A stretch of 33,969 bases of DNA from Phycisphaeraceae bacterium (GTDB lineage: Bacteria > Planctomycetota > Phycisphaerae > Phycisphaerales > Zrk34), in NCBI GenBank assembly GCA_028282685.1, contig JANQHK010000051.1:1-33969 (forward strand). Reading direction: 5' to 3'. The notes beneath the pieces are model-generated. The model did not search any database and was not told the DNA's origin. It was given only the letters and a program-made list of their open reading frames with translations. Below, piece after piece: positions 1-33,969 of the stretch (its first letter is position 1; each line of letters begins with the position of its first letter). The position numbers and the translations under genes are program-made.

Positions 1-341
1 GGCAAGCGATCGACACAACGATGCTGGGGTTGGTCCGATACTTAGAGCATCTTGCGTCATAATGCCGGGCTTGTACGAGCCGCGCCCGTGAGGAAGCGGA
101 CCGCACGGCGCCCGAACCCGGCGGGGCAGGTGCGGTCATTGACCTGCGGGAGAGCGGAAAGTCGGACGCGGATCAACGGCCCGACGGCGTTGAGGTCGGC
201 CCGGCGGGCGCGATCGATCATGCCATCGACATCCGCAGCCAGCCCGGCCAGGCAGAACATCGAACTCGATCCCCCCGTCGGCGAGTTGACGCACCGCCCG
301 GTCCCGAGGCCTCGGCCACGTCGGCAGCGCCGGGACAGGAC
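1..341. other. GC-rich stretch with no convincing gene
   Basis: No recognisable gene lies here. The minus frame that follows the stop codon of the neighbouring toroid-protein gene stays open down to position 57 and has an ATG at 260, which would give 67 residues. That product resembles nothing I know and has no good ribosome binding site (only a G-run upstream). The plus-strand frame that crosses the region looks like a compositional shadow. The stretch may be the 3' untranslated region of the toroid gene, a decayed gene, or the edge of a gene outside the window. Confidence 0.4.
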
Positions 342-1505
342 TCACTTGCCCTTGACCGTGTTTTGCAATGCCAGCAGGGCGTAGGCGGTCACCAGATTCC
401 TGTCGCCCTCCATCCAGCGATCGGCTTTGTTGACGAACGAGCCGTCGCCGTTCTGTAACTCGGTCAGCTTGACGATCAGGTCGGCCGCCCAGTCGCGTTG
501 GGCACCGTCGGGCAGAGTGAGGGTCGGTTCGCCCCAGGCCTGGTGCGCGCGGGAGAAGACGTAGAGGTAGTAGTAGTAACCGCTGAGCTTGAGCGGATCG
601 GGCATACCGGGATTCTGATCGAGATTGTAGTTGTTGATGATCCATCGGCGTGCCGCCTTGACGCGGGGGTCGTCGCGATCGAGCTGGGCGTAGACGTAGC
701 TCTTGAATCCGGCATAGGTCATCGAGCCGTACGTGCGCAAGCGCGACACGCCGCCGACTTCCTCCGCACCCGCCGGGGAGGTGGGCTCGCCGATGTCTTC
801 GCCTTCTTTGCCGCTGAGCGAGTAGATGAAGCCGCCGTCGTTGACGATCTTGTCACCGTATTTCTCATTTTCAGCGGTGCCCTGGCATCGGCTGATGAAC
901 TCGACGGCGCGCTTGAAAGCCGGATCGTTGCAATCGAGTCCGGAGTCGAAAAGGCCGTCGAGCATGATGGTGGTGTTGGACATGTCGGGTCGGCCGTACT
1001 TGGCGTAGCCCGCGCCGCCGTAGTGGGGGTGGTCTTTGTCGACGGGGCTGCCCTTCTGATCCTTCTTGCCCGGCTGGAACTGGATGCCGATGACGAACTG
1101 CTGCGCATCGTGAATCATCTTGTCGATCTTTTCGTCGCCGGCCAATCGGCCCAGCGCCAACAGGCAGATCGAGGTGTTGTAGTTGGGAAGGATATGATCG
1201 TAGAAACCGCCGTTTTCCCGCCGCTTGGAGAAGATGTATTGGAGGGCTTTTTTCACCACGGGATCGTGGCGATCGATTTCGGGGTGATCGAGCATGCCGG
1301 CGACAACCATGGCCGTGATCGCCGGGCCGACTTTCGGCGTCCACGAGCCGTCTTCGTTTTGTGTGGATCGCAGGTATTGAATGGCCCGATCGATTCCAGC
1401 GCGCGCTGTATCGACGTCCTTATCGCTCAAGGCCCAAGCGGGTCGTGCTGTGACCAGCGTGACCAATACCAGCAGGATCAGCGTGAATGTATTGCGGGTC
1501 GTCAT
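342..1505 (-). CDS. Secreted prenyltransferase/squalene-oxidase-repeat (toroid) protein
   Basis: A 387-residue exported protein of the alpha/alpha-toroid superfamily of terpene cyclases and protein prenyltransferases. Residues 1-26 form a signal peptide (hydrophobic run LILLVLVTLV, then ARPAWA). The mature part carries QW-type repeats such as QNEDGSW (about 49-55), NGGFYD and QNGDGSF near the C-terminus. I see no DXDD cyclase acid motif, so a catalytic terpene role is doubtful; such secreted toroids are common in planctomycetes and are usually uncharacterised. The start at 1505 was chosen because the signal peptide begins there and because the ATG overlaps the rsmE stop (ATGA), which indicates translational coupling. 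The longer upstream reading is rsmE read in another frame. Confidence 0.85.
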   Translation of the reverse strand: MTTRNTFTLILLVLVTLVTARPAWALSDKDVDTARAGIDRAIQYLRSTQNEDGSWTPKVGPAITAMVVAGMLDHPEIDRHDPVVKKALQYIFSKRRENGGFYDHILPNYNTSICLLALGRLAGDEKIDKMIHDAQQFVIGIQFQPGKKDQKGSPVDKDHPHYGGAGYAKYGRPDMSNTTIMLDGLFDSGLDCNDPAFKRAVEFISRCQGTAENEKYGDKIVNDGGFIYSLSGKEGEDIGEPTSPAGAEEVGGVSRLRTYGSMTYAGFKSYVYAQLDRDDPRVKAARRWIINNYNLDQNPGMPDPLKLSGYYYYLYVFSRAHQAWGEPTLTLPDGAQRDWAADLIVKLTELQNGDGSFVNKADRWMEGDRNLVTAYALLALQNTVKGK

Positions 1506-2239
1506 GTCGGTTGCTCCGTGGCGTGTTGCAAAAGGATGGCGGCGGCGGCGATCGCGGCGGTTTCGATGCGCATGACGTGCGGGCCGAACCGCCAGGTAAC
1601 GTAGCCCGTCCGTTCGCATTGCGCTCGCTCGGCATCGGTCCAGCCGCCCTCCGGGCCGATCAAGACGAGCCGGCGCGATTCTTCCTTTATTGTAGGCGGA
1701 GAAAAAGGCGGTTCATTCGCTTCGTGCAGGTTTTGCACCGGGGAGGGCGCCAGATCGGCGATTGCCTTGTGTTCGTGGTCGGCTTGGGCAATCAGTTTGT
1801 CCAACGCCATCGGCGGTTCGATCCACATCCGGTGTGCGCGGCCGCATTGCTTGGCGGCGGCCAGGGCGATGCGCTCGAAGCGCTCGAGCTTGCCAGGACG
1901 CGGATCGACCACGCTGCGCTCGGTCATCAGCGGTCGCCAGCACGCCACGCCGAGTTCCGCCAGCTTTTCGACCAGCGTGTCGGCTCGATTGCCCTTGGGC
2001 ACCGCCGAGGCGATCTCCACCACCGGTTGCAGCGGCCGTGTCGATAGCCACTCGATCACCTGCACCACCATCTCCGGCCCGGTTGACACCACCGTGCCCC
2101 GCGCCAATCCGCCGCACCCATCGAACAGTTCCACGACATCGCCCGCTCCAAGGCGCAGCGATTTGCGTGCGTGGTCCGCCTCATCGCGGGCAAGACGGAC
2201 CTGCTCGCCGTCCAGTGTTTCAGCATAGAGTCGATGCAT
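1502..2239 (-). CDS. rsmE: 16S rRNA (uracil-1498-N3)-methyltransferase RsmE
   Basis: RsmE methylates N3 of U1498 in 16S rRNA using S-adenosylmethionine, in the cytoplasm. The 245-residue product has the usual length and order: an N-terminal PUA-like part (MHRLYAE, HARKSLRLGAGD), then a SPOUT domain with KGNRADTLVEKLAELGV, the IALAAAKQCGR segment, and the trefoil-knot motifs LIGPEGGWTDAE and FGPHVMRIETAAIAAAA. Two ATGs occur, at 2245 and 2239. The GGAG lies only 2 nt before the first but 8 nt before the second, and the second gives the typical MHR start, so 2239 is preferred. It is the first gene of a two-gene unit with the toroid protein, an association I cannot explain functionally. Confidence 0.95.
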   Translation of the reverse strand: MHRLYAETLDGEQVRLARDEADHARKSLRLGAGDVVELFDGCGGLARGTVVSTGPEMVVQVIEWLSTRPLQPVVEIASAVPKGNRADTLVEKLAELGVACWRPLMTERSVVDPRPGKLERFERIALAAAKQCGRAHRMWIEPPMALDKLIAQADHEHKAIADLAPSPVQNLHEANEPPFSPPTIKEESRRLVLIGPEGGWTDAERAQCERTGYVTWRFGPHVMRIETAAIAAAAILLQHATEQPT

Positions 2240-2362
2240 GGCCATATCTCCATCTTATCGGAACCGCGTGGCCGTCAAGTGCATCCCATTGAGCGCCGAT
2301 GATAAATACATCGTGCGCCACGCCCATGGCCCCCTCGGCCCCGTTCACAGGCGACAGAACCT

Positions 2363-3226
2363 ATGAATGAATCTTCCAGTCAATTCGAAGAGCAATCGCA
2401 GCGCGAGACCGAGCAGGCCACCGCAACGGTGCAAACGGCCCCCGAGGAGGAAACGGCATCATCCGTGGAGCCGACCGCCGAATCCAGCCCGGTCGAAACT
2501 CCTGTTACCAAGCTGAAACTGGCCGAATCCGGCGCGACTGCGGACCAGCCGGCCGCCGATGGCGAAAAGGATGCCGATGGAGACGAATCCCTGCTGGTCC
2601 AGATCGACCAGGTCCTCTCCGAGCAGGCCGACATGGTTGTCGAAGGCGACTTCCAGACCATCGACGAACTTCTCAAAAACGAGTCGGAAGAAACCCAACT
2701 GGATCCCGAAGCAGTCGAATCCGCGGCCGCAGCCGAAGCGCAAACCGAAGTGGATGGCGAGTTCGCGTCTGTCGACCAAGTGATCAGCCAGGCGACTGAA
2801 ACGCCGGCCGAACCGGCGCAGTCAGGAGAGCAGGCCGAGGAGCCCGCCGAGGACGCTGCTCCTGAAGACGAAGTTGATCACCACATTCAAACCATAGAGG
2901 AAGTGCTGAACCTTTCGCAGGCCGAGGAAAGCGCATCCGAATCCGAAGACGAATCGAATTCGCCGGACGGCGACGCGGTCTCCGTGGAAGAACTGGAGCA
3001 CGAGGAGCCAACCAGCGACCCGACGAATGTCGAGGCCGAACCGGAACCGACGAAATCCAAGCTGCCGACCCTAGCCATTCCCGCTCGCGTCACCGACCTG
3101 CTCGAGGCCGCCAACAAGCCGTTCGACATGTTGCCGATGAGCGAGCCGGCGCGCCATGCCGTCGGCTACATCGCGCTGGGCAACTGCCTGATGGGCTGCC
3201 TGCTGCTCATCTATGCATTGCTGTAA
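2363..3226 (+). CDS. Acidic tail-anchored protein with four short helix repeats
   Basis: The gene is not recognised. The 287-residue product is very rich in Glu, Ala, Ser and Asp and probably mostly disordered. A single hydrophobic segment sits at the extreme C-terminus (about 266-287, AVGYIALGNCLMGCLLLIYA), with no signal peptide, so the topology looks tail-anchored with a large cytoplasmic part. Within the acidic region a 17-residue amphipathic motif occurs four times: at 74-90 (core VQIDQVLSEQ), 93-109 (FQTIDELLKN), 130-146 (FASVDQVISQ) and 171-187 (IQTIEEVLNL). These resemble short linear docking helices. It is followed 44 nt later by trmB on the same strand, with a possible separate promoter, and is divergent from rsmE. 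No function can be assigned. Confidence 0.8.
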   Translation: MNESSSQFEEQSQRETEQATATVQTAPEEETASSVEPTAESSPVETPVTKLKLAESGATADQPAADGEKDADGDESLLVQIDQVLSEQADMVVEGDFQTIDELLKNESEETQLDPEAVESAAAAEAQTEVDGEFASVDQVISQATETPAEPAQSGEQAEEPAEDAAPEDEVDHHIQTIEEVLNLSQAEESASESEDESNSPDGDAVSVEELEHEEPTSDPTNVEAEPEPTKSKLPTLAIPARVTDLLEAANKPFDMLPMSEPARHAVGYIALGNCLMGCLLLIYALL

Positions 3227-3270
3227 TCCGCGAGCGGTGCACGACTGCGAGCCCGCGTTACAATGCGGCC

Positions 3271-3936
3271 ATGTCCCTGGCACGCGGAAAATCCCTCGAC
3301 ATCGGCACGATCGGTAAAACGCGCGATGATCTGCCCGCCTTCGGTGATACGCCCGAACAATCCCGCTTCGATTTTCGTCAATGGTGGACCGCCGACCGCT
3401 GCGCTCTGCCCTTCGAGCTGGAGATCGGCTCCGGCAAAGGCACGTTCCTCGTGCAACAGGCACAGCAGCTTGGCGACGTGAACTACCTGGGCATCGAATA
3501 CATCCACGAAATCTGGCGCTACGCCGCGGATCGCATCCGCCGAAATGCCCTGTCGCACGTGCGCCTGCTTTGCTACGACGCCACGGTATTCCTCGGCTGG
3601 TTCTGCCCCGACGCCGTCTTCCGCCAGGCCCACATCTACTTTCCCGACCCCTGGCCGAAGAAGCGCCACCACAAGCGCCGGCTCATCCAGGTCGAGTTTC
3701 TCCAACAACTGCACCGCACGCTCACACCAACCGGCCTGGTGCGCCTGGTCACCGACCACGATGACTACTTCGCATGGATCGAGGAACAACTGGCCCAGAC
3801 GCAGGAGCTATTCAGCGTCGAACCGTTCGAGACCCCGGCCTCAGCCGAGCCGGGCGAGATCGTCGGCACCAACTTCGAGCGCAAATACCGCCGCGAAGGC
3901 AGACCCTTCCATGCGTTGACGCTACAGAAGCTATGA
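3271..3936 (+). CDS. trmB: tRNA (guanine-N7-)-methyltransferase TrmB
   Basis: TrmB makes m7G46 in the variable loop of tRNAs with S-adenosylmethionine as donor. The 221 residues contain the SAM-binding motif EIGSGKGTFL (51-60), the family signature FPDPWPKKRHHKRR (124-137), the TDHDDY segment (161-166) and the C-terminal T-x-x-E-x-K motif in TNFERKYRREGRPFH (200-214) that binds the tRNA guanine. Length is normal. The ATG at 3271 is in frame; a second ATG at 3263 belongs to another frame. Directly upstream lies TTACAATG, a possible -10 element, which would make the transcript nearly leaderless. The gene converges on coaB. Confidence 0.95.
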   Translation: MSLARGKSLDIGTIGKTRDDLPAFGDTPEQSRFDFRQWWTADRCALPFELEIGSGKGTFLVQQAQQLGDVNYLGIEYIHEIWRYAADRIRRNALSHVRLLCYDATVFLGWFCPDAVFRQAHIYFPDPWPKKRHHKRRLIQVEFLQQLHRTLTPTGLVRLVTDHDDYFAWIEEQLAQTQELFSVEPFETPASAEPGEIVGTNFERKYRREGRPFHALTLQKL

Positions 3937-3939
3937 CCC

Positions 3940-3990
3940 TTCGTTCAACACAGTGAACACAGAGAGCCACGGGGGTAAGGAAGGTAAGGT
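3940..3990. repeat. CACAGAG-type dispersed intergenic repeat (single copy)
   Basis: The spacer between the convergent trmB and coaB genes holds AACACAGTGAACACAGAG followed by a purine-rich tail. It belongs to the same degenerate repeat style as the tracts at 6676-6835 and 30806-30950. No coding capacity is visible. Confidence 0.45.
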
Positions 3991-4010
3991 GGACTTTGTA
4001 CATCTTCCCC

Positions 4011-4655
4011 TTAAATACGAAACCCGTCACCGGTTAACCAGTTAACCAGCCACGTCGCGAAATCATCCTTACTCATCGGGCCCGGTGAGATCGGTTCGGT
4101 ATTCGGCGTATAGAGCGTGGCGTCGATGTCGGCGGCGCCCATGGTCTGCAGCGGATTGGCGACGATGGCGTCGAGTTGTTTTCGCGTTAGTTTTTCTTTG
4201 GCGCGTTCGGTGAGGCGGGCCGGCTCTTCCAGGGCGAAGCCGATGATCCGCTGGTCCGGTCGCTTGCGGGCGGCGCACGCGGCGACGAGGTCCGGCGTCG
4301 ATTCCAGGTGCAACGCCATGCCTTCCCTGCCGCGCGGCAGCTTGGTGGAACCTTCACCGGCGGTTTGAGAAGCGAGGCGGTAATCGGCCACGGCTGCGGC
4401 CATAATCAACACGTCACATTCCTGAAAATGTGCGTCCAGAAGCGTCTGCAAATCGGCGGTGGTGCGGAATCGGTGCGTCCGCACCCCTCCGGGCGGATCG
4501 GCGAAGACCGGGCCCAGCAGCAGCGTCACGGCATGTCCCGCCCGATGGGCCGCCTCCGCCAGGGCCAGCCCCATCGCGCCGCTGGAGCGGTTGGCCAGGT
4601 AACGCACCGCATCGATCGGCTCGTGGGTTGGACCGGCTGTCAGAAGAATTCGCAT
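4011..4655 (-). CDS. coaB: Phosphopantothenate-cysteine ligase (stand-alone CoaB)
   Basis: CoaB condenses 4'-phosphopantothenate with cysteine after nucleotide activation of the acid, in coenzyme A synthesis. The 214-residue product corresponds to only the C-terminal half of the usual bifunctional Dfp (CoaBC). Visible motifs are LTAGPTHEPIDAVRYL-NRSSG (5-25, nucleotide binding), AAAVADYR (86-93), a lysine in the STKLPRG segment (105), STPDLV (119-124), GFALEE (139-144) and AIVAN (163-167). There is no flavin-dependent CoaC decarboxylase domain before it, so a separate coaC is expected elsewhere. The ATG at 4655 starts exactly at the MRILLTAG beta strand. The gene is divergent from the exported protein at 4758 and shares a 100-bp promoter region with it. 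Its last codons contain two GTTAACC octamers. Confidence 0.9.
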   Translation of the reverse strand: MRILLTAGPTHEPIDAVRYLANRSSGAMGLALAEAAHRAGHAVTLLLGPVFADPPGGVRTHRFRTTADLQTLLDAHFQECDVLIMAAAVADYRLASQTAGEGSTKLPRGREGMALHLESTPDLVAACAARKRPDQRIIGFALEEPARLTERAKEKLTRKQLDAIVANPLQTMGAADIDATLYTPNTEPISPGPMSKDDFATWLVNWLTGDGFRI

Positions 4656-4690
4656 GATTATCCATTCCCGTGTAACGCAAACCGATATAC

Positions 4691-4706
4691 CAGTATATAA
4701 CTACTG
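4691..4706. promoter_or_regulatory. Divergent promoter region with palindrome CAGTA-N6-TACTG
   Basis: Between coaB (minus) and the exported-protein gene (plus) the DNA turns AT-rich. The inverted repeat CAGTATATAACTACTG covers a plus-strand -10-like TATAAC (4696-4701) and a minus-strand -10-like TATACT (4693-4698). A dimeric regulator binding here could control both genes. No good -35 element is seen at standard spacing, so the call is tentative. Confidence 0.4.
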
Positions 4707-4757
4707 TACACGAGCCCGCCCCCAGGGGCTGAATCCATCCCGCCAAGGAGAACACAC

Positions 4758-6614
4758 ATGACCGACCGACAAACCCGCCGATTTCCACTGGCGACGGTGC
4801 TGACCACGGTGGCCCTGATTCTCGCAGGCCTTGCCAACCCCGCCCGAGCCCAGGACAAAGCCCCCGGCATTCTCGACCAGATCCCGCAGGGCGCGGCGAT
4901 GTTCGCCTTCGTCGGCAACTGCGACCAGGCCGACGCCGAGCTGAACCGGTTCGTCAAGGCGATTGAGCCGAACCAAACGAACGACCAGGGCCTGCTCGAC
5001 ATGATGTTGGAGGAGGTGGGCGCCAAGAACGGGTTCAACCGCAAGGGCGGGATGGCGGTGGTGATGCCGCAGTTCAACCCGATGCTGTTCAATCCGATGG
5101 CCGCGCAGCCGCCGCAGATTCTCGTCATCGTGCCGGTCACGGACTATGCGGCCTTCGAAGGCAACTTCAAGGAGCTGACGGACGAGTCGGCGCCCGCCGG
5201 CGTCAAGGCGGTGAACATGAAGGGCGACACGGTGTTCATGAAGCCGCAGGGTGATTATGCCGTGTTGAGCAACAGCGGCGCGCTGCTCGCAAATTACCAA
5301 CCGGGCAACAACGCGACGGGACTGCTCAAGCAGGCCGGGGCGCTGGGGACGCATGCCGTTCAGACCGGGGACCTAGCGGTCTACATCGACTGGACGCAGG
5401 TGGGCCCGATCGTTCAACCGCTCTTTGCCGCTCTCATGATGCAGGCGCAGCAGCAAATCGCGCAGCAGCCGATGAACCAGACGATGCCCGGCGGAGCGGA
5501 AGCGCAAAAGGCCATGATGAGAATCTACGCCCAGGCCTTCACCGCCTACATTCGCGATACCCAGGCCTTGCTGCTGGTGGGGCACATGTCCGGGCAGGGT
5601 GCGGGGCTGTCGATCGTCTCGCAGTTCAAGCCCGGCTCGCCCAGCGCCAAAACCATGTCGCTCAAACCCAGCGGTCCGCTGACCTTCAACCGCCTGCCCG
5701 ATCAGCCCTACATCATGGCCATGGCGCTCGACAACCAGGCCTTCCCCTGGGACGCGATGAAAAAGATGTTCAATGAACTCGCGTCGGCCTTGCCTGCCGA
5801 TTCGCCCATGAGCGATGTTCTCAAAACATACAACAAGGGCATTGATGCGGCGGCACTGTCGAAGCAAATCCAGTTCGCCTGGTACAACACGCCCTCGGAT
5901 TCGCAAGGGCCGGTCCCCATGGACTTCGCTTACGTCTACACCTCCGGTCAGCCGGGCAAGGTGCGACAACTCATGCAGCAGTACTTCGTGGAACTGAACG
6001 ACGCCGTCAGCGCCATAACGAAAGAAACGGATCAACCGAATCCGATGGGCATAAGTTACCTATTGGAGTCCGCGACCATCGCCGGACAAAAGGTCGACAA
6101 GATGTCGCTCAAAATGGATTTTCCCGAGCAAACCAGGCAGCAGGCGATGAACGATCCCGGCGCCGCCATGGTCATGGGCATGATGGGCGAGGGCTTTCAG
6201 GGATACGTCGGCCAGTCGAATGACGCCCTGCTGATGACCATGTGCAATCGGGACAACACATCGCTCATGAAAGAACTGATCGGCGTTCCGAGCGCTTCGA
6301 GCAACCTCGAAAAGCAAGCGGGGATCACCAGGTACCGCGCTGCGCTTCCGCCGCACCGCATCCTGGAAGGTTACATGCGGATCGGCGAATTAATCGAAAC
6401 CTTCGCCGGCCAGATGGCCCCGTCCGATCAACCGAAAATGCCCGACGGCACGCCGCCGGTGGCCTTCAGCGCTTCCAGCCACGAGTCCGGCCTGAACTTC
6501 CACATCCTCATGCCGACCGACACAATCAATGCGATCGGCAAAATGTCGCAAACAACCGAAGGTGCGGCATTCGAGGAGTCCCAGGCCCGTCCCATCCGCG
6601 TGCGACCGGAATAA
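4758..6614 (+). CDS. Large exported protein of unknown function
   Basis: The gene is not recognised. The 618-residue product starts with a clear signal peptide (about 1-31, with LTTVALILAGLANPARA before QD). The mature protein has no transmembrane segment and no lipobox. It is rich in Met and Gln, with a Gln/Met tract around residues 222-245 (MMQAQQQIAQQPMNQTM). Secondary-structure style suggests a duplicated alpha/beta fold like that of other planctomycete exported proteins whose early segment reads GILDQIPQGAAMFAFV (a 'how much can be tolerated' style domain seen in DUF3352-like proteins); this resemblance is a guess. AAGGAG lies 8 nt before the ATG. The gene stands alone, bounded by the divergent coaB and a rho-independent terminator at 6642. 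Confidence 0.75.
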   Translation: MTDRQTRRFPLATVLTTVALILAGLANPARAQDKAPGILDQIPQGAAMFAFVGNCDQADAELNRFVKAIEPNQTNDQGLLDMMLEEVGAKNGFNRKGGMAVVMPQFNPMLFNPMAAQPPQILVIVPVTDYAAFEGNFKELTDESAPAGVKAVNMKGDTVFMKPQGDYAVLSNSGALLANYQPGNNATGLLKQAGALGTHAVQTGDLAVYIDWTQVGPIVQPLFAALMMQAQQQIAQQPMNQTMPGGAEAQKAMMRIYAQAFTAYIRDTQALLLVGHMSGQGAGLSIVSQFKPGSPSAKTMSLKPSGPLTFNRLPDQPYIMAMALDNQAFPWDAMKKMFNELASALPADSPMSDVLKTYNKGIDAAALSKQIQFAWYNTPSDSQGPVPMDFAYVYTSGQPGKVRQLMQQYFVELNDAVSAITKETDQPNPMGISYLLESATIAGQKVDKMSLKMDFPEQTRQQAMNDPGAAMVMGMMGEGFQGYVGQSNDALLMTMCNRDNTSLMKELIGVPSASSNLEKQAGITRYRAALPPHRILEGYMRIGELIETFAGQMAPSDQPKMPDGTPPVAFSASSHESGLNFHILMPTDTINAIGKMSQTTEGAAFEESQARPIRVRPE

Positions 6615-6641
6615 GCGGCAATCGCAACCAGAAAACACCCC

Positions 6642-6669
6642 AACCCACGTCGTCCGGCGTGGGTTTTTT
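6642..6669 (+). terminator. Rho-independent terminator of the exported-protein gene
   Basis: AACCCACG and CGTGGGTT form an 8-bp stem around an 8-nt loop and run into TTTTTT. It lies 27 nt after the stop codon. Confidence 0.9.
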
Positions 6670-6675
6670 GTGTTA

Positions 6676-6835
6676 TTTCACCGCCGAGGCGCAGAGGTAC
6701 AGAGAAAAACTTATCTGACAGAATTGATAGAAGGGTTCGGGTTTTTTGAGAATAACTGTTTTTCGATCCCGTCTATTCCATTCATCCCGTCTCGTATTTC
6801 TTCGTGCTTTTGTGTCTTTGTGGTTTATTTCGTGA
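6676..6835. repeat. Composite intergenic repeat with inverted CACAGAG-like ends
   Basis: The left end reads CACCGCCGAGGCGCAGAGG then TACAGAGAAAA. The right end, read on the minus strand, gives ACCACAAAGACACAAAAG followed by CACGAAG. The two ends therefore face each other, and the middle holds degenerate 8-11-nt units (CTGACAGAATTGATAG; CCCGTCTATTCCATTCATCC). This style of unnamed intergenic repeat occurs in many bacteria, including planctomycetes. It abuts the folP start, so it forms the folP leader. Confidence 0.55.
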
Positions 6836-6844
6836 TTGCCTTTT

Positions 6845-7726
6845 ATGATTGACTCCATGCAATTGACCTTTGGCGATGGCGGCGTACTGGACCTGGTCCG
6901 TCCGCGGATCATGGGCATTTTGAACGCGACGCCGGACAGCTTCTCCGACGGCGGGGCGTATCGAAGCCCCGGCCAAGCCGCGCAAGCCGCGATGCAAATG
7001 ATCGACGAGGGCGCGGATCTGATCGACGTCGGCGGTGAATCCACCCGACCCGGAGCGCAGCGCATCGATCCCGATGAACAGATCCGGCGCGTCATCCCCG
7101 TCATCGAAGCAATCATGCGCCTCAAACCTCAAGCCCCAGGACTTAAGCCCCTGCTAAGCATTGACACCACGCGCGCCGATGTCGCCGAAGCGGCGCTCGA
7201 TGCCGGGGCGAAGATCATCAACGACGTCTCCGCGGGGCGCGACGATCCGGCGATGTTCGATCTTGCAGCGAAGCGCAACGTGCCGATGATCCTGATGCAC
7301 ATGCGGGGCGAGCCGACCACGATGCAGGACAATTCGCAATACGATGACGTGGTTGACGAAGTGCGCTCGTTTTTGCTGAAACGTGCTGAGGCATTGCAAA
7401 ATGCGGGCCTGCCGGCCGATCGCATCGTGATCGATCCGGGCATCGGTTTCGGCAAAACCACCGCGCACAACCTGGCGTTGCTGGCGAACCTCGATGCGTT
7501 CGTTCAGACCGGTTATCCGGTGTTGCTCGGAACCAGCCGCAAGCGGTTTATCGGTGAGGTTTGCGATCAGCCCGATCCCATCAAGCGCGTTGCGGGAACG
7601 TGCGCAACGACGGCACTGGGTGTTACGGCGGGGGTTCGACTCTTCCGCGTGCACGATGTCGCAGCCAACCGCCAGGCAGCGGATATCGCGATGGGGGTTG
7701 TTGAATCGCGCGATGGGTCGAAATAG
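6845..7726 (+). CDS. folP: Dihydropteroate synthase FolP
   Basis: FolP condenses 6-hydroxymethyl-7,8-dihydropterin pyrophosphate with p-aminobenzoate to dihydropteroate in folate synthesis. The 293 residues show all family motifs: GILNATPDSFSDGG (24-37), DVGGESTRPGA (61-71), SIDT, KIINDVSAG, LMHMRG, DPGIGFGK and LLGTSRKRF near the C-terminus. Length is normal for the TIM-barrel enzyme. The ATG at 6845 was chosen; an in-frame TTG at 6836 lies inside the upstream repeat, and a further ATG at 6857 is also possible because no clear Shine-Dalgarno is visible. trxA follows 34 nt later, with its own likely promoter inside the end of folP. Confidence 0.95.
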   Translation: MIDSMQLTFGDGGVLDLVRPRIMGILNATPDSFSDGGAYRSPGQAAQAAMQMIDEGADLIDVGGESTRPGAQRIDPDEQIRRVIPVIEAIMRLKPQAPGLKPLLSIDTTRADVAEAALDAGAKIINDVSAGRDDPAMFDLAAKRNVPMILMHMRGEPTTMQDNSQYDDVVDEVRSFLLKRAEALQNAGLPADRIVIDPGIGFGKTTAHNLALLANLDAFVQTGYPVLLGTSRKRFIGEVCDQPDPIKRVAGTCATTALGVTAGVRLFRVHDVAANRQAADIAMGVVESRDGSK

Positions 7727-7729
7727 AAT
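7701..7729 (+). promoter_or_regulatory. Candidate sigma-70 promoter for trxA
   Basis: TTGAAT (7701-7706) and TAGAAT (7724-7729) are separated by 17 nt, four and five matches to the -35 and -10 consensus. The predicted transcript starts about 25 nt before the trxA start codon. Confidence 0.55.
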
Positions 7730-7760
7730 GCAGCCACAACCCCCTTGAAGGAGCATGCCC

Positions 7761-8090
7761 ATGGCCAGCGAAGCCGTTCTCGAAATCACCGATGCCAACT
7801 TTGATGAACAGGTGGCCCAATCGGATCAGCCCGTGGTGGTCGATTTCTGGGCTGAATGGTGCATGCCCTGCCGCATGATCGCACCGATCATCGAAGAATT
7901 GGCCGAGGAATACCAGGGCAAGGCGAAGGTGGGCAAGGTCGATACCGACGCCAACCGCGAAACGGCGCTCAAGTTCCAGATCAACGCCATCCCGACGGTG
8001 ATGCTCTTCAAGGGCGGCGAGGTCGTCAAGAAGTTCGTCGGCATGACCAACAAGCAGGACATCGCCGAAGCGATCGACGAATCGCTGTAA
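7761..8090 (+). CDS. trxA: Thioredoxin with a CMPC active site
   Basis: A 109-residue cytoplasmic thioredoxin, which reduces protein disulfides and is recharged by thioredoxin reductase. The active site is WCMPC (33-37), where the usual Gly is replaced by Met. The cis-proline motif AIPTV (76-80), the buried Asp in VVDFWAEW and the FKGGEVV strand are all present, so it should fold and work as a thioredoxin, though the Met may shift its redox potential. Two ATGs are in frame, at 7755 and 7761. GAAGGAG ends 1 nt before the first and 7 nt before the second, so 7761 is the likely start. A terminator follows 35 nt after the stop. Confidence 0.93.
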   Translation: MASEAVLEITDANFDEQVAQSDQPVVVDFWAEWCMPCRMIAPIIEELAEEYQGKAKVGKVDTDANRETALKFQINAIPTVMLFKGGEVVKKFVGMTNKQDIAEAIDESL

Positions 8091-8125
8091 AGCGATTACC
8101 TGATGCACAATTATGATTAAATTGG

Positions 8126-8158
8126 AAAACGCCCACGTAAAAAATGCGTGGGTTTTTC
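8126..8158. terminator. Bidirectional terminator between trxA and the methyltransferase gene
   Basis: CCCACG and CGTGGG form a stem flanked by AAAA on the left and TTTTT on the right, so it works in both directions. It ends trxA and overlaps the stop codon of the convergent methyltransferase gene. The stem has the same core as the terminator at 6642. Confidence 0.85.
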
Positions 8159-8804
8159 AACCTACAATCCGCCAGAGATTTTTCTCATCGCCGCTGTTAT
8201 GGGCATAGGTGGGCCAATTTGGTTTGTAGTTTTCCGCCTCATTCCCCCACGTGAGCCAGCCGTCGCGCGTACCCCGTGCGAACAACTCCAGATAGGGTCC
8301 AGGGCTGCACGCCTCAATGATTTCGTATTGTTCATCTGGCTTACGCGAATGCTCACGCTTGCGTGTCTTGATGATGTTCACTTGCTTGCGGCCCGGTGTC
8401 AACGTGCGCAATTTGCCGCGTATACCGAACAAAAGAAGTTCCGTGGTGTTACGGAAATAGAATCCCACGCCCCGTCCATCCGGACCACCGTCCTTGCGTA
8501 TCTTGTGCCAGACGATGTTCGTCTTGTACTCAAAACCCCACGCCTTCATCACTTCCAGTCCCTCAGCCAACAACGCATTGGGCACCCAGAGATAAAGGTG
8601 GCTCTGCTCCGCTGCGGCAATTGAAACGGGTATCTCCTTGATTTGGCCGAGGGAGAGAGTTGCATATCGACTCAAGCGCCGATGTTCTGGAGCTACCTTG
8701 CCCGTCTTATTGGAAAAACGCCACGGCGGGTCGGCCAAAATCGTACCGCAGGATAAGTTCTGGCACTGCTGCACAAAGTCGTTGGCTGGCGAGTTCTTTT
8801 CCAT
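8157..8804 (-). CDS. MT-A70 family DNA adenine N6-methyltransferase (type II modification enzyme)
   Basis: A 215-residue S-adenosylmethionine-dependent adenine methyltransferase of the MT-A70 family, which in bacteria includes modification enzymes of the M.MunI type. Motif IV is DPPW (25-28); other family marks are LYLWVPNALL (70-79), GFYFRNTTELLLFG (114-127), the HSRKPDE segment (152-158) and YLELFAR (171-177), close to the SAM pocket. It lies 2 nt behind a BglII/BstYI-like endonuclease gene, so it should protect the GATC-containing site of that enzyme. The ATG at 8804 was chosen; a TTG at 8810 would instead overlap the endonuclease stop. Base composition is clearly AT-richer than the flanking nuo and trx genes, which suggests horizontal transfer. 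Confidence 0.9.
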   Translation of the reverse strand: MEKNSPANDFVQQCQNLSCGTILADPPWRFSNKTGKVAPEHRRLSRYATLSLGQIKEIPVSIAAAEQSHLYLWVPNALLAEGLEVMKAWGFEYKTNIVWHKIRKDGGPDGRGVGFYFRNTTELLLFGIRGKLRTLTPGRKQVNIIKTRKREHSRKPDEQYEIIEACSPGPYLELFARGTRDGWLTWGNEAENYKPNWPTYAHNSGDEKNLWRIVG

Positions 8805-8806
8805 AG

Positions 8807-9397
8807 TCAACAGCTTTCATCATACAGCGAAGATTTAATCCCAAACACAAGCACCGGGCAACCGGCGCCTCCTCCGCCCTCTATCCGAGGCAGTAGCTTC
8901 GACATATGCGTCGTTGATGCTCCATACGATGCGCCCCGACCCAAGGACTTAAAAATCTCCTGGAGCGAATCGCACCTGGTTATTATGATACCCACACTAA
9001 CCGCCCGCAGATCAAACAACAGGCGAAAATTATTCAAATCGCGATCAAAAAACGGGTCCTTGTTATTCCATTCTATTTCCAAGGCCACCTTATTTTTAAA
9101 ACAATCCACCTGATGTGTAGGTGACTCCACCACGCTGTCATCGACGTGTACCGCCGTTCTGAATTGCTTTTCTGTCCAACCCCGTTCATACAGGAATGTA
9201 TCGATGAAATGCGATACTTTGGATTTCCTTCCTCCAGGATTTACTATCCAACTTTTACACAGACGGAAATTCGTCAGTAAATCAACCAAATCTTTCCATT
9301 CGTCCGGAAAATCATTCCTCAGAATCGCGCAAGCGTGCTTCCACTCGCGAACTTCATAATTTTCGCGGATGTATTTCGGAAGAAGGTCCGTCCCCAT
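8807..9397 (-). CDS. BglII/BstYI-family type II restriction endonuclease
   Basis: A 196-residue protein matching the compact BglII/BstYI endonuclease family, whose members cut 6-bp sites with a GATC core. The putative catalytic centre is D98 in QVDCFKNK followed nine residues later by E107 in ALEIEWNNKDPFFDRD, then E109. In BglII the active residues are, as I recall, D84, E93 and Q95, so the D-x8-E spacing matches and the third position is Glu instead of Gln. Other conspicuous blocks are NFRLLFDLRAVSVGIIITR (123-141) and GRGASYGASTTHM-LLPRIEGGGG (153-177). The partner methyltransferase follows after 2 nt. Sampled 60-bp stretches are about 33-47% GC against about 68% in nuoF, supporting acquisition by transfer. 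The exact recognition site cannot be told from sequence. Confidence 0.87.
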   Translation of the reverse strand: MGTDLLPKYIRENYEVREWKHACAILRNDFPDEWKDLVDLLTNFRLCKSWIVNPGGRKSKVSHFIDTFLYERGWTEKQFRTAVHVDDSVVESPTHQVDCFKNKVALEIEWNNKDPFFDRDLNNFRLLFDLRAVSVGIIITRCDSLQEIFKSLGRGASYGASTTHMSKLLPRIEGGGGAGCPVLVFGIKSSLYDESC

Positions 9398-9452
9398 GGT
9401 ATGGCCTCACAGGATACACAAATGACTGATCTGTAAGACCTGACGATAACGC

Positions 9453-10817
9453 TTAAACCGTCGCGGATCCACCGACACTCACATTCACTTGCACCAGTGA
9501 GCTTTTGCAGCGGGATTCGAATTCGGGGCGGAATTTTTCAATTGCCGTTTTCACCGCCCAGTTGGTGCCGTCGGCCAAGCCACAGATGGTGGTGCCGGGC
9601 ATCGCGCCCATGGACCGGGCGACTTCATCGAGGATATCAAGATCGTTGAACGTGCCCTCGCCCTGCTCAATGCGGCAGAGCATCTGGTAGGCCCAGCCGC
9701 TGCCTTCGCGGCAGGGTGTGCACTGGCCGCAGCTTTCGCGCGCGAAGAAGCGGACGATGTTGCGCGTCATGGCGACGATATCGGTGTCCTCATCCATGAC
9801 GATCACACCCGCCGTGCCCAGGCCGAGCACATTGTGCTTGCGGCCGATGTCAAAATCGAGATCCGCCTGGTACTCATCGGGCCCGAGGAATCCCATGGCA
9901 ACGCCGCCGGGGATCGCGGATTTGAACTTCTTACCATTGCGCATGCCGCCGGCGTACTTGTCGATCAGTTCGCCCATCGCAATGCCCAGCTCTTCTTCGT
10001 ACACGCCGGGGCGATTGACGTGGCCGGACACGCCGAACAATTTAGGGCCGAACGAACCGGGCACATTTTCACCGAGCGTGGACGCCCGGCCGATCGAGCG
10101 GAACCACGCATCGCCGCGCTCGACGATGAACGGCAGCATGGCCAGCGTTTCGACGTTGTTGATCACGGTGGGCCGACCAAACAGGCCGGATACCGCGGGG
10201 AACGGCGGCTTGATACGCGGCCAACCGCGCTTGCCTTCGAGCGATTCGAGCAGGCCCGTTTCCTCACCGCAGATGTACGCGCCTGCTCCGCGATGCACGT
10301 AGCAGTTGAGCACCCGACCGTTCACCTGCCCGAGGATCGACTTCTGGCCAAAGATGTTGTTCGCGTACGCCTCGGCGATGGCCTGTTCGAGCACCTTGGC
10401 CTGGCGGTGATATTCGCCGCGGATGTAAATGTAAGCCGTGTCGAGATTGCACGCGTGGCAGCAGATGGCGATTCCTTCGAGCATCATGTGCGGATCGAAA
10501 TCAACGATGAGACGATCCTTGAACGTGCCGGGCTCAGACTCATCGGCGTTGACGGCCAGGTACCGCGGCTCACCATCCGGCGGCGGCAGGAACGACCACT
10601 TCAGCCCCGCGCTGAAACCCGCCCCGCCGCGCCCGCGCAATTGCGACTTCTTGATCTGCTCCACCAAGTCGGCCTGGGTGATGTCTTTTGCCTTTTTCAG
10701 GGCTTCGTAACCGCCCGTGCAGACGTACTCGTCGAACGTGACGGTCTTGCGATCATTGATATCTCCCCACGGCGGCGTGGGAATACGCTTGCAGAGGATG
10801 GGCTGTTCAAGGGCCAT
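9453..10817 (-). CDS. nuoF: NADH-quinone oxidoreductase subunit F
   Basis: NuoF (51-kDa subunit) of complex I binds NADH and FMN and carries the N3 4Fe-4S cluster, in the peripheral arm on the cytoplasmic side. The 454 residues show the glycine-rich FMN/NADH motif GRGGAGFSAGLKW, the AVNADESEPGTFKDR block, ICGEETGLLESLEG, SGHVNRPGVYE and the cluster motif ESCGQCTPCREG (about 359-370) with the fourth Cys in TTICGLADG. Length is normal for the family with a slightly long N-terminus. It lies 1 nt behind the 80-residue membrane ORF and is thus tightly coupled to it. nuoG, which usually follows, is replaced here by the restriction-modification pair. Confidence 0.97.
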   Translation of the reverse strand: MALEQPILCKRIPTPPWGDINDRKTVTFDEYVCTGGYEALKKAKDITQADLVEQIKKSQLRGRGGAGFSAGLKWSFLPPPDGEPRYLAVNADESEPGTFKDRLIVDFDPHMMLEGIAICCHACNLDTAYIYIRGEYHRQAKVLEQAIAEAYANNIFGQKSILGQVNGRVLNCYVHRGAGAYICGEETGLLESLEGKRGWPRIKPPFPAVSGLFGRPTVINNVETLAMLPFIVERGDAWFRSIGRASTLGENVPGSFGPKLFGVSGHVNRPGVYEEELGIAMGELIDKYAGGMRNGKKFKSAIPGGVAMGFLGPDEYQADLDFDIGRKHNVLGLGTAGVIVMDEDTDIVAMTRNIVRFFARESCGQCTPCREGSGWAYQMLCRIEQGEGTFNDLDILDEVARSMGAMPGTTICGLADGTNWAVKTAIEKFRPEFESRCKSSLVQVNVSVGGSATV

Positions 10818-10818
10818 G

Positions 10819-11061
10819 TTACGTATCCTGTTTGGTCGATTCTTCCATCAATTCCAAGCTTCGTGTTGCTGCCTTTCGTTCAAGCTTGTCCTGCTTTTTT
10901 CTTCTGTACCTTTCTCCGAACACCGTGCTGCGGAATGCCGCGTAGGCCAGGTAACCGGCGATCAACAGCATTGGCGTTCCAAGGATAATCCAGAGCATCT
11001 TGGGCCCGCCGGGAAAATCTTCGTTCGCTCGATGAACCGGATTAACATTTTCGGCCAGCAT
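10819..11061 (-). CDS. Small single-pass membrane protein within the nuo operon
   Basis: The gene is not recognised. The 80-residue product has a polar N-terminus, one transmembrane helix (about 21-42, MLWIILGTPMLLIAGYLAYA) and a highly basic, then acidic, helical tail (RYRRKKQDKLERKAA). Positive charges after the helix suggest an N-out, C-in topology. It ends 1 nt before nuoF starts and follows the 61-residue ORF, so it is almost certainly co-transcribed with nuoDEF. It does not match nuoA, nuoJ, nuoK or any other complex I subunit I can name. It could be an accessory or assembly factor; this is inferred from position only. Confidence 0.65.
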   Translation of the reverse strand: MLAENVNPVHRANEDFPGGPKMLWIILGTPMLLIAGYLAYAAFRSTVFGERYRRKKQDKLERKAATRSLELMEESTKQDT

Positions 11062-11094
11062 GTATCCGCTTCCTGCGCCCCTTCGGGGCTGGCG
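11062..11094. repeat. GC-rich hairpin in the nuo operon
   Basis: GCGCCCCTTCGGGGC (11075-11089) folds into a tight stem with a short loop between the two small nuo-operon ORFs. The same GCCCC-GGGGC style occurs at about 27505. It has no U tract, so it is more likely an RNA-stabilising or dispersed palindromic repeat than a terminator. Confidence 0.4.
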
Positions 11095-11280
11095 CTAAAC
11101 GTTGTTCTTTTCTTCCGCTTTGAACTCGACCTCCTCGATCGTCGTGCGACGGAGCGTCACGTTGCCGCGCTGCTCTTCCTCGGTTTTCTTGCTCACCACG
11201 CGGTGGCGCCGATCGCCGGGGTGGCGGATGTTGTGAACCATCAGGCCCACATCGCGGCATAGTTTGCCAAGCCAGCTCAT
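11095..11280 (-). CDS. Small basic/acidic protein within the nuo operon
   Basis: The gene is not recognised. The 61-residue product starts with a short amphipathic segment (MSWLGKLCRDVGLMVHNI), continues with a basic stretch (RHPGDRRHRVVSKK) and ends in TLRRTTIEEVEFKAEEK, a strand-helix pattern. It has no transmembrane segment. GGAGGAG lies 6 nt before the ATG, which makes it a credible gene despite its size, and it sits between nuoE and the 80-residue ORF in the same orientation. A role with complex I is suggested only by position. Confidence 0.55.
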   Translation of the reverse strand: MSWLGKLCRDVGLMVHNIRHPGDRRHRVVSKKTEEEQRGNVTLRRTTIEEVEFKAEEKNNV

Positions 11281-11289
11281 GGTGTTCTC

Positions 11290-11304
11290 CTCCCTTCAAG
11301 GGAG
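11290..11304 (-). promoter_or_regulatory. Hairpin covering the ribosome binding site of the 61-residue ORF
   Basis: CTCCCTTCAAGGGAG is a near-perfect palindrome. On the minus (coding) strand the right arm runs into GGGAGGAG, the Shine-Dalgarno of the 61-residue ORF at 11280. Pairing extends a few bases beyond, so ribosome access may depend on unfolding, for example by ribosomes ending nuoE about 30 nt upstream. Confidence 0.45.
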
Positions 11305-11326
11305 GGGCCGGGGGAGAGGGGGTTAT

Positions 11327-11851
11327 TCACTCCAGCGAATCCAGGTACGTTTCGAGCTTCTCCCACGTGACGTTTTCCCGGAGGTTTTCCTGGACCATCA
11401 CCGCCGGGGCCGTCCCGCAGGAACCGAGGCACTCGATCGTCTCCAGCGTGAACTTGCCGTCGGCCGTGGTCTCGCCCGGCTCGATTCCCAGCTTGTCAAT
11501 CAATTTCTCGAGGATCGATTCGTGACCGCACAGCTCGCAACTGATCGACTGGCAGATCTGAATAAGGTGCCGACCCTTGGGATGCAGGTGGAACTCTTCG
11601 TAGAACGAAGCGGTATCAACCACCTCCGCAGCGGTGAGACCGAGAAACTCGGCCGCCTCCTCCATCGCCTGGTACGGGATCCAGTTGTGCTCGTGTTGAA
11701 TGGCGTGCAACGTCGGCAGCAGCGCCGCGCGCCGCGTGGCGTAACGCGGTATATACGTCTTCTCGATCTCCGTTTTCAGCGCATCGGTCAGGTACGGCTG
11801 GTCACGCCGTTCCATCTGCTGCTGGGCTGAAGGTTTGACAATCCAAGCCAT
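11327..11851 (-). CDS. nuoE: NADH-quinone oxidoreductase subunit E
   Basis: NuoE (24-kDa subunit) carries the N1a 2Fe-2S cluster of complex I. The 174 residues show a helical N-terminal part ending in EVVDTASFYEEFHL (77-90) and a thioredoxin-like C-terminal part. The four cluster ligands fit C100, C105, C141 and C145 in IQICQSISCELCG and ECLGSCGTAP; an additional Cys108 is present. Length is normal. It lies 81 nt after nuoD, separated by a repeat-like spacer, and 46 nt before the 61-residue ORF. Confidence 0.97.
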   Translation of the reverse strand: MAWIVKPSAQQQMERRDQPYLTDALKTEIEKTYIPRYATRRAALLPTLHAIQHEHNWIPYQAMEEAAEFLGLTAAEVVDTASFYEEFHLHPKGRHLIQICQSISCELCGHESILEKLIDKLGIEPGETTADGKFTLETIECLGSCGTAPAVMVQENLRENVTWEKLETYLDSLE

Positions 11852-11884
11852 ATCTCGCTTCGCTCCTGTCGCCTGTTTACTGTT

Positions 11885-11932
11885 TCCAGTTAACCGTTGA
11901 ATGCAAACCGTGAACTGACAACGGTTAACTAT
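11885..11932. repeat. GTTAACC-type repeat in the nuoD-nuoE spacer
   Basis: AGTTAACC (11888-11895) and GGTTAACT (11923-11930) flank degenerate related units (GTGAACTG). The same octamer style occurs at 4032-4047 and 26967-26998. Confidence 0.5.
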
Positions 11933-13210
11933 CTACCGATCCAGTTCCGCGGCGATGATGTTCAGCGATCCCATCACCACAGGCACGTCCGAGAGCATGT
12001 GACCTTCGATCAACTTGCGGTAAGCCCCGAAGTTCACAAACGAAGGCGGACGGCACCGACTGCGCCACGGCCGGGGTCCTCCATCGCCAACAACATAAAA
12101 CCCCAACTCGCCGTTCGGCGCTTCCGTAGCCGCGTAGCACTCGTTCACCGGAGCTTCCCAACCGCGATTGGTCATCACCAACTCGAAATGCTGAATCAGT
12201 CCTTCGATCGAGCCGTAGACTTCTCCCTTGTTCGGCAGTTGCACCTTTTCGTCGACGAATACATTCACCGAACCCTCGGGAATGTTATCGATGAGTTGAC
12301 GGACAATCTCGATTGACTGCTTCATTTCCTCGATGCGCACACGGAAGCGCCCGTATACATCGCCCGATTCCATGATCGGCACTTTGAACTGCACGGCCGA
12401 GGCGCCCTGGCCATCCCAGTTGTTCTCGAAGCAAAGGTACGGATCGTCCTTGCGCTGATCCCGCCGGACACCAGACGCCCGAGCCAATGGCCCGGTCAAT
12501 CCCCACGCAACGGCCTCTTCCTTGCTTATCGCGGAAACACCATGCGTGCGGTCGATGAAAATCCGGTTGTTATTCAGAAGCTTTTCAAGGTCATCAATCG
12601 CCGGAGGAAGCAGATCGTCGACCAGTTTGTGAACCATCCGTTTGTAAACCTGCTCATCGGGAAGGTCCTGATTGAGACCGCCGACGCGCGTCCAGCTCGT
12701 TGTAAAACGATGGCCGCAAATGTATTCACAGATATCGTTAATCAGCTCGCGCTCATTGTAGCCGTAAATGAACGCCGTGATGGCCCCCACCTCCAAGGCA
12801 TTAGCCGCTACCGCGAGAAGGTGATCCTGAATCCTTGCCAACTCCGCCTGAATGGTCCGCAGCGCTTTGCAACGCGGTGTAATTTCTATTCCGAATAACC
12901 TTTCCACCGCTTGATGCCAAGCAACATTGTTCGCCATCGGACTGACGTAGTTCATCCGATCGGTAACAACGACGTACTGGTCGTAATTGTGATGTTCACC
13001 GAGTTTCTCGAACCCCGAATGCAGATATCCGATGTGCGGCACTGCGCGAACCACGCGCTCTCCATCCAACTCAAGAACCACCCGTAACGTTGTATGCGTA
13101 GCTGGATGCTGCGGTCCAAAATTTAACGTCCACAAATCACCGCTTGAATGATCATCCAGATACGGAGTTGTCTCAATATCCACATCGTGTGGCTTAATCT
13201 CGTATGGCAT
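11933..13210 (-). CDS. nuoD: NADH-quinone oxidoreductase subunit D
   Basis: NuoD (49-kDa subunit) lines the quinone site of complex I where it meets NuoB. The 425 residues show the family blocks NFGPQHPATHTTLRVVLEL (30-48), PHIGYLHSGFEKLGE (58-72), the tyrosine-bearing YDQYVVVTDRMNYVSPM, WTRVGGLNQDLP, and the C-terminal GDGGPRPWRSRCRPPSFVNF, with the usual conserved end in which D or S variants occur. GGTGGAG lies 9 nt before the ATG. It is a NuoD alone, not a NuoCD fusion. It is the first gene of this cluster: nuoA, nuoB and nuoC are not next to it, so complex I genes are spread over several loci. Confidence 0.97.
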   Translation of the reverse strand: MPYEIKPHDVDIETTPYLDDHSSGDLWTLNFGPQHPATHTTLRVVLELDGERVVRAVPHIGYLHSGFEKLGEHHNYDQYVVVTDRMNYVSPMANNVAWHQAVERLFGIEITPRCKALRTIQAELARIQDHLLAVAANALEVGAITAFIYGYNERELINDICEYICGHRFTTSWTRVGGLNQDLPDEQVYKRMVHKLVDDLLPPAIDDLEKLLNNNRIFIDRTHGVSAISKEEAVAWGLTGPLARASGVRRDQRKDDPYLCFENNWDGQGASAVQFKVPIMESGDVYGRFRVRIEEMKQSIEIVRQLIDNIPEGSVNVFVDEKVQLPNKGEVYGSIEGLIQHFELVMTNRGWEAPVNECYAATEAPNGELGFYVVGDGGPRPWRSRCRPPSFVNFGAYRKLIEGHMLSDVPVVMGSLNIIAAELDR

Positions 13211-13648
13211 ATGCCAATCTCCACCAAAACACTGTCCCAGTGACCAAAAAGACCACTTGGAGAGACAACGGGTTGCAAAGTATAGACTTTACGTGTGAAA
13301 CCGTCGAGTGAAGGACAATTCTCGGGAAGTGATCGGACGGGGGTATATATACGGTTTAGTAAGTAAATTTAAATCGGTAGTAAGATTCCCTGGTGGTTTG
13401 GGGATAGTAATCTGAAAGATAATGCAAATACATGTATTCATTGTGGTTGTGGTCTCAACGATTACTGAGGAACTTGTCATAAAGAATTATGCTGGCTTAT
13501 CGTGTAGTGTCATAAAGTGGCGCTTGTGGCCCTTGGCAGTTTTCAGGGTATCCAAAGTCGAATGAAGCGGACAGAATAATCGAGAGCTTTTACGCAGAAG
13601 ATCCACAAGGTAACCGTTAGGGGTGGTGTTTAGTCGGATATGGGATGA
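13211..13648. other. AT-rich spacer between dnaA and nuoD
   Basis: This 438-bp stretch has no credible gene and is far more AT-rich than its surroundings (for example TATATATA around 13344 and AAATTTAAAT around 13366). It holds the nuoD promoter, three copies of TAGTAA (13357, 13378, 13405) and a direct repeat TGTCATAAAG (about 13475 and 13509). I find no perfect DnaA box (TTATCCACA); the nearest is AGATCCACA near 13598. An origin is possible because dnaA is adjacent, but the sequence alone does not establish it. Confidence 0.4.
13279..13307 (-). promoter_or_regulatory. Candidate sigma-70 promoter of the nuoDEF operon
   Basis: On the minus strand TCGACG (13307-13302) and TATACT (13284-13279) are 17 nt apart, with four and five matches to the -35 and -10 consensus. 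Transcription would start about 60 nt before nuoD. Confidence 0.5.
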
Positions 13649-15040
13649 TTATTGGCTTGGAGTAGCGATTTTTGCGTCGATCTGGTTGATTTGACTGGCA
13701 AATTGATTATCCGTGTCAATACGCTCGTTGACAGTCTTGACTGCGTGCATAACGGTGGTGTGATCCCGACCGCCAAAATAGCCGCCAATCTCCTCCAATG
13801 AATAACTCGTCCTTTTGCGCGCCAGATACATGCAGACTTGGCGGGGGGTTGTGATGGAGCGATGACGGCGCTTGGATTGCAGGTCGGAGAGCTTTACATC
13901 GAAAAAGTCAGTCACGGCGTCGATGATGGTCTGAATGGACGGCTGCGAGCCGTTGCCGGCCGTTCCGTTACCGAGGGCGCGCTGGGCCAGGTCCAGCGTG
14001 ATGGGAATCTGGTTGAGCATGGCGATGGACTGGAGCTTCGTGATGGCTCCTTCGAGTTCGCGGGTGTTCGAATCGACGACGGTCGCGATGTAACAGACCG
14101 CGTCATCCGGCATGTCGATTCCACGGATGTGGGCTTTCTTGTGAACGATGGCAACGCGCGTTTCATAGCACGGTTTGTCGATTCGCGCCACCAGACCCCA
14201 GTTGAATCGGGATACCAGACGCTCCTCGAGTTGCGGGATTTCGTTCGGAGCCGCATCGGAGGAGAGGATGATTTGCTTGCGCGCCTGGTGGAGGGTGTTG
14301 AAGGTGTGGAAGAATTCTTCCTGCGTTCGGTCCCGGCCGGTCAGAAAGTGAATGTCATCGATCACGAGTATGTCCAGATGACGATAGCGATGTCGGAACT
14401 GGTGCATGTCGCCGTGGGAAACGGATTCGAGGAAATGATTGACGAACGTATCGCAACTCAGATACCCGATGCGGGCATTGGGCTGGCGCTCGAGCATGCG
14501 CTCGCAAATGGCCTGGAGAAGGTGGGTCTTGCCCAGGCCGACTCCGCCGTGGATGAAAAGCGGGTTGTACGCCCGACCGGGCTGGTCGGCCACCGCCGTG
14601 CATGCCGCGTGGGCCAGGCGGTTGCCGGGGCCGATGACGAAGTTGCCGAACGTGTAGTCCGGACTGAGGATCAGCGGTTCTTCTGTGTGGAGCGAACCGT
14701 TGCGGGAAGCGGGAATACGGGGAACGTCTTGATCCGATTCGACCGATCGATTCGGGCGTACTGTAGCGGCGTTTCGGCCGGCGCGGTCGTCGACGCCGTT
14801 TTCAAGGAAGCGCACCACGACGAGCGCGCCGGTGATGTGTTGCGCTGCTTCGTTGAACGGTTCTTGACCGTGCTTGATGAGGAAGTTTTTTTGCAGGGAG
14901 TTCTGCGCACGGACCTGCAACAGGCCGCGCTCCAGGCGAAGCGGTTCGAGTTCCTCGAACCATTGCCGGCAGATCTCACTGTGCTGCCGGCGGACGTACG
15001 TTAATATCTCCCGCCACATGGACGGGTCAAGCGTCGACAT
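13649..15040 (-). CDS. dnaA: Chromosomal replication initiator protein DnaA
   Basis: DnaA binds and opens the replication origin in an ATP-dependent way. The 463 residues show all four domains: domain I (about 1-80), a Ser/Arg-rich linker (about 85-120), the AAA+ domain with Walker A GGVGLGKTH (165-173), Walker B LVIDDIHFL (225-233) and the arginine-finger region RLVSRFNWGL (274-283), and domain IV with the box-binding helix GGRDHTTVMHA. The ATG at 15040 has no good Shine-Dalgarno, but the product aligns from its first residues with domain I (MWREIL). dnaN, recF and gyrB do not follow; nuoD does. An inverted repeat overlaps the putative promoter about 110-150 nt upstream. Confidence 0.97.
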   Translation of the reverse strand: MSTLDPSMWREILTYVRRQHSEICRQWFEELEPLRLERGLLQVRAQNSLQKNFLIKHGQEPFNEAAQHITGALVVVRFLENGVDDRAGRNAATVRPNRSVESDQDVPRIPASRNGSLHTEEPLILSPDYTFGNFVIGPGNRLAHAACTAVADQPGRAYNPLFIHGGVGLGKTHLLQAICERMLERQPNARIGYLSCDTFVNHFLESVSHGDMHQFRHRYRHLDILVIDDIHFLTGRDRTQEEFFHTFNTLHQARKQIILSSDAAPNEIPQLEERLVSRFNWGLVARIDKPCYETRVAIVHKKAHIRGIDMPDDAVCYIATVVDSNTRELEGAITKLQSIAMLNQIPITLDLAQRALGNGTAGNGSQPSIQTIIDAVTDFFDVKLSDLQSKRRHRSITTPRQVCMYLARKRTSYSLEEIGGYFGGRDHTTVMHAVKTVNERIDTDNQFASQINQIDAKIATPSQ

Positions 15041-15136
15041 CGTGGATGTCCGATCGTTAGCGCACGGTCATAAAAAGAGTTCAGCGAATACCGGATGCCA
15101 CCATGAGTTCTTTTCCCGTGGCCTTCGCTGTGATCC

Positions 15137-15190
15137 GTCACGGCCAAGGACAATAAGGTTACAATTACAACCTTGCCGTGACCGTGTCAA
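15137..15190 (-). promoter_or_regulatory. Candidate dnaA promoter with overlapping inverted repeat
   Basis: On the minus strand a perfect TTGACA (15190-15185) is followed after 17 nt by TAATTG (15167-15162), giving a leader of about 115 nt. A 12-bp inverted repeat, GTCACGGCCAAGG (15137-15149) and CCTTGCCGTGAC (15171-15182), with one bulged base, brackets the -10 region. An inner repeat AAGGTT (15155-15160) and AACCTT (15169-15174) shares bases with the right arm. The arrangement looks like an operator for a dimeric repressor, or a switchable RNA or DNA hairpin. Confidence 0.5.
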
Positions 15191-15280
15191 TGGCAAAATG
15201 GGAAACCCTGACATGCATGCTTTGCAGTGGTCGGGACACGGACGTCTTCAGGGTGTAAGCTGTCGCATCCGCGAGTGTGA

Positions 15281-16483
15281 GTGGAATCTCCGACGCGTAG
15301 GTCCACCTTGCAAAGTATCCTGAACATACCGTTTGAGCATCGCCTGCGATTTGTCACGGGAGTTTTTGAACCCGGTTGCGGTGCGTTGCGTGAATTTCTC
15401 AGCGAATCGCGCGACGAGAGCCCGGCCCGGGCCATCCTTTTCTTCGACGATGGGCTGATCGGCGCCAATCCGCACCTGCCGCAAAGCGCACGGCGGTATT
15501 TCGATCTGCTGGATCGTGATGTGGAGTTGGTGGATACGGCCCTGGTGGCCGGCGGGGAGCGCTGCAAGAACGATCCGGCGGTGCTGCGGGATATTCTTCA
15601 GCGTATTCACGATGCTGGAATTGATCGAAAAAGCTACGTGATTGCGGCCGGAGGCGGCGCGGTGCTGGATGCGGTGGGCTACGCCGCGGCGATCGCTCAT
15701 CGCGGTGTGCGACTGATTCGCCTGCCTTCCACGACGCTGGCCCAGGACGATTCGGGCGTGGGTGTGAAAAACGGAGTCAACGCTTTCGGAAAGAAAAACT
15801 TTCTGGGTGCCTTCGCCGTCCCCTGGGCGGTCATCAACGACCTGCACCTGTTACGCACTCTCAGCGACCGCGATTGGGTCAGCGGTTTCTCCGAGGCGGT
15901 GAAGGTGGCGCTGATTCGTGATGCGACTTTCTTTTCCCGGTTATGCCGGGATGCCCCGGCGATCCGCAGACGCGAAGAGCGCGTGGCGTTCGATGCGATC
16001 CAACGCTCCGCTGAACTGCATTACCGACACATCGTCCACGGCGGCGATCCCTTCGAGACCGACCAGGCCCGTCCGCTTGATTTCGGTCATTGGGCGGCCC
16101 ATAAACTCGAGTCGCTCAGCGACTACCGGCTGTGCCATGGAGAGGCGGTGGCCATCGGCGTGGCCATCGACACCGTATATGCCCAGCTTGTCGATATGGT
16201 TGATGCCGATCTGTGCCGGGCGGTTCTGGATTGCCTGAGCGTGCTTGGCTTTGAACTGTCGCACCCGCTGTTGGACGAAGCGGTAACGCTGATGGAGGGC
16301 CTGGAGGAGTTCCGCGAACATCTGGGCGGACAATTGACGATCACCCTTCCGCGGGGTGTGGGTCGTAGCGTGGATGTCCATCGGATCGACGATGCGCTGA
16401 TGCGACAGGCCATCGGTTACGTTGGTCAGGTGGAGATGTCCGGTCGGGGTGTTCCAGAGGATGGGGTCATCGGCAAGGGCTGA
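15281..16483 (+). CDS. 3-dehydroquinate synthase-family sugar phosphate cyclase (EboD-like)
   Basis: A 400-residue member of the dehydroquinate synthase superfamily, NAD- and metal-dependent enzymes that cyclise sugar phosphates. It keeps the GGER-KND block, the NAD-binding AAGGGAVLDAVGYAAA, the LPSTTLAQDDSGVGVKNG segment, the NAFGKKNFLGAF block, FSEAVKVALI, and metal-ligand regions FGHWAAHKLE and CHGEAVAIGVA. The VKNG-N-FGKKN and HWAAHKLE wording differs from ordinary AroB and fits the EboD-type branch of sugar phosphate cyclases (relatives of valiolone synthases). The substrate cannot be stated. The start is uncertain: GTG at 15281 lacks a good ribosome binding site, and TTG at 15308 is an alternative. 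It is divergent from dnaA and its stop directly abuts that of the sigma gene. Confidence 0.82.
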   Translation: MESPTRRSTLQSILNIPFEHRLRFVTGVFEPGCGALREFLSESRDESPARAILFFDDGLIGANPHLPQSARRYFDLLDRDVELVDTALVAGGERCKNDPAVLRDILQRIHDAGIDRKSYVIAAGGGAVLDAVGYAAAIAHRGVRLIRLPSTTLAQDDSGVGVKNGVNAFGKKNFLGAFAVPWAVINDLHLLRTLSDRDWVSGFSEAVKVALIRDATFFSRLCRDAPAIRRREERVAFDAIQRSAELHYRHIVHGGDPFETDQARPLDFGHWAAHKLESLSDYRLCHGEAVAIGVAIDTVYAQLVDMVDADLCRAVLDCLSVLGFELSHPLLDEAVTLMEGLEEFREHLGGQLTITLPRGVGRSVDVHRIDDALMRQAIGYVGQVEMSGRGVPEDGVIGKG

Positions 16484-17419
16484 TTATTCTTCGCTGGTCT
16501 TTCGACCGTTTCCATCACTTTTCTTCTTGCCGTTCCGGCCGTTGTTTTCGTTGGAGGGGCCGGTTTTCGTCAGATTGGAGCTGGGCTCATCGTATCGTCG
16601 CAGGCGTTCGTTGAGTTTCCGCAGGGCTTGGCCTTCGATCTGGCGCACGCGCTCGCGGGTCAGGCCGATGCGCAGGCCGACTTCCTTGAGCGTCATCGGC
16701 TCGTTGCCGTCCAACCCGAAACGCATGCGCAGGATTTTCGATTCGCGCTCGTTGATGGCGTCGAGCAGGCGGTGGAGCAGTGCGGCTTCGTCCTTGGCGA
16801 ACAGCGGCTCGTGCGGCTGGGGCGTGGTGTTATCGTGCAGCATGTCGGCCAGAGGCAGGATGTCTCCCTCGGGGCCGGAGGCATTCTGGGCGGGTCTCTG
16901 GAAGGCGCGGACGGCGTGGCGGATCATGCGGATCTTCTCGATCGGCATGTTCATCGCCTCGGCCAGTTCCTCGATGGAAGGTTGGCGACCGAACTCGTAC
17001 TCGTATTCCCGGCTGATGCGCTTGAACTCGGCGACAAGTTCGACCATGTAGGCCGGGACGTGAATTGGTTGCACGGCGTTGATGAGCGCTCGCTTGATGG
17101 CTTGCTTGATCCACCAGCAGGCGTAGGTGCTGAATCGGGCGCCCTGTTCGGGATCGAAGCTTTCAACGGCCTTGAGCAGGCCGAGGTTGCCTTCCTCGAT
17201 GAGGTCCTGCAGCGCCAGACCGCGCCCCCCGTATTTTTTGGCGATGGAGACGACCAGTCGCAGGTTGGATCGGATCATGCGATCGCGGGCGGCGGGGTCG
17301 TTGTGATGGATGATCTGCCGGGCGAGTTGTTTTTCCTGCTCGGCGGTGAGCAGGGGTATCTCGCCGATCTGCTTGAGGTAATAACTCAAGCCGGTGGGAT
17401 GTGTGGCACTGCCAGCCAT
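16484..17419 (-). CDS. Sigma-70 family RNA polymerase sigma factor
   Basis: A 311-residue sigma factor of the RpoD/RpoS type without region 1.1, as in group 2 factors. Region 1.2 begins at [21 protein letters not shown] (9-29); region 2 has [27 protein letters not shown] (52-78) and [16 protein letters not shown] (97-112, the -10 recognition helix); region 3 is VPAYMVELV to [10 protein letters not shown]; region 4 has LRMRFGL and [20 protein letters not shown] (the -35 recognition helix). A charged tail of about 35 residues ([19 protein letters not shown]) ends the protein. The ATG at 17419 with AGGA upstream was preferred over the longer open frame because family homology starts just after it. 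It may be the main sigma factor or an alternative one. Confidence 0.93.
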
Positions 17420-17469
17420 GAACTTTCCTGCCCCTCGCCGCGTCGTAAAGACCGCGATACATTCAATCT

Positions 17470-17508
17470 CCGCAAGCATTCTACGCTTGCGGCGCACGGA
17501 ACTTCCAA
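17470..17508 (-). promoter_or_regulatory. Perfect inverted repeat over a putative sigma-gene promoter
   Basis: CCGCAAGC (17470-17477) and GCTTGCGG (17485-17492) form a perfect 8-bp inverted repeat with 7 nt between. On the minus strand the spacer reads GTAGAAT, containing a -10-like TAGAAT, with TTGGAA 19 nt upstream as a weak -35. It lies about 50 nt before the sigma-factor start, so it could be an operator or a leader hairpin. Confidence 0.5.
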
Positions 17509-17604
17509 ACCGGACACGGAAATTCCCATCCGTCAACAGTTATTTCGGACCAATGAACCGCTCGCTTAACGAAACCCGGGTATGGTGAGTCCACGGCGGA
17601 GCCC

Positions 17605-17610
17605 TATAAT
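17605..17610 (+). promoter_or_regulatory. -10 element of nadA
   Basis: A perfect TATAAT lies 41 nt before the nadA ATG. No clear -35 hexamer is seen at 16-18 nt upstream. TGGGAAATCCCA just downstream is a short palindrome in the leader. Confidence 0.5.
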
Positions 17611-17650
17611 CTTGGGAAATCCCATGGTCTCGGACCTGTGAGGTGATACG

Positions 17651-18829
17651 ATGCTTTGGCAGCCGTCCCTGCCGCCCCGTTACGCGGCAATGACCGATGA
17701 GCAACTGGACCGGGCCATCCGCGCCCGTAAGGCCGAACTGGCCGACGTGCTGGTGATACTGGGCCACCATTATCAGCAGGACGATGTCGTGCGCTATGCC
17801 GACTTCCAGGGCGATTCGTTCAAGCTCAGCCAGTTGGCTGCGGAGAAGGTGCGCGAAGCCGGGGCGAAATATGTCGTCTTTTGCGGCGTGCATTTTATGG
17901 CCGAATCGGCCGACGTTCTCACGCCCGATGACGTGGCGGTGATCCTTCCTGATCTGAGCGCCGGTTGCTCCATGGCCGATATGGCTGCATACGACGATGT
18001 GGTCGATGCCTGGGAGCAGGTCCAGGGCGTGCTGGCCGACGGCGGCTTTACCGGACGTGTGGCGCCCATCACCTACATGAACAGTTCCGCAGCGATCAAG
18101 GCGTTCGTCGGCGAGCACGGCGGGGCGGTCTGCACCAGTTCCAATGCGCGGGCGGTGCTGGAGTGGGCCTTCGCCGGTGGTGAAAAACCGCGCGAAGATC
18201 ATGAAACGATCAAGGTGATGTTCTTTCCGGACCAGCACCTGGGACGCAACACCGCCGCGGAAATGGGGTTCGACATTCACCGGCACATGTGTCTGTGGGA
18301 TCCCAAGGACCCGGAGGGCATGGGCGGGCTGGATGACAACGATGTGTTGCGGTCCGACGTGATTCTCTGGAAGGGCCACTGCTCGGTGCATAAGCTGTTT
18401 CGTCCCGAGCATGTGGACCGGGCGCGGGCGCAGGAGCCGGGCATGAAAGTCATCGTGCATCCGGAATGCGAGTACGACGTCGTGCAGAAAGCCGACCTGA
18501 GCGGTTCAACGGAGAAGATCGTCCGAACGGTGGAGGAAGCGCAGCCCGGCGAGCAGTGGGCGGTCGGAACGGAGGTCAACCTGGTCAATCGATTGGCGCA
18601 ACGGGCGAAGGAACGAGACGTCCGCGTGCGCATTCTCTCTGATTGTCAGTGCCTGTGTACGACGATGTACCGTATCGATCCGCAGCACCTGCTCTGGACG
18701 TTGGACGAACTGGCGGCGGGCCGGGTGGTGAATCGCATCCGGGTGCATCCCGATGCGCGAAAATGGGCCTTGGTGGCGCTGGATCGTATGTTGAACATCA
18801 CCGGACAGCCGGCCCCGGCCGGAGCGTAA
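17651..18829 (+). CDS. nadA: Quinolinate synthase NadA
   Basis: NadA condenses iminoaspartate with dihydroxyacetone phosphate to quinolinate in de novo NAD synthesis, using an oxygen-sensitive 4Fe-4S cluster. The 392 residues show three pseudo-repeats with LGHHYQQDDVV (37-47), DLSAGCSMADMA (101-112, ligand C106), TYMNSSAAIKAFVG, CTSSNA, HPECEYDVVQKAD (ligand C273) and DCQCLCTTMYRI (C332, C334, C336). Length fits the longer bacterial form. GAGGTG lies 6 nt before the ATG, and a perfect TATAAT is upstream. nadB and nadC are not adjacent. The gene is divergent from the sigma-factor gene. Confidence 0.96.
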   Translation: MLWQPSLPPRYAAMTDEQLDRAIRARKAELADVLVILGHHYQQDDVVRYADFQGDSFKLSQLAAEKVREAGAKYVVFCGVHFMAESADVLTPDDVAVILPDLSAGCSMADMAAYDDVVDAWEQVQGVLADGGFTGRVAPITYMNSSAAIKAFVGEHGGAVCTSSNARAVLEWAFAGGEKPREDHETIKVMFFPDQHLGRNTAAEMGFDIHRHMCLWDPKDPEGMGGLDDNDVLRSDVILWKGHCSVHKLFRPEHVDRARAQEPGMKVIVHPECEYDVVQKADLSGSTEKIVRTVEEAQPGEQWAVGTEVNLVNRLAQRAKERDVRVRILSDCQCLCTTMYRIDPQHLLWTLDELAAGRVVNRIRVHPDARKWALVALDRMLNITGQPAPAGA

Positions 18830-18893
18830 CGCAATCACGCCATGCATCTCGATGAAACATCGCCGCAATCGGGCGGCTGAAAGGGGCCGAATC

Positions 18894-21800
18894 ATGTCGA
18901 ATCGAACGCAAACCGAACCCTCGGCGGATCAAGCGAAGCGCAAGCGGCCGTTGCGACGTCTGATGACCGTTCTGATCGTGCTGGTGGTGATCGTGGCGGG
19001 CCTGGCGCTGGCGGCGCCGATGATCGCCTCCAGCGGATTCGGCACCGACAAGATCACCGGAGCGGTCAACCGGCGCATCGCCGGGACGATCGAGATCGGC
19101 TCGGCGGGATTCGGTTGGTTCCGCGGCCAATCCTTGAACGATGTGAAACTGCTCGATCCGCAGGGCAACCAGATCATCACTTTCGAGAAACTGAATATCA
19201 GCGCCACGCTCTGGTCGATCGTCACCGGCAGTCGCGATTTCGGGCGCATCGAATTGACCGGCCTGCGCGGGGATATCGCGGCCGATGAGTCCGGCTCGAA
19301 CAACCTGCTCGATGCGATTGCTATGGCAGACGCGGCGGAGAAAGAAGACGAAGACGTAAGCGATAAAGATGAACCGGGCAAACCGTTCCGACTGCCGGGC
19401 CTGTTTGAGCTGGTGGTCGGCGATGCGCAGGTGCGCGTCACCCAGCCGGGCAATGAGCCGGTTGAGCTGACCGATCTGGAATTGAACGTCGCGGCCGTGG
19501 AAGTGGGCCGGCCCATCACCTCCCGGCTGACCGGAAAAACACGCCAGGGCGCACTGAGCGGCAATATCGACTGGTCCGCTTCGCTGGGTGGTTTCAACGA
19601 GCGGGGCGAACTGGGAAAACCCATCGTCCAGTCCACCTCGAAAATCACCGGCCTTCCCATCGCGGGCATCGACGGGATGATCGGCAAACAGGGCACACTC
19701 ATCGCCGTGCTCGGGCCGAAGCTCGATCTGAACATCACCAGCTCCACCGAGGGCGGCGAAGCGGTGACCACGCGCATCGTGGCGCGCTCGAGCAATCTGG
19801 ATACCGACCTGACCATCGACGTGAACAACGTGATGGCGCTTGCGGCCAAACCGTTGACGCTGCAGGAACTGCTTGCGGGGTTGAATCTCTCGGGCCAGGT
19901 GAAGCTGAGCGCGGTGCCGGCGGGACAGTTGGATCAACTGCTGAGCATGCAGGGCAAGCTCGCCGAGGCCGTGGGCGATCGCCTGGATTTCACGCTCACC
20001 CCGCGCACCGATCCCCAGCGCGGCCAGGTGCTGGCAATCACCATGACCAGCCGCAACCACAACAGCCAGCTCACCGTCTCGGTTAACGAGGGGTTGATCA
20101 ACATCGTGGGGCAAATTCGCCAACTCGCCTCGCCGGCGCTGGTCAGCAAGTGGACGGCCGCCACCGATGAGAACGGCCGGACCAAATCCGCGGCGTTTGC
20201 GCTGGTCCAACCGGTGCCGATCGACATCACGTTGCAGCGACTTTCCATGCCGTTGGGCGGATTCGATCCGGCGAAGCTGGCGGCACGAAGCACCGTGAGC
20301 ATCGGGGACGGCGCAGTCCGCGGCGATGAAACAATCGGTACGATCGGCTGGAGCGGAGTCAGCGCCAACATCACCACCGACAATCTTGCCGAAGCGGTGG
20401 CGGTGACGCTCAACGGCGCCACCCGCCATGCTGATCAGCAGGGACAGGTCGCCGTCAACGCCAACCTCAACAATCTGTTCTCCGCCGCTGGCGAACCGCA
20501 GTTCGACAAACTCACCGCCGATGGCAACATCAAGCTGACCGGCCTGCCCACGCCGCCGATCGATCAGATCGCAGGATTGGACGGGATGTTGGTCGACGCG
20601 CTGGGTCAACGGATCACCTTGGCCGCCGACGTGGTGAGCAACGGCCCCAATGACATCACCGCCAACATCACCGCCGAGTCCGCCACACTCAACGCACAAC
20701 TGGCGCTTCATGCCGATGCCAAGCAGGTCACGCTGAAAAAGAATACCGAAGGCACGGTCCGTTTATTGCCCGCGGAACTGTGTAAGCGGCTGTCCCGTGA
20801 TCTGGACTTGGCGATTGGAACGGGTCCTCACAACTTGCCAATGCAGGCGGAGCTTAAACTCAGCGAATTGGTGATTCCGCGCCCCGCTGCCGGCGAAGAC
20901 TTTGACTTAAATGGCGTTCGCGCCAAAGTCCGGGTCGGGTTGCAGAATGTAGCGGTTTCGGGAATCGAAGCGGCGGGCCCTCTGCACATGCACGGTGCGA
21001 CTTTGTCTTTCGAGGGTAAACCGAACGATCTGCAATGGGCTCTTACGGCATCAATCATTCCCCAGGCCGATTCCATTGCCGCTGCGGTTCCCTTAGGTGA
21101 AATCAAGGGCGACGGCCAATTCACGCTCGATCCGGACCAAGGCATGGCTCTGCCAAGGTGGGCGATCGTCCTTGCTGGACCGCGAGACGGGTCGGATCGG
21201 CAGGCGCGCCTGGTCGGCTCACTGGATACCGGGATGAACCTGAAGTTGACCGAACAGTCGCGGATCACAGCGACACTCACGCCGCAACAACTGACCAAAC
21301 TCGGCATGACCGGCGAAGGCCAACCGCAACTGACCGCCCCGGTGAAGGTCACGCTGACTCTCGATTCCCTCAATGCCGCGTTGAAGGAGTTCTCACTGGC
21401 CAAGCTGAGGACCGCCGGCTCATTGATCGTCGATCGCATCGCACTGGCCCAACCCGATCAAGCCGGCCGCATCACGCTCTCCGGCCTCAACGGAATCTTC
21501 AACGTGCAGGGCCCGACCAATCGCCTGGTCTTCAAGGCCGACGGCAAGACGACTATCCAACAGGAAAAAAGCGTCAATGGCACGATCAGCGCCGATGTCG
21601 ACCTGTCCGGTTGGCTTGCTGCGGGCCGGCCCGATTTCACCACCGCCAAAGGCAAGGCGAAATTCGGCGTGACCGGCCTGCCCGTCGCGCTGGTCGAAAC
21701 GTTCACCGGCATGGCGGGCAAACTTCAGCCCATCGTCGGTCCGACACTCGCCGCCGCCATCGATGCCGATCTGGCCGGGCAGAAAAATCGCCTGGGCAGC

Positions 21801-23585
21801 GCGGCCATGGCCGTCAAATCCCGGAACATCAACGGCACGCTGAATCTCGCCCTGGCCGACACCGTGCAACTGACGCGCGCTTCCACGCTGACCGTTGCGC
21901 TGAACGATACATCGCTCCAGGCCCTGCGCGCGCTGGGCGGCGCCGATGCCGGCCGGGCGGCGCCGGTTCAATTACTCGAACCGACCACGCTCACCCTGCA
22001 ACTTGAAAAACTGATCGTGCCGATGCCGACCGCCAGCCCCGCGCCGGCCGCCACGGCGCTCGTCTCAGCCGATGCACTGGCCGCCGCGGCTGCAACCGGG
22101 AAATCTTCCTTTGACATGTCCAAAGTAGCGCTGCGTGCCTCGCTCAGTTCGCCGGGTATGAAACTGCGCCTGACCGAGCAGAAGCTCAACACCGAGTTGC
22201 GCCATCTCAAGGCCGGGATCGCTACCGACAATCCCCTTGCCGGCATGACGCTGGACTTGAACGCCCAACTTACTGGTGACCGCGTCGCTGCCGGTTCGTC
22301 CAACGCCATCTCCGCGAAACTCGACTTGGCCGATCTCACCGAGCCCGACACCGGCAAGATCAATTACCAATCCATGACCGCACGTGGCCATGCCACCGTG
22401 GAAAATCTTCCCACCGCACTGCTCGACGCTTTCAACACCGGCGATGTTCCCCTGTCCGGTGTGTTCGGTCCGACGGTGACCATGCAACTGAAACCGCAGG
22501 TCGTCAACGGCGCCGGGCCCGTTACGCTGGTGTTGCGCTCGTCCAATGCCGTGGCCGATGCGCCGCTCCGTCTGAACAAGGGATTGCTGACGCTCGACAG
22601 CAACGTCACGGCGAAGATGATTGTCACCGAGGAACTGACCCGCCATTTCATCGATCACCCGTTGCTCAAACAGACGGTGCGCTCGCTCGAGCCGATCCAG
22701 GTGACGATTTACAACCGGGCGGTGCCGGTGAATGACCCGGGGCATACCCGGCCGATTGCATTTGCCGTCCCCCTGGATAATCCCGGAAAGACGAACGTGC
22801 GGATTCCGAAGATCACGATCGAGCCGGGCAAGTTGGTGGTGCGCAAAGCGGGCCTGATCAAACAACTGCTCGAACTGCCGGAAACCGTCGGCAAGCTGGC
22901 GCGACTGGAACTGGGCGAGGCGGCCCGGGGCCTGCGTGACGACGAACTGCTCGCCTGGTTCACCCCGGTGGACTTTGCGCTGGTCGATGGTGTGGCCCGC
23001 TATACGCGCATGGACATGCTGCTGGGCGACAATTACCAGGTCGCCACCTGGGGCACGTTGAACTTCAGCGATCGGCCCATCCGGGTCGGCAAGCATCGCA
23101 TCGCCCCCGGCGCAGGCCGCATGATCCTCGGCATCTCCGAGCGCGCTTTGCGCCGCGTGTACGGCATCGCCGCTTTCGAGGATCAACCCGACTACGCGGA
23201 TCAGTTCGTCATGCAGGGCCCGGTCAACAACCTTTCCCCGAACGTGAACGAGATGACCGCGCGCCTGGCCGCCTTGACCGCCACGGGCATCGCCGGTCAG
23301 TTCGGCGGCGGGGATGCCGGAATCAAGATCTTGCAGCAGATCGGCAAGGCGCGTGACATTCTCGACACCGCCACCGGCAAGGGGGATGAAGTTCAAAAGC
23401 GCCAGTTCGATCCGCCGCCCCCGGCGCGCAAACCCTTCCCCTGGCCCGAGGAAGTCAAGCCCGAAAAACCCAGGGAACAGGAACAACGGCAGCCCGCCGA
23501 AAAACCGGCCGAAAAAAAGGAGAAAAAGGAAAAGCCGGAAGAGAAGATCATCAAGGATGTGCTCAAGGACATCTTCAACCGGTAG
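18894..23585 (+). CDS. Very large membrane-anchored AsmA-like envelope protein
   Basis: The gene is not firmly recognised. The 1563-residue product starts with a basic cytoplasmic tail, one transmembrane helix (about 21-43, RLMTVLIVLVVIVAGLAL), then an entirely extracytoplasmic part. The segment after the helix (VNRRIAGTIEIGSAGFGWFRG, then NDVKLLDPQG, then FEKLNISATLW) is typical of the N-terminus of AsmA-type proteins, whose long repeating beta domains bridge inner and outer membranes and are linked to lipid transport. Repeats of the type DLNITSS / LTIDVNN and LAGQ-N-L recur throughout, and the region KHRIAPGAGRMILGI near the C-terminus resembles a conserved closing domain. The tail is Pro/Lys/Glu-rich (about 1510-1563). 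The ATG at 18894 follows AAGGGG; an earlier ATG at 18852 is poorer. AsmA membership is inference. Confidence 0.75.
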   Translation: MSNRTQTEPSADQAKRKRPLRRLMTVLIVLVVIVAGLALAAPMIASSGFGTDKITGAVNRRIAGTIEIGSAGFGWFRGQSLNDVKLLDPQGNQIITFEKLNISATLWSIVTGSRDFGRIELTGLRGDIAADESGSNNLLDAIAMADAAEKEDEDVSDKDEPGKPFRLPGLFELVVGDAQVRVTQPGNEPVELTDLELNVAAVEVGRPITSRLTGKTRQGALSGNIDWSASLGGFNERGELGKPIVQSTSKITGLPIAGIDGMIGKQGTLIAVLGPKLDLNITSSTEGGEAVTTRIVARSSNLDTDLTIDVNNVMALAAKPLTLQELLAGLNLSGQVKLSAVPAGQLDQLLSMQGKLAEAVGDRLDFTLTPRTDPQRGQVLAITMTSRNHNSQLTVSVNEGLINIVGQIRQLASPALVSKWTAATDENGRTKSAAFALVQPVPIDITLQRLSMPLGGFDPAKLAARSTVSIGDGAVRGDETIGTIGWSGVSANITTDNLAEAVAVTLNGATRHADQQGQVAVNANLNNLFSAAGEPQFDKLTADGNIKLTGLPTPPIDQIAGLDGMLVDALGQRITLAADVVSNGPNDITANITAESATLNAQLALHADAKQVTLKKNTEGTVRLLPAELCKRLSRDLDLAIGTGPHNLPMQAELKLSELVIPRPAAGEDFDLNGVRAKVRVGLQNVAVSGIEAAGPLHMHGATLSFEGKPNDLQWALTASIIPQADSIAAAVPLGEIKGDGQFTLDPDQGMALPRWAIVLAGPRDGSDRQARLVGSLDTGMNLKLTEQSRITATLTPQQLTKLGMTGEGQPQLTAPVKVTLTLDSLNAALKEFSLAKLRTAGSLIVDRIALAQPDQAGRITLSGLNGIFNVQGPTNRLVFKADGKTTIQQEKSVNGTISADVDLSGWLAAGRPDFTTAKGKAKFGVTGLPVALVETFTGMAGKLQPIVGPTLAAAIDADLAGQKNRLGSAAMAVKSRNINGTLNLALADTVQLTRASTLTVALNDTSLQALRALGGADAGRAAPVQLLEPTTLTLQLEKLIVPMPTASPAPAATALVSADALAAAAATGKSSFDMSKVALRASLSSPGMKLRLTEQKLNTELRHLKAGIATDNPLAGMTLDLNAQLTGDRVAAGSSNAISAKLDLADLTEPDTGKINYQSMTARGHATVENLPTALLDAFNTGDVPLSGVFGPTVTMQLKPQVVNGAGPVTLVLRSSNAVADAPLRLNKGLLTLDSNVTAKMIVTEELTRHFIDHPLLKQTVRSLEPIQVTIYNRAVPVNDPGHTRPIAFAVPLDNPGKTNVRIPKITIEPGKLVVRKAGLIKQLLELPETVGKLARLELGEAARGLRDDELLAWFTPVDFALVDGVARYTRMDMLLGDNYQVATWGTLNFSDRPIRVGKHRIAPGAGRMILGISERALRRVYGIAAFEDQPDYADQFVMQGPVNNLSPNVNEMTARLAALTATGIAGQFGGGDAGIKILQQIGKARDILDTATGKGDEVQKRQFDPPPPARKPFPWPEEVKPEKPREQEQRQPAEKPAEKKEKKEKPEEKIIKDVLKDIFNR

Positions 23586-23630
23586 CGCTTTGTGGTATGA
23601 TTCGGCTCCCCCGCAAGCGAGGATCACCGC

Positions 23631-23918
23631 ATGAACGATTCGGATCAACAGGCCCATCCCGAGCCGATCATTCTGGTCGGCGTGGCCAGCGAGTTCCAGG
23701 CCAAACTGATCGTCGACGCCTTGGTCAACGAAGGCATCGAGGCGATGAGCGCCGGCGGCGAGACCGCGGGGCTCCGCAATGCCGTGCCCGGCGACGTGCG
23801 CATCCTCGTCCGCGAAACCGATCTCACCCACGCCCGCCAGGTCCTCGAGGCCTTCCTCAACGACTCGGCCACCGATGTCGACTGGGAACACACCGACCTG
23901 GGCACGCCGGAAGAATAA
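23631..23918 (+). CDS. DUF2007-like putative signal-transducing small protein
   Basis: A 95-residue cytoplasmic protein with a beta-alpha-beta-alpha fold pattern. It matches the style of the DUF2007 family: ILVGVASEFQAKLIVDALVNEGIEA (14-38), a glycine-containing middle, then VRILVRETDLTHARQVLEAFLN (56-77). The family was named a putative signal-transducing protein, but no mechanism is established. It starts 45 nt after the AsmA-like gene, with a -10-like TATGAT between, so it may be co-transcribed or have its own start. The acidic C-terminal tail is not part of the family core. Confidence 0.75.
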   Translation: MNDSDQQAHPEPIILVGVASEFQAKLIVDALVNEGIEAMSAGGETAGLRNAVPGDVRILVRETDLTHARQVLEAFLNDSATDVDWEHTDLGTPEE

Positions 23919-24030
23919 CTCGGTGCCAAAACGGCAGTCTGGGCGGCCGGTATCACCTTCTGCGGCAGAATCATCACATCCGATAATCGCATTAGTCTCT
24001 GTCAATAAATGATTTGTGCACCAAGCCGGT

Positions 24031-24052
24031 GGCACGGGGCTTGCCCGTTGCC
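24031..24052. repeat. GC-rich hairpin in the dnaK leader
   Basis: GGCACGGG and CCCGTTGCC pair, with one bulged base, around the loop GCTTG. It lies about 70 nt before dnaK and has no T tract. A second overlapping palindrome CAAGCC/GGCTTG (24022-24043) can form instead. There is no CIRCE element (TTAGCACTC-N9-GAGTGCTAA) here. Confidence 0.45.
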
Positions 24053-24120
24053 CATGGGGTATGTAGCGACTGCACCCCGGTGGTTCACGCACAAACTCAA
24101 CGCGAAAGCGAGGTCAGGAT

Positions 24121-26052
24121 ATGGCTAAGTCCATCGGAATCGATCTGGGAACGACCAACTCCGTCGTCGCGGTGGTCGAGGGCGATCAGCCCAAGGTGCT
24201 GGTCAACAGCTCCGGCAATCGGCTCACGCCCTCCGTCGTCGCTTACACCGATAAGGGGGAAATTCTCGTCGGCCAGGCGGCGCGCCATCAGCAGGTGACC
24301 AATCCCCAGCGCACCGTTTACTCCATCAAGCGCTTCATGGGCCGGCGCCACAGTGAAGTGGAAGCCGAGGAGAAGATTGTCCCCTACGCGGTGGTCGGCG
24401 GTCCGCAGGACCTGGTGAAGGTCGAGGTGGACGGCAAGCAGCACACGCCGCAGGAAATCTCCGCCAAGGTTTTGCAGGACCTGAAAAAAACCGCGGAAGA
24501 CTATCTCGGCGAAACGGTGACCAGCGCCGTGATCACCGTCCCGGCTTATTTCAACGACTCGCAACGCCAAGCCACCAAGGAAGCCGGGGAAATCGCCGGG
24601 CTGAAGGTCGAACGCATCGTCAACGAACCCACCGCTGCGGCCCTGGCCTACGGGCTGGAGAAACAGAAAGAGCAGACCGTGGCCGTGTTCGACTTCGGCG
24701 GCGGCACGTTCGATATCTCCATCCTCGAGATCGATCCCGAAGTCGGCACGTTCCAGGTGAAATCGACCAACGGCGATACGCACCTCGGCGGCGACGATGT
24801 GGACGAGAAACTCATCGGCTACGTCGCCGATCAGTTCAAGCGCGAGCAGGGCATCGACCTGCGCAGCGACCCGATGGCGCTGCAGCGCCTCAAGGAGGCC
24901 TGCGAGAAGGCCAAGTGCGAGCTGTCGAATACACTCGAAACCACGATCAACCTGCCGTTCATCACCGCCGACCAGTCCGGTCCCAAGCACCTGCAGATGT
25001 CGATCACGCGGGCGCAGCTGGAATCGCTGATCGCCGATCTGTTGGCGCGTTTGCGCGAGCCGTGCAAGAAAGCGATCGCCGATGCCGGCATTCAGCCGTC
25101 GGAAATTCACGAGGTGGTGCTGGTCGGTGGATCGACGCGGATCCCCGCGGTGCAGGAGCTGGTTAAGGAAGTCTTCGTCCGCGAACCGAACAAGTCGATC
25201 AACCCGGACGAGGTGGTGGCCGTGGGTGCGGCGGTGTTGGCCAGCGAACTGGGCAAGGGCGGCGAGAGCGATATTCTCCTGCTCGACGTCACGCCGCTGA
25301 CACTCGGCATCGAAACGCTGGGCAGCGTGATGACCAAGCTCATCCCGCGCAACACCACGATTCCCTCGAGCAAGAAGGAAACCTTCTCCACGGCCGCGGA
25401 CAACCAGACTGAAGTGACGATCCACGTGCTCCAGGGCGAGCGCGAGATGGCCGGCGCCAACCGCACGCTGGGCCAGTTCAACCTGACGGGCATCGCCCCG
25501 GCGCCGCGCGGCGTGCCGCAAATCGAGGTCGAGTTCAACATCGACGCCAACGGCATCCTCAACGTCACCGCCACCGATAAAGCCACCGGCAAATCCCAGA
25601 AGATCGAAATCAAGGGCAGCTCGGGCCTGTCGGATGATGAGATCGAGCAGATGAAGAAGGACGCCGAGGCCCACGCCGAGGAAGACCAGAAACGGCGCGA
25701 GTTCATCGAGACGCGCAACAAGGCCGACCAGATGGTCTACCAGACCCGCCAGGCGTTGACCGAACACGGCGACAAGGTGTCGCAGGAAGTGCGGACCGAG
25801 ATCGAGCGCGCCGCATCGGCCGTCGAGGAAGCGATCCAGGGCGAGGACAAGGCCCAACTCGAAGCGCGGCTGGAGGAACTGGAAAAGGCCTCGATGGAAC
25901 TGGGCAAGGCGATGTACGAGCAGGCCGCGCAACAGCAGCAGGCCCAGGCCTCCGCAGCCGGCGGCGAAGACGGTGCTGACGGCAGCGCCGAGCCCCGAAA
26001 GAAGAAAAACGATGACGATGTGATCGACGCCGATTATGAGGTGAAGGAATAA
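24121..26052 (+). CDS. dnaK: Molecular chaperone DnaK (Hsp70)
   Basis: DnaK binds exposed hydrophobic peptides in an ATP-controlled cycle with DnaJ and GrpE. The 643 residues start with [17 protein letters not shown] (5-21), and include [18 protein letters not shown], the linker-coupling [38 protein letters not shown], the interdomain linker [13 protein letters not shown], the substrate-binding domain, the helical lid and the acidic C-terminal [14 protein letters not shown] Gln/Ala tract ([20 protein letters not shown]) precedes the tail. Length is normal. grpE and dnaJ are not adjacent. The leader has a GC hairpin but no CIRCE, so HrcA control is not supported. Confidence 0.98.
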
Positions 26053-26127
26053 AACCTGAGACCTGAGGCGTGAATGTTTAGCGGTCGATCACAGATCGAC
26101 GCGTCATCAACTTCCCAAACAATCCTC

Positions 26128-26155
26128 AACCCGCGGTTGATCCCACGGGTTTTTT
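26128..26155 (+). terminator. Rho-independent terminator of dnaK
   Basis: AACCCGCGG and CCCACGGGTT pair with one mismatch around a short loop and run into TTTTTT. It lies about 75 nt after the dnaK stop. Confidence 0.85.
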
Positions 26156-26299
26156 GGTTGAACCACCACCCATTTTTTGCGTCTATACCGTTGGGTGTCT
26201 GGGATAAATTTGCGGTGCCGGGTTTTTGTGGTGTATTATTGCTTTCCCTGCCCAGCCGCCCCGCCATTCCGATTTCCCGCACTGAATTACGAGGTTCCG

Positions 26300-26905
26300 A
26301 TGGCACGCAGACGAACGCCGACCAAGCAACGCGATCCCAATATCGTGGTGGAAGGCCCGGGCCGAGCCGCCAACGGCCGACGCCCGGCCAAGAAAAAAGG
26401 TCCGCCTTTCATCATCATCGGAGCCATTGTCTTGGCCGTGATCCTGATGACCGTCCCGTTCATCGCCATGATGGGCGGCGAGGAGAAGAAGCCGGGCCCA
26501 CCGCCTCCGCCTGTTGAAGACAAGCGATACAATCCTCTTGCTCCGGAATACGTGGCCAAACAGCCCAAACAGTGGGGACCGGTCAAGGCCGGCATGACCC
26601 AACAGCAGGTGGAAGCGCTGAACCTGAATAATGTATTCAGCGGCAAACGACCCAGTGTCGAAGCCCTCAAGTTGTACACCGGAAAAACCTACGAGAAGTG
26701 GACCTATGTTGTCGACAGTGGTCGCGGCGGGATCTTCCACGGCCAGCAGGGCAGACAACTCATGGTGATCTTCCAGAAACCGCCGGGTATCGTGATGTAC
26801 GTGCGGCCTCCCACCCAGGCGGAGATGGAAAACGGCAAAGTGACAAATCGAGTCATGACCTACGAGGAACTGGTTCAGAGGGCCAGGGAAGCCGGGGAAT
26901 TGTGA
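26300..26905 (+). CDS. Small membrane-anchored protein with a possible BamE/SmpA-like domain
   Basis: A 201-residue protein with a basic N-terminus (RRRTPTKQR, RRPAKKKG), one transmembrane helix (36-58, FIIIGAIVLAVILMTVPFIAMM), a proline linker (PGPPPPPVEDK) and a globular extracytoplasmic part. In that part VKAGMTQQQVEALNL (95-109), KWTYVVDSG (133-141) and LMVIFQKPPGIVMYV (154-168) follow the order of the BamE/SmpA fold (mGMTkxxVexllG, then Wxy, then a closing beta strand); this is weak inference. The ATG at 26300 with GAGG upstream was chosen over a longer frame beginning at 26177. It lies between dnaK and a convergent YkgJ-type gene. Confidence 0.7.
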   Translation: MARRRTPTKQRDPNIVVEGPGRAANGRRPAKKKGPPFIIIGAIVLAVILMTVPFIAMMGGEEKKPGPPPPPVEDKRYNPLAPEYVAKQPKQWGPVKAGMTQQQVEALNLNNVFSGKRPSVEALKLYTGKTYEKWTYVVDSGRGGIFHGQQGRQLMVIFQKPPGIVMYVRPPTQAEMENGKVTNRVMTYEELVQRAREAGEL

Positions 26906-26910
26906 GCAGT

Positions 26911-26938
26911 TCTGAGCGAGCGTAGCGAGTCGAAGGGA
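26911..26938. repeat. Dispersed 'TGAGCGAGCGTAGCGAGTCGAAGGG' type element
   Basis: This GC-rich imperfect palindrome (GAGCGAGCGTAGCGAGTC core) sits directly behind a stop codon. Near-identical short sequences are found between genes in many unrelated bacteria; copy number in this genome cannot be seen from one window. Confidence 0.4.
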
Positions 26939-26966
26939 TCAGGTCCGGTTAGGATGCAATCCGGGC

Positions 26967-26998
26967 AGTTAGCCAATTAACCGGTTAACCAATTAACA
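26967..26998. repeat. Four tandem RRTTARCC octamers
   Basis: AGTTAGCC, AATTAACC, GGTTAACC and AATTAACA stand in exact tandem, 8 nt each, just behind the YkgJ-type gene. The array is partly self-complementary (GGTTAACC is a palindrome). Two units of the same octamer lie in the 3' end of coaB (4032-4047). Confidence 0.65.
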
Positions 26999-27001
26999 AA
27001 C

Positions 27002-27490
27002 TCACGCGGCGTGGGGTTCGATCACCTTTCCGTTGACGGTGAGGGTGATGTCGTGGAGTTGATCTTTCGGCTGCGCTGCGGGGACGGTTTTCACCGGGCC
27101 GAACTGGGCGAGAAATTCGATCACGCGCTGCGCTTCGGGGCTTTGGGCGGCTTCGGGCCAGACCTCGTGAGCGACGAAGCGGGTTTGACCGGTGTCGTCA
27201 TCGCTTTTGCCGACGAGGATGAGGCCGAGTTGATCGGGGCGGTGGTGATCGGCGAACAGGCCGTGATGATCCCGCAGCCACATGCAGACGAAGCCCTTGC
27301 AGACGTCCCAGCGGTGCTGATAAACGCTGCAGCCGGAGGGGGTAAGGAACTTGCAGGCCACCCCGGCGGGCTTGTTCAGATCGCGGACGTAAAGCGTACG
27401 ACAACAGACGTTGCATTCGCCGCATTCACGCCCGGGTTGTGGTGAAGATGGTCCCCTTGGCGCCGCATGGGGCGCGCTGGTGTTGCTCAT
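27002..27490 (-). CDS. YkgJ-family cysteine-cluster protein
   Basis: A 162-residue protein with the metal-binding cysteine pattern of the YkgJ / UPF0153 family, thought to bind zinc or an iron-sulfur cluster. The N-terminal half holds eight cysteines: C23, C26, C29 and C30 (CGECNVCC), C46 (ACKFL), C54 (SGCSVYQHR), C64 and C69 (DVCKGFVC), which is the typical order. The C-terminal half has no known domain. GGAGGAAGG lies 4-6 nt before the ATG, an unusually strong ribosome binding site for this window. The gene runs alone, convergent with the BamE-like gene and divergent from pheS. Its biological role is unknown. Confidence 0.85.
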   Translation of the reverse strand: MSNTSAPHAAPRGPSSPQPGRECGECNVCCRTLYVRDLNKPAGVACKFLTPSGCSVYQHRWDVCKGFVCMWLRDHHGLFADHHRPDQLGLILVGKSDDDTGQTRFVAHEVWPEAAQSPEAQRVIEFLAQFGPVKTVPAAQPKDQLHDITLTVNGKVIEPHAA

Positions 27491-27647
27491 CTTTCCTTCC
27501 TCCGCCCCGTTGGGGGGCTACGTCGCTCCAGAGGTGAGCATCGACCCGATGCACCGACAGATTAAGGACCGCGGCGAGTTATTCGTTTCCGTTTTCCCGC
27601 GTGTTTGGCACGATTTGAGTCCGCCCGTATGCTATCGGTCTTAACGC

Positions 27648-28637
27648 ATGCTGGAGAAACTTTCCCAACTCGAACAGGAAGCCCAAGCGGCGCTGGCCGG
27701 GGTCGTTGATGCCGACCAACTCGAGCGTTTTCGCATCGATTATCTGGGCTCCAAGGGCAAGCTCAAGGCGGCGATGGCCTGGCTGAAAGATGCGTCCGGG
27801 CAGGAGAAGCCGGCGCTGGGCCAGGGCCTGAATATCCTGAAAAACCGCCTGCAAGATGGATACGAGCGGAAGAAGGGCGAGTTGGGCAGCGCCAAGCCGA
27901 AGGCCGCTGGACCGATGATCGACATCACCGAACCCGGCCTGCCCCCGCGACTGGGGCGGACGCACGTGCTGACCCAGGTGATGAATGAATTGATCGAGGT
28001 GTTCGCCCGGATGGGATTCGACGTGGCCGAAGGCCCGGAACTGGAGAACGAACGCCACAACTTCGTCGCGCTGAACATCCCCCCGGAGCATCCGGCCCGC
28101 GATCCGCTGGACAATTTCTACATCGACGACGACCACCTGCTTCGCACGCAGACGTCCACGGTGCAGATTCGTGTGATGGAGTCGACCCCCCCGCCGGTGC
28201 GCATCGTGTCGCTGGGGCGGGTGTATCGACCGGACACCCACGATGCGACACACTCCTCCATGTTCCATCAGATCGAAGGCCTGTACGTCGATCGCCAGGT
28301 GACCATGGTGGACCTGAAGACCACGCTGATCCAGTTCGCCCATGCGATGTTCGGTCCGGAGGCGGAGGTGCGGCTGCGTCCCAGCTATTTCCCCTTCACC
28401 GAACCCAGCGCCGAGTTGGACATCAAGATGCAGGTGAAGGATCACTACGACTGGATCGAAATCGGCGGCTGCGGCATGGTCGATCCGGCGGTGTTCGAGC
28501 AGGTGGGCTACGATCCCGAGCAGTGGACCGGCTTCGCCTTCGGGCTGGGTATCGAGCGAGTGGCCATGCGCCGATTCGGCATCAGCGATATCCGTTGGTT
28601 CTACGAGAACGATGTGCGCTTCCTGAAGCAGTTTTGA
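27648..28637 (+). CDS. pheS: Phenylalanyl-tRNA synthetase alpha subunit
   Basis: PheS is the catalytic alpha subunit of the alpha2beta2 phenylalanyl-tRNA synthetase, a class II enzyme. The 329 residues have an N-terminal coiled coil (about 1-85, LEQEAQAALAGVVDADQLER, LGSKGKL), then the core with HVLTQVMNELIEVFARMGFDVAEGPE, motif 2 in RVYRPDTHDATHSSMFHQIEG, EPSAELDIK and motif 3 GFAFGLGIERVAMRRFGI. Length is normal. The ATG at 27648 has no obvious Shine-Dalgarno, but a -10-like TATGCT lies 20 nt upstream, so the message may be nearly leaderless. pheT does not follow; a metal ATPase gene does, after 182 bp. Confidence 0.96.
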   Translation: MLEKLSQLEQEAQAALAGVVDADQLERFRIDYLGSKGKLKAAMAWLKDASGQEKPALGQGLNILKNRLQDGYERKKGELGSAKPKAAGPMIDITEPGLPPRLGRTHVLTQVMNELIEVFARMGFDVAEGPELENERHNFVALNIPPEHPARDPLDNFYIDDDHLLRTQTSTVQIRVMESTPPPVRIVSLGRVYRPDTHDATHSSMFHQIEGLYVDRQVTMVDLKTTLIQFAHAMFGPEAEVRLRPSYFPFTEPSAELDIKMQVKDHYDWIEIGGCGMVDPAVFEQVGYDPEQWTGFAFGLGIERVAMRRFGISDIRWFYENDVRFLKQF

Positions 28638-28819
28638 ATCGGAATGGACCCGACGCGCTCCGCTCCGTGCGTTGGTTATCCTGCGTGAGAGAAACGATTT
28701 ATCCGAACCCATGCATATTCCCGAGCGTATCAGGGCTGGGCGCAACAAGGCCCGCTTGCGGCCTGAAGCTGTGGCGTGGAGTCGATAATCAGCGTTAAAT
28801 TCTTGTGAGGATATCGGTT

Positions 28820-30802
28820 ATGGCGCACGATCATGTCCACGACATGGTGTCCGACGGCACCGGGCGGGCCAGCGCCCAGATCATGATCACTCTGGTTGGC
28901 GGGTTGTTGCTGATCGTGGCCTTCTTAGCGCGATTCTTCTTTGAAAGCGGTCCGGACGACACCGCTGCCTACCAGGCCAACCTGTTGGCGATGGTCGCGG
29001 CGCTGCTGTTGGGCACTCCGCTGGTCTACCATGCCCTGCGCGATCTGGTGCAGGGCCACAGCCACATGGACGAACTGGTGGCGCTGGCGGTGGTGGCGGC
29101 CTTCGCGGCGGGTGAGTATCTCGAAGCCGGGGCCGTGGCGTTTTTGATGATCCTTTCGTCGTTGGTCGAGCATCGCACCGCGCTGGGCGCGCGCAAGAGC
29201 ATCGAATCGCTGATCCGCATCACGCCGACGCGCGCCACGCGCATTACCGAACGCGGCGAAGAGGAAGTCGAAGCGAAGGACCTGCGCCCCGGCGACCGGG
29301 TGCGCGTCCTCCCCGGCGACAACATTCCCGGTGACGGCCGGGTGGTCGCCGGGACCTCGACGGTCGACCAGGCCAACATCACCGGCGAATCGATCCCGGT
29401 CGACAAAGCCCAGAGCGATGAAGTCTTCGGCGGGACGATCAACGTCACCGGCGCGATGGACATCGAGATCACCAAGGCCGGGCGCGACACCACGCTGGGC
29501 CGGGTGCAGGATTTGATTCTTCAGGCCGAGCGCTCGCGCAGCCCGATCATGCGGATCGCCGATCGTTACGCCAAGTGGTACACGCCGGTGGTGCTGATGA
29601 TCGCGGCGATTGTACTGGTGATCGAGCGGCAGATGGATCCGGTGGTATCGCTGCTGATCGTCGCTTGTCCGTGTGCGATCATTCTGTCGACGCCGACGGC
29701 GATGGTGGCGGCGCTGAGCGCGGCGGCGCGCCTGGGCGTGCTGGTGAAAAACGTGACCGACCTGGAAACGGCGCGCGGCCTGACGGCCATCATGTTCGAT
29801 AAGACGGGCACGCTGACGACCGGCCAACTGACGGTGACGCGGCTGAATCCCGCACCGGGCGTGGACGGGGCCGACCTGCTGCGCACCGCGGCGGCGGCCG
29901 AGCGGAACTCCCGTCACCCCGTGGCCCGCGCCGTGGTGGACGTGGCGCGCAAGGCCCGATTGGATCTGGCGGCCTCGGAACAGTTTGAGGAGGTTTCCGG
30001 GCGCGGCATCAAGGCGACCGTGAACGGGCAGGCCGTGGTCGTGGGGCGCCAGACGTTCGTACAGGACATGGGCGTTGACGTTTCGGCCCTGGACACCGCC
30101 GGCAGCGAAGGGCTGAGTCTGCTTTACGTGACGCGCGGCGGCCGGCCGCTGGGATGGATCGGACTGGAAGACAAGACGCGCCACGATGCGGCATCGGCCA
30201 TGGACGAGCTGCGCGAACTGGACGTGAAGCAGTTGACCATGGTGACCGGCGACCGCTGGTCGGTGGCCAAGCGCGTGGCCGGGGAAATGCACTGCACCGA
30301 TGTGCAGGCGGAAGTGCTGCCGGCGCAGAAACTGACAATCGTCGACGATCTCAAGCAGCGCGGCCACACCGTCGCGGTGGTGGGCGACGGCGTCAACGAC
30401 GCCCCGGCCCTGGCGGCGGGGCACATCTCCGTGGCCATGGGCGCCGCCGGATCGGATGTGGCGATCCACTCGGCTTCGATCGCCCTGATGAACAACAACC
30501 TCAACCGCATTCCGTTCCTGGTGCGCCTCAGCCGGCGCACGTTCAGCGTGGTGCGGCAGAACATGATCTTCGCCGTGCTGTACATCCTGGTGTTCGGCGG
30601 CCTGGCGATCGCGGGCGAACTTCCCCCGCTGGCGGCGGCGCTGCTGCACGCGGTCAGCTCGGTGATTGTGATCTTCAACTCGGCGCGCCTGGTGCGCGAG
30701 GGCGAGGACGTGGAACACGCCGATGCCGCATCGCGCGCCCCGTCCGCACCGGCCGACGACGCGCCGCCGCCGTCCGTGCAGCCGGTCCCGCAGCCGACGT
30801 AA
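28820..30802 (+). CDS. P1B-type heavy-metal translocating ATPase
   Basis: A 660-residue metal-exporting P-type ATPase with eight predicted transmembrane helices (two pairs before the actuator domain, one pair between, one pair at the end). Motifs: TGES (188-191), the CPC metal site in VACPCAIILSTPTA (about 282-284), the phosphorylated Asp in DKTGTLTTGQ (about 330), HP in SRHPVARAVVD, and GDGVNDAPAL (about 522). It lacks the usual N-terminal ferredoxin-like metal-binding domain; instead a short His/Asp stretch (MAHDHVHDMVSD) begins the protein, which could bind metal. A Pro/Ala tail of about 30 residues ends it. CPC fits Cu(I) or Zn/Cd/Pb; the choice cannot be made. GTGAGG lies 9 nt before the ATG at 28820. 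Confidence 0.93.
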   Translation: MAHDHVHDMVSDGTGRASAQIMITLVGGLLLIVAFLARFFFESGPDDTAAYQANLLAMVAALLLGTPLVYHALRDLVQGHSHMDELVALAVVAAFAAGEYLEAGAVAFLMILSSLVEHRTALGARKSIESLIRITPTRATRITERGEEEVEAKDLRPGDRVRVLPGDNIPGDGRVVAGTSTVDQANITGESIPVDKAQSDEVFGGTINVTGAMDIEITKAGRDTTLGRVQDLILQAERSRSPIMRIADRYAKWYTPVVLMIAAIVLVIERQMDPVVSLLIVACPCAIILSTPTAMVAALSAAARLGVLVKNVTDLETARGLTAIMFDKTGTLTTGQLTVTRLNPAPGVDGADLLRTAAAAERNSRHPVARAVVDVARKARLDLAASEQFEEVSGRGIKATVNGQAVVVGRQTFVQDMGVDVSALDTAGSEGLSLLYVTRGGRPLGWIGLEDKTRHDAASAMDELRELDVKQLTMVTGDRWSVAKRVAGEMHCTDVQAEVLPAQKLTIVDDLKQRGHTVAVVGDGVNDAPALAAGHISVAMGAAGSDVAIHSASIALMNNNLNRIPFLVRLSRRTFSVVRQNMIFAVLYILVFGGLAIAGELPPLAAALLHAVSSVIVIFNSARLVREGEDVEHADAASRAPSAPADDAPPPSVQPVPQPT

Positions 30803-30805
30803 AAC

Positions 30806-30950
30806 CTGCACCACGCAGATCACGGAGCAGAGAAATCAGAGATGGTTTTCAAACGTTAGTGATTCGTATTCGGATTGACATGAACGACACTGCACGTAAC
30901 CAATACGATTCCCCTCCGTGGCCCTCCGCGGTTTTCTGTGGTGTATCTTT
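30806..30950. repeat. Paired CACAGAG-like intergenic repeat
   Basis: ACCACGCAGATCACGGAG (30810-30827) and, facing it, CTCCGTGGCCCTCCGCGG then TTCTGTGGTG (30914-30943) bracket about 90 bp between two convergent genes. The facing ends make it an imperfect inverted pair like that at 6676-6835. Confidence 0.55.
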
Positions 30951-30960
30951 CCGCACAGAA

Positions 30961-31968
30961 TCACGTGGCCTGGCGTCGCTGGAAGAGCGCCGTGGCCAGG
31001 CCGAGCATCGCCACGCAATAGCAGGCCAGGTATCCGCTGACCGACAGGAAGTAGGTCCAGCCGATCGGCTTGTTGCGGTGCAGGGCGTCGAGGACGAACG
31101 GGGCCTGGAGATTGGGCGTGATGGCATATGCCACCGCGGCCAACACGTTGCTTTCCGCGTGTCGGCCGAACAAGTAATCGCTGAGTACGCCGACGATCGT
31201 CACCGCCAGACAAATCACCAGGGTCATCACCTGGCCCAGTCGTGTCGAGCAGGTCACGGCAACCGCGCTCAACACCCAGACCGACTCCAGCACGAGCAGC
31301 AGCGCCACGATCAGTTGCGGCAGGGATTTGGCTTCTTCGCCGTAGTTGGTCGCTTTGGCCGCGAGGAACTCGGTGGTGATCGGCTGGAATTGCCAGTCCT
31401 TGTCGATCATCAGCACCAGCAGGTAAGCCAGGGCGAGGGTGACGGCCAGCAGCCGGCTGAACGACGAACAGAACACCCAGCCGTACAGGTAATTTCCGAC
31501 CACCGCGAGCACCAGCGCCGCCAGCAACGCGCCGCCTCCGAACACGATCACCGGCCAGTCGTACGGATCGGCCACGGCACTGAGCACCTTGTGGCGGACG
31601 GTCAGCAGGAAAGTCAGCGACCAGATCCAGTAGGCCATGGTGATGGCCAGGCCCACGCCGACAAACTTGCCGATCACGAAAGCCGGACGACCGATCGGTT
31701 TGCTGATGACGGTCAGGACGGTTTTGTTATCGATTTCGCGCGCCAGCACGCCGCTGGCCGTGAAGGCCGCCAACGCCATGCCCAACACCAGGCAGGTGCT
31801 CAGGCCCACGTCGATCATCAGGCGGTTGTTGTCTTCCAGGGTCAGCTTGGCCATCGACAGGTTGATCACCAGCAGACCGATCACAAGCAACAACAGCACC
31901 ACGTAGATCGGCTGGCGGATCGACTCGGTGAACGTGTTGCGGGCGATGGTCCAGATCGGCATGAACAT
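30961..31968 (-). CDS. ABC-2-type transporter permease
   Basis: A 335-residue integral membrane protein with the layout of an ABC-2-type permease. It starts with MFMPIWTIARNTFTESIRQPIYVVLLLLVI (a short interfacial helix before the first span), has the EIDNKTVLTVISKPIGRPAFVIGKF segment that contacts the ATPase in this family (as in ABC-type permeases of the YhaP/NosY style), and about six spans in all. A roughly 50-residue polar loop (DKDWQFQPITTEFLAAKATNYGEEAKS) lies between spans 4 and 5. No ABC ATPase is adjacent, so its partner must be encoded elsewhere. The ATG at 31968 was chosen over a longer frame; AAGGG precedes it by about 10 nt. Confidence 0.85.
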   Translation of the reverse strand: MFMPIWTIARNTFTESIRQPIYVVLLLLVIGLLVINLSMAKLTLEDNNRLMIDVGLSTCLVLGMALAAFTASGVLAREIDNKTVLTVISKPIGRPAFVIGKFVGVGLAITMAYWIWSLTFLLTVRHKVLSAVADPYDWPVIVFGGGALLAALVLAVVGNYLYGWVFCSSFSRLLAVTLALAYLLVLMIDKDWQFQPITTEFLAAKATNYGEEAKSLPQLIVALLLVLESVWVLSAVAVTCSTRLGQVMTLVICLAVTIVGVLSDYLFGRHAESNVLAAVAYAITPNLQAPFVLDALHRNKPIGWTYFLSVSGYLACYCVAMLGLATALFQRRQAT

Positions 31969-32084
31969 GATGACGGTACCCTTGACGCCGGGGCGACCCG
32001 GAACACTCTCGTGATTGATACGCGGCAAACGACGGCCGGGATCATCTTAGAGCCCCCGGCCCCTAAACCCAAGGCACGATGCGC

Positions 32085-33969
32085 ATGAACCACGAAGATC
32101 CGCAAACCTACAAACGCGGGACGCAGGCCGCCCTGTTCGGCCTGCTGGTGCAGACGTTGTTTCTCGGGCTGATCGGCGGGCTGGGTTTCGCGCTCGGGAC
32201 GGGCGGTCTGATTGTCTCGGCCTGGTACGCCGGCGGCGGGTTGCTGCTTTGGCTCACCCTCGCGCTACTTTATTCTCAACGCCGCCTGGAACGGCTGGAA
32301 TCGCTGGAAACCGAACAATTGGCCCGCACCCACGGGGCCGACAGTTCCCTCTTTCAAACCTCCGCGGACGATCTGTCGCTGGCGCGGCGGCGCGTCGAGC
32401 GGCTGCATCGCTGGGGATTGCCGATCGTTTCGCTGATGACCGCGGCGTACCTGGTCGGCATGGGCCTGTGGCTGCTGTTGAACAACCTTCAGAAGCTGGC
32501 GCTGATCAATCTTCCCAAAACCCAGTTGGTGGCCGGCGACCCGGCGCACGAGATGCTCGTCAAGCTTCTCGGTAAGAACGCCACCTTTGATGATCTCAAG
32601 CCCTTGACCGGCGGGAACATTCAGGAGCCGATCCTGTACCTGTCTCTACTGGCGGGATTGGCGCTGATCGGCTTCGTGGCCAGCCGGTACGTCGCGGGGA
32701 TGGGCTCGGTGCGGCAGTGGCGACTGCTGCGCGGCGGGGCCGGCTACCTGATGGGCAATGCGCTGGTGGCCCTGCTGCTTGCCGCGGCGTTCGGACTGAT
32801 GAAGGCCTTCGGCTCCAGCTTCCTGATGAAATACCTGATGGTCATCGTGCCCGGCGTGATGATCGTCATCGGAGCCGAGATCGGGCTCAACTTCGTTCTG
32901 GAAATCTACCGGCCGCGCAAGCCCGGAGAGATTCCCCGCCCCGCGTTCGATTCCCGTCTGCTCTCCCTGCTGACCACCCCCGAATCCATCGCCAAAACCA
33001 TCCACGAGGCGATCAACTACCAGTTCGGCTTCGAGATCACGCGCAGCTGGTTTTTCCAGATGCTCGGCAAGGCCTTCGGATACCTGGTGATTTTCGGCGC
33101 GCTGGTGCTGCTGGGACTGTCGAGCATCGTGGTGGTCGACCCGCACGAAAAAGCGGTCGTCACCCGTTTCGGCGCATTGGTCGGCAAGCCGCTCGGGGCG
33201 GGCCTGCACTTCAAATTGCCCTGGCCGATCGATCGCGTGCAATCGTACGATGTGCAACGCGTCCGCACGGTCAAGGTCGGCAGCGAGATCAAACTCAAGG
33301 CGGATGTGCCGGTCCTCTGGACCAACGAACACAGCGAAGGCGCCCCGCAACACCTGATCGTGGCCCCGCCGCCGTTCGAGCGGCGAAGCCCGGGGCGCGG
33401 GAAACAGCCGCAGGAGGCGGACGGGAAAACGCCCTCGATCTCGTTGGTCAATGCCGAGATCGATGTGGATTACCACATCGGCGACGTGATGCGTTACGTG
33501 CGGTCATCGCATCGCGTGGATCGTCTGATCAAGGACATCGCCGAGCGTGAAGTTTCCCGCTACCTCTACACGCGCGATATCGATGCGTGGATCGGGACCG
33601 GACGCACCGAGGCCGGAGCGGAACTGACTCGGCGCATCCAGCGCATCGCCACGGAGGCGAAACTCGGGTTGGCGGTGGACGGCGTTCGGCTCAAGTCGAT
33701 CCATCCGCCGATGGATCCGGAACACAGGGTTTCTCAGGCGTTTCATCAAACGGTCGGCGCGCAGCAGAAGAAGGTCCAGCGCATCCAGGAAGCGCGGAAG
33801 AAGGCCATCGAATCGCTGGCGAAGGTGGCCGGGTCCGCCGAGCGCGCGCGACAACTCTACGGCCTGATCGAGCAGCTGGATCGGCTCAAGGACGAGGATG
33901 CGGGCGAGGCGGAGATCGACCGTCACACCGCCGACCTGGAGCGTCGCCTGTTCCAGGCCGGAGGCGGAG
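32085..33969 (+). CDS. Multi-spanning membrane protein with an HflK-like SPFH/band-7 domain (partial)
   Basis: The frame stays open from 32085 to the window end, giving at least 628 residues; the C-terminus is cut. Seven transmembrane segments are predicted at about 15-39, 42-63, 113-133, 182-203, 221-241, 250-273 and 329-350. The last is followed directly by an SPFH domain of HflK type (IVVVDPHEKAVVTRFGALVG, then GAGLHFKLPWPIDRVQSYDV, then DVDYHIGDVMRYV, and EREVSRYLYTRDIDAWIGTG). HflK/C form a cage that modulates the FtsH protease. A charged coiled-coil-like stretch (about 565-628) follows, as in HflK. Ordinary HflK has one N-terminal span, so the extra six are unusual. Two in-frame ATGs (32079 and 32085) are possible; the spacing from AAGG favours the second. 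Confidence 0.88.
   Translation, partial: MNHEDPQTYKRGTQAALFGLLVQTLFLGLIGGLGFALGTGGLIVSAWYAGGGLLLWLTLALLYSQRRLERLESLETEQLARTHGADSSLFQTSADDLSLARRRVERLHRWGLPIVSLMTAAYLVGMGLWLLLNNLQKLALINLPKTQLVAGDPAHEMLVKLLGKNATFDDLKPLTGGNIQEPILYLSLLAGLALIGFVASRYVAGMGSVRQWRLLRGGAGYLMGNALVALLLAAAFGLMKAFGSSFLMKYLMVIVPGVMIVIGAEIGLNFVLEIYRPRKPGEIPRPAFDSRLLSLLTTPESIAKTIHEAINYQFGFEITRSWFFQMLGKAFGYLVIFGALVLLGLSSIVVVDPHEKAVVTRFGALVGKPLGAGLHFKLPWPIDRVQSYDVQRVRTVKVGSEIKLKADVPVLWTNEHSEGAPQHLIVAPPPFERRSPGRGKQPQEADGKTPSISLVNAEIDVDYHIGDVMRYVRSSHRVDRLIKDIAEREVSRYLYTRDIDAWIGTGRTEAGAELTRRIQRIATEAKLGLAVDGVRLKSIHPPMDPEHRVSQAFHQTVGAQQKKVQRIQEARKKAIESLAKVAGSAERARQLYGLIEQLDRLKDEDAGEAEIDRHTADLERRLFQAGGG

Follow-up and report, generated by a model that had tools for sequence, protein, structure and literature searches.

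The window, i.e., the whole 33,969-nt stretch of Phycisphaeraceae contig JANQHK010000051.1 that was analyzed, very probably carries a complete two-gene type II restriction–modification (R-M) system of the Nph3I kind, acquired horizontally between nuoF and a thioredoxin gene (trx). Most likely, the pair is an ordinary member of a widespread and already characterized kind of bacterial defense; its exact specificity, activity, transcription, and host killing we infer.

A Restriction Endonuclease Gene and a Methyltransferase Gene Follow nuoF

A preliminary description of this DNA had placed an endonuclease-like gene (R) and then an MT-A70 gene (M) behind nuoF, and the reading frames do lie there (Table 1), with gaps of 55 bp before R and 2 nt between R and M and with matches to PF09195 and PF05063 that are beyond chance. 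An alternative TTG start is possible for M at 8810. Each of the two protein families is present in one copy in this genome.

Table 1. Features of the R-M locus and its flanks (positions in the window)
Feature	Coordinates	Strand	Basis and remarks
R, type II restriction endonuclease gene, BglII/BstYI family	8807..9397	minus	PF09195, predicted fold; 196 aa, ATG start
M, MT-A70-family adenine methyltransferase gene	8157..8804	minus	PF05063, DPPW motif; 215 aa, ATG start
Spacer, nuoF stop to R start	9398..9452	minus	55 bp; possible Shine-Dalgarno GAGG
nuoF, intact, upstream of the R-M pair	9453..10817	minus	PF01512, E 4e-43; 79% identical to nuoF of the relative G400
trx, transcribed toward the nuo operon and bordering the insertion on its other side	7755..8090	plus	PF00085, E 7e-35; adjoins nuoF in G400
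Stem-loop CCCACG-loop-CGTGGG flanked by A/T runs	8119..8156	.	Probable bidirectional terminator

Two further observations concern other parts of the window. Between nuoE and nuoF, an 80-aa ORF (10819–11061, minus strand) had no family match over the cut-off, and a weak homologue of it is found at the equivalent place in genome G399 (L077:2404–2799). Short sequences similar to the two ends of the AT-rich intergenic stretch before folP (6665–6840) recur at other places in the genome sample (L103, L104, L110, L119, and L120), and the sampled relatives have none; the stretch is possibly a small dispersed repeat.

R Has a Predicted BglII/BstYI Fold, and M Is an MT-A70 Protein

R matched PF09195 (Endonuc-BglII) over the whole profile (positions 1–163 of 163; E 4.2e-46; 157.1 bits vs. 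a curated cut-off of 26), and its AlphaFold model, built from 42 sequences, reached a mean pLDDT of 93. A fold search with this model returned BglII (AGATCT; 1d2i, Z 17.5), BstYI (RGATCY; 2p0j, Z 17.4), and BamHI (Z 14.6), while the next fold outside this group scored only Z 5.4. The BglII/BstYI-type identity proposed for R is thus borne out by family and predicted fold alike. R nonetheless differs from BglII and BstYI in showing only ∼18% identity in structural alignment and in carrying ExE rather than ExQ, and a PDB sequence search with R alone or with the R profile (A1) retrieved neither enzyme. Since the profile does not reach either of them at the sequence level, the link rests on Pfam and the fold. 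No NCBIfam match was obtained for R or M, and PADLOC made no call for R.

The putative active site of R is D98/E107-x-E109. These three residues are invariant across the 42 sequences, and the catalytic Asp and Glu show the spacing D-x8-E-x-(Q/E), which we take to be common to R and BglII. By this spacing, and not by residue-by-residue superposition, D98, E107, and E109 presumably correspond to D84, E93, and Q95 of BglII, with Glu replacing Gln in R.

M matched PF05063 (MT-A70) with an E-value of 7.8e-31 (107.8 bits vs. a cut-off of 23.9) and was labeled a type II methyltransferase by PADLOC. Its DPPW motif and other conserved positions are kept in 19 of 19 aligned homologues, and among solved structures those closest to M belong to MT-A70 family proteins and METTL3. 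M.BglII, the methylase of the BglII system, belongs to another methylase class.

The Pair Is Predicted to Act on RGATCY

The R protein is 70% identical to R of Nitratiruptor phages NrS-2 and NrS-3, and M is 68% identical to M of NrS-2. When the NrS-3 pair, Nph3I, was produced by cell-free synthesis, R.Nph3I cut RGATCY and was fully blocked by 6mA, while M.Nph3I generated RGm6ATCY; BstYI differs from Nph3I in not being blocked by 6mA (PMC10734518). The two pairs share the same R family, an adjoining MT-A70 methylase, the co-stranded order R then M, and an M gene devoid of RGATCY. They differ in that Nph3I resides in a temperate phage and the window pair on a chromosomal contig where no phage gene adjoins it, in that the R gene has one RGATCY site in NrS-3 and none in the window, and in that specificity was assayed for Nph3I and is predicted for the window pair.

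At ∼70% identity, we predict that the window pair works like Nph3I, with cutting at RGATCY and protection by RGm6ATCY. An R dimer would cut unmethylated RGATCY, and hence incoming unmethylated DNA, while M would convert the host sites to RGm6ATCY, on which R would be blocked; a cell that lost the pair would tend to die. A GATC-centered site combined with an adenine methylase, as suggested previously, is therefore the likely specificity by analogy, the nearest characterized relative being Nph3I with its RGATCY site and Gm6ATC block.

A pair of the same family whose site differs from RGATCY or is narrower (AGATCT, GGATCC, or some other GATC-centered hexamer) is an unlikely but serious alternative. 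BamHI has the same fold as BglII and BstYI with a different outer base in its site, so that the three enzymes differ in this base despite a common fold, and at only 70% identity to the assayed R.Nph3I a shift among AGATCT, GGATCC, and RGATCY is conceivable. Against such a shift, R and M are both close to an RGATCY pair, and all forms of RGATCY are similarly depleted in the 317-kb genome sample (observed/expected 0.32–0.50), although this last point is unspecific, as the genome G060 shows.

RGATCY as a whole had an observed/expected ratio of 0.46 in that sample, the lowest of 32 comparable hexamers. However, the ratio was also 0.46 in G060, which belongs to the same taxonomic family and lacks the pair; the depletion therefore says nothing about R activity, and RGATCY avoidance was rejected as proof of it. 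The 1,362-bp insert contains no RGATCY site, against about 0.5 expected at the genome rate, a difference that is not significant. Depletion of RGATCY and YAGCTR was seen in several genomes of the taxonomic family, whether the pair was present or absent (L101–L120; relatives L233–L272).

Less probable still is a decaying or inactive system, in which R no longer cuts and M acts as a solitary methylase. Stop-broken R genes do occur in relatives, e.g., in G037, but both reading frames in the window are full length and retain every invariant residue.

R Ahead of M Is the Normal Gene Order

Homologues of R were found in 53 of the 397 class genomes, on 32 viral contigs, on 13 plasmids, and in phages, and a scan across the genomes of bacteria and archaea gave at least 576 matching stretches. 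An MT-A70 gene lay within 2.5 kb of R in 108 of the 112 homologous loci that were fetched: downstream on the same strand in 86, which are spread over many phyla and viral contigs, downstream on the opposite strand in 21, and upstream in 1; of the others, one had a D12-type methylase and three reached contig ends. Where the two genes are co-stranded, the R-M gap ranges from −55 to +12 nt in class relatives and phages. The preliminary description had regarded R before M as unusual; with 86 of 112 loci arranged in this way, it is instead the normal layout of this R-M family. The EcoRI and Eco29kI systems likewise have R ahead of M in one operon and differ from the window pair in their unrelated specificity and in the separate M promoters inside R, and the antisense RNAs, that are known there (PMC3874152).

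Two plasmid homologues of R, in Dyadobacter and Acinetobacter (51–59% identical), are accompanied by a D12-type adenine methylase rather than by MT-A70, and two unrelated adenine methylase classes thus serve one endonuclease family. R homologues 51–61% identical to the window R and paired with a D12-type methylase are located at L068:4001–5822, L069:1084–3240, and L206.

A promoter search over positions 8050–9600 yielded one promoter-like site against 1.2 expected, and none was found in the 55-bp spacer. A signal no higher than chance fits read-through from the nuo operon, without proving it. Since the pair lies upstream of a shared terminator, we predict that it is probably transcribed, at least in part, by nuo read-through.

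The Pair Is Foreign to the Genome

We compared the composition of both genes with a background of 317 kb of the genome, sampled by stretches (mean GC 61%). Among stretches of 591 nt, R ranks in the lowest 1.25% with its GC content of 46.7%. M, with 54.0%, falls in the lowest 6% and is about the same as nearby nuoD (54.3%). The view that both genes are clearly AT-richer than their flanks consequently holds for R and is overstated for M. Across 69 homologous loci, GC content was below that of the flanks for R in 94% and for M in 86%, a tilt that is usual for this R-M family.

The foreign origin previously proposed for the pair is upheld by R being AT-rich, by the absence of PF09195 and MT-A70 from all eight other sampled genomes of the taxonomic family, and by the identity of R, up to 77%, to proteins of other phyla (Bacteroidota and Myxococcota MAGs). 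Relatives with the pair at this very locus had been named as evidence to the contrary, and a search for them found none among these eight genomes. NuoF, by comparison, is mostly 59–79% identical within the order, and since R reaches 77% across phyla, horizontal transfer is well supported. Trees set the R-M pair amid sequences from several phyla. The R tree and the M tree differ in topology, so strict co-inheritance of the two genes is not supported. R-M systems are known to move between genomes (PMC3031569).

The Pair Occupies a Short Gap between nuoF and trx

In G400, the site is empty: nuoF and trx are convergent and 57 bp apart, and the space between them contains a single strong stem-loop that is flanked by A/T runs on either side. 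A similar stem-loop stands between M and trx in the window, where nuoF is intact, which places the pair after the nuoF stop and before the terminator. The stem-loop is probably the terminator common to M and trx and the counterpart of the one directly after nuoF in G400. No integrase or transposase was seen at the pair in the window, and a search for flanking repeats or a target duplication gave only short, chance-like repeats. We therefore propose that the pair entered the short gap between the convergent nuoF and trx genes, upstream of the shared terminator, by horizontal transfer and with neither an integrase nor a transposase attached.

It had also been suggested that the pair takes the position of nuoG, and nuoF–nuoG adjacency is indeed common in other bacteria, but interruption of an ancestral nuoF–nuoG junction can be set aside with near certainty: none of the 27 relatives for which sequence past nuoF was available had nuoG in the ∼1.4 kb that follow, G400 with its empty site has the order nuoF, terminator, trx, and the genome's own nuoG-like gene (398 bits, less than the equivalog cut-off) is on contig C29. 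At this locus, nuoG was thus neither replaced nor displaced by the pair.

The cargo of the nuoF–trx gap varies among members of the taxonomic family. In G023 (L078:4495–5824), the gap holds an HTH_66/DUF433 and PIN_10/DUF5615 gene pair, likewise before a stem-loop; in G398 (L073:5122–6564), it holds ABM-domain and M28 peptidase genes on the other strand; and in G401 (L080:2903–3693), it holds a His-rich hypothetical ORF. One might imagine the gap as a recurrent docking site in the taxonomic family, where cargo such as the R-M pair here and the PIN-like/DUF433 toxin–antitoxin-like pair in G023 settles after the nuoF stop but ahead of the shared terminator, and defense or addiction genes would thereby be expressed with respiratory complex I; we consider this broader idea doubtful.

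The preferred reading, a horizontally acquired Nph3I-like R-M system, adds a chromosomal member to a kind hitherto known from phage and is otherwise routine. With the empty site preserved in a relative, the locus is a clear example of how an R-M pair on its own, roughly 1.3 kb long, entered a chromosome without a recognizable mobile element.
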